A DNA stretch of 64,000 nt from Pelosinus fermentans DSM 17108 (GTDB taxonomy: Bacteria > Bacillota > Negativicutes > DSM-13327): assembly GCF_000271485.2 (NCBI RefSeq), contig NZ_AKVN02000001.1:4594501-4658500 (forward strand), read 5' to 3'. Numbering within the stretch: the stretch's first letter is position 1; each line of letters begins with the position of its first letter. The translations under genes and the position numbers were made by a program. Shown piece by piece: positions 1 through 64,000 of this stretch. The notes under the pieces were generated by a model that worked only from the letters and a program-made list of their open reading frames with translations, was not told the DNA's origin and searched no databases.

Positions 1-320
1 CTACCAGTAAAAAAGCCATTCAAGAAGCAGCCGATAAAGAAGGCATTAAGGTTAAGTTCTTAGAATTTGGTACCTATCCAGAAATTAAAACAGCGTTAGA
101 CTCTGGTCGTATTAATTGTTTTAGTGTGGATGGCGCTATTTTATATGGTTACTTAGATGATACCACTGTAATTTTAAATGATCGCTTCACACCACAAGAG
201 TATGGAGTAGCAAGCAAAAAAGCCAACGCAGGATTAGCTAAAACAGTAAATGATACTATAAACGATATGAAAAAATCAGGTGAATTAGATAAGCTGATGC
301 AAAAATGGGGACTTAAATAG
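1..320 (+). CDS. Polar amino acid ABC transporter, substrate-binding protein (C-terminal part)
   Basis: The frame is open from the left edge (first full codon at base 3) to the TAG at 318-320, so this is the last ~105 residues of a longer gene. The GTG at 126 is internal. The end resembles the final lobe of family-3 periplasmic amino acid binding proteins: an 'LDSGRINCFSVDGAILYGYL' stretch, then a C-terminal helix ending 'LMQKWGLK'. In a diderm it would capture an amino acid in the periplasm and pass it to the two permeases that follow. The stop codon overlaps the next start by one base, so the genes form one operon. The ATPase is not in view and is probably upstream. The ligand cannot be told. 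Confidence 0.85.
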   Translation, partial: TSKKAIQEAADKEGIKVKFLEFGTYPEIKTALDSGRINCFSVDGAILYGYLDDTTVILNDRFTPQEYGVASKKANAGLAKTVNDTINDMKKSGELDKLMQKWGLK

Positions 321-991
321 TGCCAGGACCTTTTGCTGGGTTCAAGTGGTTAGCGCTGGTCAATGATTGGTCTGTCTTTGCCGAAGGTTTTGTTCAGACC
401 ATTCTTTTATCAGCCCTGGGACTAACGTTGGCTTTAGGCCTAGGAATCTTCTTTGGACTTTTGGGTACATCACATGTAAAACTATTTAAACTACTCAATC
501 GCGTGTATGTAGAATTTATTCAAAATACACCTTTAGTCATTCAAATTTTCTTCTTATACCATGGCTTACCGCATCTAGGAATTATGTTGCCCGTTTTTGT
601 TGTGGGAGTACTGGGCGTAGGTGTTTACCATGGTGCCTATATTGCAGAAGTCATTCGAGCAGGTGTGGAATCTGTACCAAGAGGACAACTGGAAGCCGCC
701 TATTCCCAAGGATTCTCCTATTGGGGAGCCATGATTCATATCGTATTGCCCCAAGCCAAACGAATTTCTTATCCTCCATTGACCAACCAAGCTGTGAACT
801 TAATCAAAAATACTTCCGTATTAGCCATGGTTGCAGGTGGTGAACTTATGTACCATGCGGATTCGTGGTCAAGCAATAACCTTTACTATGGTCCTTCTTA
901 TGTGGCAACCGGGTTACTGTATCTCTCATTATGTTTTCCATTGGCTACTTTTGCCAAACGCATGGAACGCAAATTGGAGGTATCATCATGA
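320..991 (+). CDS. Polar amino acid ABC transporter permease 1
   Basis: A 223-residue inner membrane permease of the His/Glu/Gln/Arg family. It has an N-terminal membrane span (around residues 22-50), the family segment '[15 protein letters not shown]' and the EAA-type cytoplasmic loop '[22 protein letters not shown]' region, which docks on the ATPase. The start is a GTG that shares one base with the stop of the binding protein, and the stop overlaps the next ATG (ATGA), so translation is probably coupled through all three genes. It forms the channel together with the second permease. The substrate is an amino acid by family; which one is not visible. Confidence 0.9.
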
Positions 992-1638
992 TTGAAGAAT
1001 TGTTCCAATGGGAACTGCTTAGTTTTCTCGGAGCTGGTCTCTTAACGACATTGCAAATTGCAATCAGTTCCATTGTTTTGAGCATGATTTTAGGAACCAT
1101 CTTAGGCATAGCCCGGCATTCCAATCATACTCCCCTTAGTCAGGCAGCTTCCTTTTATGTCGAAGTCGTACGAAATACCCCTTTATTATTATTTATTTTG
1201 GCGGTTCGCTTCATGACAAAACTTCCTCCTATTTATGCCGGTATTGCTGCCATGACGATTTTTACAACAGCCATGATTGCTGAAATTGTCCGTGGCGGCT
1301 TGAATTCTGTAGGCAAAGGACAATGGGAAGCAGCCAAATCCCAAGGATTTACCTACACACAAACACTGATTTATATTGTGTTACCTCAGGCACTGCGCAA
1401 TACGATACCTCCTTTAGTATCCCAATTTACAACAGTCATTAAGGATACCTCTCTTGTCTGGGCAGTGGGCATTGAGGACCTAACAGGAAAAGGCATGATC
1501 ATCATGGGCCAATATGGTACTACTGCTCAAGTCTTTACCATCTTCGCTACCATAGCGGTAACCTACTTTGTCTTTAATTATGCTCTTTCTATATTGGCCC
1601 GCTATCAACAGCGGCGCTTATCACTAAGAAGCTATTAA
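988..1638 (+). CDS. Polar amino acid ABC transporter permease 2
   Basis: A 216-residue permease, paralogous to the one before it. It shows '[18 protein letters not shown]' and the ATPase-docking loop '[25 protein letters not shown]' region. The ATG at 988 is chosen because GGAGG lies at 976-980 and because it overlaps the preceding stop as ATGA. An upstream in-frame ATG at 931 lies inside the first permease and lacks a ribosome site. A strong terminator follows at once, so this ends the operon. It heterodimerises with permease 1 in this transporter class. Confidence 0.9.
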
Positions 1639-1641
1639 TCA

Positions 1642-1683
1642 AAAATGAGAACTCCCGGACATCTTTCCGGGAGTTCTCATTTT
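1642..1683 (+). terminator. Rho-independent terminator of the amino acid ABC operon
   Basis: A 17-bp perfect inverted repeat (1642-1658 and 1667-1683) has an 8-base loop, begins with A4 and ends with T4. It lies directly after the second permease and could work on both strands. Confidence 0.9.
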
Positions 1684-1847
1684 CTAGTACTCCGCCACTT
1701 TGAAATGGGAAGATGATGACGAGGCAAAATTGTGTCAGCCAAGGCGGAGGAAGGAGGCATACCGCCTGTATGCTGACTGACGACAACGAAGGCTGGCGAA
1801 ATTTTGACCGTCAGCAATTTCTATTTTCAAGGTTGGTGGAGTACTAG
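1684..1847. repeat. ~164-bp inverted-repeat element, copy 1 (related to 24222-24386)
   Basis: The ends are CTAGTACTCC (1684-1693) and its exact complement GGAGTACTAG (1838-1847), with further imperfect pairing inward (CCACTTTGAAA against TTTCAAGGTTGG). The interior carries GACGAGGCAAAA (1718-1729) and an AACGAAGGCTGGCG...CCGTCAG segment (1785-1814). Related segments occur in the same relative order inside the 24.2-kb element. It has no open reading frame of note. Its right end supplies the TAG stop codon of the phosphatase gene at 1844. It is MITE-like by structure; no transposase is seen. Confidence 0.7.
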
Positions 1848-3886
1848 GTCACACCACCGATTTGAATACATAGAACCGTCACATCATCACAGCGAACACC
1901 CTCTTCGCCTATCTGCTTTATCGCTGCAACCAGCTGGTCATAATCAGCATCCAGTGAAATAGCAGTTCCCGCCATCAGACGATCAGCTATACCGTCACTA
2001 TAAAAACAAAAGAGATCCCCCTTCTCAATGGGCAGATAACAAACCTCATACTCGGGTGAGGCGCTTACACCTAAAAACAGACCCGGTGTTTTAATTCTTC
2101 CCCGTGCCCCAGCAGAGTCAGCAATAAATTCGGTAATACCTGCTGCAACATAACGCAGCTCGTGTTTTTTAAAATCCAATTCAAAGAAAAATGCTGCCAC
2201 CATCACATCATTGCCAAAATAATTATTTACCCGCCGATTCAGTTCTAACATCCGCCCGGTAAGGGAAAGGGGCAGATGCATAATTTCCTGCAGCATAAGA
2301 TTCAACGCCGCTGCTTGAAGGGCACTTGCCACTCCATGTCCCGTAACATCAATTATATAGCCAAATAAAGAATCCTCATTCAGCCAGCGATAACCACACG
2401 AATCCCCGCTGACTAACATATAAGGTTCATATATAATTTCCAAACTCAAACGTGATTCCTTAAGATTCTCCGGCAGCATGGCCCGCTGCTGGCGGCCAGC
2501 CTTAGTCAGCTCCTTATAAAATTTTTCACGCATATATTGTTCTTCTTGCGTCTTTTCTGCTAAATTCTGCGTTCGCTCAATCACTCGTGCTTCTAAATTG
2601 CCAACTAAATCGAGAAGGTCTTTGGCCATCTTATTAAAGGAACGGCTAAGCTGCCCCAGCTCATCCTGCCGTTCCGTATCCGGCACCGGATACAAACGTC
2701 CCTGGGCCAGTTCCTGGGCAGATTGATTCAATCTTAGAATCGGGCGTGTCACCCATCCTGCAGTCCAGACCGCTAAACCAAAAACAGCAATCATAATAAA
2801 AAAAACGACTCCTGCTGTTTGGTGCAAATTCTTCCAAATATTCTCCATGAAATCTTCATCCGCTAAAACCACATATATTTTCCATGAAAGTCCATTTTCT
2901 TCATAAGAATCTACACTTACAGAATAAAAGTGGTCGTCCAAGCTGATTCGAAAAGAGGAACCTCTATCATCCAAAAATGATTTTACAGCTGCCTTTAACA
3001 CCGGATTGCTACAATCATCGGCCTTAATTCTCTCACTTTTCCCGTTTACTATTTCAAATGGTTCCGTAAGTATTGAGGCAGCAACGATCATGCCATCCCT
3101 ATCCACAACAAAGACCTGTCCCGAAGCCCCTAAGGATAAGTCCCGGAGCATGTTTCCCAGCCAGGATAAAAGATAATCAACGCCAAAGACACCTACTAGC
3201 TGACCCTCTTCATTAAATATAGGATATGTAGCCGTAATTGTGGGTTCATGGAATACAAAATGACGGTAAACCCCGCTGAAAACTGGTTTTCGCGCTTCTT
3301 GTGCAGCTTGATACCAAGGGCGTGTACGGGGATCAAAATTGGGAAAAACATTTTGAAGCTGTACTCCATCACCTTGCTCAGAAACACTATAATACCAAGA
3401 TGCACCACCTGTTCCCAGGTTATTTCTCACTACTTGAAATTCGCCTGCTGTTTTGCGGCGTGCGCCATAAAACTCCCCATTAGATAAGCCGACATATGTC
3501 ATAGCCGCATCGGGAAATACCTTAAGATGATTCACAAATTGCCGTTCTCGTCCAACTGGGTCCGAAAGGGTGAGGAGCCCTGCATGCCAAGCATTCACAT
3601 TCAGCTCATTTAGACGCAAAGGCTCCTCTATATGCCGCTTTAATTGCTCATGGACTTGTCCTAGTATTTGCTCCCTCATCTCCCCCAATACAGCTCCTAC
3701 CGCTTCTTGTCCGCCTTGAAATAAGAGAAAGCCTATTAAACAAGTCACTGTCAGAAACTGTAACATAAAAGGCAGAGAGAAGACAAGCCTAAGAGAAAAT
3801 CGTCCAGCGATACGTTGAAACCAATACCTGACAGTCATCTTTTTACTACCCTTTCCATCTGTTTTTTGCTGAGCAGCGTGATTCAT
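1844..3886 (-). CDS. Membrane-bound PP2C-type serine phosphatase (RsbU/SpoIIE-like) with Cache and HAMP domains
   Basis: 680 residues. The order is: cytoplasmic N-terminus, membrane span (~38-57), an extracytoplasmic double-Cache-type sensor (~60-345), a second span (~357-378), HAMP (~378-430), a short coiled coil, then a PP2C/SpoIIE phosphatase domain (~465-676). Metal-site aspartates are visible in 'DVTGHGVASA' (~514) and 'YSDG' (~628). By family it would sense a small ligand outside the membrane and dephosphorylate a partner-switch protein (anti-anti-sigma type). No partner gene is adjacent. The start has GAGG just upstream. The stop falls in the end of the inverted-repeat element, so the last residues could differ from relatives. 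Confidence 0.88.
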   Translation of the reverse strand: MNHAAQQKTDGKGSKKMTVRYWFQRIAGRFSLRLVFSLPFMLQFLTVTCLIGFLLFQGGQEAVGAVLGEMREQILGQVHEQLKRHIEEPLRLNELNVNAWHAGLLTLSDPVGRERQFVNHLKVFPDAAMTYVGLSNGEFYGARRKTAGEFQVVRNNLGTGGASWYYSVSEQGDGVQLQNVFPNFDPRTRPWYQAAQEARKPVFSGVYRHFVFHEPTITATYPIFNEEGQLVGVFGVDYLLSWLGNMLRDLSLGASGQVFVVDRDGMIVAASILTEPFEIVNGKSERIKADDCSNPVLKAAVKSFLDDRGSSFRISLDDHFYSVSVDSYEENGLSWKIYVVLADEDFMENIWKNLHQTAGVVFFIMIAVFGLAVWTAGWVTRPILRLNQSAQELAQGRLYPVPDTERQDELGQLSRSFNKMAKDLLDLVGNLEARVIERTQNLAEKTQEEQYMREKFYKELTKAGRQQRAMLPENLKESRLSLEIIYEPYMLVSGDSCGYRWLNEDSLFGYIIDVTGHGVASALQAAALNLMLQEIMHLPLSLTGRMLELNRRVNNYFGNDVMVAAFFFELDFKKHELRYVAAGITEFIADSAGARGRIKTPGLFLGVSASPEYEVCYLPIEKGDLFCFYSDGIADRLMAGTAISLDADYDQLVAAIKQIGEEGVRCDDVTVLCIQIGGVT

Positions 3887-3958
3887 TCATTTCGCCTCAC
3901 ATTCCTAAGCACTTCGATCATGTCTGTTACTCTATATTCCCCTTTCTTTTTTTACAGT

Positions 3959-3998
3959 AAAACTCCTGCAAAGTATAAGCAGCTTCGCAGGAGTTTTT
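3959..3998 (-). terminator. Terminator downstream of thiW
   Basis: AAAACTCCTGC (3959-3969) pairs with GCAGGAGTTTT (3987-3997). Read on the minus strand it has a T-run after the stem. It separates thiW from the phosphatase gene. Confidence 0.85.
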
Positions 3999-4031
3999 GT
4001 CGTTTATTGTCTATTTATACAAATTTATGTT

Positions 4032-4520
4032 TTATCCTACTCTTCCATGAAAGAATGATTTAATGGGAGTATGATACAGTGCATAAGCGATCAAACTTCC
4101 CCCAGTTGTACTAATCAGAAATGGAAGCACAAAGAAAAAAGCACCGACCTCAGAACCAATGATATATTTTGCTACGGGAAAAGCCACAAGGCTTCCTATG
4201 ATTCCAGTACCAACAATCTCCCCCACAATAGCACCCGCAATAAGATTGGTCTTCTTATACAAGATACCTGCCAATGCAGCTCCGAAGATACTTCCTGGAA
4301 AGGCTAGCAACGATCCGGTACCAAGAACATTGCGCAGTAAGGATATACTAAAGGCAGCACTGACAGAATAACGCGTTCCCAAAAGCACTGCTAATAAAAC
4401 ATTAATCCCATGCTGTACTGGAAAGCACTTTGCAATACCAATCGGAATATATACTAAATGGGCGGAAAAGACGCCAATTGCTATAAATAAGGCTGTAAAG
4501 GTTAATTTTCGAATCTCCAT
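4032..4520 (-). CDS. thiW: ThiW, substrate-binding (S) component of an ECF-type vitamin transporter
   Basis: 162 residues, almost wholly hydrophobic with about five or six membrane spans. It matches the ThiW family (start 'MEIRKLTFTALFIAIGVFSA', then 'FPVQHGINVLLAVLLGTRYS' and 'LLAFPGSIFGAALAG'). ThiW proteins are thought to bind a thiamin precursor, the thiazole moiety. The ATG at 4520 is chosen for its GGAGG (4526-4530); a start at 4586 would overlap the ABC gene and lacks a ribosome site. It lies 44 bp after the ABC gene and is probably co-transcribed with it. No TPP (thi-box) riboswitch was recognised upstream of either gene, which is unusual for thiW. Confidence 0.85.
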   Translation of the reverse strand: MEIRKLTFTALFIAIGVFSAHLVYIPIGIAKCFPVQHGINVLLAVLLGTRYSVSAAFSISLLRNVLGTGSLLAFPGSIFGAALAGILYKKTNLIAGAIVGEIVGTGIIGSLVAFPVAKYIIGSEVGAFFFVLPFLISTTGGSLIAYALYHTPIKSFFHGRVG

Positions 4521-4564
4521 GTTTTCCTCCAAACTACAGCTTCTATTGCTCCAACTATGCCCTT

Positions 4565-6283
4565 TTATTCCAGACGCCAGCTGCACATGTCATCGATTAT
4601 CAGTTTATGCTTGTGATAATTCACTAAGGTATTGCGATGCCCAACACTAATAATCGTTGTGTTCTTAAGCTGAGAATGCAGCAATTGATACAAATGAGCC
4701 TCTGTTATTTCATCAATTGCGGAAGTTGCTTCATCAAGAAATAACCAGTCTGGCTGCTGCAGTATAGCCCGTACAAAGGCGATTCGCTGCTGTTCACCGA
4801 AAGACAGAACATGAGACCAATCCTCAACTTGGTCAAGTTTATCAACAAGACCCTCTAATTTGCAAAGCTCCATAATGCTGCGAATTTTTTCATCCGTTGC
4901 AAAATCCTCTCTGTAAGGATACAATACAGAATCCCGTAAGGTTCCAAGGGGTAAATAGGATCTCTGGGGCAAAAATAAAAGTTTCTGTTCTGCTGGAATA
5001 CGAACACTGCCTTGTCCAAATGGCCAAATGCCGGCTAGAGTACGTATGAGAGTGCTTTTCCCGCAGCCAGATGGTCCCATAATTAATAAAGAATCCCCCT
5101 GATGAATTGTTAATTGTAAGCCCTTAAGCAATTCCTCCCCATTGGGTAAATCAATTTGCAGCTGGTGCACATGCAAGGATGGATCAGTCCCATAGGTTAC
5201 ATCAATCACTTCCTCATCTGCAATATGTTCTACGCGATTCATAGCCTGGCTAAAGCCTAGTAAACGTTTAACGACGGACTGCCACTGAGCCAAACTGGAG
5301 TAACTATCAATGAGAAATGACAACGAATCTTGTACTTTGCCAAAAGCCGTAGAAGTTTGTATTAATCCACCTAACTGCATCTGATTGCTAAAATAGCGCG
5401 GGGCCGCAACAACCAAAGGAAATATAATAGCAATTTGACCATAACCGGCTGTAAACCAAGTCAATTTTTTCTGCCGCAACATTACTGCTTTAAAATTATC
5501 AAATACCATCTGAAAACGCTCTGTCAGTTTTGCTCGTTCTTGTACTTCACCGCCATACAAAGCAATACTCTCGCTGTTTTCCCGCAAGCGAATCAGACTA
5601 AAACGAAAATCAGCTTCATAACGCTGCTGACTAAAATTAAGATTTACCAAAGGCTTACCAATTTTAACGGTTAACCAGTTACCAGCTACCGAATAAAGAA
5701 TAGCAACCCAAAACATATAGCCCGGAATCGTAACTTCCGTCTGCCCTATAGGAATCGTCAAGGAACCAGAAAGATTCCATAAAATAAACATAAATGAAAA
5801 TAAAGTTACAGCAGCTTTTAAAAGCCCAATAGAAAGACCTAGCGTCAAATTAACAAACAGCTTTAAATCCTCACTAATTCGCTGATCAGGATTATCGGTG
5901 TTATTCTCCAAGAGCTGCATCTGATAATAAGCTTGTTTATGCAGCCATGTTTGCAGATATTTTTCAGTAAGCCAGCGGCGCCATTTAATTTCAAGAAATT
6001 GCTGCAAATAAAGCACATAAACAGCCACAATGATATGAGAGGCTGCCAAAATGCAAAAAGTGCCGATCGCACTCACAAAACCATCTTTGTCATGATTCTG
6101 CAGTGTATTATAAAAGGTATTGTTCCATTCATTTAGCAGCACGAATATATAAACATGTCCTAAGTTAAGAGCAACAATAACTGCTAACAGCATTCTAGCC
6201 TTCCACTTTTCCTCTGAAAACCAATACGCCTTGGTAATTTGCCACATTCCCTGCATAAAATTGCGATTATATACATTTATCAT
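4565..6283 (-). CDS. ABC transporter with fused membrane and ATPase domains, BacA/YddA (ABCD-like) family
   Basis: 572 residues. Membrane spans lie around residues 30-50, 78-98, 160-190 and 270-290, followed by one ATPase domain: Walker A 'GPSGCGKST' (~403), signature 'LSFGEQQR' (~494) and Walker B 'LFLDEATSAID' (~514). Members of this family (YddA, Rv1819c, eukaryotic ABCD) work as homodimers and move varied substrates, including cobalamin-like and peptide molecules. The ATG at 6283 is preferred to the TTG at 6286; AAAGGA lies 8 bases upstream. It sits upstream of thiW in a probable two-gene operon, which suggests a vitamin-related role. That role is inference from neighbourhood only. Confidence 0.87.
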   Translation of the reverse strand: MINVYNRNFMQGMWQITKAYWFSEEKWKARMLLAVIVALNLGHVYIFVLLNEWNNTFYNTLQNHDKDGFVSAIGTFCILAASHIIVAVYVLYLQQFLEIKWRRWLTEKYLQTWLHKQAYYQMQLLENNTDNPDQRISEDLKLFVNLTLGLSIGLLKAAVTLFSFMFILWNLSGSLTIPIGQTEVTIPGYMFWVAILYSVAGNWLTVKIGKPLVNLNFSQQRYEADFRFSLIRLRENSESIALYGGEVQERAKLTERFQMVFDNFKAVMLRQKKLTWFTAGYGQIAIIFPLVVAAPRYFSNQMQLGGLIQTSTAFGKVQDSLSFLIDSYSSLAQWQSVVKRLLGFSQAMNRVEHIADEEVIDVTYGTDPSLHVHQLQIDLPNGEELLKGLQLTIHQGDSLLIMGPSGCGKSTLIRTLAGIWPFGQGSVRIPAEQKLLFLPQRSYLPLGTLRDSVLYPYREDFATDEKIRSIMELCKLEGLVDKLDQVEDWSHVLSFGEQQRIAFVRAILQQPDWLFLDEATSAIDEITEAHLYQLLHSQLKNTTIISVGHRNTLVNYHKHKLIIDDMCSWRLE

Positions 6284-6379
6284 CAAAACTATCCTTTCTT
6301 TCCATGCTATTACTGCTTTTTCTTTAATCTTTCTCGTTTTCTCGAAAATTATCGAAATTCCTTTTAATTATTATAAAAA

Positions 6380-6409
6380 AACTGACAACCTTTAAAAAAG
6401 CTGTCAGTT
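6380..6409 (-). terminator. Terminator downstream of XRE regulator, copy 1
   Basis: AACTGACA (6380-6387) pairs with TGTCAGTT (6402-6409). On the minus strand it is followed by a run of T. A second small hairpin (AGCACC/GGTGCT, ~6471-6489) overlaps the gene end. Confidence 0.75.
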
Positions 6410-6487
6410 CTCATACTTCCTATTAAAATAACCTAACTATAAAGATTTATTTTTAGCAAAATAAACAGCAGCACCAAATTATCGGTG

Positions 6488-6763
6488 CTACTTGTTTTTC
6501 TTCATATAAGGATTTTGAACTTCTGTTGAATTAAAGAATGCTGCGATATCCACGTCTAAACCTTCAGCAATCAACAAAAGCATATCAAGTGAAAAGCTTA
6601 TATTTGTATTTGGAGCCTCTATCTTAGAAAGATGGCTTGTGCTAATATCAACTTTCGCTGCAAGCTCTTCCTGACTTAAACCGCGAAGATTACGATAAAA
6701 TGCAATCTTTCTACCAATTTCTCTATATACTGAATAGAATTTATCGTTATCTCTTTTTCGCAC
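6488..6763 (-). CDS. XRE-family transcriptional regulator (copy 1)
   Basis: 91 residues. A Cro/C1-type helix-turn-helix covers residues ~12-68, with recognition region 'GLSQEELAAKVDISTSHLSK', then a short basic tail. It is closely related to the protein at 15596-15886; the segment from 'RGLSQEELAAKVDIS' to 'KIEAPNTN' is identical. The start is GTG at 6763 with GGAG 9 bases upstream; the other copy uses TTG at the aligned position. It is divergent from a 67-residue helical protein. Such small XRE proteins usually repress their own divergent promoter. A GCACTTCTTTAA motif between the promoters is shared with copy 2 and is a candidate operator. Confidence 0.88.
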   Translation of the reverse strand: MRKRDNDKFYSVYREIGRKIAFYRNLRGLSQEELAAKVDISTSHLSKIEAPNTNISFSLDMLLLIAEGLDVDIAAFFNSTEVQNPYMKKNK

Positions 6764-6819
6764 AAGGTTACACTCCCATTAATTAGTACTATTAATTATA
6801 GAGAGCAATACAACTTTAT

Positions 6820-6831
6820 GCACTTCTTTAA
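6820..6831. promoter_or_regulatory. Candidate operator shared by both XRE modules
   Basis: GCACTTCTTTAA lies between the divergent promoters and is kept exactly at 15944-15955 in the second copy, although the surrounding bases differ. It is a plausible XRE binding site; this is inference from conservation. Confidence 0.45.
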
Positions 6832-6844
6832 ATTAGAATGAATC

Positions 6845-6874
6845 TTGCTAATATAAAGAAATATATGTTATAAT
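6845..6874 (+). promoter_or_regulatory. Sigma-A-type promoter of the small helical protein, copy 1
   Basis: TTGCTA (6845-6850), an 18-base gap and TATAAT (6869-6874), with an extended -10 TGT before it. The same arrangement, gap included, is kept in copy 2 at 15968-15997. Confidence 0.75.
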
Positions 6875-6912
6875 TTGGATTACATTTAAGCAGTTTCAAA
6901 AGGAATGGTTAT

Positions 6913-7116
6913 GTGCATCATAAACTATCATCTCAAAAGAAAATAGAATATGATACATTATGCAATGCTATCTCGGAACTAAGCCAAGAGATTGATTGTT
7001 TAATAAAAGAAAATAAAGACGCATCCGAGATTTATGAGCAGCTTGAAGCAACATTAAATCAATGTGTTCATTTATTAAGAAAGAGTTTCATAACAGAGAC
7101 TGCTAAAATAAAGTAA
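6913..7116 (+). CDS. Small two-helix protein of unknown function (copy 1)
   Basis: 67 residues, charged, with no signal peptide or membrane span. It looks like a helical hairpin: helix one runs through 'IEYDTLCNAISELSQEIDCL', a turn sits near 'NKDASE', and helix two runs to the end. It is closely similar to 16037-16231. The start is GTG at 6913, placed by AGGA at 6901-6904 and by alignment with the ATG of copy 2; the ATG at 6911 is in another frame. It is divergent from an XRE regulator. The small size, helical nature and conserved pairing recall regulator/antagonist pairs such as SinR-SinI, but no family was recognised and the role is unknown. Confidence 0.75.
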   Translation: MHHKLSSQKKIEYDTLCNAISELSQEIDCLIKENKDASEIYEQLEATLNQCVHLLRKSFITETAKIK

Positions 7117-7140
7117 GCTGAGCATAATGCTCAGCTTTTT
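7116..7140 (+). terminator. Terminator after small helical protein, copy 1
   Basis: AGCTGAGCAT pairs with ATGCTCAGCT around one central base and is followed by T5. The same hairpin occurs at 16241-16265. Confidence 0.85.
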
Positions 7141-7198
7141 CTTTTTACCAACAGTGAATTACGGCTCATAAACAGGTGGTTTACAAAGCAGGGATCAG

Positions 7199-8182
7199 TT
7201 AAGAAGGTAAGGCTTGCAACTCATCATGAATTGCAAGCAGATTAGGAGGGGTACGTTTTTCTAATACTGCAATTACGTTAATTACGGCGGTATTTCCCAT
7301 GCGAATATTTGACTCATTGCAGGTTCCCCCCAAGTGGGGCGTCAAAATAACATTTTCTAAACTAAACATAGGGTGCAGCTGCGGAGGTTCAAAATCATAC
7401 ACATCTACACCATATCCACGAATACGACCGTCAAGTAATGCCTTATACAATGTTTCATACTCTACCAATTGACTGCGGGCAGTATTAATCAGAATCGCCC
7501 CTGGTTTAAGTAAACCCAATCTGCCATCATCAAGAATATTGCGGGTTTTATTCGTTAAAGGCAAATGAAGACTCACAAAATCAGATTGCTGCAGCAATTG
7601 ATCAAGAGCAACGTAATCAAGGCCAATTTCCTTTGCCTCTGGTCGCTTCACACAGTCAAACCCTAGAATCTTCATCTTATAGCCCATTGCACGATAAGCA
7701 GCAGCTAGACCTATTTTCCCGACACCAACAATACCAATCGTTTTACCCCAAAGACCTACGCCCATTGGCTTTAGCCAATGCCCGCTTTTTGTGGCTTCAT
7801 TCGCAATATATAACCCCCGTGATAACATATGGAGTAATCCAAAAGTCAAATCAGCAACCTCATGACTGTTCACGCCTGGAGCATTTGTCACCACTACACC
7901 ACATTCAGCTGCGGTCTTACTATCAATACCATCTACCCCCACACCATGCTTAGCAATTACCTTTAAACGGGCGCAGGAGCGAATGATTTTGCCTGTAACT
8001 TTATCATTGCCTACAATTAAAGCATCTGCATCCTGGGCAGCATTTATCATTTCACCTTCCGTCAAGGGTCTACCCAATGAGTTCATAATAACTTCACACC
8101 CTATTGCCTGTAAACGCTGCAGAGGCTCAGGGTCAGCTTTAGCAAATGTAACTGCCGTAACAACAACTTTCCATTTATACAT
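7199..8182 (-). CDS. D-2-hydroxyacid dehydrogenase, phosphoglycerate dehydrogenase-like
   Basis: 327 residues. The NAD-binding motif 'GIVGVGKIG' is at ~150. The catalytic Arg is in 'INTARSQ', the Glu in 'DFEPP' and the His in 'TPHLGG' near the C-terminus. There is no ACT or other C-terminal regulatory domain, so it is not the long serine-pathway form. The ATG at 8182 has GGAGG 7 bases upstream. It is the last gene of the PTS sugar-acid operon, beyond an internal terminator-like hairpin at 8219-8242, so it may be expressed less than the genes before it. By family it would interconvert a 2-keto acid and a D-2-hydroxy acid with NAD(H). The substrate is not known. Confidence 0.88.
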   Translation of the reverse strand: MYKWKVVVTAVTFAKADPEPLQRLQAIGCEVIMNSLGRPLTEGEMINAAQDADALIVGNDKVTGKIIRSCARLKVIAKHGVGVDGIDSKTAAECGVVVTNAPGVNSHEVADLTFGLLHMLSRGLYIANEATKSGHWLKPMGVGLWGKTIGIVGVGKIGLAAAYRAMGYKMKILGFDCVKRPEAKEIGLDYVALDQLLQQSDFVSLHLPLTNKTRNILDDGRLGLLKPGAILINTARSQLVEYETLYKALLDGRIRGYGVDVYDFEPPQLHPMFSLENVILTPHLGGTCNESNIRMGNTAVINVIAVLEKRTPPNLLAIHDELQALPS

Positions 8183-8218
8183 GATCATTCCTCCATGTAT
8201 TTTATAGTTAAAACAAAA

Positions 8219-8260
8219 GAGACTTGGCATCTGCCAAGTCTCTAGACATCGGCAGATGCC
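8219..8260 (-). terminator. Internal terminator with a possible antiterminator partner
   Basis: GAGACTTGGCA (8219-8229) pairs with TGCCAAGTCTC (8232-8242). On the minus strand the stem is followed by TTTTGTTTT, as in an intrinsic terminator. Just before it in the transcript lies GGCATCTGCC (complement of 8251-8260), which can pair exactly with GGCAGATGCC inside the terminator stem. The two foldings exclude each other, the usual architecture of an attenuator. It sits between the aldolase and dehydrogenase genes. Confidence 0.65.
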
Positions 8261-8304
8261 TGAGTCTTTTTATTTCCAATCAAAGGTGAACTGTTAAAAC
8301 AACA

Positions 8305-8946
8305 CTAATCATGCTTAGCCGCATGAACAGCAGCAACAATTTCATTGGCTTTACGCTTGACCGCTTCCCAATCTCCCCTTGCTGCAGCGGCAAAATCTAC
8401 AAGCTGACCGCCAGCACCGACAGCCCTTGCACCAGCTTTGATAAATTCTACAGCATTATCCTTGTTCACACCACCAACTGCCATAGTTGCAATCTGGGGT
8501 AATGGACCACGCAGTTCCCGAAAATAGTTAGCTCCGATAGATGCTGCCGGAAAAATTTTCACCATTTCGCAGCCTAACTCATAGGCTTTTACAGCTTCTG
8601 TTGGTGTCATTACACCAATTACTGCGGGAATGTTGGCCTGGCAGCAAACAGCTAGTGTTTCTTCGGCAAGGTGCGGCGTTAGCACAAAGGTCGCACCGGC
8701 CTTGATCGCAGCGTGAGCATCTTCGCCTGTCATGACTGTCCCAGCGCCAATTGGCAACTTTTCACCGATTGCTTCCTTGAGTGCCGTGATCCCCTGAAGA
8801 GCACCCTCACTGTTTAATGTTATTTCAATTGCTCCTACACCAGCGTCTGCCAATGCTTGTCCGAGGGGCACAAGTATGCCAGGATCAACACCGCGTAGAA
8901 TGGCTACTACACCATTTTGAGCCACATGTTCCAATACAGCATGCAT
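8305..8946 (-). CDS. eda: KDPG/KDPGal-type 2-keto-3-deoxy-phosphosugar acid aldolase
   Basis: 213 residues, a class I aldolase barrel. 'VVAILRG' is at the start, the Glu in 'EITLNS' is at ~42, and the Schiff-base Lys is in 'MVKIFPAA' at ~132. The family splits 2-keto-3-deoxy-6-phosphogluconate (or the galactonate form) into pyruvate and glyceraldehyde 3-phosphate. The ATG at 8946 has AAAGGAG 8 bases upstream; GTG codons at 8955 and 8952 overlap that site and are rejected. It lies downstream of the PTS IIC gene. With the dehydratase upstream it forms a short Entner-Doudoroff-like route. Confidence 0.92.
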   Translation of the reverse strand: MHAVLEHVAQNGVVAILRGVDPGILVPLGQALADAGVGAIEITLNSEGALQGITALKEAIGEKLPIGAGTVMTGEDAHAAIKAGATFVLTPHLAEETLAVCCQANIPAVIGVMTPTEAVKAYELGCEMVKIFPAASIGANYFRELRGPLPQIATMAVGGVNKDNAVEFIKAGARAVGAGGQLVDFAAAARGDWEAVKRKANEIVAAVHAAKHD

Positions 8947-9060
8947 AAACACCACTCCTTTCTTTTTTATTGTTTATCCGACTCCCCTCTTCTCCAAGGG
9001 GGAGTTAAGAGCGACTAAAGGTTCAGGTGGAGTTAAAACTCCATCTGAATCAAGTCTTCT

Positions 9061-10461
9061 TTATAGCGGTGCAGACTTGTTTTGTATCGCAGCATACGTG
9101 TTTTCTTCTTCCTCTTCCATTAACTTAATTGCTTTGCGCTGCTGGGATTTTGCCACTAATAAAAAGAGGCCAAAAACTACTGCGGAAATAATCACACCGC
9201 TCAAAATAAAGGATAAAGTCTGCATAATTGCATAGGTAACAAATAAGGAACCGCCAGAGAAAGAGGCAACGCCTACAGCCCCTTCTGGCATTGTGCCACC
9301 TACGGCTAAAAATATTTTGGTCAAAACAGGGGAAGTTACAGTACCGCACAATAGTACTTGTACCAATACAACTGCACCGATAACCAAGGTACGGAATACA
9401 TTGCCGTTAACCAGTGCCACAACAAAAGCAATCCGAAAAGGTATGACTGTAATATCTGCAAAAGGGAGCATCTGATTTCCTGGTAAAATAGCTGCCAATA
9501 CTAATACAAATGGAGTTAAAATTAATGCTGCGGTTAAAACGGAAGGATGCCCAATTGAAATCGCTGAATCCAAACCAAGAAATATCTCCCGGCCTCCAAG
9601 ATGTTTTTGCAAAAATTCACTACTAGCTTCTTGTATTGGCATTAAACCTTCCATTAGAATAGCAACTACTTTCGGTAGAATAATCATAACAGCAGCTAAG
9701 TTCATCGCCAAATTTAAGGAATCTTTTATTGAATATTTAGCCATGATTCCGATAATCAGTCCAATGATTACAGCCAGTACTGCAGGTTCACCAAACAAAC
9801 CAAGGTATTTCCTCACCGAATCAAAATTACCGCGAATATTTTTCACACCAGGAATACGATCCAATAACTCATTGATCGGCGCTGCGATGACCAGCTCAGA
9901 TATAGAAGACAAGGTTGGCATCGAGATTCCTGGCAGGCCATAAAATTTTTGCAAGAAAGGAGCAGCCCAGTCAGCTGTCAGCCAGGTTATGAAAGCAGCC
10001 AGCATCATTCCCACAAATCCAAGATATACATTATCCGTTGCATAATAGGTTAAGACACCAGCAGTTATTAAATGATGGTAGTTCCAAATATCAACCATTA
10101 ACGTTTTCGTTACACGAAAATAAAGTAATACCAGATTAAAGATCAACAGTACTGGAATGCCAATGGCCCCCATAGGCGTAGCCCAGATAGCTGCTGCAAC
10201 AGCACCCCAGCCCACATCCATGATATCCAGCTTGAGCCCTGAGTTTTTGGAAAGCGCCTTCATCGCCGGACCTAAATTATCACCCATAAAGGCAACAACC
10301 ATTTTAATACCAATCAGCGCAATTGCGATGAAAATAGCTGCCCGAATGGCTTTGCTGGCCTTAGTCCCTAACGCCAAGGCAAATAAAAATATAAAAAACG
10401 GGAGTACTACATTAGGTCCAATATCAAATATTATCTTAAAATAACTTGCAATCGTTTCCAT
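9061..10461 (-). CDS. PTS system, galactitol-family EIIC permease
   Basis: 466 residues with about ten membrane spans, of the GatC/SgcC family. 'GIPVLLIFNLVLLYFR', 'NYHHLITAGVLTYY' and 'GLDSAISIGHPSVLTAALIL' are typical of this group. It carries the sugar or polyol across the inner membrane while EIIB phosphorylates it. The start is placed by GGAGGGA upstream of the ATG at 10461. The EIIB gene is 23 bp upstream. Because the partner enzymes handle sugar acids, the substrate is probably an aldonate or similar acid rather than galactitol. This is inference from context. Confidence 0.92.
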   Translation of the reverse strand: METIASYFKIIFDIGPNVVLPFFIFLFALALGTKASKAIRAAIFIAIALIGIKMVVAFMGDNLGPAMKALSKNSGLKLDIMDVGWGAVAAAIWATPMGAIGIPVLLIFNLVLLYFRVTKTLMVDIWNYHHLITAGVLTYYATDNVYLGFVGMMLAAFITWLTADWAAPFLQKFYGLPGISMPTLSSISELVIAAPINELLDRIPGVKNIRGNFDSVRKYLGLFGEPAVLAVIIGLIIGIMAKYSIKDSLNLAMNLAAVMIILPKVVAILMEGLMPIQEASSEFLQKHLGGREIFLGLDSAISIGHPSVLTAALILTPFVLVLAAILPGNQMLPFADITVIPFRIAFVVALVNGNVFRTLVIGAVVLVQVLLCGTVTSPVLTKIFLAVGGTMPEGAVGVASFSGGSLFVTYAIMQTLSFILSGVIISAVVFGLFLLVAKSQQRKAIKLMEEEEENTYAAIQNKSAPL

Positions 10462-10484
10462 ATTTATCCCTCCCTGCTATTTTG

Positions 10485-10772
10485 TTATTGTAAATGCTTT
10501 TTAATTTCTTCTAAGGTTTCTTTTAGTCCCATGCCAGTAAGAAAAGGAAGCCCTTTAATCAAAGGTGTCTTTACGGTATCAGGAAGTGTTGCCCCCATGG
10601 CCATTAAGACTATTACATCCACTTTATCCGCATACGAAGCCAGTTCTCCGATTTTTGCCTGAATTACTTCACAGCGAACGTTGGCATTTGCCATATAATC
10701 CTGAATCTTTTTACAAGCCACCGTAGAAGTTGCCACCCCATTGCCACATAATACTAATACTCGTTTTGCCAT
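10485..10772 (-). CDS. PTS system, galactitol-family EIIB
   Basis: 95 residues, a GatB-like cytoplasmic domain. The phospho-accepting Cys is at residue 9 in 'VLVLCGNGVATSTVA'. It takes phosphate from EIIA and passes it to the substrate on EIIC. AGGGGG lies just upstream of the ATG at 10772. It sits between the dehydratase and EIIC genes, so the transport and catabolic genes are interleaved in a single operon. Confidence 0.92.
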   Translation of the reverse strand: MAKRVLVLCGNGVATSTVACKKIQDYMANANVRCEVIQAKIGELASYADKVDVIVLMAMGATLPDTVKTPLIKGLPFLTGMGLKETLEEIKKHLQ

Positions 10773-10803
10773 TACAAAATCCCCCTTACTATTTTTATAC
10801 TAT

Positions 10804-12441
10804 TTATAGTCCCCAGATTGCTCCTTTGACAGTTGGACCAACCTGCTTGCTATACCTAAGCAGCAAATTTGAGCCAGTTTCCTTCACCAGCGGCTGCCAA
10901 TTAAGACGCCTGCGCTCCATTTCTGCTGGATCAACCTTAAGATGAACCGTGCCATCTTTAAGGCTAATCGTTATGGTATCACCGTCTTCAACCAAGGCAA
11001 TCGGCCCGCCTTCTGCTGCTTCGGGGCATAAATACCCAATACTTAATCCTGCACTGGCCCCGGAAAAACGACCATCTGTTATTAACGCCGTATTGGGAAC
11101 CCCTTTTAGTACCTCCGTAACCCGATGCAGCTCCCGCATGCCAGGACCTCCTTTAGGTCCTTCATAACGGACAACCACAACTTGACCAGACTTAATTTTA
11201 TTCTTATGCAAGGCAGTATGACATGCCTCCTCACTTTCAAATACAATGGCTGGCCCAGTAAATACGTGCTGCTCTTCCGGTACCGCAGAAGCCTTGACCA
11301 ATGCCCCGCACGGTGCCATAGAGCCATACAATACTTGAACACCACCCGTTGGAGCAAGAGGCTTGCCAAAAGCCTTAATCACATCCCGATCCCCTTCAGA
11401 AGCGCTGCGGGCAACCTCACCAATGGTTATTCCGCCTACGGTTCTGGCTTCCATTTTAAGCAGCGACTGGAGTTCCTTAAGCACCGAAGGTAAGCCGCCA
11501 GCACGGTATAAATCGTACACCGTCTGGTTACCGTTTGGCACAAGTGCCGCCAATAGCGGGGTCTTATCACTCACTTCTTCAAAGCTGTCCCAGGATAAGG
11601 AGATACCTGCCTCAGCAGCAATGGCTGGAAGATGCAGAAAGGCATTCAATGAACCGCCTAAGGCATTTAATACCACCAGCCCATTATAAAATGCATCTGT
11701 TGTGGCAATATCCCTTGGTCTGATGCCTTGCTTAATCATATCCATTACCGCCCTGCCGGATTGTTCAGCGGAAAACCGCCGGGCACTGGTTGGCGCTGGA
11801 AGGACACTGCTGCCTGGCAGCATCAATCCCATAGCTTCACAGAGAACAGCCATCGTATTGGCAGTGCCAAAAAACGGACATACTCCAGGACCAGAATAAT
11901 ATTGGAGTGACCCCTCAATTAGTTGACGTTCTGTAATCTCACCTGCAAGGAATTTCGTACGCAGGTGTTTCGAATCTGATGGCTTACATTCCGGTACAGA
12001 AGCACCAGCGGTGACGATCACAGCTGGAAGATTGATCCGCAGGGCCGCCTGCATCATACCTGGAATAATCTTGTCACAGGAGCCCAGTAATACGATTCCA
12101 TCAAATATTCCATGACCAAGAACCATTACTTCTACAGAATCAGCGATAATATCACGATGAGGTAATGTATAGCGCATACCAAGATGCCCTTGGCTAATAC
12201 CATCACACATACCAATGGTGTTAAATTCAATTGGCTCCCCGCCTGCTGCCCGTATGCCGGCCTTAACAGCTTCAGCCAGCTTCAATAATGGCTCGTGTCC
12301 GGGACATACTTCGTTCCAACTATTTGCAACAGCAATTAAGGGTTTACCATCCAGTGCATCCAGTGATATTCCTGCAGATGCAAGGTGTACTTTGGCGATG
12401 GCCCGTTGATAAGGCTCCAGACGATCAATGGCGCGTTCCAT
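10804..12441 (-). CDS. IlvD/Edd-family dehydratase, probably sugar-acid dehydratase
   Basis: 545 residues. Three conserved Cys suggest an Fe-S cluster: in 'GMCDGIS' (~79), 'GSCDKIIPG' (~122) and 'GVCPFFGTANTM' (~192). The protein is shorter than E. coli IlvD and Edd (about 600-616). No ilv genes are near, and it lies between PTS EIIA and EIIB genes and upstream of a KDPG-type aldolase. It therefore most likely removes water from an imported phosphorylated aldonate to give a 2-keto-3-deoxy acid phosphate. Only 3 bases separate it from the EIIA stop. True dihydroxy-acid dehydratase is an alternative but fits the context poorly. Confidence 0.88.
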   Translation of the reverse strand: MERAIDRLEPYQRAIAKVHLASAGISLDALDGKPLIAVANSWNEVCPGHEPLLKLAEAVKAGIRAAGGEPIEFNTIGMCDGISQGHLGMRYTLPHRDIIADSVEVMVLGHGIFDGIVLLGSCDKIIPGMMQAALRINLPAVIVTAGASVPECKPSDSKHLRTKFLAGEITERQLIEGSLQYYSGPGVCPFFGTANTMAVLCEAMGLMLPGSSVLPAPTSARRFSAEQSGRAVMDMIKQGIRPRDIATTDAFYNGLVVLNALGGSLNAFLHLPAIAAEAGISLSWDSFEEVSDKTPLLAALVPNGNQTVYDLYRAGGLPSVLKELQSLLKMEARTVGGITIGEVARSASEGDRDVIKAFGKPLAPTGGVQVLYGSMAPCGALVKASAVPEEQHVFTGPAIVFESEEACHTALHKNKIKSGQVVVVRYEGPKGGPGMRELHRVTEVLKGVPNTALITDGRFSGASAGLSIGYLCPEAAEGGPIALVEDGDTITISLKDGTVHLKVDPAEMERRRLNWQPLVKETGSNLLLRYSKQVGPTVKGAIWGL

Positions 12442-12444
12442 GAT

Positions 12445-12924
12445 TTAATGCACCTCCTTTAGCTTTAAATACTGCTTTAAAATTTCCTCAATTTCTTTTG
12501 GGTTAGTTGCCCCCAGCAAAATTTCTAAAACTTTAGGATTCTGAAAGGTTTCAACTAAATTCTGTAATAAATCCACTTGTGCATGAGGTTCTTTCATTGC
12601 CAATAAAAACACAATACTAACTTTTAATGTATTTCCTGAATCACCCATATTGCCAAAAGCTACTGGATGAGCCAGCGTAGCGACTGCGATAGCTGGCTTA
12701 TTCACATGCTCTACATCGGTATGAGGAATGGCTACATTAATATTGCCAAGAGGAAGACCCGTGGGAAATATTCCTTCTCTCTTTATCACTGCTGGTACAT
12801 AAGAATCCTTCACATAACCAAAAGCATGCAGCTTATTTCCGAGAGACTCAATGATCTCCTTAACGTTTGCAGCCTCTAATTGCGATATAATTAAATCTGC
12901 TGATAAAACTTGATTGCTACTCAT
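12445..12924 (-). CDS. PTS system, fructose/mannitol-type EIIA
   Basis: 159 residues. A PTS_EIIA type-2 domain covers nearly the whole protein, with the phosphorylated His in 'NVAIPHTDVEHV' (~69). It receives phosphate from HPr and gives it to the EIIB at 10485-10772. GGAGG precedes the ATG at 12924. It is the first structural gene of the operon, 131 bp after the PRD regulator, with the 68-bp CTAGTAC element in between. Confidence 0.92.
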   Translation of the reverse strand: MSSNQVLSADLIISQLEAANVKEIIESLGNKLHAFGYVKDSYVPAVIKREGIFPTGLPLGNINVAIPHTDVEHVNKPAIAVATLAHPVAFGNMGDSGNTLKVSIVFLLAMKEPHAQVDLLQNLVETFQNPKVLEILLGATNPKEIEEILKQYLKLKEVH

Positions 12925-12998
12925 TTTTCTAGCCTCCTACTCTATCCTAACCTCAGCATAAATATGCCGGGAGAATTTATATCAAATTACCTTAGTCC

Positions 12999-13066
12999 CT
13001 AGTACCTCATCAGCATTAAAAACGCTGCTGCTTTAGCAGTCTTTTTAACAACAGATTAGGTACTAG
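12999..13066. repeat. 68-bp inverted-repeat element with CTAGTAC ends
   Basis: CTAGTACCT (12999-13007) and AGGTACTAG (13058-13066) are exact complements, and the pairing continues with one mismatch. Between them is a small CTGC/GCAG hairpin with T-runs on both sides. Like the 1684-1847 element it begins CTAGTAC and overlaps the 3' end of a minus-strand gene (the PRD regulator stop is at 13056-13058). It may act as a partial terminator. Confidence 0.55.
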
Positions 13067-15161
13067 ACCAGGACAAAAACATTTGGGTTATTTTTTCGGT
13101 TTCATTTTCACTGCGAAGACAGGCTACCTTGTCTGCATCACTGAGAATATTGGTTAATTCCAACAATGCAATGACATGAGAGGAATGGTCCACTGCTGCC
13201 AGAGCAAAAATCATATCCACTGGATCATTTTCCGGTTTTCCAAAAGCAACAGGCTCCTTAAGCCTAATAAAACTAAATCCTGATTTTTTTACTCCACAAT
13301 CAATATCTGCGTGAGGGAGGGCAATGCCCTTCCAATATACGATATAAGGTCCCATCTTATCGACTACATCAACCATTGCTTGTCCGTATATTGGTTCACT
13401 ATATCCCTCTTGATACAATACATTCCCTGCTTCATAAATAGCATCCCGCCAATTTTGGACAGACACATTTAATCTAATATTCGAGGCAGGCAATAGCTGA
13501 GACAGCGATGGCGGATCAGAATCCATCTGTGTTTCTTCTAATGTAGCATTCAGCACGCTGTCTAATTCGCGGCGCAATTGGGGGTAATCTTGAATGCTGC
13601 AATATTTTTCAATTACCTTCACAAGATCGTCAACAGAAGATGTTCCTTTTGCTTTGTCCATGTGATTTTCTAATAATGCAATATCATGAGGCGGTAAGAG
13701 AGGGTTAACAATCAGTATGGGGATCGAAACGGTGGGAATTGGCACTGTAGATACAATAATGTCTACATGATGAATCTCTAACAGCATTTGAACCTGACGG
13801 CAAGGTGCTATTGCGACAATTTTTATGTCAAATAAATACTGTAAACGGGATGCTAACAAATTAGCTGTTCCCGTACCTGCCGCACAGATGACAAGTACTG
13901 AAGGCTGGATTTTATCCCGGTTTTTCATTCTTTCAAGTGCAGCACTAAAATGAACCGTCAAATAACTGATTTCTTCATCTAACAGTTGTCCGCCAATATA
14001 AGCAGCCAAAGAATTCGTATGTTTTCTTACTGATTCAAATAACAGCGGATAATTGGACTTGACTTCATCCAAATAAGGATTCTCTAAACTTAATCCATAT
14101 TTTACTCGAAACAATGTAGGGCGAACTTCTTCCAAAAGTCCTTCTAATAATTGATGATCTTCTGTCAAATCGTAGGGTACATCCTGACTTACCCGTGCAA
14201 TGAGATTACATACCAGCATTTGTATTTCCGTTCTGCTCTCTTGTTCTTCGACCGCTGAAGATGCAACATTACTTCCTAAAATATACTCCGTAAAAAGGCT
14301 GACTTCATCAAGGGGAATGGATAAGTCAAATCGTTCTTCCAAAAGTGGAATGGTGGTAAGGGCAACGGCAAAGGTACGTGAGCTCTGCAGTACTTCCAAT
14401 TCTGACTGCCGGCCAACAATATCGCGCCCCGCTCTAATTCGATGAATGGAGACGATTAAGTAAATTACCAGCCCACTAAATGCGACATCTGAAAAGACAA
14501 CCTTAAGCTCATCTTCCAACCGACGAATATAGGTTTGCAGAAAGGCTACATCAATGTTCTCCAGCCAGCATTTAAATAGCTGGCTATCACTCAAGTTAGG
14601 TTCCGGTATCGTGATCCATTCCAACATATAGGACAACGACAGATTTTTGCGCAGCAGTTCTACAACAGCTTGACGGTATTCTCGTTCCGGTCCTACAACT
14701 TTGATTCCATATTTAGGTATGGAGCGTAATTCTAGCTGCCTTCTTTCCAGCCACTCGCGCACTTTCTGTAAATCCTTGATGACGGTTCCCCGACTGACAT
14801 ATAAAATAGCTGCAAGGTCATTGATTCTAATATAATCTTTAACATACAATAACTCGGCTAAAATTTTCTGCAGTCGTTCATTCGATGACAATACATACTG
14901 ATATAACCCTAAATGTTGAAACAATCTTAATAGTTTTGTTTTCTCTTCTGTGGATTCGACAAACTTCACACCACCGTTTTGTTTGCGAATCAGTGATGAT
15001 AGATTATTAAATTGCAAAAAATCATCCACTACATCCAGATCATAACGAATGGTGCGGTCACTAACATGAAATCGCTGAGCTAAATCTCGAATCCGAGCCC
15101 AGCCTTCATTTTCCAAAATATCTAGAAGTACACTACAACGGCGTTCATTTAGCAACATCAT
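13056..15161 (-). CDS. PRD-containing PTS-controlled transcriptional activator (MtlR/LicR-like)
   Basis: 701 residues. The order is: N-terminal HTH ('RIRDLAQRFHVSDRTIRYDL'), a second HTH (~85-165), two PTS-regulation domains (~180-400), an EIIB-like domain with Cys in 'LVICAAGTGTANLLASR' (~425) and an EIIA-like domain with His in 'GIALPHADIDC' (~610). Phosphorylation by the PTS would tune activity, so the operon is on when its own substrate flows. The start is ATG 15161 (or 15158), because GGGGGTG lies just before it; the ATG at 15179 has no ribosome site. It heads the operon and most likely activates it. Confidence 0.9.
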   Translation of the reverse strand: MMLLNERRCSVLLDILENEGWARIRDLAQRFHVSDRTIRYDLDVVDDFLQFNNLSSLIRKQNGGVKFVESTEEKTKLLRLFQHLGLYQYVLSSNERLQKILAELLYVKDYIRINDLAAILYVSRGTVIKDLQKVREWLERRQLELRSIPKYGIKVVGPEREYRQAVVELLRKNLSLSYMLEWITIPEPNLSDSQLFKCWLENIDVAFLQTYIRRLEDELKVVFSDVAFSGLVIYLIVSIHRIRAGRDIVGRQSELEVLQSSRTFAVALTTIPLLEERFDLSIPLDEVSLFTEYILGSNVASSAVEEQESRTEIQMLVCNLIARVSQDVPYDLTEDHQLLEGLLEEVRPTLFRVKYGLSLENPYLDEVKSNYPLLFESVRKHTNSLAAYIGGQLLDEEISYLTVHFSAALERMKNRDKIQPSVLVICAAGTGTANLLASRLQYLFDIKIVAIAPCRQVQMLLEIHHVDIIVSTVPIPTVSIPILIVNPLLPPHDIALLENHMDKAKGTSSVDDLVKVIEKYCSIQDYPQLRRELDSVLNATLEETQMDSDPPSLSQLLPASNIRLNVSVQNWRDAIYEAGNVLYQEGYSEPIYGQAMVDVVDKMGPYIVYWKGIALPHADIDCGVKKSGFSFIRLKEPVAFGKPENDPVDMIFALAAVDHSSHVIALLELTNILSDADKVACLRSENETEKITQMFLSWSST

Positions 15162-15192
15162 GTTCACCCCCACTTCCATTTTTATTCTACAT

Positions 15193-15208
15193 GATTATTT
15201 GAATAATC
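15193..15208. promoter_or_regulatory. Palindrome in the PRD regulator promoter region
   Basis: GATTATT and AATAATC form a perfect inverted repeat around two bases, 32 bases upstream of the regulator start. It overlaps the gap between a weak -35 (TTCTGA) and a -10 (TAGAAT) on the minus strand. It is a candidate operator; no direct proof. Confidence 0.4.
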
Positions 15209-15595
15209 AGAAGTTTAACATCTTTCACAAAAATTATGGCAAAAATGAACTAATAGAGCTTCCCCTGCAAAGAAGATGCAAGAAAATGTGACAGCTTTTC
15301 CCTTGAAAAAGTAAGCTATTCTCTTTTAAAATTGCAGATAGTATCTATCATGCTGTAAGAAAAATGACACACGAAAATAGAGGAATCCTTTCCTCAAATT
15401 TTCGTGTGTCATTTTATTGATTTTAAACCATCTTCAACGAATGCAAATAAGAAACTTGATTTGCTTTTGAGAGGCTCGACTTTTTTCACGTATATATTAG
15501 AATCACTCTTACCAATAGGGTTTATTATACCATATCAGCAGGAGTGATTTTCTTTTGTCTACAGTCTGCGCACTGATCCAAAGATTGGTGCTCAT
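15209..15595. other. Gene-poor spacer between PRD regulator and XRE copy 2
   Basis: Apart from the strong hairpin at 15361-15415 there is only an imperfect inverted repeat near 15490-15550 (AATCACTC against GAGTGATT), which ends close to the XRE gene. No convincing reading frame was found. Confidence 0.5.
15361..15415. terminator. Strong bidirectional hairpin between two minus-strand units
   Basis: An 18-bp perfect inverted repeat (15361-15378 and 15398-15415) begins with A4 and ends with T4. It probably ends transcripts coming from the XRE gene before the PTS operon promoter. Confidence 0.8.
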
Positions 15596-15886
15596 TTATT
15601 TTTGCTTATAATTCTCTGCGCTCCTTACAAATGGATTAAACATTTCAGGCGGATTAAAAAATGCGGCAACATGAACGTTTAGACCATCTGCAATTACCAA
15701 TAATATGTCTAATGAAAAACTTGTATTGGTATTCGGGGCTTCGATCTTACTCAAATGACTTGTGCTAATATCTACCTTCGCCGCAAGCTCTTCCTGACTT
15801 AAACCACGTAGATTTCTAAAGAAGGAAATCCTTCTTCCAATTTCCTTATATGTATCGAAATACTTATCTTTATCTTTTTTTCTCAA
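15596..15886 (-). CDS. XRE-family transcriptional regulator (copy 2)
   Basis: 96 residues, a paralogue of 6488-6763 with the same helix-turn-helix ('GLSQEELAAKVDISTSHLSK'). The C-terminal tail differs and is a little longer. The start is TTG at 15886, with AGGAG about 8 bases upstream; no ATG is available near it. It is divergent from the small helical protein at 16037. It probably binds the spacer between them, and because the recognition helix is identical it may also bind at copy 1, giving cross-regulation. That last point is inference. Confidence 0.88.
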   Translation of the reverse strand: MRKKDKDKYFDTYKEIGRRISFFRNLRGLSQEELAAKVDISTSHLSKIEAPNTNTSFSLDILLVIADGLNVHVAAFFNPPEMFNPFVRSAENYKQK

Positions 15887-15943
15887 TGCTGCACTCCTCT
15901 ATAATTGGTCTATATTCATTATAGGAGAGATAGTGAAGTTAAC

Positions 15944-15955
15944 GCACTTCTTTAA
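15944..15955. promoter_or_regulatory. Candidate XRE operator, copy 2
   Basis: GCACTTCTTTAA is identical to 6820-6831. Here it is part of a GAAGT...ACTTC inverted repeat. Confidence 0.45.
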
Positions 15956-15967
15956 TTTCGCAATATA

Positions 15968-15997
15968 TTGCTATCATTTAGAAATTAATGTTATAAT
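15968..15997 (+). promoter_or_regulatory. Sigma-A-type promoter of the small helical protein, copy 2
   Basis: TTGCTA (15968-15973), an 18-base gap and TATAAT (15992-15997) with extended TGT. It matches the promoter at 6845-6874. Confidence 0.75.
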
Positions 15998-16036
15998 ATG
16001 GATATCTTTGCGACTTTGCCTTAAGGAATGGGTTAT

Positions 16037-16231
16037 ATGAAAATTAAATTATCAGCTCAAAAGAAAATAGAATATGATCAGTTATGTAACGCTATCTCAG
16101 AACTAAGTCAAGAGATTGACTGTTTAATGAAAGAAAATAAAGACACATCTGAGATTTACGAGCAACTTGAAATAACATTAAAGAAATGTGTTAAATTTAT
16201 TAAGAAAGAGTTTTATAACAGAGGCAGCTAA
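16037..16231 (+). CDS. Small two-helix protein of unknown function (copy 2)
   Basis: 64 residues, a paralogue of 6913-7116 ('KKIEYDQLCNAISELSQEID' is shared but for one residue). It is predicted to be cytoplasmic and almost entirely helical. ATG 16037 is chosen: AAGGA (16023-16027) is 9 bases upstream. The ATG at 16028 directly abuts that site and is less likely, and copy 1 has no counterpart to it. The function is not recognised. Its constant pairing with an XRE gene suggests a regulatory or antagonist role. Confidence 0.75.
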   Translation: MKIKLSAQKKIEYDQLCNAISELSQEIDCLMKENKDTSEIYEQLEITLKKCVKFIKKEFYNRGS

Positions 16232-16240
16232 AATAATTTA

Positions 16241-16265
16241 AGCTGAGCATTATGCTCAGCTTTTT
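16241..16265 (+). terminator. Terminator after small helical protein, copy 2
   Basis: AGCTGAGCAT pairs with ATGCTCAGCT, followed by T5. It is the same as at 7116-7140. Confidence 0.85.
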
Positions 16266-16308
16266 CTTTTTACAAACATGAATTACAGCTTATAAACCCC
16301 TGCTCCCT

Positions 16309-17676
16309 TTAGCAATTTTCTAATAATTTTTTGGCATCCACATATTGAGCGATCCCTGCTGCCAGTTTCTTTGCTTCCTTCATAGCTAGAACAACGGTTG
16401 CTGGCTGATGTACTACATCTCCCCCGGCAAAGACACCTTTGCGCGTAGTCATACCGTAAGGACGTTCCCGTGTGATCACATATCCATTGTCGCTTACTTC
16501 GATACCTTCCGTAGTAGATACGATTCTAGCTGCAGGACGCTGACCAATGGCTGGAATGATCTTATCGGCCTCTATTATTTCTTTCACTCCTGTGCCCCGT
16601 AACTTGCCATTTTCATCGATCTCCTGCAATTCATACTCTAACCCCGTAACCTGTTCTGTTCCTAAGATGGCAGTCGGATTGGACAGCCACTGAAACTCTA
16701 CTCCTTCCGCTTTTGCTGCTTCCATCTCTGACGGTAGAGCAGTCACTTCTTCCTCTGTACGGCGATAGATGACAGTAACCTTGGAAGCTCCTAAACGAAT
16801 AGCTGTACGAGCAGCATCCATGGCAACATTACCGGCACCAACTACTATCACTTTGTCCCGGGTATTAATCGGGGTTTCTTTGCGATCGATTTTTTCCGTA
16901 CGAATTAAGGTAACCATTCTCAAAAGGTAGGTTGCCTGTATCACCCCAATCAGATCTTTGCCGGGAATATCAAGAATCCTGGGCAGAGCAGTCCCTGTAC
17001 CAATGAAAATGGCGTCAAAACCATCTGCAAACAAATGATCCACTGTCATATCCTGTCCTACTACAACGCCGGTTTTAACTTCCACGCCCAAATCTTCAAT
17101 TCTTTTTATTTCCCGGCGAACCACTTCCTTGCTTAAGCGAAATTCTGGAATACCATACAGTAAGACACCGCCCGCCTCGGTTTGGGACTCAAAGATAACG
17201 ACTTGAAACCCTAATTTTGCCAAATCACCGGCCACGGTCAATCCTGCCGGTCCCGAGCCAATCACTGCAACTTTCCCCTGTATACCGGGGACAGGCTTAG
17301 GTCTCTCAATACCCATTTCAGCATCAAAGTCAGCAATAAAGCGTTCCAGTTTGCCAATCTGAATCCCGCGATTCTTTTTATTAAGAATACAGGCGCCCTC
17401 ACATTGTTTTTCATGTGGGCAAACCCGCCCGCAAACCGCAGGAAGATTACTGCGCTGAGCGATAATAGCACTCGCTTCCCCAACATTCCCTTTTGCCAAA
17501 GCCTGAATAAAATTAGGAATTTCATTTTCAATAGGGCAGCCACCACGACATAAGGGTTTTGGACAGTTCAAACAGCGTTTTGCCTCTGCTATCGCCTCTT
17601 TTGTAGTAAAACCTTCATCAATTTCATTAAAGGATAATTTCTCTTTAGAAAAATTTGTATGCTTATCAATTAACAT
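16309..17676 (-). CDS. GltD-like FAD/NAD(P)-dependent oxidoreductase (glutamate synthase small-subunit type)
   Basis: 455 residues. The N-terminal Cys-rich helical domain binds Fe-S clusters: 'CLNCPKPLCRGGCP' (~37-50) and 'CGRVCPHEKQCEGAC' (~89-103). An FAD motif 'VIGSGPAGLTVAGDLAKLG' (~139) and an NADPH motif 'VVGAGNVAMDAART' (~281) follow. By family it moves electrons from NADPH to a partner such as glutamate synthase large subunit or, in NfnB-like proteins, ferredoxin chemistry. No gltB or nfnA partner is adjacent, so it stands alone in this window. AGAAGG lies 8 bases upstream of the ATG. Confidence 0.87.
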   Translation of the reverse strand: MLIDKHTNFSKEKLSFNEIDEGFTTKEAIAEAKRCLNCPKPLCRGGCPIENEIPNFIQALAKGNVGEASAIIAQRSNLPAVCGRVCPHEKQCEGACILNKKNRGIQIGKLERFIADFDAEMGIERPKPVPGIQGKVAVIGSGPAGLTVAGDLAKLGFQVVIFESQTEAGGVLLYGIPEFRLSKEVVRREIKRIEDLGVEVKTGVVVGQDMTVDHLFADGFDAIFIGTGTALPRILDIPGKDLIGVIQATYLLRMVTLIRTEKIDRKETPINTRDKVIVVGAGNVAMDAARTAIRLGASKVTVIYRRTEEEVTALPSEMEAAKAEGVEFQWLSNPTAILGTEQVTGLEYELQEIDENGKLRGTGVKEIIEADKIIPAIGQRPAARIVSTTEGIEVSDNGYVITRERPYGMTTRKGVFAGGDVVHQPATVVLAMKEAKKLAAGIAQYVDAKKLLENC

Positions 17677-17734
17677 CTACTCTACCTTCTTTCTTAAACT
17701 ATTTTTACAGCCTGGAATTGGAAGATTTTACTCA

Positions 17735-17763
17735 TTGACCTACCATTTTTAGTTTGTTATATT
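17735..17763 (+). promoter_or_regulatory. Sigma-A-type promoter of the first beta-barrel gene
   Basis: TTGACC (17735-17740), a 17-base gap and TATATT (17758-17763). It points to transcription from about 17770, which supports the late TTG start at 17853 for the gene. Confidence 0.7.
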
Positions 17764-17852
17764 CACATTGGTTCCTTATCCAATTAAAGGTCCGCCAGAT
17801 CAGTGGAGCTCGAATTCAGATGGAATACATAGCATTCTTGGAGGTCTTATTT

Positions 17853-18341
17853 TTGAAAAAAATCCTAATTATTTTAGCTTCACTTCTTACTGTAACCGGT
17901 ACTGGCTTGTCTGCTCCAGTCAATGATCTGGATAAGGGTCAAACTGCTGCTGGCATAGGTAACAACACATTTTATCTTGAGCACAAGCTGGCTGACAATT
18001 TTACATTAGGCTTACAAAATGTAAATTGGGATCATCGCAGCAACATGGATACTATCTATGGACAGCTGCAACTTGCTAACAACTTCAGAGGAATTATCGG
18101 CAGCAATGATGTGGATTCCAACGCCAAAGTATATGTGGGAATGGCTATAAACGGTCCCATTGCACCCGAGTGGGAAGGATACACCTCACTAATTGCGGGG
18201 AAGGAGTTTAAAGAACTGCAAGTTGGTGCCAACTTCAAAATCACTTACAATGCAGACATCAACTTTACCTATCACACTTACATGCCTGACGAAGGTGAAA
18301 ACAAAAGTGGCGTAGGGATTGGCGCAACCTTGAAATTTTGA
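17853..18341 (+). CDS. Exported small beta-barrel-like protein, probably outer membrane
   Basis: 162 residues. The start is TTG at 17853, with GGAGG about 8 bases upstream. This places a clean signal peptide ('MKKILIILASLLTVTGTGLSA') at the N-terminus; starts further upstream would bury it. The mature part has alternating short beta-strand-like stretches and ends in 'GVGIGATLKF' with a terminal Phe, as in outer membrane barrels. Its mature N-terminus 'PVNDLDKGQ' resembles 'PVTEFEKGA' in the next gene, so the two are probably members of one envelope family. The exact function is unknown. Confidence 0.75.
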   Translation: MKKILIILASLLTVTGTGLSAPVNDLDKGQTAAGIGNNTFYLEHKLADNFTLGLQNVNWDHRSNMDTIYGQLQLANNFRGIIGSNDVDSNAKVYVGMAINGPIAPEWEGYTSLIAGKEFKELQVGANFKITYNADINFTYHTYMPDEGENKSGVGIGATLKF

Positions 18342-18371
18342 AATTCTCTCCTACTATCGTAAAATTCATAT

Positions 18372-18417
18372 AAAAAGTCGTTACTTATTCCCTTAAAAAG
18401 ATGAGTAGCGATTTTTT
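18372..18417 (+). terminator. Terminator after first beta-barrel gene
   Basis: AAAAAGTCGTTACT pairs imperfectly with AGTAGCGATTTTT and ends in a T-run. Confidence 0.75.
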
Positions 18418-18569
18418 GTTATAATCTTTTGGCGACTAAATAGTCTCTCATTTCTAACTGCATTTTTTTATGATAAAATAGGCATTGTGTCGAAAATACT
18501 CATTTTGTCCCGATAAAACTATTATATCTGATAAATGACAAAAATCGAATCCCATTTCAAGGAGGAAAT

Positions 18570-19250
18570 ATGCGCAAGTTAATCGCTCTATTCACACTCA
18601 CAACAGGGCTTTTCATGACCACCAGTATCGTTTATGCCTCTCCCGTAACTGAATTTGAAAAAGGTGCCATTAGCGTGGAAATCGGCAGTACACTTGATTC
18701 AAAAGTTAGCGGCAGAGGGAAAGTTTCAGCTGACGTCGTTGGTGATTTTGGATTTAAAGCCACAGCGACTGCAGGTGTAAATGATCGTTTTGCAGTACAG
18801 TTCAAACATGGGATGTTCAAATCTGAAAGAACCACTATCCCGGTGGGTCCTATCTCAATGACATCTTATGCCAAAGCAGAGCCTAGTGATTTGAATTTTC
18901 TTTATAAAGTAAATCCTAATCTAACCTTTATTACTGGCTATGAGTATACTAAAATTTCTTATGGCGACTTTGTCTCGAGTGCTTCTAAGTCAGCTTTGCA
19001 CTTTGGTTTTACTGGTACTCATAAACTTAATGACAACTACACTTTATTTGCCACTTTACTGGGAGGTAAAGATGTGTCCTTAAAGGAAATTGGTGTTAGC
19101 TACAAAATGTCAAAGTCTACTACTTTTAATGTTTCTTACGCTGAACGTAAAGTAAAAGACGTGGATTTAAAAGTACCTGGTGCTCATATTACTGGCAAAG
19201 AGAACTATACAATGAAAGGCATATCCTGCCTTTTTGCTTTCAAACTATAA
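18570..19250 (+). CDS. Exported beta-barrel-like outer membrane protein
   Basis: 226 residues. The signal peptide 'MRKLIALFTLTTGLFMTTSI...' is cleaved probably after 'VYA' (~24). The mature part begins 'SPVTEFEKGAISVEIGS' and is rich in alternating polar and apolar residues typical of a barrel of roughly eight to ten strands, ending 'SCLFAFKL'. AGGAGG precedes the ATG. The N-terminal motif is shared with the gene before it. It is likely a small porin-like or structural outer membrane protein of a diderm firmicute. No enzyme motif is seen and the substrate is unknown. Confidence 0.75.
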   Translation: MRKLIALFTLTTGLFMTTSIVYASPVTEFEKGAISVEIGSTLDSKVSGRGKVSADVVGDFGFKATATAGVNDRFAVQFKHGMFKSERTTIPVGPISMTSYAKAEPSDLNFLYKVNPNLTFITGYEYTKISYGDFVSSASKSALHFGFTGTHKLNDNYTLFATLLGGKDVSLKEIGVSYKMSKSTTFNVSYAERKVKDVDLKVPGAHITGKENYTMKGISCLFAFKL

Positions 19251-19261
19251 TCTATACATAT

Positions 19262-19302
19262 AGTCAGAAGGTCCTGCATAAGACGTGCAGGACCTTCTGA
19301 CT
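19262..19302. terminator. Hairpin between convergent beta-barrel and fabV genes
   Basis: A 17-bp perfect inverted repeat (19262-19278 and 19286-19302) with a 7-base loop. The flanking T-tracts are weak, but its position between converging genes fits a bidirectional terminator. Confidence 0.75.
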
Positions 19303-19331
19303 TATAATACATTTTATATACAGGGAAACTG

Positions 19332-20522
19332 CTAGGATTTAATACTTAAAATAGGAACCTCTTCCCTCACATCTTCTTCATACTGCACATCATCAAAACC
19401 AAAACCAAATAATTTAAAAAATTCTTTACGGTATTTCTCAAGATCAGGAATAATATCAATCTCACCGCTACAAACCTTTTCCCATAAGGCAGAAACCTCA
19501 GCTTGCACATCATCTTGCATTTCATAATCATCAATACGAATCAAATGATCCCCATTAGGCAACTTCTCTGCACAATACAATCGACTTGCTAACAGACGGT
19601 ACATTTGCTCAATGCAGTTTTCATCCAGCCCCTTCTTACCCAATACTCTTGCTAATAACATTAAATATAAAGGAACAACGGGAATTGCTGCACTTGCCTG
19701 AGTAACCAGTGCTTTATTTACAGCAACAAATGCTCTGCCATTTATATCTTGAATTTGCTTGTTTATTTCTTTGCTGGTAGCATACAAATGATCTTTTGCT
19801 CTTCCGATAGTACCTTCTTTATAAATTGGATAGGTGATCTTAGGACCAATATAGGAATAGCTTATGGTAGTAGCTCCAGGAGCAAGAACGCCAGCCTCTT
19901 TTAAATGGTGCATCCATCGCTCCCAATCCTCACCGCCCATGACTGCTACAGTACTGCGGATTTCTTGCTCGCTGGCTGGCTCTAAGGTCACATCGACAAT
20001 TTCATTGGAATTCATATCTACCGTTTTGCTTGTAAAAGAATCTCCAATGGGTTTAATGACAGACGTAAACATCTCGCCGCTAACAGGATGCGTCCTTCTT
20101 GGTGCAGCAATACTGTAAACGACCAGATCGACTTGCCCCAATTCTTCTTTAATCAATGCAATCGTCTTCTCTTTCACCTGATCAGAGAAAGCATCACCGT
20201 TAATGCTTTTCGCATAATACCCTGCCTCTGTTGCTGCTGTTTCAAATGCTGCAGTATTATACCACCCGGCAGTAGCTGTATTTCCATTGGAAGCTGGCTT
20301 TTCCAGAAAAACGCCAAGCGTACTTGCGCCTGACCCAAAGGTAGCAACAATTCTTGATGCCAGACCATATCCCGTTGATGCGCCAATTACAAGAACCTTC
20401 TTCGGTCCTTGAATGGGCTTTTGCTGTTTAACATAATTTATCTGCTCTTGTACAGAATGAGCACATCCGGCAGGATGTGAAGTAGTACAAATAAAGCCGC
20501 GAAACTTTGGTTTAATTATCAT
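19332..20522 (-). CDS. fabV: FabV-type trans-2-enoyl-ACP/CoA reductase
   Basis: 396 residues, a long single-domain short-chain-dehydrogenase-like reductase. 'VLVIGASTGYGLASR' is the NAD-binding loop (~44) and 'SYIGPKITYPIYKEGTIGRAK' the active-site region (~225-245), with the Tyr-x8-Lys spacing typical of FabV. It reduces the double bond of enoyl-ACP or enoyl-CoA in fatty acid synthesis or butyrate-type metabolism, and FabV enzymes resist triclosan. GGAG lies upstream of the ATG at 20522. It is a single gene with no fab neighbours. Confidence 0.95.
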   Translation of the reverse strand: MIIKPKFRGFICTTSHPAGCAHSVQEQINYVKQQKPIQGPKKVLVIGASTGYGLASRIVATFGSGASTLGVFLEKPASNGNTATAGWYNTAAFETAATEAGYYAKSINGDAFSDQVKEKTIALIKEELGQVDLVVYSIAAPRRTHPVSGEMFTSVIKPIGDSFTSKTVDMNSNEIVDVTLEPASEQEIRSTVAVMGGEDWERWMHHLKEAGVLAPGATTISYSYIGPKITYPIYKEGTIGRAKDHLYATSKEINKQIQDINGRAFVAVNKALVTQASAAIPVVPLYLMLLARVLGKKGLDENCIEQMYRLLASRLYCAEKLPNGDHLIRIDDYEMQDDVQAEVSALWEKVCSGEIDIIPDLEKYRKEFFKLFGFGFDDVQYEEDVREEVPILSIKS

Positions 20523-20687
20523 ATTATAAACTCCTCATCATTGCTTCCCTACATTCATGAATCATTTGCCTTTCTTGAATTCATGCATCAGGTGATTTCT
20601 TATAAGACAGTGAGTATTTACGTTTTTCCCTAAATTCTACCACAATCTCTTTATATACGCAACGCTATTCCTCTTTCTGTCATCCTT

Positions 20688-20924
20688 CTACAAACGATGG
20701 TTCTTTTCAAGTGCATATAGATCTTCCACTTTTTCAAACATAAAGGCATGTGCGTCTTTTATTGCCTGATTATAAATCACTGCACCCACTTTTTCCACCA
20801 TAAAATCTAATAATAATTCTGCTCCTAATTGCCCAATTTCCTCCTCTCGCTTTTCCATAAAATATTTCTTTAAATCATCAACAGCTTGTTTTTTTAATTC
20901 TTTGGATAAATGAATCACTGCCAC
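20688..20924 (-). CDS. DUF2164 family protein
   Basis: 78 residues, highly charged and helical. The pattern 'IHLSKELKKQAVDDLKKYF', 'EEIGQLGAELLLDF' and 'YNQAIKDAHAFM' fits DUF2164. The start is placed at GTG 20924, because GGAGGGA lies 7 bases upstream; an ATG at 20939 overlaps that site. It overlaps the end of folA by 10 bases, so the two are probably co-translated. The function of the family is unknown. Confidence 0.8.
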   Translation of the reverse strand: MAVIHLSKELKKQAVDDLKKYFMEKREEEIGQLGAELLLDFMVEKVGAVIYNQAIKDAHAFMFEKVEDLYALEKNHRL

Positions 20925-21436
20925 CCAAACTCCCTCCAATCCCTCTGCTCCAGATTTATATAAGTTGTAAATCGATAGGTACTATCTTTATAACTCTGTA
21001 CGGAGCTCTCTTCTATGCACTGCCACTCTGGTCGGCTGTCTAAATTGGGAAAGCATGTATCAGCAGGATGCATATTACTGATTTTAGTAATATAAGCTTC
21101 TGAGCAATAGGGCAGGCATTGCCGATATACGGATTCTCCTCCAATGATAAAAATATCTTCACTACGATAGGAAGATAAGACTGTGAACAGTTGTGGCAAA
21201 GAATGGCATAGGGTAACGCCTTCCCAATGCAGCTTTATATTGTTGGTCAGCACAATATTAATTCGTCCCTGAAGGGGTTTGGGTCCAGGCAGTGATTCAA
21301 ATGTCTCCCTACCCATTACTACCACTTTTCCTTTGGTTTTCTCTTTGAAATGCTGCATATCTGCGGGAATTGTCACCAGCAACTGCCCTTTGCATCCAAT
21401 ACCCCACTGCTCATCTACGGCGACGATTAGTTTCAT
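20915..21436 (-). CDS. folA: Dihydrofolate reductase
   Basis: 173 residues. 'MKLIVAVDEQWGIGCKGQLL' at the start, 'VVMGRETFESLP' in the NADPH/folate region and 'DIFIIGGESVYRQCLPYC' are hallmark DHFR segments. It reduces dihydrofolate to tetrahydrofolate with NADPH. Of two consecutive ATG codons the second (21436) has the better distance to GGGAG. No thyA lies beside it. It is followed by an overlapping DUF2164 gene. Confidence 0.95.
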   Translation of the reverse strand: MKLIVAVDEQWGIGCKGQLLVTIPADMQHFKEKTKGKVVVMGRETFESLPGPKPLQGRINIVLTNNIKLHWEGVTLCHSLPQLFTVLSSYRSEDIFIIGGESVYRQCLPYCSEAYITKISNMHPADTCFPNLDSRPEWQCIEESSVQSYKDSTYRFTTYINLEQRDWREFGWQ

Positions 21437-21556
21437 CATAACACTCCCGATTATTAAATTGAGATTCTAAATAGAGATCATTGCATTATCACTAGTATAT
21501 CCCTCAATGCAAAGTCTTTCTACAAAAAAAATATTCTTTACTTTATTTATAGAAAT

Positions 21557-21599
21557 AAAAATAGTCCTTTAGAAGATCTGCTTCCTAAAGGACTATTTT
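21557..21599. terminator. Terminator downstream of the 2-hydroxyacid dehydrogenase gene
   Basis: AAAATAGTCCTTTAG (21557-21571) pairs perfectly with CTAAAGGACTATTTT (21585-21599). Confidence 0.85.
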
Positions 21600-21645
21600 G
21601 CTCATTTACAATATGATCTACAGGATAGAATTACGGTTTGAGAAA

Positions 21646-22611
21646 TTACAGCACACCGTTTACAACATTCAATGGTTTGCCTTGAAGAAATGATTCAATA
21701 TTCTCAGCCATAAGCCCAATCAGCCTTTGTCTTGATTCCAAACGCCTCCAGCCAATGTGGGGCGTTAAGATTACATTATCCATAAAAAATAAAGGATTGT
21801 TTAGTTCCGGCGGCTCTGGGTCCTGTACATCAAGTGCCGCACCTGCAATGATCCCTTGCTGCAAAGCTTCAATTAAATCGACCTCATTTATAATAGGCCC
21901 TCTCGAAGAATTTATAATAAAAGCCGTTGGCTTCATTTGCTTTAGTTTATCTTTATTAATAAGATGTTTTGTTTCTGATGTAAGAGGACAATGAATACTT
22001 ACAAAATCACTTTGGGTAAGAAGTTCTGCAAGAGAAACAAATTGCACCTTCGCCTCCCCCCAAGGTTTAGGAGTACGGCTGTATACCAAAATGTTCATGC
22101 CTAGGGTTAGAGCAATCTTGATCACTTCTTTTCCTATGGCCCCTGCACCAATTACACCAAGAGTTTTACCTTGTAATTCAAAATGCGGAACTTGTAAATG
22201 CTTTGTAAAATTATCAAAATTCTTTTCTTGAAGCATTACTTGCTGCCGAATTAATGAGGAACTTTGATTCAAGATGAAGGTAATCACCAACTGGGCTACA
22301 GCCTCTGTACTGTAGCTTGGAACATTGCAGACTGCAATATTTTTCTCTTTGGCTGCCGCAATATCAATATTGTTGAAACCTGTGCCAGCTTCACAAATTA
22401 GCTCTACTGAAGATGGGAATTGAGAAATTAAATCTCTTCCTACAGGCAGTTCTTTCGTGATAACAATATGCTGCCCCTGAACCCGTTCCAGGATTTCGTC
22501 ATTGCTGCTTGCATCATACTTAGTCACAGTGGTGAGATTGGACAATGAAGAAAAGTCCAGCTTGTTATCAAAATCTAATTTCGCCGCATTGAGAATTACT
22601 GTGTTCTTCAT
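21646..22611 (-). CDS. D-2-hydroxyacid dehydrogenase (glycerate dehydrogenase-like)
   Basis: 321 residues, the second member of this family in the window. The NAD motif 'GVIGAGAIGKEV' is at ~153. The Arg is in 'INSSRGPI', the Glu in 'DPEPPEL' and the His in 'TPHIGWRRLE'. The 'EAGTGFNNID' segment fits glycerate or related dehydrogenases. GGGGG precedes the ATG at 22611. It follows the MocR-type regulator on the same strand by 67 bp and may be read with it, but no clear functional tie is visible. The substrate is unknown. Confidence 0.88.
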   Translation of the reverse strand: MKNTVILNAAKLDFDNKLDFSSLSNLTTVTKYDASSNDEILERVQGQHIVITKELPVGRDLISQFPSSVELICEAGTGFNNIDIAAAKEKNIAVCNVPSYSTEAVAQLVITFILNQSSSLIRQQVMLQEKNFDNFTKHLQVPHFELQGKTLGVIGAGAIGKEVIKIALTLGMNILVYSRTPKPWGEAKVQFVSLAELLTQSDFVSIHCPLTSETKHLINKDKLKQMKPTAFIINSSRGPIINEVDLIEALQQGIIAGAALDVQDPEPPELNNPLFFMDNVILTPHIGWRRLESRQRLIGLMAENIESFLQGKPLNVVNGVL

Positions 22612-22678
22612 GGCTACCCCCTAATATTAAAATACTCTATCTATAAGTATATTTACGCTTCCACTAACTGTCAACTTA

Positions 22679-24094
22679 TTAAGTTTTTAGATGACTAAAC
22701 CATGCTTCTTTTAATCTTATAATTCCCTCTTTCATCTGATTTGAAGGTATCTTAGAAAAATATAGCAATACTTGAGGCATCTTCTCTGGTGATAGCTGCC
22801 AATAATAATCCTGAATTGAGGCTACGCGACAACCATTTGCGAGAGCCCTTGCAGCTAATTCCTGAGCTGATAATTCGGATTTCAAACTCAAGATCACATG
22901 AAGACCCGATTCCGTGCCATTTATCTTGGCATTCTCACCAAGAATATTTTGGATTTGTTCTAAAAATAGTTTTCTTTTTTCATAATATAGCTTACGCAAA
23001 CGGCGTATCTGCCTTTCCAAGTTACCATCTGTCATAAACTGGGCAAGGGCAAGCTGTTCAATGGTAGATGCTGTCTGATTATATAAGGAAGACTTCTTTT
23101 GATATATCCCTAAAAATTTCTCTGGCAGCACCATATAACTAACACGGATGGAGGGTGGAATTACCTTTGAAAACGATCCCAGATATACTACCCGTTCTCT
23201 ATTATCAAGGCCCTTAAGCGCTGGTATCGGACGACCAAAATAACGAAATTCACTGTCATAATCATCCTCGATAATAATACCATTTTTTTGTTCTGCCCAA
23301 TTGAGCAGCTGATACCTTTTACCGATGGGCATAATATATCCGGTGGGGAATTGATGAGAAGGACTTACATAAACAAGCCTTTCGCCACTGTTTTCAAGCT
23401 CTGCCGTATCAATGCCATCTGTCTTCATTTTCACTGGTACAATCGTAAAGGCATGATCTGCAAAAATACGTCTTCCATTTTTAAAGCCGGGTTCTTCAAA
23501 AGCAATGCTGCTATATTCCAGTTTAAGCATACTGCAAAGCATGCTCAAAAGGCTTTGCACGCCAGCACCGATTATAATTTGTTCCGTATGAACGTATACG
23601 CCTCTTGATTTTTCAATATACTTTGCAATTTCTTTACGCAGCTCTTCTTCCCCTTTAATATTGCCATATCCAACAAGACGCTCTTTTTGAAAAAAAGCTT
23701 TACTAATGTATCGCTTCCATAAGGAAAAATCAAATCCCTCCTTATCCATTTCTCCACTTGAAAAATCATAGAGAATTTTTTCTTCTTGTATCTCTTGGTT
23801 ATAATGATATTGATTTGCCATACTAACAGCAGGGGTATTAAAAACGATTTCCTCCAGTCTATTTACTGTATATCGGGAACGGTTATAATTTTTGATATAT
23901 CCTTCACTCATCAACTGCTGGTATGCCTTTTCAACTGTGATTTTGCTGACAGAAAGACTTTTGGAAAGACCTCGAATGGATGGCAGCTTTTCATTTTCCC
24001 TCAGCCTATTCTGCTCAATGGCAGTTTTATAGTATAGATAAAGTTGTATATACAGTGGTTCTTTGCTCTGGCTGTCAAATACGATTAAATCCAT
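22679..24094 (-). CDS. MocR/PdxR-family regulator (GntR HTH fused to aminotransferase domain)
   Basis: 471 residues. A GntR-type winged helix (~10-78, 'SIRGLSKSLSVSKITVEKAY') is joined to a fold-type I aminotransferase-like domain (~115-465). The PLP lysine is probably in 'YLGSFSKVIPP' (~315). Regulators of this class sense pyridoxal 5'-phosphate. It is divergent from a pyridoxal kinase gene, the classical PdxR arrangement, so it most likely controls vitamin B6 salvage. The shared spacer holds a ~165-bp inverted-repeat element between the regulator and the kinase. Confidence 0.9.
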   Translation of the reverse strand: MDLIVFDSQSKEPLYIQLYLYYKTAIEQNRLRENEKLPSIRGLSKSLSVSKITVEKAYQQLMSEGYIKNYNRSRYTVNRLEEIVFNTPAVSMANQYHYNQEIQEEKILYDFSSGEMDKEGFDFSLWKRYISKAFFQKERLVGYGNIKGEEELRKEIAKYIEKSRGVYVHTEQIIIGAGVQSLLSMLCSMLKLEYSSIAFEEPGFKNGRRIFADHAFTIVPVKMKTDGIDTAELENSGERLVYVSPSHQFPTGYIMPIGKRYQLLNWAEQKNGIIIEDDYDSEFRYFGRPIPALKGLDNRERVVYLGSFSKVIPPSIRVSYMVLPEKFLGIYQKKSSLYNQTASTIEQLALAQFMTDGNLERQIRRLRKLYYEKRKLFLEQIQNILGENAKINGTESGLHVILSLKSELSAQELAARALANGCRVASIQDYYWQLSPEKMPQVLLYFSKIPSNQMKEGIIRLKEAWFSHLKT

Positions 24095-24221
24095 AAGTCC
24101 TCCAAACTGTACCTAACAAAAATATGATTTCTGTATATTTCAAAAGGTTCAAATTCATTTTATAATACAATTATGCTTTTGGGAACCCTTAACCTATAGG
24201 ATAATTATGTTCTTGCTATGT

Positions 24222-24386
24222 TAGGGCGTGTCTGAAAACTATCAGAACGTCCACTGACGGCGCTTTTTGCGCCATACTTCGTTAAAACTTCTTGAAATAA
24301 GAACCATTATTCCTGCGAAGTTTTGCCTCGTCTGGCACAAAAATTACTCGCCATCGACCATTCCGCTAGTTTTCAGACACACCCTA
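24222..24386. repeat. ~165-bp inverted-repeat element, copy 2 (MITE-like)
   Basis: The ends are 20-base inverted repeats with one mismatch (24222-24241 and 24367-24386), reading TAGGG(C/T)GTGTCTGAAAACTA. The interior, on the minus strand, carries GACGAGGCAAAA (complement of 24321-24332) and an AACGAAGTATGGCG...CCGTCAG segment (complement of ~24254-24284), as in the 1684-1847 element. It lies between a divergent regulator and kinase and ends 33 bases before the kinase start. It may therefore separate the kinase from promoter elements further upstream. Confidence 0.75.
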
Positions 24387-24418
24387 GCACAATTAAACAA
24401 ATACTGGAGGATATGAAT

Positions 24419-25267
24419 ATGAAACAAAAACTTGCAAGAGTCGTGGCAATTCACGATATGTCCGGCTATGGTAAGTGTTCACTTACGGTAGCAATCCCAG
24501 TTATTTCAGCAGCTGGCATCGAGGTTTGCCCTCTGCCTACGGCCCTGTTATCTACCAATACTCTTTTTCCAGGATTTAAATTCTTTGACTTTACTCCGCA
24601 AATGAATGAGTTTATTAATCATTGGAAAGAAATTGGTTTTAAGACCGATTGCGCTTATAGCGGATTCTTGGGATCAGCAGAGCAAATTCAAATCGTCAAA
24701 AATTTCATGCTGGATTTTAAATGCTCCTTAAAAATAGTTGATCCTGTCATGGGCGATAACGGTATAATCATTAAAACCTATACACCCGAAATGTGCAGTA
24801 CCATGCGAGAGCTTGCCAGTATTGCGGATATCGTTACACCAAACCTTACAGAAGCTTATATTCTTACAGGCAGAGATTATATTGATGGTGAAATAGATAG
24901 CGACACCTCTCGCAAGCTCTGTGCTGAAATCATTGAAATGGGTGCTAAAAACATCGTATTAACTGGTGTGGTTAGAGGAAATTTCTTATATAACTGCGCA
25001 ATGAGCGAAGATCACTCCTACTTTGAAGCAGCCGTTGATCTGCTTCCTTACCATATGCATGGTACAGGTGACCTTTTCACCAGTGTACTTACAGCAGGCG
25101 TAGTAAATGGCTATACATTAAAAGAAAGTGTAGAAAGTGCAGCTCACTTTGTGCGCGATGCGATGATCGTCAGCAACGATATTGAAGATGCCTTTGATCG
25201 CGGCGTTGCCTTTGAACCCATTGTCTACAAATTACGCAGCGGTCTCTATAATAAAGATTTGGCTTAA
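24419..25267 (+). CDS. Pyridoxal/pyridoxamine kinase (PdxK/PdxY family)
   Basis: 282 residues of the ribokinase fold. 'VVAIHDMSGYGKCSLTVAIP' is the N-terminal substrate loop, 'IVDPVMGDNG' is at ~111, and 'HGTGDLFTSVLTAGVVNG' is the anion hole with the catalytic Asp. It phosphorylates B6 vitamers to feed PLP. GGAGG lies 8 bases before the ATG at 24419. The frame stays open upstream into the repeat element from 24323, but that extension has no ribosome site. It is divergent from a MocR/PdxR-like regulator, which supports the B6 role. Confidence 0.92.
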   Translation: MKQKLARVVAIHDMSGYGKCSLTVAIPVISAAGIEVCPLPTALLSTNTLFPGFKFFDFTPQMNEFINHWKEIGFKTDCAYSGFLGSAEQIQIVKNFMLDFKCSLKIVDPVMGDNGIIIKTYTPEMCSTMRELASIADIVTPNLTEAYILTGRDYIDGEIDSDTSRKLCAEIIEMGAKNIVLTGVVRGNFLYNCAMSEDHSYFEAAVDLLPYHMHGTGDLFTSVLTAGVVNGYTLKESVESAAHFVRDAMIVSNDIEDAFDRGVAFEPIVYKLRSGLYNKDLA

Positions 25268-25290
25268 GAAGGAAAGAGCTTAAAACCATT

Positions 25291-25367
25291 TGAAACGCGA
25301 AGTCGCGAAGATAGTACGGAGGACATAATGTGCCCTCTTCGTGCGATCTTCGCGTCTTCGCGTTTCA
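25291..25367. repeat. GAAGACGCGAAG-type palindrome, copy a
   Basis: Arms 25291-25312 and 25346-25367 (22 bases, one mismatch) are built from GAAACGCGAAG(A/T)CGCGAAG. It lies between the converging pyridoxal kinase and MFS genes and can serve both as terminator. Confidence 0.85.
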
Positions 25368-25373
25368 GAGAAT

Positions 25374-26573
25374 TTATTTCATTTCCTTACTAATCACCCC
25401 AGTGGCCCTTGGAATTTTAAAGAAGACAAGTAATCCAATCATGATCAATACGCTTCCGGTGAAAAGAAATACAGGTCCAATTCCCAGCCAAGAACTGATC
25501 ATGCCGCCAACAAGGGGACCTACCATCGAACCCAGATGGTTTGCGGTAGTTGTAAGACCAAAGATCCGCCCCTGAAAAGCTTTATCTGTCGAATTTACAG
25601 CAATTGTATTGATAGCAGGATATACGCCAACGATAAATAGACCAAAAAAGAATTGAAGTACACTAAACTGATAAATATTGACTATAAAAAATTGTCCCAT
25701 ATTAAAGATCCCTGCACCGATAAAGGCAATCACTAAAATCTGAATAAAACCTTTTTTCTGCCCCAGCTTGCCCCACATCGGTGCCGATATCGCACCGGCG
25801 ATACCGGCCATACTATATATAATCCCTGCCGTTAACGCAACCCCCTCCATATTTCCCTGGAGCTCGGCAACATACAACGTAATCAAAGGCTGCAATGTCA
25901 TACTAATCATTTGTGCACCAAAAAGCAGCAGCAGCATTTCCACTAACTTTCGATTATGGAATGCAATCTTCAAATCATCAAACATACTGCCTTCACTAGG
26001 CCGTTCATTGTTGACCGGCTCTTTTACCAATATGCCTACGCCAACGGTTCCCACAAATATAATCCCTGCAGCAATCACAAAAGATAAACGCATACCGAAG
26101 AAATGTGATAAGCTGCCGCCCATTAACGGACCTAAAATTCCACCCATTAGAAGTGTTGTCTGCATAACACCTAAACTAAAGCCCATTTTTTCTTTTGGCA
26201 CAGATGAAGCAATAATCGCCATAGATGCCGGCACAAACCCATTAGCAAAGCCCTGCAGAATTCTGACTAACAATAAATCCACAGGATTTCTAACAAATGC
26301 GCCCAAAAAATATACAACTGCCAGGCTAAATCCAGCTCGCATAATCATACGTCGTTTACCGTTTTTATCCGCGTGCCGCCCCCAATAAGGTGCCATTATG
26401 GCCGAAACCAAAAAAGAGATGGAAAAGATAATGCCTGACCACACATTTACATCACTCTGACTTACGCCTATATCCAAAAGATATAATGGCAAAAATGGAG
26501 TGACCATAGTATAACTTGAACCTGATAACATTACTGCAATGGATAACACCCAAAGATTTCTACGCCAACCCAA
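25374..26573 (-). CDS. MFS transporter, drug/H+ antiporter type
   Basis: 399 residues with about twelve membrane spans. The 'GRHADKNGKRRMIM' loop between spans 2 and 3 and 'LLVRILQGFANGFVPASMAI' are typical of the DHA1/multidrug group. The start is a TTG at 26573 preceded by GGGGG at a distance of 8; no better ATG exists nearby. It probably exports a small toxic compound by proton antiport. The substrate is unknown. It ends against the palindrome shared with the kinase gene. Confidence 0.85.
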   Translation of the reverse strand: MGWRRNLWVLSIAVMLSGSSYTMVTPFLPLYLLDIGVSQSDVNVWSGIIFSISFLVSAIMAPYWGRHADKNGKRRMIMRAGFSLAVVYFLGAFVRNPVDLLLVRILQGFANGFVPASMAIIASSVPKEKMGFSLGVMQTTLLMGGILGPLMGGSLSHFFGMRLSFVIAAGIIFVGTVGVGILVKEPVNNERPSEGSMFDDLKIAFHNRKLVEMLLLLFGAQMISMTLQPLITLYVAELQGNMEGVALTAGIIYSMAGIAGAISAPMWGKLGQKKGFIQILVIAFIGAGIFNMGQFFIVNIYQFSVLQFFFGLFIVGVYPAINTIAVNSTDKAFQGRIFGLTTTANHLGSMVGPLVGGMISSWLGIGPVFLFTGSVLIMIGLLVFFKIPRATGVISKEMK

Positions 26574-26677
26574 TGTTTAAAGCCCCCTAAACTACCTAAA
26601 AAAATTTTTACTTTCGTGTATTGATTACCTTCTCCCCCCTTTTTATCCGATAACAAACCATTCTAAAACTCCCGTCT

Positions 26678-28093
26678 TTATCCTATGCCAAACAAACTAT
26701 AAAAAGCGATAAAGATTAAAGGTACAAGCATCTTCATTAAGGTTAAAATAAATATATCATAGTAGGATGACCTGTGGGTTAAACCACAAACACTAATAAC
26801 AGTGACTAATGCACCGTTATGAGGAACGGTATCAATCCCTGCGGAGGCAAGACAAATCATTCGATGAAGAAGATCAGGGGACATGCCGATGGATTGCGCC
26901 CAAACAAGCCATTCATTCCCTAACATCCCTAATGCAATTGTCATACCGCCAGAGGCGGAACCTGTCAAAGCTGTCATAATATAAGTCGTGATTGCCTGAG
27001 AAAGCAGTGGACCCGATCCAATATGCAAATCCGTTAATGCATGCTTAACGATCAAAAAACCACTTAATTTCGCAATTACGCTGCCAAATGCATAACCTGA
27101 TGCAGTATTTAAGATTGCCGATAACGAAGACAACGCTCCTGCGTTAAAAACATGTACCATTCTGCCTTTTTGACGAATGGGTTTCCACCCAATGGCTAAA
27201 GCTAATATAATACCCACAAATAAGGCAATATCCAAAGACCAGATTGCATATATTTTCTGCACACTGGAACTGAGCAAAGATAATTGTAAGTTCTTAAAGG
27301 GCTCCAGCATTTCAGGATCCCAGGAATAAGCCCAACTCCAGCCAAAGGGGTTACTCATATACAAATTTACTAAAACAACTGCTGCTAATGGTAAGACAGA
27401 AAGTGCCCAATGAGGCATTTCTTTTTCTCCCAGAGGATCTGGCTCATTTTTAGCATGATTACCATAGCCTTCTCCTTTACTTGCTAAGCTCCTAAAACGA
27501 TACGTTACCCAAAACCAGGCTAAGGCAAAATAAATCACTGCACTTACTATACCAATCACTGGCGATGCCCAAGTTGAAGTGCCAAAGAAGGTCGTAGGAA
27601 TGATATTTTGAATTTGAGGTGTTCCTGGTATCGAAGCCATGGCATAGGTAAAGATCCCCATCCACAGCGTTGCCGGAATAAGGCGCTTTGGAATGTCAGC
27701 TTCCCGAAATAATAAAGCTGCAAAAGGGTACATAACAAAGACGACGACAAAGACACTTAGGCCGCCATAGGTTAAGACACCGCACCCTAATAAAACAGCT
27801 AAAATCGCTCTTTCTTTTCCTAATGAACGAGAAATAAATGCTGCAATGGAGCTTGCCAGCTCACCTTCTTCCATGATTTTAGCAAAAACCGCTCCCAGCA
27901 GGAATATAGGAAAATAAGTCTTAAAATACTCTGCCGCCTTAGTCATAAAAATTTCGCTGTAAACAGGCATGGATCGAAATTCCCCAACTGATGCGAGTAT
28001 GGCAAATAACGGTGCGATGAGGATAATGGAATAACCTCGATATGCAAAATACATTAATAAAACTAAACTTACTACGATAAGAAATAGGTCCAC
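26678..28093 (-). CDS. GntP-family permease (gluconate/hydroxy-acid:H+ symporter type)
   Basis: 471 residues with about twelve spans. Conserved regions 'GGLSVFVVVFVMYPFA', 'TALTGSASGGMTIALG' and 'ASAGIDTVPHNGALVTVI' are characteristic of the GntP family. It would import a gluconate-like or short hydroxy acid. The start is GTG with AGGAGG 5 bases upstream. No catabolic gene is next to it. The 500-bp region upstream holds a GntR/FCD-type palindrome (28423-28433) and three TTTGAAT half-sites, so it is probably regulated. Confidence 0.87.
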   Translation of the reverse strand: MDLFLIVVSLVLLMYFAYRGYSIILIAPLFAILASVGEFRSMPVYSEIFMTKAAEYFKTYFPIFLLGAVFAKIMEEGELASSIAAFISRSLGKERAILAVLLGCGVLTYGGLSVFVVVFVMYPFAALLFREADIPKRLIPATLWMGIFTYAMASIPGTPQIQNIIPTTFFGTSTWASPVIGIVSAVIYFALAWFWVTYRFRSLASKGEGYGNHAKNEPDPLGEKEMPHWALSVLPLAAVVLVNLYMSNPFGWSWAYSWDPEMLEPFKNLQLSLLSSSVQKIYAIWSLDIALFVGIILALAIGWKPIRQKGRMVHVFNAGALSSLSAILNTASGYAFGSVIAKLSGFLIVKHALTDLHIGSGPLLSQAITTYIMTALTGSASGGMTIALGMLGNEWLVWAQSIGMSPDLLHRMICLASAGIDTVPHNGALVTVISVCGLTHRSSYYDIFILTLMKMLVPLIFIAFYSLFGIG

Positions 28094-28325
28094 TCTAACC
28101 TCCTAAAAAGTTCCTTACTACATTTGGGTGTCATACTCACTTATTTTTTAAACTATATCATAAAGAAGCCTTTGATTCCATTAAAACTCCTTTTTCTCTC
28201 AATTTAATTGCATTTTGTAACTTTTACCCTTAAATCAACTACTTTGAAATCAATTTATATATTATCTATTTATATTAATTTACGATTATTTTTAGAATAT
28301 TTGTTTATTTCTGAATGTTTTCTTT

Positions 28326-28369
28326 ATTCAAATGTTTGGCTATGTTTGAATTTTTGACCATATTTGAAT
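28326..28369. promoter_or_regulatory. Cluster of ATTCAAA/TTTGAAT half-sites
   Basis: ATTCAAA at 28326-28332, TTTGAAT at 28345-28351 and again at 28363-28369, the last two 18 bases apart. They lie in the long spacer upstream of the GntP permease. They might be regulator half-sites, but the area is AT-rich, so chance is possible. Confidence 0.3.
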
Positions 28370-28422
28370 TTTTAAGAAAATAGAAGTAAATTCTATCTAA
28401 TTTTGTCTAATGAGCGATATAC

Positions 28423-28433
28423 TGGTCAGACCA
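28423..28433. promoter_or_regulatory. GntR/FCD-type operator (TGGTCAGACCA)
   Basis: A perfect 11-base palindrome matching the TNGTNNNACNA pattern bound by FadR/GntR-FCD regulators of organic acid and sugar acid genes. It lies 330 bp upstream of the GntP permease and 163 bp upstream of the 29-aa gene. No FCD regulator gene is in the window. Confidence 0.5.
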
Positions 28434-28595
28434 CCTCTGAAAGGATTTGATAATACTCCTCCAATCTATTAAACTTAGAATTGCCTTATAGACGCAAGCT
28501 ATATCCTATTTTTTAAATTGTCAGTTTAATCTATATGTACTCATTATTTAGAACTTCTTTACATTTGGGAAAAAGATACAGAAAGGATTGATTTT

Positions 28596-28685
28596 ATGGT
28601 TCTTCAATTAGGCGCTTTCGCTTTCACTGCTATTGCAGTAATGTTAGCAGTGCTAGAAGTAGCACACATCTCCCATCTTATTTAA
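28596..28685 (+). CDS. 29-residue hydrophobic membrane peptide
   Basis: A short gene with its own signals: AAAGGA 8 bases before the ATG at 28596, a 29-codon frame and an intrinsic terminator 47 bases after the stop. The peptide begins 'MVLQLGAFAFTAIAVMLAVL' and ends 'EVAHISHLI'. Residues ~5-20 form one membrane helix with a Glu and two His near the end. No family was recognised. It could be a small accessory subunit or regulatory peptide. The gene is monocistronic and lies between the GntP permease and an unknown protein. Confidence 0.65.
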   Translation: MVLQLGAFAFTAIAVMLAVLEVAHISHLI

Positions 28686-28732
28686 TCTGATAACAATAAA
28701 CCAACCATGTTCGCGTATAGTATGAGGCTATG

Positions 28733-28768
28733 AAAAACCCAAACCGTTTTCTTGCGGTTTGGGTTTTT
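28733..28768 (+). terminator. Terminator after the 29-residue peptide gene
   Basis: AAAAACCCAAACCG (28733-28746) pairs perfectly with CGGTTTGGGTTTTT (28755-28768). Confidence 0.9.
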
Positions 28769-28821
28769 CTATGGATAGATCGTTTGCATGTTCCTCAATA
28801 ATTCCCTTCTTTACTGGGTAA

Positions 28822-29526
28822 TTAAACCGCCTTACCAATTCCTGCTTCTTTGAAATACCGAACCATGGCAGCAGCAGAAATTTTTATATTCTGCAGCTTC
28901 CATAAGAAATACTCTATTGTTTCCTGCCGAATCTGAGTCAGCTGGCTCTCATCCCTGGAAACCAGTGAATTTTTCTCCATATGATCAATAACCTGCTGTA
29001 TATAGGAAACCGAAATCATATCATTGATTGGCTCTTTAAGCGTATCATTGATTAACTGTCCAAAATGGTTTTGATATTGGAAAATCAGATTTTCGGGACC
29101 AAGCATCATTAAAATAAGTTTATCTAGATCATTTATTGCGGGATGTATCAGCTGATCCAATTGATCTTTCTCCATTAGATAAGGCAAAATTGCCAAGATA
29201 TACCCTTGAGTGAGATAGCCTAATCCAGCCCCTTCCTTACCATTTGTATAATCTGAGAGATTACATTTTTTTTGATGATGATCCCCGATGATAAATAACC
29301 CTTCAAATAATGATTTAGGAACCTCAATTAACCAATAATAAGTAAGACCTCTTTGCTCCAAGTCTGGCATTGCCATTATATCCTGCGTTAATACTGTGAT
29401 TTCTTCTAAAAAGGTATAGTGTATATATTCTTCCCTCGAATACAAAAGTGGTCGAAATATTGGTCCTAAGAAACTTCGTGTCAAGAAAATTTTCGTTAAG
29501 CTATTTTCCCCTATGCCTCTTACCAT
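28822..29526 (-). CDS. Conserved-looking protein of unknown function
   Basis: 234 residues, mostly alpha-helical and cytoplasmic, with no signal peptide and no motif that I recognise. It is rich in Leu, Ile and Gln. The C-terminal part has a helical 'RQETIEYFLWKLQNIKI' segment. ATG 29526 is taken as start (AGGG about 8 bases before); GTG at 29535, 9 bases upstream, is nearly as good. It is monocistronic and converges with the 29-aa gene. Any function would be a guess. Confidence 0.65.
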   Translation of the reverse strand: MVRGIGENSLTKIFLTRSFLGPIFRPLLYSREEYIHYTFLEEITVLTQDIMAMPDLEQRGLTYYWLIEVPKSLFEGLFIIGDHHQKKCNLSDYTNGKEGAGLGYLTQGYILAILPYLMEKDQLDQLIHPAINDLDKLILMMLGPENLIFQYQNHFGQLINDTLKEPINDMISVSYIQQVIDHMEKNSLVSRDESQLTQIRQETIEYFLWKLQNIKISAAAMVRYFKEAGIGKAV

Positions 29527-29944
29527 ATTCTTCACCCTATCCTATTTTAAAATCCTTCTATTTAGATGATCACTCACTGACAACGCATTTGCCGCTTTAC
29601 ATTCTAACATTACAGGACAAAAGTTAAGGTCTCTTTATTTATTATCTAGAAATTCATAGTTTTAATACCATAAAAAGGGGACTCTTCTACAATCATGTAG
29701 AAGAGTCCCCTTTGACTCAAACGTTTCATTTTTAAGTTACAAAAATTGCCATACAAATAAAAAACAATCGTTTATCTCTGATATACATTGTATTACGTTT
29801 TCGTTAATTTTACAAGGATTTTCTCTGCTTTTTTAATAAGAATTATCTAAAGCTGACAAGGTACTAGTCTTCTTTATCCTTGCATTTTTTATGTCATTCA
29901 CATACACTTAAAGCAATATATTTTTTTAAGAGTGAGGTTCATAT
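29527..29944. other. Gene-poor AT-rich spacer upstream of xth
   Basis: It contains a strong hairpin at 29674-29713. The rest is AT-rich, with no reading frame that has a ribosome site. Confidence 0.5.
29674..29713. terminator. Strong hairpin in spacer between divergent genes
   Basis: AAAGGGGACTCTTCTACA (29674-29691) pairs perfectly with 29696-29713. The two flanking genes point away from it, so it does not end either of them. It may mark an unannotated short transcript. Confidence 0.7.
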
Positions 29945-30697
29945 ATGAAATTAATATCATGGAATGTTAATGGTTTAAGAGCATGCCTTTCAAAAGGCTT
30001 TGAAGATTTTTTCAACACTGCAGATGCCGATATCTTTTGTATACAAGAAACAAAAATGCATCCCGACCAAGCTGAAATTGGACTTATCGGATATGAAAAA
30101 TATTGGAACAGCGCTGTAAAAAAGGGATACTCCGGTACTGCCGTTTTTACACGCATAACACCATTATCCGTTACCTATGGTTTGAATATAGAGGAGCATG
30201 ACCAGGAAGGCCGCATCATAACCTTGGAATTTGAAGATTTTTTTCTGGTAAACGTCTATACTCCTAACTCCAAGCGAGAACTCCTCCGCTTGGACTACCG
30301 TATGAGATGGGAGGATGAATTTAGAACCTATCTTACCGCTCTAGATCAGAGTAAACCTGTCATTATTTGCGGCGATATCAATGTTGCTCATCAGGAAATC
30401 GACATTAAGAATCCCAAAACCAATCGGCGCAATGCCGGGTTCACCGATGAGGAAAGAGATAAAATGACCGCTTTATTAGAAGCTGGCTTTACCGACACCT
30501 TTCGCCATATATATCCTGATAAAATTGATGCCTATACCTGGTGGTCCTATATGATGAATGCCAGAGCCCGTAATATCGGTTGGCGTATTGACTACTTTTT
30601 AGTGTCTAACACATTAAGAGACGCTATTAAAGAGGCTACCATTTATCCTGATGTCATGGGCAGTGACCATTGCCCAATTGGATTAGAGATCTTCTAA
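29945..30697 (+). CDS. xth: Exodeoxyribonuclease III
   Basis: 250 residues of the exonuclease-endonuclease-phosphatase family. Catalytic residues visible: Asn in 'SWNVNGLRA' (~7), Glu in 'FCIQETKM' (~36), Asp and Asn in 'ICGDINVAH' (~139-141) and the 'GSDHCPIG' His near the end. It acts as AP endonuclease and 3'-5' exonuclease in base excision repair. GAGG precedes the ATG by 7 bases. It is monocistronic and ends just before a palindromic repeat shared with the converging MFS gene. Confidence 0.95.
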
Positions 30698-30710
30698 AAA
30701 TAAGAAAAAA

Positions 30711-30830
30711 ACACGTTGAAACACGAAGACGCGAAGAGTGCGAAGAGTGCGAAGAATTATGAAGTTTTTTTATAACGATTCTTCTTTATGTTCTTCGTGT
30801 CCGCGCTAGCGGTTTCGTGTCTTCGCGGTT
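30711..30830. repeat. GAAGACGCGAAG-type palindrome, copy b (long form)
   Basis: The left arm starts ACACGTTGAAACACGAAGACG and carries extra GCGAAGAGT units. The core GAAGTTTTTTTATAACGATT and right arm (30761-30830) match copy c (37724-37793) at about 66 of 70 positions, in the same orientation. It lies between converging xth and MFS genes. Confidence 0.85.
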
Positions 30831-30866
30831 GCGGCATTGTGCTTTTGTGGTTCCCGCTAGCAGTCG

Positions 30867-32060
30867 TCAGGCTGCTAGCTTTTCTTTTTTTAATGCCAAA
30901 GCAGGTATTGCCAAACTAACCAATATAAGAGTTACACCAAATAGATAGGGTAAATTAATGTGAATATCAAATAAGATTCCTGCAATGGATGGGCCAATGA
31001 TAATTCCCAAACTAGTGTAAGTATTACTCATTCCAGCCACAAAGCCTTGTTCTTCGCCTGCCATCTTGGACAATAACGTATGAATTGCGGGGCGTAAAAT
31101 GGAAGTGAAGGCAATATGAAGTGTTGTTACAAGAAGTATGTACCCAAAGCTCCCTGGAAGCAGCATTAGTGCTAACGATGCCGCTGATAAAACCAAACTC
31201 ATATTGATAACGCTTTTTTCACCAAAACGGCGCAGCAGCCAATCAATCAATAGTGCCTGGACAAGAACACCCATTAACACACCTACCGTAAGTAGAATCG
31301 CTATATCCTTAGGTGTGTATCCATATTTCACATCCACATACATCCCAAACACCACTTCCACACTCACTAACCCAAATGTCAAAATAAAAATCAATACCAG
31401 AAGAAAAAAGTAGGGAGCCTTAAAAGACAACGCAACCTGTGAGAAGATATTTTCACTTTTAATCAGGGAATTTCTGGCAACTAATTGTTTTTCTTGGGAT
31501 AAAGTCTCAGGTAACAACAAAAAAGCTGCAATCATGGAGAAAGCCGAAGCAGCCGAAGCCACATAAAAGGGAAGGCGTAAGCCATATTCAGCCAAAAAAC
31601 CTCCAATGCCAGGCCCAATTACAACACCGAAAGACATGGCTGCTCCTATCCAGCCGAGGCTTTTGCCGCGATTTTCCTCTGTGGTGATATCTGCCACATA
31701 GGCCGTAATTGCCGGAGTTGTAAAGGCAATACCAATTCCGCCAATCAGTCTGGATACATACAGCATCCACAACTCGTTAGCCACGCCGAAAAGATACTGT
31801 GATACACTAAATAAACCGATTCCAGAAACAATGATAATTTTGCGTCCATACTGATCCGCCCACTTACCTGCAAGAGGTGAAAATAAAAATTGGGTGAATC
31901 CCATAGCCGACACCAAATAACCAAGAGTTGCGTTATTTACCCCAAAATCCTGCACAAATTTAGGTAAAACCGGAATGATCAGCCCAACCCCCACTTGAGA
32001 AATAAACATATTCACAATCAAGATCATAAGTGGCATGTTAGAATATTTCAACTTACTCAT
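30867..32060 (-). CDS. MFS transporter, divergent from the TonB receptor
   Basis: 397 residues with about twelve spans. 'GKWADQYGRKIIIVSG' and 'YVSRLIGGIGIAFTTPAITAY' are DHA1 hallmarks. ATG 32060 is chosen: AGGA lies about 9 bases upstream, while ATG 32081 overlaps no ribosome site. It points away from the TonB receptor across a spacer with a Fur-like box and a TetR-type operator. A role as siderophore or metal-chelate exporter is attractive but is inference only. Confidence 0.85.
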   Translation of the reverse strand: MSKLKYSNMPLMILIVNMFISQVGVGLIIPVLPKFVQDFGVNNATLGYLVSAMGFTQFLFSPLAGKWADQYGRKIIIVSGIGLFSVSQYLFGVANELWMLYVSRLIGGIGIAFTTPAITAYVADITTEENRGKSLGWIGAAMSFGVVIGPGIGGFLAEYGLRLPFYVASAASAFSMIAAFLLLPETLSQEKQLVARNSLIKSENIFSQVALSFKAPYFFLLVLIFILTFGLVSVEVVFGMYVDVKYGYTPKDIAILLTVGVLMGVLVQALLIDWLLRRFGEKSVINMSLVLSAASLALMLLPGSFGYILLVTTLHIAFTSILRPAIHTLLSKMAGEEQGFVAGMSNTYTSLGIIIGPSIAGILFDIHINLPYLFGVTLILVSLAIPALALKKEKLAA

Positions 32061-32189
32061 TTGCAAAAATCCTACTTTCATAAAAATTCAGTATTCGAAA
32101 AATCGCCTTGCTCATTGTCTTTTATAGCTAGTGAATCAATCCATGCCTCTGTGATTATACATAATCTAAAAATAAAATGTAATTTAGTA

Positions 32190-32218
32190 TTGACTAACAT
32201 TTTTGAAACGACTATAAT
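32190..32218 (+). promoter_or_regulatory. Sigma-A promoter of the TonB receptor locus
   Basis: TTGACT (32190-32195), a 17-base gap and TATAAT (32213-32218). It is followed at once by a Fur-like box. It implies a 5' leader of about 360 bases before the receptor. Confidence 0.8.
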
Positions 32219-32224
32219 CGTAAT

Positions 32225-32243
32225 TGATCATGATTATCATCTT
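32225..32243. promoter_or_regulatory. Fur-like box
   Basis: GATCATGATTATCATCTTC agrees with the 19-base Fur consensus GATAATGATAATCATTATC at 15 positions. It lies right after the -10 element, where Fur with iron would block transcription. This points to iron-controlled expression of the receptor. Confidence 0.75.
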
Positions 32244-32265
32244 CAACAGGTTAACATCTTATCAC

Positions 32266-32283
32266 TTTGACTGTCGTCAGTCA
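32266..32283. promoter_or_regulatory. TetR-type operator 1
   Basis: TTGACTG and CAGTCAA form an inverted repeat with a 4-base centre (TCGT). The same half-sites recur at 32476-32491. A related palindrome lies in the tetR promoter at 37896-37913. Confidence 0.65.
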
Positions 32284-32440
32284 AATTAATTGGATATTGG
32301 TCCATCAATCTGATTGATGACCCGTAGGTTATTATATTTCTTTTTTTTACTAACCGTCAAATAAATAATTCACGTATCCCCTGCAATTTATATTATTTAA
32401 CTATTTTTCATTGTGATACGGGAAAAGAAAGGAGCGTGCT

Positions 32441-32460
32441 ATGAAGAAATAATACATATA
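32441..32460 (+). other. Three-codon leader ORF (ATG AAG AAA TAA) with its own ribosome site
   Basis: In the TonB receptor leader, AAAGGAG stands 6 bases before ATG-AAG-AAA-TAA. It could be a minimal leader peptide or the relic of an old MKK start of the receptor. Confidence 0.35.
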
Positions 32461-32475
32461 TTTTTTACAACACAC

Positions 32476-32491
32476 TGACTGCCGTCAGTCA
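32476..32491. promoter_or_regulatory. TetR-type operator 2
   Basis: TGACTG and CAGTCA around CCGT, nearly identical to operator 1, 113 bases before the receptor start. Confidence 0.6.
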
Positions 32492-32588
32492 ATTATTCGA
32501 CAAGGTTGTTATTTCCTCATAATTTTTATTACATAAGGTCATTATCTATTTTTATAATTACAATAGCGAAAAATAAGGAGAGATTACC

Positions 32589-34514
32589 ATTAACAAGCAG
32601 CAAAAAAAATTATTATGCTCACTGCTAAGCAGTGCGATCGTATTAAGTACTTCCGGAATCGTAGCCGCTGAAGAAGCTTCTGCAACAGAAGAAACCTATA
32701 ATTTCGATGAATATGTGGTAACTGCCAACCGTATGCCTGTAAAGCAGACGGAGGTTGCAGCAAATGTTACTATCATTACCCAGACAGAAATTGAAAAAGG
32801 CGGCTTTACCAGCGTACCTGACATTCTAAGCAAAAGTAATGTTGAACTACAGACAAACGGTAAAAGTACCGTTCCCGTTCTCAATGGAGATGATCGCGTA
32901 TTAATCCTAGTGGATGGCCGCAGAATGAATTGGGATCACCTTGTCATCAGTGGCAACAGCCATGCTGGTGTAAATCTGGACATCTTGCCTGTAAAAAACA
33001 TTGAACGAATTGAAATTGTCCGTGGCCCTGCGTCTTCATTATATGGCAGTGACGCTGTCGGCGGTATTATTAATATCATTACCCGCAAAGCAAAAACTCC
33101 CAGTACCTCCATTGCATCAGAATTTGGCAATTGGGGCCTACGTCGTTATAGCCTCACCACCGAAGGCAGAGAAAATGGGATTGGCTATTTGATCACTGCA
33201 GAAAAGAAAAAGAGAGATAGCTTTGAGTATAAGAGCCCTAAAACTGGTAAAACAATTACTAGCCAAGATAGTCAGATAGATCAAGAGTTTATGACGATGA
33301 AGCTAGATAAAGAATTTAGCAATGGAAATTCTCTTTCTCTGGATATAGAGCATGGGAATGATGAATCTGGTTTTGGTATTCCTAATGCATACTCTTTCTG
33401 GCAATACCCAGGTGGCTATCGAAAAATAGTGGATAATAACGTTGCACTAACTTATCATTGGGGACAAAATAAGGGATCAGAAAATTTCTTTCGCGTATAT
33501 CGCAACACCACTGAGCAAGAATACTTTAAATCATTAGACTCCATCGCTAATCTTTATTCTAACGGCTTTAATTGGCAAGAAAACTGGCAACTTAGTAAAG
33601 GTCATACCCTGACTGGTGGTGCAGATTGGCGCGAAGAACATATCGATGACGAGATCTCCATTAATCAAGGCTATACAAATAGAGCACTCTTTCTCGAAAA
33701 TCGCTGGTCATTAGCAAATAACTGGTCAGTAACTGCCGGGACGCGCTATGACGATCATAGCATCATCGGCAGTAATACTACTTCTCGTGTCACGGTAAAT
33801 AAAGAATTAAATACTACTACCAATGTCTATGCTTCATGGGGACAATATGTAAAGAATCCTACGCTCTTCGATCTTTTCGTCGATAATGGCTGGACAATTG
33901 GTAATCCAAATCTTAAACCGGAAGAAGGAACTACAACGACTCTAGGTATCAATACCAAACTAGGCGATGGAACAAAGCTGCAAGCCAGTATCTACAGCAG
34001 TCGTCTCAAAAATGCCCTAGAATTTATGGCTGGAAAAGATGGAGATTCTGGCTATATCCCTGGTTATTACTATAATGTTAGTAATGAAAAAAGACAGGGA
34101 TTAGACTTAAATCTATCCCGTGAATTATCACCTCAATGGAACGTAAGTGTTGGTTACGCTTACAATAAGACTGAAATTAAAGACAGTACATCAGCTGACT
34201 ATATAGCTTATGCTCGTAACACCCAGCCAAATGGTTATCGTTTGAATGTTCAGTATGATCAGGACCAATGGAATGCAGGTCTTATCCTGCGAAGTGCAAC
34301 GGGTCGTAGCCTTACAGAATTCACCTCTAAATCCTACGTGACCCTTGATATGATCGTTAACTACAAAATCAATCCTGACACGCGTATTTATCTCAAAGGA
34401 TATAACTTGACAAATAAGGCGTATGAGCTAAGTTCTACCAATGGATACGGGTATCCTGGAACCTATCCAATGCCAGGACGAAACTTCTACGTCGGCGTAG
34501 AACATCGTATGTAA
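32589..34514 (+). CDS. TonB-dependent outer membrane receptor (probable ATT start)
   Basis: 641 residues if started at the ATT at 32589. GGAG (32577-32580) is 8 bases upstream, and translation from there gives a clean signal peptide ('KKLLCSLLSSAIVLSTSG' region, ending ~'IVAA'). The TonB box 'DEYVVTANR' follows (~40-48), then the plug domain (~50-160, 'RGPASSLYGSDAVGGIINII') and a 22-strand-type barrel ending 'GRNFYVGVEHRM'. No ATG, GTG or TTG lies in frame between the upstream stop and the TonB box; the first, GTG 32715, would delete the signal and TonB box. It imports a siderophore, heme or cobalamin complex. The Fur box favours iron. Confidence 0.85.
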   Translation: MNKQQKKLLCSLLSSAIVLSTSGIVAAEEASATEETYNFDEYVVTANRMPVKQTEVAANVTIITQTEIEKGGFTSVPDILSKSNVELQTNGKSTVPVLNGDDRVLILVDGRRMNWDHLVISGNSHAGVNLDILPVKNIERIEIVRGPASSLYGSDAVGGIINIITRKAKTPSTSIASEFGNWGLRRYSLTTEGRENGIGYLITAEKKKRDSFEYKSPKTGKTITSQDSQIDQEFMTMKLDKEFSNGNSLSLDIEHGNDESGFGIPNAYSFWQYPGGYRKIVDNNVALTYHWGQNKGSENFFRVYRNTTEQEYFKSLDSIANLYSNGFNWQENWQLSKGHTLTGGADWREEHIDDEISINQGYTNRALFLENRWSLANNWSVTAGTRYDDHSIIGSNTTSRVTVNKELNTTTNVYASWGQYVKNPTLFDLFVDNGWTIGNPNLKPEEGTTTTLGINTKLGDGTKLQASIYSSRLKNALEFMAGKDGDSGYIPGYYYNVSNEKRQGLDLNLSRELSPQWNVSVGYAYNKTEIKDSTSADYIAYARNTQPNGYRLNVQYDQDQWNAGLILRSATGRSLTEFTSKSYVTLDMIVNYKINPDTRIYLKGYNLTNKAYELSSTNGYGYPGTYPMPGRNFYVGVEHRM

Positions 34515-34530
34515 TTTCTACTATAATCAA

Positions 34531-34567
34531 ATATGCACTGCCCCCATTGTTGGCGGGCAGTGCATAT
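34531..34567 (+). terminator. Hairpin after the TonB receptor
   Basis: ATATGCACTGCCC (34531-34543) pairs perfectly with 34555-34567. There is no strong T-run, so it may end transcription partially or stabilise the receptor mRNA. Confidence 0.55.
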
Positions 34568-34604
34568 TCATTTATCTAAAATGGTATGGTTTACAAAAAG
34601 TGCA

Positions 34605-34658
34605 GCACCCTTTAGAATGAGTATTGAGGATTCTTCTCAATAGCATTCTAAGGGGTGC
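34605..34658 (+). other. Long two-tier RNA hairpin before the fecCD-type permease
   Basis: GCACCCTTTAGAATG (34605-34619) pairs with CATTCTAAGGGGTGC (34644-34658) with one G-U pair, and an inner stem TATTGAG/CTCAATA follows. It ends about 32 bases before the permease ribosome site. It may be a control or processing element; it matches no riboswitch class known to me. Confidence 0.6.
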
Positions 34659-34706
34659 ACCCTGCCGTTCGTTGCCCAAAAATGAAGTAGGAGATTTTTT
34701 ACAAAT

Positions 34707-35807
34707 ATGACACAATTAAAACAGCGACTATCCATTGAATACGATGCTGCCATCCAAAAGAATCATGTTTTTTTATTTTTGCTGACAGGACTCGGTATAC
34801 TTGCCTTACTCTCCATGTTACTGGCAGTTGGTTTGGGCACAGTAAAAATTCCACCTGACATTGCCTATAAGATTATTGCTTACAAACTGTTTCATTTAAA
34901 TATCGATAATGTAATGAGCCAGGTGTCCCCTGCTCATATGGATATCATATGGCAAATCCGTTTGCCTCGTGTTATTCTGTCTGCTGTTGTAGGCGCAGGT
35001 CTTGCTATGTGCGGCACTGTCATGCAGGCTTCTGTGCAAAATCCTTTAGCAGAGCCTTATATTCTTGGTATCTCCGCCGGTGCTTCTCTCGGTGCTACTT
35101 TCTCCATCCTTATCGGCAGCGCCTCGGGATTATTCTTCGGTCTTGGTACTGCCTTTTGGGCATTTATCGGGGCATTGGGAGCATCCTTCTTTGTTCTGGT
35201 CTTATCAGGTATCGGGGGCAGAATGTCAACAGTGAAAATGGTTCTATCCGGTTCCATTGCCAGTGCTTTATTCATAGCCCTCTCAAATTTACTTATATAT
35301 ATATCCAATGATGCTGAAGGCATTCGCAGCGTCACCTTCTGGAATATGGGATCATTAGCCGCAGCTAAATGGGATAATCTAATGTTACCCGTGGTTGGAA
35401 TTACCCTGTGTTGTCTATTCTTTCTATTTCAATCCCGCACCCTCAATACCTTACTCTTAGGAGAGGAAGCTGCTATCACCTTAGGCATCAATCTGACGAA
35501 AGTACGCCGCCTCTATATGATGATTACAGCTCTCATTACAGGACTGATCGTTTCTGTCTGCGGCATTTTTGGTTTTGTGGGACTGGTAATTCCCCACGTG
35601 GTGCGTGGTCTAGTCGGATCAGACCACAAACGTTTAATGCCAGGTACTATCCTAATCGGAGCTATTTTCTTAACATGGGCCGATGTATTGGCACGCATCA
35701 TTTTAAAAAGTGGTGAATTGCCCATCGGTATCATCACGGCCTTGGTGGGAGCCCCCTTTTTCATGTATATTCTGTTTAAGCAGTCCTTTGATTTTGGAAA
35801 TAAGTAA
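34707..35807 (+). CDS. Iron-siderophore/cobalamin ABC transporter permease (FecCD family)
   Basis: 366 residues with about ten membrane spans, preceded by an N-terminal extension of roughly 25 residues. 'RLPRVILSAVVGAGLAMCG', 'NPLAEPYILGISAGASLGA' and 'GFVGLVIPHVVRGLVG' are family signatures. AGGAG lies 13 bases upstream of the ATG, a long gap, so translation may be weak. It forms a homodimeric channel with the ATPase encoded 11 bp downstream and takes the ligand from the lipoprotein encoded after it. Confidence 0.93.
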   Translation: MTQLKQRLSIEYDAAIQKNHVFLFLLTGLGILALLSMLLAVGLGTVKIPPDIAYKIIAYKLFHLNIDNVMSQVSPAHMDIIWQIRLPRVILSAVVGAGLAMCGTVMQASVQNPLAEPYILGISAGASLGATFSILIGSASGLFFGLGTAFWAFIGALGASFFVLVLSGIGGRMSTVKMVLSGSIASALFIALSNLLIYISNDAEGIRSVTFWNMGSLAAAKWDNLMLPVVGITLCCLFFLFQSRTLNTLLLGEEAAITLGINLTKVRRLYMMITALITGLIVSVCGIFGFVGLVIPHVVRGLVGSDHKRLMPGTILIGAIFLTWADVLARIILKSGELPIGIITALVGAPFFMYILFKQSFDFGNK

Positions 35808-35818
35808 GGAGGTTCGGA

Positions 35819-36595
35819 ATGGATCTGGAATTAAAAAATATTAATGTAAAGCTTGGCGACAAAAACATTATTCAAGATATTTCCTTGGCGGTTGCCAAAG
35901 GAGAATTTGTAGGCATCATTGGCCCCAATGGCAGTGGAAAGTCCACACTATTGCGCACCATCTATCGAATCATTCAACCCAACAGCGGCATAATTTTGCT
36001 GGACGGACAGAATCTAAAGGATGTTAAATTATCCGAATCCGCTAAAAAAATGGGCGTCGTAGGACAATTCAACAGCATTAACTTTGATTTTACAGTGCTG
36101 GACATGGTTATGATGGGGCGTACACCTCATAAAAGCTTATTAGGTTCAGATACCCCTGCCGATTATGCAATTGCTATGGATTCCATCCAAAAAGTAGGTA
36201 TGGAGAAACACGCTAATCGTAGTTTTTCCACCTTATCCGGGGGTGAGAAGCAGCGAATTATATTAGCGCGCGCTTTGACCCAGCAGCCTCAGTTATTAAT
36301 TTTAGATGAACCGACAAATCATTTGGACATTAAATATCAGCTCCAGATTCTTTCGATTGTGAAGTCACTTGGTATTGGTGTACTTGCGGCATTGCATGAC
36401 TTAAGTCTGGCAGCCATGTACTGCCATAGATTATATGTATTAAAAGAAGGCAATGTAATCACAAGTGGCGTACCGAATGAAATTCTAACTCCCGAACTGG
36501 TCCGAGATGTATATGAAATTGAATGCGACATTCAGGAAAACCCAGCTACAGGCTATCTTTCCATTACCTATTACCCCACTAGTCGCCATGCTTAA
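35819..36595 (+). CDS. Iron-siderophore/cobalamin ABC transporter ATPase (FecE/BtuD family)
   Basis: 258 residues. Walker A 'GPNGSGKST' (~38), signature 'LSGGEKQR' (~140), Walker B 'LLILDEPTNHLD' (~160) and the switch His in 'LHDLS'. It powers the permease encoded just upstream. AGGAGG precedes the ATG. It lies in the same operon as the permease and binding protein. Confidence 0.95.
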   Translation: MDLELKNINVKLGDKNIIQDISLAVAKGEFVGIIGPNGSGKSTLLRTIYRIIQPNSGIILLDGQNLKDVKLSESAKKMGVVGQFNSINFDFTVLDMVMMGRTPHKSLLGSDTPADYAIAMDSIQKVGMEKHANRSFSTLSGGEKQRIILARALTQQPQLLILDEPTNHLDIKYQLQILSIVKSLGIGVLAALHDLSLAAMYCHRLYVLKEGNVITSGVPNEILTPELVRDVYEIECDIQENPATGYLSITYYPTSRHA

Positions 36596-36608
36596 GAGGA
36601 GATGTATA

Positions 36609-37649
36609 ATGAAAAAAACGACACTAAACCTAATTCCCCTTATCCTATGCTTTATAATCATCCTTTCACTAGCAGGCTGTGGCCAATCCAATCCTGCTGC
36701 ACCAAAAGCTGCCTCAACCCCTTCCCAAAACAATGATGCAAAGTATCCCGTTACCATTTCTAATTACGACAGTAATGAAAACCCAATTTCCTATACCTAT
36801 AAAAAAACTCCTGAAAGAGTAGCCATTATTCACCCAGGCGCAACGGAACTGCTGTTAGAATTGGGCCTTGAAGACCGTATTTTATCCACCATCGCCCCCT
36901 ATGGTGCTCCTTTAGACCGGATAGCCGAGAAATATGCCAAGCTTACCATCATGAAGGCCAAATATCTTCCTTCCCAAGAAGAATTACTGGAAATGCAGCC
37001 CGATATGATCATTGGCTGGGCTCATAATTTCCGTTCCAGCGAACTGGGAGATGTAAAGTCCTGGCAGGAACGTGGCGTTGGAACTTTTGTTATGCAAAGT
37101 ACACTAACGAAAAGCCAACCGACTGTCGATACTGTCGTCTATGCCTTTGTTGCTGATATGGGTGCCATTTTCGGTATTCAGGAAAAAACAACCTCTTACA
37201 TCCAAAATCTCAAGGATCGGATTGCCAAAGTCCAAGCAGCGACGAAAGACATTCCGCAGAAAAAAACGGTGATTGTACTGCAAGATCATTTCAATGGTAC
37301 CTTTTCGGTCTATGACAGCCACTATTTAATTAGCAATATGATCGATCTTGCCGGCGGCAAGAACCTTTGCCAGGACATCACCTCCTTTGTCGGTGCCGAA
37401 AAAGTGCTGGCCTTTGATCCGGATTTCATTATCTATGTATCTCATGATAAAAATGAAGATGCAAAGGATCTTACTGATGAAGAAGCATTAAAAGCGTTGC
37501 ATGAAGTCTCAACATTACAAAGCATGAGAGCGATTCAGAAAGGCAACATCATTAACCTTCCTTTCTTCACTGTGAATAACGGCGGAATCCGTACAGTTGA
37601 CGCAATCGAGAAAATTTCTCATGGACTCTATCCTGAACAATACCAATAA
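36609..37649 (+). CDS. Iron-siderophore/cobalamin ABC transporter substrate-binding lipoprotein
   Basis: 346 residues. A lipoprotein signal 'LILCFIIILSLAGCG' places the acylated Cys at ~24. The periplasmic-binding domain of the BtuF/FepB type (PF01497-like) starts with 'RVAIIHPGATELLLELGLED'. ATG 36609 has GGAG about 8 bases upstream; the open frame from 36507 overlaps the ATPase gene and is rejected. It captures the iron chelate after TonB-driven entry and delivers it to the permease. Confidence 0.92.
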   Translation: MKKTTLNLIPLILCFIIILSLAGCGQSNPAAPKAASTPSQNNDAKYPVTISNYDSNENPISYTYKKTPERVAIIHPGATELLLELGLEDRILSTIAPYGAPLDRIAEKYAKLTIMKAKYLPSQEELLEMQPDMIIGWAHNFRSSELGDVKSWQERGVGTFVMQSTLTKSQPTVDTVVYAFVADMGAIFGIQEKTTSYIQNLKDRIAKVQAATKDIPQKKTVIVLQDHFNGTFSVYDSHYLISNMIDLAGGKNLCQDITSFVGAEKVLAFDPDFIIYVSHDKNEDAKDLTDEEALKALHEVSTLQSMRAIQKGNIINLPFFTVNNGGIRTVDAIEKISHGLYPEQYQ

Positions 37650-37691
37650 GAAAAAACGCTTCGCGTTCTTTAAATAAAACATAGAGAAAAA

Positions 37692-37803
37692 AGCACGTTG
37701 AAACACGAAGACGCGAAGATTATGAAGTTTTTTTATAACGATTCTTCTTTGTATTCTTCGCGTCCGCGCTAGCGGTTTTGTGTCTTCGCGGTTCCGTGCT
37801 TTT
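37692..37803. repeat. GAAGACGCGAAG-type palindrome, copy c (long form)
   Basis: The arms AAGCACGTTGAAACACGAAG (from 37691) and its imperfect complement near 37780-37803 enclose the core shared with copy b. The copies b and c flank the iron-uptake genes as direct repeats ~7 kb apart. Confidence 0.85.
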
Positions 37804-37863
37804 GATCAAAGAACTTAAAACTTCTTTATGCTAAGTACTTAACATAAAGCTATGCCTTATTCT

Positions 37864-37892
37864 TGACAAAATTTTCTTTTTTATTTACAATA
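37864..37892 (+). promoter_or_regulatory. Sigma-A promoter of the tetR gene
   Basis: A perfect -35 TTGACA (37864-37869), a 17-base gap and TACAAT (37887-37892). Confidence 0.85.
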
Positions 37893-37895
37893 TTA

Positions 37896-37913
37896 ACTGA
37901 TCGTAGTCAGTTT
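37896..37913. promoter_or_regulatory. TetR-type operator 3 (autoregulation)
   Basis: AACTGA and TCAGTT around TCGTAG, starting 3 bases after the -10 element. It is related in sequence to the two operators upstream of the TonB receptor. Binding here would repress tetR itself. Confidence 0.65.
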
Positions 37914-37934
37914 CATGGAAGAGAGGTGTTATTT

Positions 37935-38576
37935 ATGATTAGAGTTACGAAAGATCCTGAAATACGCCAGGCTGAGCTGATGGATGCAGCGCAAGAACTG
38001 TTTATTTTACTGGGATATCAGCAAACTACAGTAAGTACGATTGTGAAAAAGGTGGGCGTAGCCCAAGGAACATTCTATTATTATTTTGCTTCTAAAGAAG
38101 CCATTTTAGAAGCTATATTTGCCCGCCATGTGACAACTATGCTCCTGGAAGTTCAGACCTTTTATTCCGACCAAAATACGGTATTAGAGAAATTACAACT
38201 ATTTTTTAACCTTTTCTACAAATTATGCTACTGTGATGAACCTGGCCTAATTGGCAAGATTCTATATAAAGAAAAACAAGGTTTGTTAATTAATAGGCTT
38301 TGGCGGCAAATGCTACTCACTACACAGCCAATTTTTAAAGGAATCCTAGAGCAAGGCAACAAAGAAGGACTCACAAATGTCATACATATGGATGAAACAT
38401 TTTCTTTTTTTGCTGGCATTATGGCTGCCTTACTGGAAGCTAGCTCGCCTTTAGAATTTGGTCATGAAGTAGATCCAGTCATTGTAGCGAATAAATTAGA
38501 AATTGCGGGAAAATTAATTGAGAATTTATTAGGAGCACCTGCTGGCAGCATTCATTTGAAGCCTCTTACATCATAA
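37935..38576 (+). CDS. TetR-family transcriptional regulator
   Basis: 213 residues. An N-terminal HTH (~15-60, 'TVSTIVKKVGVAQGTFYYYF') is followed by a helical ligand-binding domain of unknown effector. GAGAGG precedes the ATG at 37935 by 8 bases; the upstream ATG-like frame from 37863 covers the promoter and is rejected. A palindrome in its own promoter resembles two sites upstream of the TonB receptor 5.5 kb away. It therefore probably controls the whole iron-uptake locus and itself. Confidence 0.88.
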   Translation: MIRVTKDPEIRQAELMDAAQELFILLGYQQTTVSTIVKKVGVAQGTFYYYFASKEAILEAIFARHVTTMLLEVQTFYSDQNTVLEKLQLFFNLFYKLCYCDEPGLIGKILYKEKQGLLINRLWRQMLLTTQPIFKGILEQGNKEGLTNVIHMDETFSFFAGIMAALLEASSPLEFGHEVDPVIVANKLEIAGKLIENLLGAPAGSIHLKPLTS

Positions 38577-38653
38577 ATAAACAATTAAACCAAAATAAAT
38601 TCAAAATAGCGGCTTTTAATCTGATTCTCCTAAGAAAAGTCCCCATAATGTAT

Positions 38654-38688
38654 AAAACTGCTCTCGATATCTAGTCGAGAGCAGTTTT
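38654..38688. terminator. Bidirectional terminator between tetR and the carrier gene
   Basis: AAAACTGCTCTCGA (38654-38667) pairs perfectly with TCGAGAGCAGTTTT (38675-38688). Confidence 0.9.
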
Positions 38689-38790
38689 CTTAGTTTAATT
38701 ATAAACCTAATAAGTTGGCAGGAGATATTTTTGTCATCTTCTTCATCATATCTTGGATAATCCTGCATTGGCTAAAAAACCTAGACCCTA

Positions 38791-40062
38791 TTATTTATAT
38801 AACAGTAATCCCATGGTAACGATACATGCGATGAACATGCCTGGTGCATTACGCTTGGCAACTTCCATAGGTGAAGTACCAGCTAGAGTAGCACAAATAA
38901 TCAAGCCTCCGGCAACTGGGGACATCGTACGCCCCAGTGCAGCACCAATCGCTGCCATACTTCCCATATCCGTGGGTAATAAGCCAAACTGAGCAGCCTC
39001 AGGAGTGACCACCTTATTAAAGGCAACTGCTCCTGCATCACCTGAACCAGTTACAATTCCTAAAATAAAGGGTCCAAAACCTGCACTTACCTTGGCAATA
39101 GCAGGATTAGAAATCATGGCATTAATTAAAGCTTTAACAAGACCAATAGCATCCATACCGCCTACAAAAACGAGTGCACAAATAATGATACCAAATACAT
39201 GTCCAAAAGAGTCCCCTACGCCATGCCAAAATTCTTTTGAAATTTTAGCTGGGCTTACGCGGGTAACGAAAAAGGCACAAAACACGCCAATAATCATCGC
39301 GTGAGAAATAGCCAATTGTTTTAGTACAGGAATTACATTCATATTGCCTAAGACAAGAAGTGCAATAGGAACCAGTGGTACGATGGCGCGCAGATAGTTT
39401 ACCTTAAAATTACCTAAAGTATCTTCTACTGCTCTATCCCCAGGCAGTTCATAACCTTTATTTTCTTTTTTCAGATAGGCAACTACTAATAAACTGAATG
39501 CACCAATAATACCTGAAGCTAATAATGCTGGAAAATGATTGGCCACAACATCGATTGGTGTAGATTTCGCCACATTAACGATTATAGCAACCTGAGCATA
39601 TCCTGGGTTAAACATGGCTCCATACGTTCCTGCATAAATACAAGCCGCGGCAATTGCGGGATGGATTCCTGCAGCCATCATGAGAGGTATCAAAATAGAG
39701 CCAACTGCTGCTGAACAGCCTGCTGAGCTGGTAATAGAAGTATTAATGAAGAAAGTCACTAGCGTTGATGCTGGAATAAGCAATGGTCCAGCCTTTTTTA
39801 ACGGTTTGATCAAAGCATTAATTAAGTGTTTGTCGCATTCCGTGACTTTCATGACCATAGCAAACCCCATAACAGATATAATAGCTTCAAATAGCTTGCT
39901 CTCCAGCATAGCATGAGAAAAAGCTTTTAACGGAGCCATTGGTTCTCCCGCGACAAGAGCCATCGCCACACCAGCACAAAACAAGATCATACGCGTTTCA
40001 TACTGCTTGACCAACAAATAAATAGTAATAAGAATTATAATACAACCAATAAAAATTAACAT
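38791..40062 (-). CDS. DcuC-family di-/tricarboxylate transporter
   Basis: 423 residues with about twelve spans. 'NTSITSSAGCSAAVGSILIP' and 'GSGDAGAVAFNKVVTPEA' fit the DcuC family of anaerobic C4-dicarboxylate carriers. ATG 40062 is used: AGGAGG lies 9 bases upstream, while ATG 40071 abuts that site. It is the last gene of the citrate lyase operon and so probably imports citrate, isocitrate, aconitate or a related acid, possibly in exchange for a product. That substrate is inference from neighbours. Confidence 0.82.
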   Translation of the reverse strand: MLIFIGCIIILITIYLLVKQYETRMILFCAGVAMALVAGEPMAPLKAFSHAMLESKLFEAIISVMGFAMVMKVTECDKHLINALIKPLKKAGPLLIPASTLVTFFINTSITSSAGCSAAVGSILIPLMMAAGIHPAIAAACIYAGTYGAMFNPGYAQVAIIVNVAKSTPIDVVANHFPALLASGIIGAFSLLVVAYLKKENKGYELPGDRAVEDTLGNFKVNYLRAIVPLVPIALLVLGNMNVIPVLKQLAISHAMIIGVFCAFFVTRVSPAKISKEFWHGVGDSFGHVFGIIICALVFVGGMDAIGLVKALINAMISNPAIAKVSAGFGPFILGIVTGSGDAGAVAFNKVVTPEAAQFGLLPTDMGSMAAIGAALGRTMSPVAGGLIICATLAGTSPMEVAKRNAPGMFIACIVTMGLLLYK

Positions 40063-40092
40063 AGTAACCATCCTCCTAACTATATTTAAAAT

Positions 40093-40251
40093 TCATTTAC
40101 GCTTAAATATTTCGAATAATCTGGTTAATATGAACCCAATAACCATACATGGCACGAAAGATGCTGCACACATAGTATAGATGGGATACGTAACTACATT
40201 AACTATAATACCGTCCCACCTATAACTACTTGCAGCAATGAATTGATCCAA
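40093..40251 (-). CDS. Candidate 52-residue membrane protein in the citrate operon
   Basis: An open frame starts with TTG at 40251, 8 bases after the hydratase stop, and ends 30 bases before the carrier start, so it fills the gap exactly. The peptide begins 'MDQFIAASSYRWDGIIVNVV', has one membrane helix around 'FVPCMVIGFILTRLFEIF' and ends in the basic 'KRK'. This topology is usual for small accessory subunits of carriers. No clear ribosome site is visible; translation may be coupled to the hydratase. It is not a family I recognise. Confidence 0.55.
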   Translation of the reverse strand: MDQFIAASSYRWDGIIVNVVTYPIYTMCAASFVPCMVIGFILTRLFEIFKRK

Positions 40252-40258
40252 GTCTAGT

Positions 40259-42601
40259 TCATATATTTATCTTGGCATAATAATTGATCAGGCATCCCGC
40301 CAAAATAATATCACGATCATCTTTGGAGAGGTTCTCGATCTTCAAAGTAATGCTTTCTTGACTAGCAGCGTGCATAATATAGCCTTGCACATTATCTGCC
40401 CCTGCGGCGATTGCTTGACGAATTTCTGGAATATATAGTAAATCATCCACAGCAAATTTCTGCTTATCCTCTTCATTAATGGTGAAAGGAATCATACCCC
40501 AATTAATCAGATTACTGCGATACCGTTTGGTAGCGTACTCAATCGCAATATTTGCATCTCCACCTAAGACCCTTTGGCAAGAAGCCGCCTGTTCTCTTGC
40601 TGATCCATCACCAGGTTTCACGGCAAAAACAAGACTGCCAAGTCCCGTTTCTTTAATGAGGGTTTCGAGCTGTTCTGGTGTTTTTTCACCTGCTACATTT
40701 GCTAAGAAAACATCCTCAATTTCTGCGAATCCCTTCCCTTGTGCCACTAGTTCTTGACGCTTGAACTCTACCTGCTGAATGGCTTTGGCTCTGCCCACAT
40801 AAGCAGGATCTCTGCGAGACAAGGTAAACTCAGCTAATTTCAACGGATTGGAGCGATAGGACGAGGTTTCACCGGAAGGAATTAGTTCATCTGTCGTAGT
40901 AACAGGATCATGAATCACGGCAGCTACCTTAAGCAATAAATTTTCCGGCAATGAGCGTATTTTCGGCCAAGGAATAATGTTGGGTCCAAAAACCAGTTCT
41001 TCTTCAGGATGAGGTGTTCCAAAACCTTGATAAATTCGATTGCCATAGATCTCTTGGTTAAATGTATATGGTAACATGGCTGGGGAAAATTCAAATTCAG
41101 TAGCTGCCGTTACGATCCCCCTATTTAATGCAGTCGCAGCAATGGAACGAGCATCCATCAGGGCCACCGAGGCTAATTGACCATTATCAGGCTTAGAGCC
41201 TTCACGATTCAAAAAATTTCGTGTAGTATGACGAATACTAAGGGCATTATTCCCAGGAACATCTCCAGCACCAAAACACGGTCCACAGAAGGCCGATCGG
41301 ATACTAGCGCCTGCAATCGTTAATTTTTCAATGGAGCGATTATTCATAAGCTCAAGAAATACAGGTTGGCTGGAAGGATACACACTTAAGGAAAAATCGC
41401 CCAGAGACTTTTGTCCAAGCAGCTGTGCCATTGCCACAATATTTTCATAAGTACCGCCAGCGCAGCCAGCAACAACCCCTTGTTCTACTTTTAAGCGACC
41501 GTTAACTATCTTATCTGTCAGTTGGAAGGTAAGATTAGGGTTATTAATCTGTTTTCGACCTTCGGTTTCAACGTGATGCAGAATTTCCGCCATATTCTGA
41601 TTTAACTCAGAAATGGTCCAGGCATTGCTAGGATGAAAAGGTAACGCTATCATTGGTCTAATACGACTCAGATCCACTTTCACTAATCCGTCGTAGTAGC
41701 TTACTTCCTGTGGCTCTAATTTCCGATAAGCTTCAGAACGACCATGAATTTTATAATACTCTTCTACCTGTTCATCCGTACGCCAAATAGAAGATAGACA
41801 GGTAGTTTCCGTAGTCATTACATCAATGCCATTGCGATAATCCACGGTAAGATTGGCAATGCCTGGTCCAACAAACTCCATGACCTTGTTTTTAACCATA
41901 CCATTTTTAAAGACAGCTTTGATGATAGCAAGAGCCACGTCTTGCGGCCCAACACCAGGTACTGGACAACCTTCAAGATAGATCCCAATGACTTCAGGAT
42001 AAGCAATGTCATAGGTACGCTCAAGGAGCTGCTTGGCGATTTCCCCACCGCCTTCACCAATAGCCATGGTTCCCAATGCGCCATAACGAGTATGACTGTC
42101 AGAGCCGAGAATCATCTTGCCACATCCAGCCATCATTTCACGCATATACTGATGAATAACGGCTTGGTGTGTTGGAACAAAGATTCCCCCATACTTACGA
42201 GCTGCTGAAAACCCGAAAACATGATCATCTTCATTAATGGTACCACCAACAGCACAAAGGCTATTATGGCAATTTGTCAGCACATAAGGGACAGGAAATT
42301 CTTGTAAGCCACTGGCAGCAGCTGTCTGGACAATTCCCACATAGGTAATGTCATGAGAAGCCAATGCATCAAAACGCAGCTTTAAATTCTTTTTGTCCTC
42401 TGTTGTATTATGGTTATTTAATATTTGAAAAGCAATCGTACCAGTACGAGCTTTCTCTTGATTGATATTGGTTTCTGCCAGCGGCGCAACACCTTTATAA
42501 ACCAGACGATTATTAATCTCCTCTACTGTAAGCTTATCAGCATCCTTTACCATCACCTGGCCTTTTAAAAGATAAATCCCCTGCTCTATTAGTTCAACCA
42601 T
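40259..42601 (-). CDS. Aconitase-family hydratase (YbhJ-like)
   Basis: 780 residues. Cluster Cys ligands appear in '[11 protein letters not shown]' (~389) and 'CGPCFGAG' (~448-451), and '[13 protein letters not shown]' (~150) and the C-terminal swivel domain 'INWGMIPF' fit the aconitase superfamily. YbhJ-like members are annotated only as hydratases. In this operon it may interconvert citrate with cis-aconitate/isocitrate, or hydrate a methylated analogue to feed the lyase. GAGG lies 10 bases before the ATG. It lies 77 bases after citF on the same strand. Confidence 0.87.
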
Positions 42602-42678
42602 ACAATTAACGCCTCTTTCAATTCATAGTTTTATAGTGCCTAAAAAATTTATAACATTGCATTTTCAGCCAATTACCG

Positions 42679-44217
42679 TTATAGCGGCGTTCGAATCACA
42701 TCAATCAAAGTTCCATCCCGGTATTCAACCACCGCAGCTATTTTATCACTCACTTGAATCGGGTCGGGTTTTCCGGCAAATTCATAAGCAAGATCTCTTA
42801 ATTCTTCAATATCCATCATAGGAAGATTGGCTGCCTTTAGGTTTTTAATTAAATCTTTACGCTGAGGGTTAACCGCGACTCCCCGCTCAGTAACAATGAT
42901 ATCCACCGTTGCTCCAGGAGTACAAACCGTATGTACCTGATCCATCACCATCGGCAAACGACCGCGCAAAAGTGGTGCTACTACAATTGATAACGCAGCA
43001 CCTGCCGCCGTATCCTGATGACCGCCGACAGCTCCCATAATCACACCGTTGGAGTCCGTAATGACATTGACATTAAAATCCACATCCACTTCCGTAGCAC
43101 TTAAAATCACTACGTCAAGCTGATTTACAATCGGTCCCCGATTGTGAGGATTGGCATAAAAAGAGGCTGACATCTCCTGATGATTTCTATTTTTCTTTAT
43201 GGATTCTATGGAAGGAATGTCAAAATCTTGTACATCATATACGGCCTTAATGAGTCCCTCTTCCAACATTTCAATAAAGGGTGCCGTTACGCCACCTAAA
43301 CCAAAACTGGCTGTGATGCCTTGTTTTTTCATTTTTTCTTTCAAGAAACGAGCTGCTGCTAAGGATGCTCCGCCGCTGCCTAACTGGATGGAATAATCTT
43401 GCTTAAAATATCCGGAGTATTCGATTGCTGTTGCAGCATATTGGGCAATGAGTAATTCCCTGGGATCTTTACTAATCCGCAGTGCTCCTGATGCAATCCC
43501 TTTTGGGTCGCCAATGCTTTCTACTTGCACAATATAATCCACTTGGGTTTGTGGAATGCTGATGGGAAAAAGAGGATAAGGCACTAAATGATCGGTTATA
43601 GCCACTACTTTATCCGCATAAGCTGCATCTACCATTGCATATCCTAAAGAGCCGCAGGCTGATTTTCCTTCTACGCCATTGATATTGCCATAGGTATCAC
43701 AGGCAGGTGCACCAATAAAAGCAATGTCAATGTGCAGTTCACCGCATTCAATGGCTCTAGCCCGTCCACCGTGAGAACGAATAATGGTGGGTTTGGAGAG
43801 TTTGCCGCTGGTCAAAAGCTGCCCCAGCTTTCCTCGGGCACCACTGGTTTCTACTGCTGTAATCACACCCTGCTCAATATAGGGAATGATTTCTTCATTA
43901 ATGGTGTTAAGAGAACTAGGTGCCAGTGTCAGACCTTTAATGCCTTTTCTAGCAATAGCAGCTATCACCATGTTTAAAACATAATCGCCATTACGGAAAT
44001 GATGATGAAAGGAAATGGTCATGCCATCTTTTAGCCCCGCTGCGTCAATCGCTTGTTCAATGGACTGTAGGACTTTTTCGGATCGTGGTTTATTTGCAAC
44101 AATCTTAGGACCTGTGATTTGACCGACTGGCACGTTAGAAAAAGGATCAACATAAGGCGCTACATTTTTAATTCCTGCTATTTTTTCCGGTATGTCTCTG
44201 CCGACTCCATTGATCAC
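42679..44217 (-). CDS. citF: Citrate lyase alpha subunit (citrate:acetyl-ACP transferase)
   Basis: 512 residues of the CoA-transferase fold. 'GMTISFHHHFRNGDYVLN', 'GVITAVETSGARGKLG' and 'TPGATVDIIVTERGVAVNP' are typical CitF segments. It swaps the acetyl group on the acyl-carrier subunit for citrate. The start is GTG, overlapping the citE stop by four bases, with GGGGG 8 bases upstream. A citramalate lyase alpha subunit would look alike and cannot be excluded. Confidence 0.93.
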   Translation of the reverse strand: MINGVGRDIPEKIAGIKNVAPYVDPFSNVPVGQITGPKIVANKPRSEKVLQSIEQAIDAAGLKDGMTISFHHHFRNGDYVLNMVIAAIARKGIKGLTLAPSSLNTINEEIIPYIEQGVITAVETSGARGKLGQLLTSGKLSKPTIIRSHGGRARAIECGELHIDIAFIGAPACDTYGNINGVEGKSACGSLGYAMVDAAYADKVVAITDHLVPYPLFPISIPQTQVDYIVQVESIGDPKGIASGALRISKDPRELLIAQYAATAIEYSGYFKQDYSIQLGSGGASLAAARFLKEKMKKQGITASFGLGGVTAPFIEMLEEGLIKAVYDVQDFDIPSIESIKKNRNHQEMSASFYANPHNRGPIVNQLDVVILSATEVDVDFNVNVITDSNGVIMGAVGGHQDTAAGAALSIVVAPLLRGRLPMVMDQVHTVCTPGATVDIIVTERGVAVNPQRKDLIKNLKAANLPMMDIEELRDLAYEFAGKPDPIQVSDKIAAVVEYRDGTLIDVIRTPL

Positions 44218-45101
44218 AATGTTGTCCCCCTTTCGTTCTTGCCAACTGCATTGGCATATGCCAGAGTTCTTTGCGCCCTCTTTACTACTGGTATATCAAT
44301 CATTTTCCCATTTAAGGACACAACGCCGGATTTACGGGCCAATGATTCTTCATAGGCTGCAATGACTCTTTGAGCATGGTCAATTTCTTTTTCCGTTGGT
44401 GCGTAGATTTCATGCACGATGTTTATTTGTCGTGGATTGACTACGGATTTGCCATCAAAGCCCATCTCTTTAATACGAGTGGTTTCCGCAATAAAATCTT
44501 CTTCATTGTTGACATCACCAAATACAGTGTCTATGGCATGAATCCCTGCTTCTCTGGCTGCCAGGATCAATTGTCCTCTGCCGGCAAAAAATTCTTTGCC
44601 GTCTTTGGTTCGAGAAGTCTGTAAATCCGCTAAGTAATCTTCCCCTCCGATTGCAATTGCTACCATTCGCGGGCTTGCTGCAGCAATATCATAAGCGTTG
44701 CGGATTCCCTTTGCTGTTTCAATGGCAGCCATCATGTTGATGCTGCCAGGACGAAATCCATGTTTTATTTCTGCAGCAGTAATCAGCTCATCAATTTCCT
44801 CAATGTCAGCAGCTGTTTCTGCTTTAGGCAGGCGTATAAGATCAGGTTTTACGGCCAAGATGGTCTCTAAATCTTTATAGCCAAAAGGAGTGCTGATATG
44901 ATTAATGCGTACTGCAACTTCACAAGAATAGCGGATGGATTTCATGGCGTTATATACCAAATGACGGGCCGCATCTTTCTCGCTAAGGGCCACAGAATCT
45001 TCTAAATCAAAGATAATGGTATCTGCGCCATAGATTCCTGCATTGATTAGCATGCCTGGATTATTGCCGGGTACGAACATCATGGTTCTGCGTAATTTCA
45101 T
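44214..45101 (-). CDS. citE: Citrate lyase beta subunit (citryl-ACP lyase)
   Basis: 295 residues of the HpcH/HpaI-type TIM barrel. 'RRTMMFVPGNNPGMLINAG' at the N-terminus, 'IIFDLEDSVALSEKDAAR' (~30) and 'AIAIGGEDYLADL' (~150) are diagnostic. It splits citryl-ACP to acetyl-ACP and oxaloacetate. It overlaps citD and citF by ATGA on both sides, so the three subunits are translationally coupled. Confidence 0.94.
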   Translation of the reverse strand: MKLRRTMMFVPGNNPGMLINAGIYGADTIIFDLEDSVALSEKDAARHLVYNAMKSIRYSCEVAVRINHISTPFGYKDLETILAVKPDLIRLPKAETAADIEEIDELITAAEIKHGFRPGSINMMAAIETAKGIRNAYDIAAASPRMVAIAIGGEDYLADLQTSRTKDGKEFFAGRGQLILAAREAGIHAIDTVFGDVNNEEDFIAETTRIKEMGFDGKSVVNPRQINIVHEIYAPTEKEIDHAQRVIAAYEESLARKSGVVSLNGKMIDIPVVKRAQRTLAYANAVGKNERGTTL

Positions 45102-45385
45102 CCTAGCACCTCCTTGGCTGCTGCTCTATCAATTGCCGTCATCATACGAGCTCGAATTGTACAATCTAAAGCACCTCTATCATTAGCTGATACATGGACA
45201 GCATCAATACCTTGCTCGCGCAAGACCTCCTGAATCACATTGTTGATTTGACGCCCATACTTTTTCAGCACGGGACTGGTCAGCTCAACATGAATTCCTT
45301 TATCTGCTGAGACAGGCGTAAGAATGATTAAGATGTCATTTGACTCAACTGTGCCAGCTTGGCTTGGCTCAATAATTTGTAACAT
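45098..45385 (-). CDS. citD: Citrate lyase gamma subunit (acyl carrier protein)
   Basis: 95 residues. The Ser that carries the phosphoribosyl-dephospho-CoA arm is in 'SQAGTVESNDILI' (~14). ATG 45385 is chosen for GGAGG 6 bases upstream; an ATG eight codons earlier lacks one. It is the first gene of the citDEF operon. The modifying enzymes CitC, CitX and CitG are absent here and would have to be encoded elsewhere. Confidence 0.92.
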   Translation of the reverse strand: MLQIIEPSQAGTVESNDILIILTPVSADKGIHVELTSPVLKKYGRQINNVIQEVLREQGIDAVHVSANDRGALDCTIRARMMTAIDRAAAKEVLG

Positions 45386-45505
45386 ACAATACCTCCAATG
45401 CATTTTCAAAAGATGATTTATTGTTGTTATCTTCAGAATCTTTCTATTTCAATTGAATTGTACTATAATAAAATCAATAAATATAATATCGATATTTTAT
45501 AAAAT

Positions 45506-45524
45506 CCATAAAATATTTTTATGG
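45506..45524. promoter_or_regulatory. Inverted repeat between citD and the LysR gene
   Basis: CCATAAAATATTTTTATGG is an almost perfect palindrome, 24 bases before the LysR gene and 120 bases before citD. ATATCGATAT lies beside it (45487-45496). Either could be the LysR regulator site for the divergent promoters. Confidence 0.5.
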
Positions 45525-45547
45525 CTACTTGAGAGTGAGGAAATACA

Positions 45548-46474
45548 ATGGATGATAAGGATTGCATCATTTTAAAAATTATCTCCGAAGAAAAAAACAT
45601 TACCAAAGCAGCTGAACGTCTATACATCTCTCAGCCAGCTCTTAGTTATCGCCTAAAGAATCTTGAAAAAGAATTTAAAGCTCAAATTGTTGTACGCAAT
45701 ACTACAGGAATCGTCTTTACCCCCCAAGGAGAAGAACTACTGGCCTATGCCTTAGAAACACTCACTAAGCTGACAACCATTCGAGAGCGTATCCATAATA
45801 TGAAGAATTCGGTACAAGGCTCTTTGCGCATCGGAACGTCTTCTGTTTTTGCCCATTGTGAACTCCCTTCCATACTCAAAGGGTTCCTTACTCTCTATCC
45901 CAATGTTGAGATATCAGTAAAAACAGGCTTAAGTTCTAAAATGTATACATTACTGCAAAAAGAAGAAACGACGATTGCCATTTTACGGGGCGATCGTTTC
46001 TGGCCGGAAGAAAAATACATGCTGAGTGAAGAACCGCTTTGCCTTGCTGCCTGCCATCCAGTTGATTTTAAGGATTTACCCAATCTTCCCCGCATTAATT
46101 ATGGAACAGATTCTGCATTAAAAGATATGGTTCATAATTGGTGGCGTGAAACATATCCTTGCCCATCAAAAATAACGATGGAAGTCGATAGTATGGATAC
46201 CTGCCGGCAAATGGTCCTCCACGACCTGGGATGGGCGATCTTACCAGCTATCGGCTTAAAGGAACAGCCCTCACTTTTTACACGGGAATTATACTGGCGT
46301 GATAATACCCCCGTTTTACGAAGAACATGGATGTTATGTCGCACTTCATCCCTAAACCTTTCTGCAGTTCAAGCTTTCGTCGACTATATAAAAGATTGTT
46401 ATCACTTAAATAATTCGCTCCACCTGCCTTCTCATAAAATAATTCATCCCTCATTGTCAGATTTGCAGTCATAA
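45548..46474 (+). CDS. LysR-family transcriptional regulator of the citrate lyase operon
   Basis: 308 residues. The N-terminal HTH reads 'NITKAAERLYISQPALSYRL' (~18-37). The effector domain covers ~90-300. GAGG precedes the ATG by 7 bases. It is divergent from citD, the usual layout for a LysR activator of its neighbour, so it probably senses citrate or a related acid. A palindrome in the shared spacer is a candidate site. Confidence 0.9.
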   Translation: MDDKDCIILKIISEEKNITKAAERLYISQPALSYRLKNLEKEFKAQIVVRNTTGIVFTPQGEELLAYALETLTKLTTIRERIHNMKNSVQGSLRIGTSSVFAHCELPSILKGFLTLYPNVEISVKTGLSSKMYTLLQKEETTIAILRGDRFWPEEKYMLSEEPLCLAACHPVDFKDLPNLPRINYGTDSALKDMVHNWWRETYPCPSKITMEVDSMDTCRQMVLHDLGWAILPAIGLKEQPSLFTRELYWRDNTPVLRRTWMLCRTSSLNLSAVQAFVDYIKDCYHLNNSLHLPSHKIIHPSLSDLQS

Positions 46475-46580
46475 CTTTGTTACACTCCAAAACCTTCCTA
46501 CTACATATGCATTGCAGACTGAAGCAAAAAGAATTACAATAATGACTAATGAATCACTTTTTATCGCAGGGGGTAGATAT

Positions 46581-47711
46581 ATGGATTATGGCTTTTGGAG
46601 TGCTGTCACACAGTATTATCAGCTAATCGAAACTGCTTTTAGTTATGAGCATGGATATCGCGTAGGAGTATCAATAGCCATTTTTTTATTTTTTTGGCTA
46701 TTTAGAAATAAATTTACAAAATACATTCTTTATTTGCTAATAAAAATTTGCAACACAAAAGCAACTACAAATGAATATTTAATAACTGCATTTAGGTGTC
46801 CTTTAGTAAATACCATTGTCGCATTAGGAACCTATCTGGCATTACGAAATATTTTTCCTCTTGCCTATGATCGTTTATTGGATCAACTGTTACGTTCTTT
46901 CATTGTTCTCTTTATGGCTCATGGCATACATAGGTTAGTGAAGCTTTATGGCAATAATGTGGAAGAATTAGGTAATCTTCTTGACCTCAACGTTGATAAG
47001 ATTTTGATTCCATTCTTCTCAAAAATGATCCGCTTTCTAATACTGGCACTTGCCTTTGTGACAATCTGCAGTAACTGGGGATATGACATTAATGGTTTTA
47101 TCGCAGGTCTTGGCTTGGGCGGCCTTGCGTTTGCATTAGCAGCTAAAGATCTGCTGGCCAATATATTTTCAGGAATGGTGATTATTGCAGATCGCCCCTT
47201 TAGCATTGGCGACTGGATAAAAACAAGCGATTTAGAAGGAACCATAGAAGATATTAATTTTCGAAGCACCAAAATTAGAACCTTTGAGCACGCTTTGGTA
47301 ACGGTCCCAAATTCCAATCTAATCAATGCTCCTATTATTAATTTTACAAAACGGGAAATGCGCAGGATTACCTTCAACCTTGGAGTAACTTACGATACTC
47401 CAAGTCAAGCCCTTAAAAAATGTATTGAAAAAATTCAGCATATGCTTGTCCAGCATCCCTCCATTGATAATAAGACGATTTTTGTGAAGTTTGATTCATT
47501 TGGTGAAAACGGCTTGCATATCTTTATGTACTTCTTTACAAAAACTACAGTCTGGGAAGAATATTTAAATATCAAACAAGATGTAAACTTTCAAATTCTG
47601 AAAATACTAGAAGAAGAAAATGTAAGTATTGCCTTCCCCAGAACAAGCCATTATTTTGAGACCCCTCTCCAAATCATAGATCCTGCTCAATCAATCTTAA
47701 CTAAAAAGTGA
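46581..47711 (+). CDS. MscS-family mechanosensitive channel
   Basis: 376 residues. Several N-terminal spans precede the pore helix 'GLGLGGLAFALAAKDLLANI' (~190-210), rich in Gly and Ala as in MscS, and then the cytoplasmic beta domain ('RPFSIGDWIKT') and alpha/beta cage. It would release solutes on hypo-osmotic shock. ATG 46581 is chosen because GGGGG lies 7 bases upstream; ATG codons at 46512 and 46542 lack ribosome sites. It is monocistronic. Confidence 0.9.
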   Translation: MDYGFWSAVTQYYQLIETAFSYEHGYRVGVSIAIFLFFWLFRNKFTKYILYLLIKICNTKATTNEYLITAFRCPLVNTIVALGTYLALRNIFPLAYDRLLDQLLRSFIVLFMAHGIHRLVKLYGNNVEELGNLLDLNVDKILIPFFSKMIRFLILALAFVTICSNWGYDINGFIAGLGLGGLAFALAAKDLLANIFSGMVIIADRPFSIGDWIKTSDLEGTIEDINFRSTKIRTFEHALVTVPNSNLINAPIINFTKREMRRITFNLGVTYDTPSQALKKCIEKIQHMLVQHPSIDNKTIFVKFDSFGENGLHIFMYFFTKTTVWEEYLNIKQDVNFQILKILEEENVSIAFPRTSHYFETPLQIIDPAQSILTKK

Positions 47712-47715
47712 AAAT

Positions 47716-47770
47716 AAAAAGATCGCTGCAGTATGGCTAAAATAGTCCACACAGGTACAGCGATCTTTTT
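47716..47770. terminator. Bidirectional terminator between MscS and PAS genes
   Basis: AAAAAGATCGCTG (47716-47728) pairs perfectly with CAGCGATCTTTTT (47758-47770) around a long loop. Confidence 0.85.
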
Positions 47771-47774
47771 ATCT

Positions 47775-48380
47775 TTATTTACTTAAAGTATGCTTTAGGC
47801 GCATTTTGTCACTACAAACCGGACAAATATCATGGGTTAATTCGGCTTCCGAATTTTTCATAAGATACTCTTCCAATCCCATCCACTCACCTTTTTCATC
47901 ATGAATACGATGGCATACTGAGCAAATAGGGATTAACCCTTGCAGTTGAGTAATGAGGGAAACATCCTCAGCAATTACAATTACCATAGTCCTCTTTTCG
48001 TATTGGATAGGAGAAGCTGTCACTAAAAGGGTCATTACTTTAACTTGGCCTTGATGAAAAACATGAAAGGTGCCTTTATTCCGTGAAACCACTTTACCAC
48101 TCAAGGCTTCAAACACGCTTTTTCGTAAAATACATTTCTGGCAAACAATACATTCCCCGCATCCTTCGGGAGTATTCGCATTAATACACTTTAGTATATT
48201 TCCACACTTTTTTAAGTAGGCTTCTTCATTCGAAATATTAAAAATGTTTTGGGCAGCTTCATTGATGACCTCTATTTTTGCTGCATCGTTGACTATCATT
48301 AGAGCTAGCGGCAGAGTTTTTAATAGAAAAGCTGCAAAGTCACTATCTAGCTCATTCCATTGATATCCCGTTCCCTGCAT
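47775..48380 (-). CDS. PAS-domain protein with Cys clusters
   Basis: 201 residues. A PAS domain (~12-140) contains a Cys-rich insertion 'CGNILKCINANTPEGCGECI' followed by 'CQKC' (~59-84). A C-terminal part holds two CxxC pairs ('CSVC' ~152 and 'CPVC' ~187) that resemble a zinc or metal site. No kinase, cyclase or HTH domain is present, so it may signal through protein contact, perhaps in response to redox or metal. GGTGGGG precedes the ATG. It is divergent from the Ca2+-type ATPase gene. The function is not known. Confidence 0.72.
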   Translation of the reverse strand: MQGTGYQWNELDSDFAAFLLKTLPLALMIVNDAAKIEVINEAAQNIFNISNEEAYLKKCGNILKCINANTPEGCGECIVCQKCILRKSVFEALSGKVVSRNKGTFHVFHQGQVKVMTLLVTASPIQYEKRTMVIVIAEDVSLITQLQGLIPICSVCHRIHDEKGEWMGLEEYLMKNSEAELTHDICPVCSDKMRLKHTLSK

Positions 48381-48624
48381 GATCTTACCCCACCTTTCTA
48401 CAAAATCATACTCACTTCTCCTCTATGTCTTATGATTATTTTTCTTATCCATTAGTTCGACATATCCTTTCTACTACCTTCTTCCATAAAGTAAAGCCAC
48501 TTATCTATCCCTATTTACAATTATTCTCTTGCATAATTATCCAGCATATTGATATATTTAATATATCATCCTATAAGAAAGAAATAAAATCGATTGCTTA
48601 TCATATTACAGGGGAGGACGTTAC

Positions 48625-51351
48625 ATGAAATCTTGGCACCAATTACCGATTGAACAAATCACTACGGATTTACGTACTGATATTCAAAACGGGCTGCTTC
48701 CTGAAGAAGTAACCCTAAGACAGAAACAATATGGCTTTAATGAACTAGCTGAAAAAGATAAAGAATCACTTTTTCGTAAATTTATCAATCAGTTTAAAGA
48801 CTTCCTAGTCCTAATTCTATTAGCAGCTAGTGTCATTTCCGTTCTTATCGGTGAAATCACTGACGCCTTTGTCATTATTGCCATTGTCATTCTAAATGCT
48901 TCCCTAGGCGTCTTTCAGGAAGCCAAAGCCGAAAAAGCATTGGAAGCGTTAAAAAGAATGTCCGCCCCCTCTTCCAAAACAATACGAGCTGGCAACCTTG
49001 TAATGATACCATCTCGTGAATTGATTCCCGGTGATGTTGTCATCTTGGAAGCAGGAGATTACATACCTGCTGACATACGTATTGTTGAAACAGCAAACTT
49101 AAAAGTGGAAGAAGCTTCTCTGACCGGTGAATCAGCTGCAGTAGAAAAAGACCATATAACTCTTGAAAAAGATGCACCTCTTGGTGACCGTCACAACATC
49201 GGTTTCATGAGTACTATCGTTACCTATGGACGAGGTAAAGGAATTGTCGTAACAACAGGTATGGAAACGGAAATCGGTAAAATCGCTGCCATGATCCAAT
49301 CCTTGGAAGAAGACAGCACGCCATTACAGAAAAAGCTTAAAGGCTTTGGCAAACTATTAGGAGGTCTGGGTCTGGCCATATGCGCTGTGGTCTTCTTAGT
49401 CGGTATTTATAATGGCTATCGAACTGGAAGTTTAGATTTTCAACTTGTACAATCCATGCTGATGATTTCCATCAGCCTTGCAGTGGCAGCGATCCCAGAA
49501 GGCTTGCCTACCGTAGTAACGATTGTACTGGCATTGGGCATGCAGCGCATGGCAAAAAAGAACGCAATCGTCAAAAAGCTCCATGCCGTGGAAACCCTGG
49601 GGAGTACAACGATCATTTGTTCCGATAAAACGGGTACATTAACCCAGAACCAAATGACAGTGGTAAAAGTCACTCTTGGTAAAAAATCCTTCGAAATCAC
49701 TGGTGAAGGCTATAAACCTGAAGGAGATTTTCTAGTAGAAGGAACCAAAACAGGCATTGATACCGAAAAGGATCTTGATCTGCTTTTGTTAGGCGCTGCA
49801 CTTTGTAACGATGCACAGCTAAAAGAACCATCGGACACCCAGAATTGGACCATTATCGGGGATCCTACGGAAGGAGCATTGCTGACAGTTGCTGCGAAAG
49901 GTGGAAAGAGCAAGGAGCAATTCAGTCTCTATACCCGGATTGCAGAAATCCCTTTTGATTCTGCCCGGAAAATGATGACGACCTTCCATAAGATGACGAA
50001 TCACCAAACCATCGCTTTCACCAAAGGAGCTCCTGATATTCTGCTGAGGAACTGCACCAATATTCTAATTGATGGCATAGCCCGCCCGATGACAGAAGAA
50101 GATTCTCAAATCATCCAAGAAGGAAACCAGAATATGAGTTCTCAAGCGCTGCGTGTGCTGGCAATCGCTTATCGTGAGTTTGATCAGGTTCCAGATAACC
50201 TCAATCCGTCTTCTATTGAACAAGAGATGACCTTTATCGGTTTATTAGGAATGATCGATCCGGCACGTCCGGAAGCAAAAGAAGCAGTGAATCTTTGCCT
50301 TTCCGCTGGAATTCGGCCCATTATGATTACAGGAGACCATCCGGGAACAGCATTGGCGATCGCCAAAGATTTAGGAATTGCCACCAACGAGCAACAGGTG
50401 CTGGCTGGTCAAGACGTAAATCGCCTTTCAAAAGAGCAATTACAAAAATCTGTAAAAGACGTAACTGTTTTTGCCAGAGTCTCTCCTGAAAATAAAATGT
50501 CGATCATCGACGCACTGCGGACAAATGGAGAAATCGTAGCCATGACTGGCGATGGCGTAAATGATGCCCCAGCCCTAAAAAAGGCTCACATTGGCATCGC
50601 CATGGGTATCACCGGCACCGATGTAACGAAAGAAGCTGCCGACATGATTGTATCCGATGACAACTTCGCCACCATCGTTACGGCAATTGAAGAAGGCAGG
50701 GTCATCTTTGCCAATATAAAAAAATTCATTTTTTTCCTCCTATCCTGCAATGCTTCCGAAGTACTGGTCATTTTCCTGGCTATGTTACTGGGCTGGCCGA
50801 TCCCCTTATTGCCGATACAGCTTCTATGGATCAATCTAGTAACGGATGCATTTCCTGCGCTTGCTTTAGGAATCGAAAAGAAAGAACCAAATATCATGGA
50901 GACACCGCCTCGTGCTCCAGATGAACCTCTGCTGAGCAAAAATATGCTCACTATGATTGCTGTACAAAGTATCGTAATGGCTGCTACCGTTCTAGCTGCC
51001 TTTCAATATGGCTTACATACCCATAATAATGATCTTGCAGTAGGTCGAACCTTCGCCTTCGTAACACTTATTTTAAGCCAAATCATTTGTGCCTATTCTG
51101 CCAGATCAGAGCATTATTCCACATTCAAGTTAGGTTTCTTCAGTAATACCTATCTCAATCTGGGTGCAGGCCTATCGTTCCTCTTACTATTGCTGTCCAT
51201 TTATGGTCCTCTCCACCTCATTTTTAAAACCATTGAACCCGGCACTACCGAATTGTTCGCATTCATTCTCTTTGCCCCCATTCCCTTTATTGCCACTGAA
51301 ATCTGCAAGTTCATTTTGAATACGAGGAAAACAAATACATCCTTTAAATGA
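48625..51351 (+). CDS. P-type cation ATPase, SERCA-like (Ca2+)
   Basis: 908 residues. The phosphorylation site 'CSDKTGTLTQNQ' (Asp ~336), 'TGES' actuator loop (~172), 'GDGVNDAPALKKAHIGIAMG' hinge and ten predicted spans. Transport residues resemble Ca2+ pumps: 'AIPEGLPTVVT' in span 4 and 'WINLVTDAFPALALG' in span 6. It would expel Ca2+ (or Mn2+) from the cytoplasm at the cost of ATP. GGGAGG lies 7 bases before the ATG. It is monocistronic and ends at two stacked hairpins. Confidence 0.93.
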   Translation: MKSWHQLPIEQITTDLRTDIQNGLLPEEVTLRQKQYGFNELAEKDKESLFRKFINQFKDFLVLILLAASVISVLIGEITDAFVIIAIVILNASLGVFQEAKAEKALEALKRMSAPSSKTIRAGNLVMIPSRELIPGDVVILEAGDYIPADIRIVETANLKVEEASLTGESAAVEKDHITLEKDAPLGDRHNIGFMSTIVTYGRGKGIVVTTGMETEIGKIAAMIQSLEEDSTPLQKKLKGFGKLLGGLGLAICAVVFLVGIYNGYRTGSLDFQLVQSMLMISISLAVAAIPEGLPTVVTIVLALGMQRMAKKNAIVKKLHAVETLGSTTIICSDKTGTLTQNQMTVVKVTLGKKSFEITGEGYKPEGDFLVEGTKTGIDTEKDLDLLLLGAALCNDAQLKEPSDTQNWTIIGDPTEGALLTVAAKGGKSKEQFSLYTRIAEIPFDSARKMMTTFHKMTNHQTIAFTKGAPDILLRNCTNILIDGIARPMTEEDSQIIQEGNQNMSSQALRVLAIAYREFDQVPDNLNPSSIEQEMTFIGLLGMIDPARPEAKEAVNLCLSAGIRPIMITGDHPGTALAIAKDLGIATNEQQVLAGQDVNRLSKEQLQKSVKDVTVFARVSPENKMSIIDALRTNGEIVAMTGDGVNDAPALKKAHIGIAMGITGTDVTKEAADMIVSDDNFATIVTAIEEGRVIFANIKKFIFFLLSCNASEVLVIFLAMLLGWPIPLLPIQLLWINLVTDAFPALALGIEKKEPNIMETPPRAPDEPLLSKNMLTMIAVQSIVMAATVLAAFQYGLHTHNNDLAVGRTFAFVTLILSQIICAYSARSEHYSTFKLGFFSNTYLNLGAGLSFLLLLLSIYGPLHLIFKTIEPGTTELFAFILFAPIPFIATEICKFILNTRKTNTSFK

Positions 51352-51363
51352 TTAAAAACATTT

Positions 51364-51413
51364 TGAAACGCGAAGATGCGAAGAATATAAGTTCTTCACA
51401 TCTTCGCGTTTCA
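51364..51413. repeat. GAAGACGCGAAG-type palindrome, copy d (short form)
   Basis: TGAAACGCGAAGATG (51364-51378) pairs perfectly with 51399-51413. T7 follows a few bases on. It lies directly after the ATPase stop and can end its transcription. Confidence 0.85.
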
Positions 51414-51425
51414 GCGTTTTTTTTA

Positions 51426-51466
51426 ATGGTCTGAGCTTTTTTATCATATATAAAAGCTCAGACCAT
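51426..51466. terminator. Second hairpin between converging genes
   Basis: ATGGTCTGAGCTTTT (51426-51440) pairs perfectly with AAAAGCTCAGACCAT (51452-51466). It probably ends the polyamine operon on the minus strand. Confidence 0.85.
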
Positions 51467-51478
51467 CATTTTAATTCA

Positions 51479-52738
51479 TCAAACTGACTCTAATGATTCA
51501 ATTACCGGCGGCGTAAAAGGTACTGGAGCTTCATTCACTTCAGTAGGCAAGCCCATTGTATCCAGAAGATCAATAAACGGCCTTGCCTCTAGTTCTTCAA
51601 CATTTACCATATGTTTTACATCCCACTCGCCCCGGGCAACCAATATCGCTGCCGCCGCTACCGGTACCCCTGCTGTATAGCTGATCGCCTGGGATTCTAC
51701 TTCTTGGTAACACTCAGCATGATCACAAATATTATAAATAAAAATTGCTCGTGGTTCATTGTTCTTGGTTCCGCTGATGTAATTGCCAATGCAGGTTTTG
51801 CCAGTATAACCAGGAGCTAATGAAGATGGATCTGGCAGCAGAGCTTTTAATATTTTAAGAGGTGCAATTTCCACACCTTCTGTTATTTTCACTGGTTTTT
51901 CCGAAGTAAGACCAATGTTGGTCAAAACGGAAAATACATTAAGGTAATGATCACCAAAACCCATCCAAAAACGAATGGAATTTGCGTCAATATTCTTAGA
52001 TAGAGAATGCAGCTCATCATGTCCTGTCAAGTATACGGGACATGATCCCACCACAGGAAAATCATAATCTACACGTATAGAGTGAACTTTCTGCAGCACC
52101 CATTTACGATCTATCCAAGTCCATACCTTTTTAAATTCCCGGAAATTAATCTCTGGGTCAAAATTAGTGGCAAAATACTTGCCATGACTGCCAGCATTAA
52201 CATCCAAGATATCAATCGTATCAATGGTATCAAAATATTCCTTTTGCGCTAATGCACACCAGGCATTTACTACACCAGGATCAAAACCAATACCTAGTAT
52301 TGCCGTAATCCCTTTTTCAGCGCAGCGTTCTTTGCGTTTCCACTCATGGTTCGCATACCAAGGCGGATTTTCGCAAACCTTATCCGGTTCTTCATGAATC
52401 GCGGTGTCCATATACACAACACCAGCTTCAATACATGCCTCTAGAACGGACATATTAATATAGGATTGACCTACATTAATAACAATTTCTGATTTGGTCT
52501 CTTTGATTAACTCCACCAAAGATGGAATATTTAAAGCATCTACTTCACGGGAATACAGTTTTTTCGTTGAATCCTTTAAGTGACCTTTGCGCAGTACACT
52601 TTCGATAATTGCCTCACACTTTTGCTGGGTCCGAGAAGCTATGCAAATATCCCCTAAGACATCGTTGTTCATCGCGCACTTATGAGCAACTACATGAGCC
52701 ACTCCCCCAGCACCTACAATTAAAACATTTTTTTTCAT
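51479..52738 (-). CDS. Carboxynorspermidine/carboxyspermidine dehydrogenase
   Basis: 419 residues of the saccharopine dehydrogenase-like family. The NADPH motif 'VLIVGAGGVAHVVAHKC' is at residues ~5-21, and 'VINVGQSYINMSVLEACI' and 'GIGFDPGVVNAW' are typical of this branch. It joins a diamine to aspartate semialdehyde by reductive condensation, giving a carboxylated triamine that NspC decarboxylates. GGGAGG precedes the ATG. It follows nspC by 30 bases, which supports the polyamine role rather than lysine metabolism. Confidence 0.92.
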   Translation of the reverse strand: MKKNVLIVGAGGVAHVVAHKCAMNNDVLGDICIASRTQQKCEAIIESVLRKGHLKDSTKKLYSREVDALNIPSLVELIKETKSEIVINVGQSYINMSVLEACIEAGVVYMDTAIHEEPDKVCENPPWYANHEWKRKERCAEKGITAILGIGFDPGVVNAWCALAQKEYFDTIDTIDILDVNAGSHGKYFATNFDPEINFREFKKVWTWIDRKWVLQKVHSIRVDYDFPVVGSCPVYLTGHDELHSLSKNIDANSIRFWMGFGDHYLNVFSVLTNIGLTSEKPVKITEGVEIAPLKILKALLPDPSSLAPGYTGKTCIGNYISGTKNNEPRAIFIYNICDHAECYQEVESQAISYTAGVPVAAAAILVARGEWDVKHMVNVEELEARPFIDLLDTMGLPTEVNEAPVPFTPPVIESLESV

Positions 52739-52768
52739 TTTTTCCTCCCTTACTTGTAATACAATTTT

Positions 52769-53872
52769 TTATGATAAACTATTTAAGAAATCTGCATAAC
52801 TAAATCTGCGGATCACTTCTACAGTATCATCCAACCTTCGCACAGCAATCGCCGGCATCTGCAACCCATTAAACCAATTTTTCTTTACCATCGTATAGCC
52901 GGCCGCGTCCGCAAACCGAATTTCACTGCCAATTTGCAGTTTATCTTGGAAATGGTAGGTGCCAAAAACATCTCCTGCTAAGCAAGATCGGCCTGCAACC
53001 ATATATTGATATTTTCCGCTTTCACTCTCATCTATTTTAGCAGACAGTCTATATATTAATAAGTCCAACATATGACCTTCTACAGAAGCATCTACAATGG
53101 CAATGTCCATTTCATTATGAACCAAGTCAACTACGCTGGTAACCAGCTCTGCACAGCCAGTAATTGCACTTTCACCTGGTTCTAAATAGATCTGAACATC
53201 AAATTCTTTAGCAAAATCAGCTAATTTTTTGCTGAAGGTTTCGATTGGATACCCTTCTTTGGTGAAATATAATCCGCCGCCAAGACTTACCCATTGTAAT
53301 TGTTTCAGCATATCTCCATAGTATTCACCAATAAAGTCAAGCTGCTTTGAAAAAGTTTCCACATCATCATTTTCACAATTATAATGAAACATTAAACCGC
53401 TAAGGCGATGAAGCTGCTGTGCCAATACCTGCCTGTCAACCACTCCCAGTCTGGAATGCTTACGGGCTGGATCGGCTAAATCAAAATGGGAATGGCTAAT
53501 TCCCGGATTGACGCGCAAACCCAGTTTAGCTGATTTGACCACATCGTAATATCGGTCCAGCTGGGAAACAGAATTAAATATAATTTTATCAGCAAATTTA
53601 GTTACGGCCAGGATATCTTCCTGGGAATAGCCTACACAATACGCATGAGTCTCCTTACCGAATTTTTCATGTCCTAAGCGTGCTTCATACAAAGAACTGG
53701 AAGTGGTTCCATCCATATATTGCTGCATCAAATCAAATACACTCCAGGTGGAAAAGCATTTTAGGGCCAATACTGACTTGGCTCCGGAAAGCTGACGCAC
53801 CTGCTGAATGATCTGTAAGTTCCGCAGCAGTTTTTTTTCATCAATCAGGTAGTAAGGCGTGGCAATTGTCAT
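52769..53872 (-). CDS. nspC: Carboxynorspermidine decarboxylase
   Basis: 367 residues, a fold-type III PLP decarboxylase. The PLP lysine is in 'VLALKCFSTW' (~41), 'VNPGISHS' (~165) follows and 'GRSCLAGDVFG' (~294) carries the partner Cys. It yields spermidine or norspermidine. GGAG lies 9 bases before the ATG. It leads a two-gene operon with the dehydrogenase. A good promoter overlapped by an inverted repeat is seen at 54001-54050. Confidence 0.93.
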   Translation of the reverse strand: MTIATPYYLIDEKKLLRNLQIIQQVRQLSGAKSVLALKCFSTWSVFDLMQQYMDGTTSSSLYEARLGHEKFGKETHAYCVGYSQEDILAVTKFADKIIFNSVSQLDRYYDVVKSAKLGLRVNPGISHSHFDLADPARKHSRLGVVDRQVLAQQLHRLSGLMFHYNCENDDVETFSKQLDFIGEYYGDMLKQLQWVSLGGGLYFTKEGYPIETFSKKLADFAKEFDVQIYLEPGESAITGCAELVTSVVDLVHNEMDIAIVDASVEGHMLDLLIYRLSAKIDESESGKYQYMVAGRSCLAGDVFGTYHFQDKLQIGSEIRFADAAGYTMVKKNWFNGLQMPAIAVRRLDDTVEVIRRFSYADFLNSLS

Positions 53873-54000
53873 TTTTAAAAACTCCTGTTTATCATTAATA
53901 TTTTAAAATGAGCTACTCAGGCTCAAAATGATTTTCTATGTAAAAGTACATTGATTTAAAATACTTGCTTTTTGCATCTTCAAATTTTTCTACGACACTA

Positions 54001-54029
54001 ATAATAGCAAAATCGAGCGCATTTGTCGA
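54001..54029 (-). promoter_or_regulatory. Predicted promoter of the nspC operon
   Basis: On the minus strand TCGACA (complement of 54024-54029), a 17-base gap and TATTAT (complement of 54001-54006). Confidence 0.6.
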
Positions 54030-54050
54030 TTATTCTTTAAAAATAATCGA
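54026..54050. promoter_or_regulatory. Candidate operator at the nspC promoter
   Basis: TCGATTATT and AATAATCGA form a perfect 9-base inverted repeat with a 7-base centre that overlaps the -35 element. A regulator bound there would repress. Confidence 0.5.
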
Positions 54051-54119
54051 ATTTTATATTTAAAAGTCGTTTGTCGCCGAAATGGTGTGATTTACTAGTT
54101 ATCATTACTACTATTCTTC

Positions 54120-54536
54120 CTACTGGCAAAGCTCACGATTGTTGATAATCTTTTTGGTAAGTCCGATAAATTGCTCTTTCTCCTGTGGCTCCAATGTTGA
54201 TAACAGCGAACAAAAAAACAATTGGTCTTCTTCTATATGCTGTTTTCCAAGGTCTCTTCCACTGGAAGTGCAATTTAAATATACAGCCTTTCGATCCTTT
54301 TCCGTCCGTTCCCGTTTGACAAGCCCTTTGTTCTCCAGTCGGCTTATAATTCCCGTTAACGTAGAGGGTTTAATAGAGTAATGCTCGGCAAAATCATTGA
54401 ACCGCCAAGGATTATCTGTACGTATCTGCTGCAGCACATATAATTCTTTGCCCGAGAGTCCTGTTCTCTCAAACTCCCTTATTTCCTTTTCCTTAAATAT
54501 ATGAATTAGTTTATGAAGTATCTGAAACTCCTTCAC
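54120..54536 (-). CDS. MarR-family transcriptional regulator
   Basis: 138 residues. A winged helix lies in the middle ('NDFAEHYSIKPSTLTGIISR', wing 'RTEKDRKAVYLNCTS'), with dimer helices at both ends. The start is GTG 54536, with GGAGG 7 bases upstream. Two palindromes in its own promoter suggest autoregulation. It is not in an operon with a pump or enzyme, so its targets are unknown. Confidence 0.88.
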   Translation of the reverse strand: MKEFQILHKLIHIFKEKEIREFERTGLSGKELYVLQQIRTDNPWRFNDFAEHYSIKPSTLTGIISRLENKGLVKRERTEKDRKAVYLNCTSSGRDLGKQHIEEDQLFFCSLLSTLEPQEKEQFIGLTKKIINNRELCQ

Positions 54537-54583
54537 CCAACAACCTCCCTCTTTTAATACTTCATGCGTATAATACGTTTTGA

Positions 54584-54620
54584 GTATAACAATCGTATAC
54601 TAAAGTATCCTTTACGTCAA
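54584..54620 (-). promoter_or_regulatory. marR promoter with embedded palindrome
   Basis: On the minus strand TTGACG (complement of 54615-54620), a 17-base gap and TACGAT (complement of 54592-54597). The -10 lies inside GTATAACAATCGTATAC (54584-54600), an inverted repeat. A second palindrome, CGTATAATACG, is at 54567-54577. Both are likely MarR sites. Confidence 0.6.
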
Positions 54621-54653
54621 GTACTGCAGAATTCATTGTGATGCTATAAGAAA

Positions 54654-54688
54654 AAAGTTCACGCTGGCACTGCACTAGCGTGAACTTT
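54654..54688 (-). terminator. Terminator downstream of mtlA
   Basis: AAAGTTCACGCT (54654-54665) pairs perfectly with AGCGTGAACTTT (54677-54688) and is flanked by A- and T-rich runs. Confidence 0.85.
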
Positions 54689-54751
54689 CTTTTTATGTTA
54701 CATAGTCAGGAACGATGTAAGTCTCGTGAATTCAAGTGAGGAAGAATTAGC

Positions 54752-56158
54752 TTACGACAAACGTTTTACTAACTGATCATATTCCGGACTGTTTAAAAAG
54801 TTTTCAATCGAAATGTGTTCTGCCGCCGGCAGTTTCGTTTTTGCACGTTCGGTTAACGTTCTTTGGGTAATAACAATATCAGCATCGCTAGGAAGTTCAT
54901 TGACTGCCGTATTGATAACAGTAATGTCTATGCCCGCTTCTTTAAACTTCTTACGAAGAATTGTAGCTCCCATAGCGCTAGACCCCATGCCTGCATCACA
55001 AGCAAATACCACTTTATTTACTTTTTGGGAAACAGTTTGGGTAACTTCTACTTTATTGCCTTTGAGTTCTTGCACTTTTGCAGTGGCTTGCACTAATTCG
55101 TCTTCATCTGCCACCTGATTGCTCATTTTAAGAATTGCAGAGGCAATGAAAAATGCTACGGCTGTTGCAACGGCAACACCTGCTAATACAGCTAAGAGAC
55201 CGCCTTTAGGTGACATTGCAATCAATGCGAAAATACTGCCAGGAGCAGGAACAGCAACCAAACCGGCACCTAAAGCTTGGAAAGTCAGAGTACCGGAGAC
55301 ACCGCCACCGATAACAGCTAATAGTAAACGAGGGTTCATTAGGATATAAGGGAAGTAAATTTCATGAATACCGCCAAGGAAATGAATGATCATGGCACCC
55401 GGTGCAGATTGTCTGATGGTTCCTTTGCCTGCAAACCAATATGCCAGCAATATGCCGAGACCAGGCCCTGGATTTGGTTCCAATAGGAAGATAACAGATT
55501 GTCCTGCTTTTGCTGCCTGTTCCATTCCAATAGGGCTTAAAATTCCGTGATTCAAAGCATTATTCAGGAAAAGAATTTTAGCAGGTTCAATGAATACATT
55601 TGCTAAAGGTAATAATCCAGCATTTACTACAACTGCTAAACCAGCTGACAATGCTGCCGTAATTCCTAACATGATAGGGCTGACACCAACAAAGGCCAAA
55701 ATTGCTACAGCACCAGCAACAATACCAGCTGAAAAGTTATTGATTAACATTTCAAAACCAGCAGGAATGTTGCCTTCAAATGCCTCATCGACCTTTTTAA
55801 TAGCCCAGCCGCCGATAGGACCCATTAACATTGCACCCAAAAACATAGGCTGGGTCGAACCAACAATAATCCCCATAGTGGCAACGGCACCAACCACTCC
55901 GCCTCTGGCATCGTAAACCATTTTGCCTCCGGTATAACCAATCAGCAAAGGCAGCAGATATACAATCATAGGTCCGACTAATTTTGATAAGTTTTCATTT
56001 GGCAGCCATCCCGTTGGAATAAATAAAGCGGTAATAAATCCCCATGCGATAAAAGCTCCGATATTGGGCATTACCATTCCACTAAGAAACCTTCCGAACT
56101 TTTGAATCGTCGCGCGTGTCCCTAAACCATCTTTTTGCTTCGCTACAACTTTCTCCAC
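54752..56158 (-). CDS. mtlA: PTS mannitol transporter, EIICB
   Basis: 468 residues. The EIIC part (~1-345) has about eight spans with 'GGVVGAVATMGIIVG' and 'GGIHEIYFPYILMNP', the conserved GIHE motif. The EIIB part (~375-468) has its phospho-Cys in 'VVFACDAGMGSSAMG'. It imports mannitol as mannitol 1-phosphate. The start is GTG 56158, with GGAGG 8 bases upstream; the longer frame from 56239 adds a tail without a ribosome site. There is no EIIA domain, and no mtlF, mtlD or mtlR beside it, so those must be elsewhere. Confidence 0.93.
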   Translation of the reverse strand: MEKVVAKQKDGLGTRATIQKFGRFLSGMVMPNIGAFIAWGFITALFIPTGWLPNENLSKLVGPMIVYLLPLLIGYTGGKMVYDARGGVVGAVATMGIIVGSTQPMFLGAMLMGPIGGWAIKKVDEAFEGNIPAGFEMLINNFSAGIVAGAVAILAFVGVSPIMLGITAALSAGLAVVVNAGLLPLANVFIEPAKILFLNNALNHGILSPIGMEQAAKAGQSVIFLLEPNPGPGLGILLAYWFAGKGTIRQSAPGAMIIHFLGGIHEIYFPYILMNPRLLLAVIGGGVSGTLTFQALGAGLVAVPAPGSIFALIAMSPKGGLLAVLAGVAVATAVAFFIASAILKMSNQVADEDELVQATAKVQELKGNKVEVTQTVSQKVNKVVFACDAGMGSSAMGATILRKKFKEAGIDITVINTAVNELPSDADIVITQRTLTERAKTKLPAAEHISIENFLNSPEYDQLVKRLS

Positions 56159-56362
56159 TTGGCGTTCCTCCTTTAAAATGTAAATATAATGTTCTATTTG
56201 CATCATATAATACTTATATATGCTTTTCAAGAAAATCAAAATTCGATTTCGTCATAGGACTTGTTGACATTTTTATAATATTCTCATTTTAGTAAATAAA
56301 GTAAGGGCATTCCAAATCCTTCTTTCCTAATAAAAAGGGGTTCCTTTAAAAACAAGACCTTG

Positions 56363-56445
56363 AACCGCGAAGACGCGAAGATTAGGAAGAACACGAAGTA
56401 AACATACTCGACCTATTAACTTCGCCTCTTCGCGCCTTCGCGGTT
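56363..56445. repeat. GAAGACGCGAAG-type palindrome, copy e
   Basis: AACCGCGAAGACGCGAAGA (56363-56381) pairs with 56427-56445 with one mismatch. It lies in the spacer upstream of mtlA and downstream of the chemoreceptor gene. Confidence 0.85.
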
Positions 56446-56492
56446 GGCGTATTTTTACTCCAAAGCTCTTATAAATTCTACTATAAAACAAA

Positions 56493-56535
56493 GACTGCCT
56501 CTATACGATTTTAAGAATATCGTATAGAGGCAGTC
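56493..56535 (-). terminator. Terminator downstream of the chemoreceptor gene
   Basis: A 17-bp perfect inverted repeat (56493-56509 and 56519-56535) with a short loop and A/T-rich flanks. It lies about 105 bases after the stop at 56642. Confidence 0.8.
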
Positions 56536-56641
56536 CTTTTGTTAGTTTTTCCTATTCTTCAATTGGGACTAGTGATGCCTGGAAATGACGAAGAATGGGC
56601 GGTTCACATGTAATTTTGTTAATTCCTACTATGCTTTCACA

Positions 56642-58606
56642 CTAAATCTGGAAATTACTAACTGCTGCTTGTAACTCCTGAGCCATTTGGGCAAGCTTTT
56701 GACTCGAAGCTGCGATTTCTTCCATAGAAGCAGCCTGTTCTTCTGTTGCAGCAGAAACGTTCTGTACCTCTCCTGCCGCAGCCTTCGTCAATTGATCAAC
56801 CTGCTGTACTGAAAGTACAACGTGTTGACTGTCACTTGCTAAATGCCCGATAACGGCTGATATCTCCCCAACCTGAACGGACAGGTTTGTTACCATCCCA
56901 ATGATCTCTTGGAAGCTGTCGCCCGCTTCATTTACAACTCCGGCACCAGCCTTAACCTTCGTCGTACCTTCTTGCATCGCGATTACAGCTTTGTCTGTCT
57001 CACTTTGAATTTCGCCAATCAGATGAGCAATTTGTTTTGCCGCCTCCTGGGATTGTTCCGCTAATTTGCGGACCTCTTCAGCAACGACTGCAAAACCACG
57101 CCCCTGCTCACCTGCTCTCGCCGCTTCGATCGCAGCATTTAGAGCTAAAAGATTCGTTTGACCTGCAATTCCAGAAATCGTATCAACAATTTGTCCTATT
57201 TCTTTTGACCTTTCACCCAGCTGCGCAACAGCCATAGCCGACGTGCTAACCGTATGCTCAATATCCAGCATTTGTTTTACAGCGCCTTGTACTGACCTGC
57301 CGCCTTCCTGGGCTGTATCGACGGCTTTAAGAGACTGCTCCGATACCCCATTAGCATTCTTTGCTGCCTGCTGAATATTCTTCGACATTTGTTCTATTAC
57401 AGTGGTTACCTCACTCAGTACATGATATTGCTGATCCGTTCCTTCTGCCACCTCCGTTATGGATGAAGCAACTTGATTTGCAGCTATAGCCGACTGCTCA
57501 GCACTAGACGTCAGTTCTTCCGATGCTGCGGCCAGCTGATGAGCATTGCCCTGCACCTGACCGACTAGTTTTTTCAAATTAGTTACCATTGCAGCAAAAG
57601 CGGCAGCTAACAAACCGATTTCATCTTTTGAAGATATCTCGATTTTCTGGGTAAGATCACCCTGGGCAATCTGGCTCGCCAGCTTCTGCATCTTTAAGAT
57701 TGGTTCCGAAAAACTTTTGGCAATAAAAAAGGCTAATACTCCCACTAACACCAGTACCACCAGCGTTACCAATCCCATCATAACTAATAAAGAATGGGTT
57801 TTCTCTGTGATAACAGTATAAGGTACCTCCAAACATATCAGCCAGCCTGTTCTATCATCATACGTATAAGTAACTAATTTTTTACCTGCCGCTTTATCCT
57901 CAATAGCTGCAAATCCGCTTTTCTTCTCAGATAAACCTTGTTTTATAAAACCGACTTCACTCATATCAACGCGATCTTTGACCAAATTTTGATCTGGATG
58001 AGCCAATACTTTACCTTCACCATCAATTACATATGCAACCGTATTATCATTAGACAATTTCGTCACAAATTCACTTATTTTCGTGAGAGTAATTGACCCC
58101 TGCATGATTCCGATTACCCCGCCTGCTGCATCTGCATCACGAACAGGAGTTACAAGGTTAATCACAAAACGATTCGAGTTTTTGCTAAAGACCACTCCTG
58201 ATATTACCTCATCCTGTCCTTTGAGTGCCAACTGATAAAAAGGACGCTCCCAAATGTTAGCAACCGGGATATTATCACCACGTACAACCTGATTCCCTTT
58301 TACATCATCAAGAGCAAATGAGTTTTCAGGATACACCTTCTGAACCTGAAGCAGGAATGTTTTAATCTTGGGTACATCAAAGGCCTTTACTGTAGGATTG
58401 GCAGCAATTGTTTTAAGCGCAATAAAAGATTTATCAAGATATCCATTAATTTGCAGATTCACTTCAATTGCGAGTTCCCTGCATTGATTAATTGTTTCTT
58501 TTTCTAATTCCGCACTTAAATACCGTACTGAAATAACCGACAATAGTATGAGCGGTATAAAACTGATTAATATCATAATGATCAATAATTTCTTTTTAAC
58601 ACTCAT
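56642..58606 (-). CDS. Methyl-accepting chemotaxis protein with Cache sensor
   Basis: 654 residues. An N-terminal span (~8-28) is followed by a periplasmic double-Cache domain (~30-275), a second span (~278-300), HAMP (~301-355) and a long helical signalling domain whose tip is '[20 protein letters not shown]' (~490-510). It would relay an external ligand to CheA/CheW. ATG 58606 is chosen for GGAGG about 10 bases before; TTG 58627 overlaps that site. The ligand is unknown. No other chemotaxis gene is near. Confidence 0.93.
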
Positions 58607-58736
58607 TTTAGTGATTCCTCCTATCAAATATGATAGATAGCAAATCGACTCAAGGTTATTTAAATATCCTTTATCCAGCAGTATTGTTCAATCACTTCAA
58701 TCGTTAAGATGCTGCATACCCTATAATAAATGAAAT

Positions 58737-58763
58737 GCATCAGGTGGTGATTCCACCTGATGC
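58737..58763. terminator. Hairpin downstream of the ACS-family MFS gene
   Basis: GCATCAGGTGG (58737-58747) pairs perfectly with CCACCTGATGC (58753-58763). No T-run follows on either strand, so it may be an inefficient terminator or an mRNA 3'-end stabiliser of the catabolic cluster. Confidence 0.55.
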
Positions 58764-58840
58764 ACAGGCTAAGTCTGCAAGATACGTCAAAGCATTTGCT
58801 ATCTTACTCTACATGCAGTTTCCCTTACGTGTTATCTATA

Positions 58841-60115
58841 TTAAACCTCAATATGCTTAACTTTTCCCAGCAGGAATAGATAATTCAAAATACCAACAAC
58901 CAAAAGCGCGGAAGAAAGGAGCAACGCCATTTTAAATGAGCCGGTAGCTTGCAAAATTGCGCCGGTGGCGATAGGGCCTACCACTCCGCCCATATTAGAA
59001 ACCGAGTTTTGGAGTCCGGCAACCACGGAGGTCATATTTTTAGGTGCAACATCGCCGGGAAGCGCCCATACCTGGGAAGCAGCCACTGTCGTGCCGGATT
59101 TTGCAATACATAAAAGTACGATGGCGGTTACCGCCGACTCGGCGAAAGCCGCCAGGCCTATGCAAGATGCCATCAGAAGACCGCCAACTAAGAAGACCTT
59201 TCGAGTAGCAGTTAAAGACAGCCACCCTTTTGACTGTACCTTGTCTGATGCCCAGCCCGCAGCGACTTCAACAAACATTGATATTAAGAGAGGCAGCATA
59301 GCTGCAAACCCCATAGCCAGCATTCCCATGCCTTTTTCCTTGATCAGATATGTAGGAAGCCATGTAATAAAGAAATAAGAAGTATAATTAATCATAAAAA
59401 ACCCGATGCACATCGCCCAAATATTTCTGTATTTTAAAAGTTCGTACCATTTCATCGGTTGTTCTTTATCAAGACCTCCTTTTTGGGACTGCCCCTCGCG
59501 AATGTACTTTAACTCAGCAGCATTGACGCCTTTGTGTTCTTCGGGAATTTCCTTAAAATACATGATCCAGATGATAGACCAGACAATTCCCACCCCACCG
59601 ATAATAACAAAAGTCATCTTCCAGCCAAACAAGGCAATAAGCCAGACAATAAGCGGCATGGCAACCGCCCCGCCAAATTTGGAACCGCTGTCAAAAAGCC
59701 CGCCGACAGTTGCCCGCTCTTTATCAGGAAACCATTTGGAAGAGATCCCCGCATTGCTTGGATACGCAGCCGCTTCACCGATCCCAAGAGCCACGCGAAA
59801 CCCTAGTATTGATTTAAACCCTGTTCCGAGTCCCGTTAAGGCTGTGGCGATCGACCACCAAGCTACAGCAAAGCCAAGGGTTTTTTTCTGTCCAATTTTG
59901 TCAGCAAACCAGCCTGCAGGAACTTGGAGCAAGGCATATGACCAAAAGAAACCCGACATGATAATACCCATCTGACTTGGTGTTATACTAAATTCCTTAG
60001 TAATATAAGGAGCTGCGGCTGCAAGCACGGTACGATCAATATAATTAATAGCAATTGCTGACCACATTAACGCTGCAACGACCCACCGTACATTCGATTT
60101 TTTCTCTGTTGACAA
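58841..60115 (-). CDS. MFS transporter, anion:cation symporter (ACS) family
   Basis: 424 residues with about twelve spans. 'YIDRTVLAAAAPYI' in span 1 and 'RVALGIGEAAAYPSNAG' in span 4 are hallmarks of the hexuronate/glucarate/galactonate transporters (ExuT, GudP, DgoT). The start is TTG 60115 with GGAGGGG 5 bases upstream. It is the last gene of the right-hand catabolic cluster on this strand and so probably imports the sugar acid or other hydroxy acid that the cluster degrades. Confidence 0.9.
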   Translation of the reverse strand: MSTEKKSNVRWVVAALMWSAIAINYIDRTVLAAAAPYITKEFSITPSQMGIIMSGFFWSYALLQVPAGWFADKIGQKKTLGFAVAWWSIATALTGLGTGFKSILGFRVALGIGEAAAYPSNAGISSKWFPDKERATVGGLFDSGSKFGGAVAMPLIVWLIALFGWKMTFVIIGGVGIVWSIIWIMYFKEIPEEHKGVNAAELKYIREGQSQKGGLDKEQPMKWYELLKYRNIWAMCIGFFMINYTSYFFITWLPTYLIKEKGMGMLAMGFAAMLPLLISMFVEVAAGWASDKVQSKGWLSLTATRKVFLVGGLLMASCIGLAAFAESAVTAIVLLCIAKSGTTVAASQVWALPGDVAPKNMTSVVAGLQNSVSNMGGVVGPIATGAILQATGSFKMALLLSSALLVVGILNYLFLLGKVKHIEV

Positions 60116-60208
60116 GATAACCCCTCCATTATATGTATTGCTATTACGCTTATTAGTTTCGGCTGTTCGTAAACTTCCTTTTTATTTCAGGAAGGAATCA
60201 GACTAAAA

Positions 60209-61366
60209 TTACAATAATTTTTTGTAAATTGCCCTCATATCTTCTTTTGTTACCACTTTCGGATTGTTATCTAAAAGACGTGTTACCTTAGCCGCTGCCT
60301 CTATCAGATCGTCGAGGGCTGCTTCATTAATGCCCTTGGCCCTTAAATCGCAGGTAACATTCAAATCTTTGATTAGGGAATATAGGTTATCTATCATTTT
60401 CTCCGCAGCCTGCCTAGTAGTACTGCCGGAAATTTCAAGCTCCATTGCAATCGCTATATCTTTAAATTTCTCTTCGCAAACGTCCAAGTTAAACTTCATT
60501 ACATCCGGTAACAGAATTGCATTGGATAAACCATGGGGAATATGATATTTTCCTCCCAGCGGATAAGACAACGCATGTACTGCAGTAGTACTAGAGGTTG
60601 CAATTGAAATACCGCCAAACATCGCACCTAGCAGCATATCTTCACGGGCTGCTACATTATGTCCATCGTGATATGCAATGCGAATACTGCGAGAAATCAA
60701 AGTAATTGCTTTTAATGCAAAAGTGTCACTGAAGGGATTTGCTTTTTTTGAAATATAGCATTCAATGGCATGACATAACGCATCCATTCCTGTATTAGCT
60801 GTAATATGTTTCGGTAAATTAATCGTCAAATTGGGGTCTAAAATAACACAATCCGGTACCATCTTTTCGCTGACGATGCCAACTTTCAATTCCTCTTCCG
60901 GCACTAAAACGATGGCGTTTGGCGTTGCTTCAGAACCGGTACCTGCCGTTGTCGGAATCATAAGTGTTGGTACGCCGCGGCGTTTTATCTGCGCTTTTCC
61001 TTTTACCAATTCACGTAAATTTACACTGTTTGTAAGTAACAAAGAAACGATTTTTGCTGTATCCATGGAACTGCCGCCGCCAATGCCGATAATCATTTGG
61101 CATTCAAATTCTTTTGCCGCTTGGAATATTGCATTTACCTGATCTACCGTTGGTTCAGGCGGCGTATCATTGATTACATGGACATTTACGCCTGCTCCTT
61201 CAAGTAAGGCCTTAGGATTATCTACTAAACCAGAACCCCAAACACCTTGGTCAGTGATAATCACTACATTTTTAGCTTCATAATCAGCTGCGATAGTTGC
61301 GATTTGTTCAATACTGCCTGCACCAGCAACGATTTTTCCAATATTCAGCAACGAATAGATACTCAT
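60209..61366 (-). CDS. Iron-containing alcohol dehydrogenase
   Basis: 385 residues of the group III alcohol dehydrogenase family. The NAD region is 'GIGGGSSMDTAKIVSLL' (~95-111). 'PTTAGTGSEATPNAIV' (~138) and metal-binding His residues in 'GMDALCHAIECY' (~200) and 'HGLSNAILLP' (~278) are present. It would oxidise or reduce a hydroxyl or aldehyde group with NAD(P)(H). It lies between the MFS and the 2-hydroxyacid dehydrogenase genes on the same strand, so it is likely part of their pathway. The substrate is unknown. Confidence 0.9.
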   Translation of the reverse strand: MSIYSLLNIGKIVAGAGSIEQIATIAADYEAKNVVIITDQGVWGSGLVDNPKALLEGAGVNVHVINDTPPEPTVDQVNAIFQAAKEFECQMIIGIGGGSSMDTAKIVSLLLTNSVNLRELVKGKAQIKRRGVPTLMIPTTAGTGSEATPNAIVLVPEEELKVGIVSEKMVPDCVILDPNLTINLPKHITANTGMDALCHAIECYISKKANPFSDTFALKAITLISRSIRIAYHDGHNVAAREDMLLGAMFGGISIATSSTTAVHALSYPLGGKYHIPHGLSNAILLPDVMKFNLDVCEEKFKDIAIAMELEISGSTTRQAAEKMIDNLYSLIKDLNVTCDLRAKGINEAALDDLIEAAAKVTRLLDNNPKVVTKEDMRAIYKKLL

Positions 61367-61435
61367 GATAATTCTCCCATCATTTAAAATATTTCAAGTT
61401 TCAGTTATTTCAAAAAAGTCCTATTTTAGTGAACA

Positions 61436-62413
61436 TTATTGATTCCACCGCGGGTGTTCATAGGCCTTTGGATTGCATACGTTCTTCCAGCGTTCACCAT
61501 TGATTACTGCAATCACGCCTTCTGCTGCCATGGTTGCTACACCTGATGCTGCCTCTTTGGTTTGTCCTGCCATATGGGGAGATACGATAATATTGTCATA
61601 CTTAAATAAAGGTTCATCAACAGTCACCGGTTCATTCTCAAAGACATCCGTGGCTGCGCTATGTATTTGATTCTCTTCTAACGCTTTTGCCAAAGCAGCT
61701 TCATCAATAATACCGCCCCGGGAGCAATTAATTAAAATGGCATTTGACTTCATTAATTCTAACTCAGCTGCACCAATGAGATTTTTGGTTTTAGGTGTCA
61801 AAGGAACATGTAAAGAAACCACATCGCTTATTTTTAAAACCGCATTCAATTCTGTTTCATGTTGATATCCTTGTTCAGTGATTGCTTCCGGTGCAACAAA
61901 TGGATCATACACAACAACTTTCATTCCAACACCAGACGCCATCTTCGCAAGAACACTGCCAATATGACCATAACCAACCAAACCTAATGTTTTGCCATAT
62001 ATCTCAAAAGCTTTATAACTGCTTCGTATATTAAAATTACCTTTACGAAGCTCTCTATCGCTATGCACCATATCCTTTGCCGCAGCAAACATAAAGGCAA
62101 AAGCATGTTCGGCTACCGAACGAGTATTAGCGCCAGGAGCAATGACTACAGGAATACCAAATTCCGTTGCAGCTTCTACATCCACATCGTCAACACCAAC
62201 ACCAGGACGTCCGATAACTTTTAATTTTTTTGCAGCCAGCATTGTTTCCCTGTCAATGGAGCCAATACGTATGATAAGACCTTCCGCATCAAGCAATTCA
62301 GGCAGCATGGCCTTTGGATCACCATTGTTTGTTATGGCAACCTTTACGTTTGCTTTTTCTAAAACAGCCATTCCATCATCGTGTAATCTATGGGATATAA
62401 CAACTTTTTTCAT
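61436..62413 (-). CDS. D-2-hydroxyacid dehydrogenase (phosphoglycerate dehydrogenase-like)
   Basis: 325 residues, the third of its family in the window. The NAD motif 'GLVGYGHIGSVLAKMASG' is at ~145. The Arg is in 'INCSRGGI', the Glu in 'FENEPV' and the His in 'SPHMAGQTKE'. ATG 62413 is chosen, with GGAG 8 bases before. It is 129 bases after the DapA-like gene. By family it would act on a D-2-hydroxy acid or its keto form. In this cluster it probably handles an intermediate of the unknown acid. Confidence 0.88.
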   Translation of the reverse strand: MKKVVISHRLHDDGMAVLEKANVKVAITNNGDPKAMLPELLDAEGLIIRIGSIDRETMLAAKKLKVIGRPGVGVDDVDVEAATEFGIPVVIAPGANTRSVAEHAFAFMFAAAKDMVHSDRELRKGNFNIRSSYKAFEIYGKTLGLVGYGHIGSVLAKMASGVGMKVVVYDPFVAPEAITEQGYQHETELNAVLKISDVVSLHVPLTPKTKNLIGAAELELMKSNAILINCSRGGIIDEAALAKALEENQIHSAATDVFENEPVTVDEPLFKYDNIIVSPHMAGQTKEAASGVATMAAEGVIAVINGERWKNVCNPKAYEHPRWNQ

Positions 62414-62541
62414 TTTTAGCACTCCTTGTTAGAAATTCAAGAGGTAAACATAGAGTCAATATTGTATCCTATCATCTGGACAGCCCATTCACTCTATGTT
62501 GTCACTCTTATATTTAAAAACTGCAGATCAGCTTTTGCCTA

Positions 62542-63417
62542 CTATTTGTACAATTCAAAAACTTTCAGTAATGCTGCGTCAATTTCAGGTTTATTGCAAT
62601 TTGAAGGTTCCCGGCCTGGACCAACTGGGTAACCCAGTAAGTTGACTGCACGTTTAACAACAGAATTTGGATTGCCCATTTGCATCACATTACGAAATGG
62701 TCTGATTTTCTTTTGTGCTTCATTTGCCTCTGCAATTTTACCTTGTGACCATAATTGATAGATGCTCACCATTAATTCAGGAAATACATTCGAACAACCG
62801 GAAATCGCCCCTGTACCGCCCGCCAATAATGTCCATAGAATCAAAGAATCACTGCCAGCTAATACACTTAAGCGCGGGTCGGTATTTTCAATGTATTTTA
62901 ACGTATTGTCAAAATTACCACTGCTGTCTTTGATACCAATAATGTTTTCGTATTTTGCCAATTTTTTTACAGTGGTGTAATCGATATTATTGCCTGTTCT
63001 TGCCGGAATGTTATAAAGCAGGATTGGCAGATCAACAGCTTCCGCTACACTGCTGAAATGACGATATAAGTCATCTTGGGAAATACCGGCAAAGTATGGA
63101 GAAATAATCGATAATACATCAGCCCCTAACTCTTTAGCAATTTTTGAGAGCTCAATTGTTTCCTGTGTTGTAATACAACCAGTACCCACATATACAGGTA
63201 CCCGGCCTTTTACTTCATCAACCGTAACCTTAATGATTTCGATTTTTTCTTCTTTTGAGAATGCATAAAATTCGCCATTTGTCCCTAGAGCAAAGATACC
63301 GCTAATTCCTGCGTCAATTAAGCGATTAATTTGGCTGCGCAGTTCCTTTTCATTGAACTTTTCCTCTGCTGTTAACGGAGTCAAAATAGGAGTAATAATA
63401 CCTTGTGGCTTAAACAT
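62542..63417 (-). CDS. DapA/DHDPS-family lyase
   Basis: 291 residues of the class I aldolase barrel. 'GTNGEFYAFSKEEKIEI' holds the substrate loop (~46), 'YNIPARTGNNID' the Tyr (~133) and 'IIGIKDSSGNFDN' the Schiff-base Lys (~161). Members include dihydrodipicolinate synthase, N-acetylneuraminate lyase, KDG aldolase and 4-hydroxy-2-oxoglutarate-type aldolases. With a PdxA-like gene and dehydrogenases around it, a catabolic pyruvate-releasing aldolase is more likely than lysine synthesis. ATG 63417 has AAAGG 9 bases upstream. The exact reaction is not known. Confidence 0.9.
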   Translation of the reverse strand: MFKPQGIITPILTPLTAEEKFNEKELRSQINRLIDAGISGIFALGTNGEFYAFSKEEKIEIIKVTVDEVKGRVPVYVGTGCITTQETIELSKIAKELGADVLSIISPYFAGISQDDLYRHFSSVAEAVDLPILLYNIPARTGNNIDYTTVKKLAKYENIIGIKDSSGNFDNTLKYIENTDPRLSVLAGSDSLILWTLLAGGTGAISGCSNVFPELMVSIYQLWSQGKIAEANEAQKKIRPFRNVMQMGNPNSVVKRAVNLLGYPVGPGREPSNCNKPEIDAALLKVFELYK

Positions 63418-63462
63418 AATAATCATCCTTTCAGTTTGAATTTTTATAGTATTTGATCTATT

Positions 63463-64000
63463 TTAAAGATGGGCAAATTTTACTTTTGCCATCTTAGCAC
63501 CCAGTAATAATGACTCAGTCATACTTTTTCCATCTGCAATCCCTTTGCCTGCAATATCAAATGCAGTACCATGGTCAACAGAGGTTCTGATGAATGGCAA
63601 CCCGACCGTAACATTCACTCCTGTTTCAAAACCCAGCACTTTAATGGGAATATGCCCTTGATCGTGATACATAACTACAACAATATCAAATCGCTCCCTA
63701 ATTGCCGCCTGATAAAATACAGTGTCTGGCGGTACCGGTCCGGTAACATCCATTCCCATTTCTTTTGCCGCATCAACAGCTGGTGCAATTTCCAGTTCAT
63801 CTTCTGTACCAAACAAGCCATGTTCACCAGAATGAGGGTTTAGTCCGGCTACAGCAATCCGCGGCTTTTCAATGCCCATCATTTTCAATGTATCATCTGC
63901 TAACCGAATGACACGCAGCACACGATCCTTTTTGACAAGATCACAAGCTTTTCTAAGGGGTACATGAGTTGTCACATGTATGACTTTAAGCGCGCCGCCA
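63463..64000 (-). CDS. pdxA: PdxA-family dehydrogenase (5' end beyond the window)
   Basis: The frame is open to the right edge, so only the C-terminal ~178 residues are seen; the GTG at 63975 is an internal Val. 'GLNPHSGEHGLFGTEDELEI' and 'YHDQGHIPIKVLGFETGVNV' are signatures of 4-hydroxythreonine 4-phosphate dehydrogenase and its catabolic relatives (PdxA2), with metal-binding His residues. In catabolic gene clusters these oxidise phosphorylated four-carbon acids such as threonate or erythronate 4-phosphate. The neighbours (DapA-like, dehydrogenases, ACS transporter) favour such a role over vitamin B6 synthesis. Confidence 0.87.
   Translation of the reverse strand, partial: GGALKVIHVTTHVPLRKACDLVKKDRVLRVIRLADDTLKMMGIEKPRIAVAGLNPHSGEHGLFGTEDELEIAPAVDAAKEMGMDVTGPVPPDTVFYQAAIRERFDIVVVMYHDQGHIPIKVLGFETGVNVTVGLPFIRTSVDHGTAFDIAGKGIADGKSMTESLLLGAKMAKVKFAHL

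Follow-up and report, generated by a model that had tools for sequence, protein, structure and literature searches.

The TonB-dependent receptor gene of the window (the whole 64,000-nucleotide stretch of the Pelosinus fermentans DSM 17108 genome that was analysed) is very likely translated from an AUU codon at position 32589, with a strong Shine-Dalgarno sequence (SD) compensating for this start, and its output is expected to be low and sensitive to IF3. The AUU stands at the conserved start of the protein with no usable ATG, GTG or TTG, it follows a strong SD, the codon is conserved in 5 of 8 Pelosinus species, and purifying selection indicates, indirectly, that the codons downstream are translated. 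AUU starts are already known; a TonB receptor as carrier belongs to a gene class for which a literature search, of incomplete coverage, found no earlier report of an AUU/ATT start.

After the stop codon TAA at 32574-32576 the window reads GGA GAG ATT ACC ATT AAC AAG CAG CAA AAA AAA, the second ATT being that of 32589. The receptor frame is, as the sequence-only reading had described, devoid of ATG, GTG and TTG from this stop to GTG 32715, which lies in the TonB box. The features of the gene are the following.

32574..32576, + strand: TAA stop closing the receptor frame upstream
32574..32580, + strand: Shine-Dalgarno sequence TAAGGAG, 8 bases before the ATT, with AAGGAG identical in 6 of 6 aligned species
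32589..32591, + strand: predicted ATT start codon, found in 5 Pelosinus species
32589..34514, + strand: TonB-dependent receptor, 641 amino acids from the ATT, with signal peptide, Plug (PF07715) and beta-barrel (PF00593)
32589..32672, + strand: signal peptide, cut after ...GIVAA, assigned by inspection and under purifying selection in the ATT alleles
32715..32717, + strand: GTG, the first canonical in-frame codon, inside the TonB box EYVVTA and without SD

The same reading had claimed that ATT 32589 opens a complete signal peptide behind an SD 8 bases upstream, and this was confirmed. The UAAGGAG is a strong SD at proper spacing, and the ATT-initiated product, (M)NKQQKK-LLCSLLSSAIVLSTSGIVAA with the cut before EEA, presents a full signal peptide as judged by inspection, with a charged NKQQKK start, a hydrophobic stretch and an AxA-type end (GIVAA before EEA), followed by the Plug and the barrel. 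Two neighbouring codons were rejected as starts, ATT 32583 for its spacing of 2 from the SD and ACC/ATC 32586 for its spacing of 5, the ACC having in addition two mismatches from AUG.

The product matches both the Plug (PF07715, 5.8e-19) and the beta-barrel (PF00593, 8.4e-38) models, and the presence of both domains places it among the TonB-dependent receptors; its score against the vitamin B12 receptor model TIGR01779 was 194.5 bits, far below the curated cut-off of 599.7. Considering that a start at GTG 32715 loses the signal peptide and cuts the TonB box, such a product, to judge from the family, could not make an outer-membrane or secreted receptor. A search for an RNA element at the receptor start gave no Rfam match in the window, and the initiation region folded no better than its shuffles (z -0.10 and -0.31).

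The nearest named genomes to the window are those of Pelosinus, class Negativicutes, and the receptor gene was compared in the 8 Pelosinus genomes (eight species) that carry it. The SD and the ATT were found together in five of them: the window, P. fermentans JBW45, UBA6563, the SRR12377472 MAG and P. propionicus DSM 13327. These five alleles read AAGGAG-AGATTACC-ATT-AAC/AAT-AAG, with ATC replacing ACC in P. propionicus. In this last species there is no in-frame ATG, GTG or TTG within 60 codons of the ATT, and the ATC, one codon upstream of it and 5 bases from the SD, is a second near-cognate candidate; in UBA6563 the signal peptide contains an in-frame ATG, at codon 24. Among the other three species, G005 and G006 present ATG exactly at the codon of ATT 32589, and bin.69 presents it one codon upstream (AAGGAGCGATT-ATG-ATT-AAT). 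In the other genera, this same codon is mostly ATG, with AAT/AAC AAA/AAG after it. An ATG at this very codon, or one codon earlier, indicates that the protein starts here.

A sequencing or assembly error at 32589, raised earlier as an alternative, has practically no chance of being correct and is refuted by the same ATT in the separate assemblies of four other species, one of these assemblies, that of JBW45, having been completed by PacBio sequencing to a coverage of 250-fold (PMC4582584). It had also been suggested that close relatives with a different, well-placed start could reveal a broken gene; the comparison did return ATG at or next to the codon in some of them, yet the window allele is not thereby broken.

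These relatives are what the idea of a gene silenced, or turned into a pseudogene, by the loss of its start would have in its favour, and we consider this explanation, also put forward by the sequence-only reading, highly improbable, because the codons after the ATT are under purifying selection. Over codons 2-38, the comparison of JBW45 with P. propionicus showed 10 synonymous and 0 replacement changes, that of the window with P. propionicus 7 and 1, and that of UBA6563 with the SRR12377472 MAG 4 and 4. Pooling the first and third pairs, whose tree paths are disjoint, gave 14 synonymous against 4 replacement changes, with P about 2e-6 (binomial against site numbers), a value that is indicative since the pairs were pooled after the counts had been seen, the neutral expectation is based on sites only and transition bias is ignored. 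In view of this selection in the ATT alleles, the signal-peptide region is very probably translated in genes for which the ATT is the only start. Additionally, the receptor frames have no internal stops in any of the five ATT species (one frame ends at a contig end), and the receptor body is itself under purifying selection, with pN/pS of 0.07-0.45. The ATT at 32589 as the start of the receptor is, therefore, supported by its presence in five species and by the selection on the codons that follow.

The receptor gene is a mosaic: JBW45 and P. propionicus share its first 40 codons and its 3' end, with another body in between. The first 40 codons have 97% amino acid identity to the window in both genomes, most blocks of the body about 40-80%, with a renewed rise in the last block; the flanking stretches have about 77-95% DNA identity. 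The ATT has been kept with three unlike receptor bodies, and it looks like the body was swapped by recombination while the ATT-bearing 5' end was retained.

A start upstream in another frame, either at a TTG 83 bases upstream or at the ATG AAG AAA TAA at 32441, followed by a frameshift into the receptor, perhaps at a run of eight A, appears extremely improbable. The +1-frame reading from the TTG passes the A8 run in 4 of the 5 ATT species, and the four-codon ORF at 32441 is preceded in the window by AAAGGAG; in P. propionicus, however, both the TTG frame and the mini-ORF's ATG are lacking and the run of A is shorter, no SD precedes the upstream TTG, and the ATT with its SD sits right where the conserved protein begins. 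The mini-ORF was also rejected as a leader because its ATG is absent in P. propionicus.

For the AUU start, the UAAGGAG at spacing 8 would set the 30S subunit on AUU 32589, where the initiator tRNA could pair with the codon at two of its three positions and would give an fMet start and a normal signal peptide. As IF3 discriminates against AUU, receptor output would be only a fraction of the AUG level, and a shortage of IF3 should raise it.

Initiation at AUU has been established for a number of genes, including infC, which in E. coli is under autoregulation by IF3. The E. coli pcnB gene, which lies outside translation, is reportedly limited by an AUU start (work attributed to Binns and Masters 2002, cited in PMC13009471); pcnB is like the receptor in being a gene outside translation with an AUU start, and unlike it in being a cytosolic enzyme gene with no signal peptide. 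To the earlier statement that ATT starts are known mainly from infC it should be added that they are not confined to it, pcnB, Borrelia pncA and S. aureus cvfC1 being published cases. In all eight Pelosinus species infC reads GGGGGTGAGCGACA-ATT and lacks canonical codons ahead of the conserved beginning of the protein; on this ground Pelosinus cells probably use AUU for initiation. The receptor shares with infC the AUU start without a usable canonical alternative; unlike infC, it has no part in the translation machinery, and its ATT occurs in a single Pelosinus clade only.

Translation from AUU is also within the capacity of clostridia (PMC11040787). In S. aureus, the AUU/AUA starts of cvfC1, ccpN and citZ give about 10% of the AUG output in poor medium, and conserved non-canonical starts carry extended SDs (PMC13009471). 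The receptor resembles cvfC1 (AUU) and ccpN (AUA) in its conserved non-canonical start and strong SD, whereas these are other genes whose starts were mapped by initiation profiling, that of the receptor being known from comparative sequence. Streptomyces sigR, which has a GTC start repressed by IF3, is alike in its strong SD and in conservation within one genus only, and differs in its codon and in that the repression by IF3 was shown by experiment (PMC5472188). The pncA gene (BBE22) of Borrelia burgdorferi starts at AUU and its AUU-made N-terminus was truncated by annotation, as a start at GTG 32715 would do in the receptor, while its function and phylum are other and its start is backed by biochemistry and a crystal structure (PMC13398362).

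Start-site prediction leans heavily on ATG, GTG and TTG (PMC5472188), so AUU-started genes risk truncation; in the receptor, a truncated annotation loses the signal peptide and part of the TonB box. With its conserved AUU, this surface-receptor gene would be one on which expression limited by the start codon can be tested in a gene that encodes no translation factor.

The receptor gene is the first of a cluster that also comprises a FecCD permease, an ABC ATPase, a PF01497 binding protein and a TetR-family regulator, and it faces an MFS gene in divergent orientation.

30867..32081, - strand: divergent MFS transporter
32268..32283, no strand: second copy of the palindrome, TGACTGTCGTCAGTCA, nearer to the divergent MFS gene, putative operator
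32476..32491, no strand: palindrome TGACTGCCGTCAGTCA, putative operator
34707..35807, + strand: FecCD-type ABC permease
35819..36595, + strand: ABC ATPase of iron/B12/siderophore type
36609..37649, + strand: periplasmic substrate-binding protein (PF01497)
37935..38576, + strand: TetR-family regulator

The two near-identical palindromes, TGACTGnCGTCAGTCA, lie between the divergent MFS and receptor genes, and sites resembling them are also found 5' of orthologues in other genera. They are probably the operator of the adjacent TetR-family regulator.

Given the AUU start, we see about even chances that it is nearly neutral and no regulatory device, i.e. that an ancestor within Pelosinus underwent an ATG to ATT change that was tolerated, the strong SD making up for it. 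The ATT is limited to one lineage, the outgroups having mostly ATG at this codon; the ATG of bin.69, one codon upstream, is one base change from the ATC of P. propionicus at that same codon; and the flanks of the ATT clade have diverged modestly, so that one invariant codon alone proves little. In a tree of two flanking genes (midpoint root, for drawing) the five ATT species stand apart from bin.69, and a single loss of ATG at the 32589 codon in a Pelosinus ancestor is the simplest reading. Against tolerance, no ATT lineage has regained ATG at 32589, where one base change is enough, and the ATT persisted through the replacement of the receptor body; the two together favour some benefit.

It is possible, with less than even chances, that the ATT is kept as an IF3-linked translational control, by which the receptor would be held low and coupled to IF3 or the growth state. 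The precedents of infC, pcnB, sigR and ccpN, the conservation of the ATT in five species and the ATT start of infC itself in Pelosinus are in line with such a control, but the ATT is not genus-wide, and transcription control of the operator type is apparently already present. Judging by the canonical ATG in three of the eight species, the ATT is not indispensable, and its absence from these three leaves tolerance a strong rival.

Other ATT starts were surveyed in 2.0 Mb, or 40%, of the window's genome, with 1,521 coding frames. A pairwise screen against JBW45 was dropped because this relative is too close and conserved leaders gave many false candidates; instead, a codon-score screen retained frames in which a good SD precedes a non-canonical codon and no canonical codon makes a plausible start, and the list was inspected by eye. 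Three clear genes were left, all with ATT: the TonB receptor, infC and an LPG_synthase_C gene. Their small number, together with the recurrence of the receptor's ATT context in four other Pelosinus species, speaks against a chance occurrence. An amidohydrolase-like frame (G000:C1:3869162-3870533, - strand) was rejected, a one-base frameshift after a TTG start being likelier. The survey suggests a route to further such genes from comparative sequence alone.

G000:C1:4410389-4411279 (the window's genome), - strand: LPG_synthase_C (PF09924) gene, with ATT behind AGGAGG

In 24 of 30 aligned Negativicutes loci from several families, the corresponding codon of the LPG_synthase_C gene is ATT, preceded by an SD. 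In fourteen of these 24, the 12 codons on each side of the ATT include no canonical one, and two other loci of the 30 carry ATG or TTG at the ATT codon. Several of the 24 have an in-frame GTG that lies three codons before the ATT and lacks its own SD, which makes the start less certain in those loci. The gene is a probable class-wide case of an ATT start outside infC. That infC, this class-wide gene and the Pelosinus TonB receptor form a small AUU-started set in Negativicutes under common IF3 control is a tentative and rather doubtful proposal. In G005, the middle part of the LPG_synthase_C gene is apparently missing, its matches covering residues 1-172 and 217-296 of 297.
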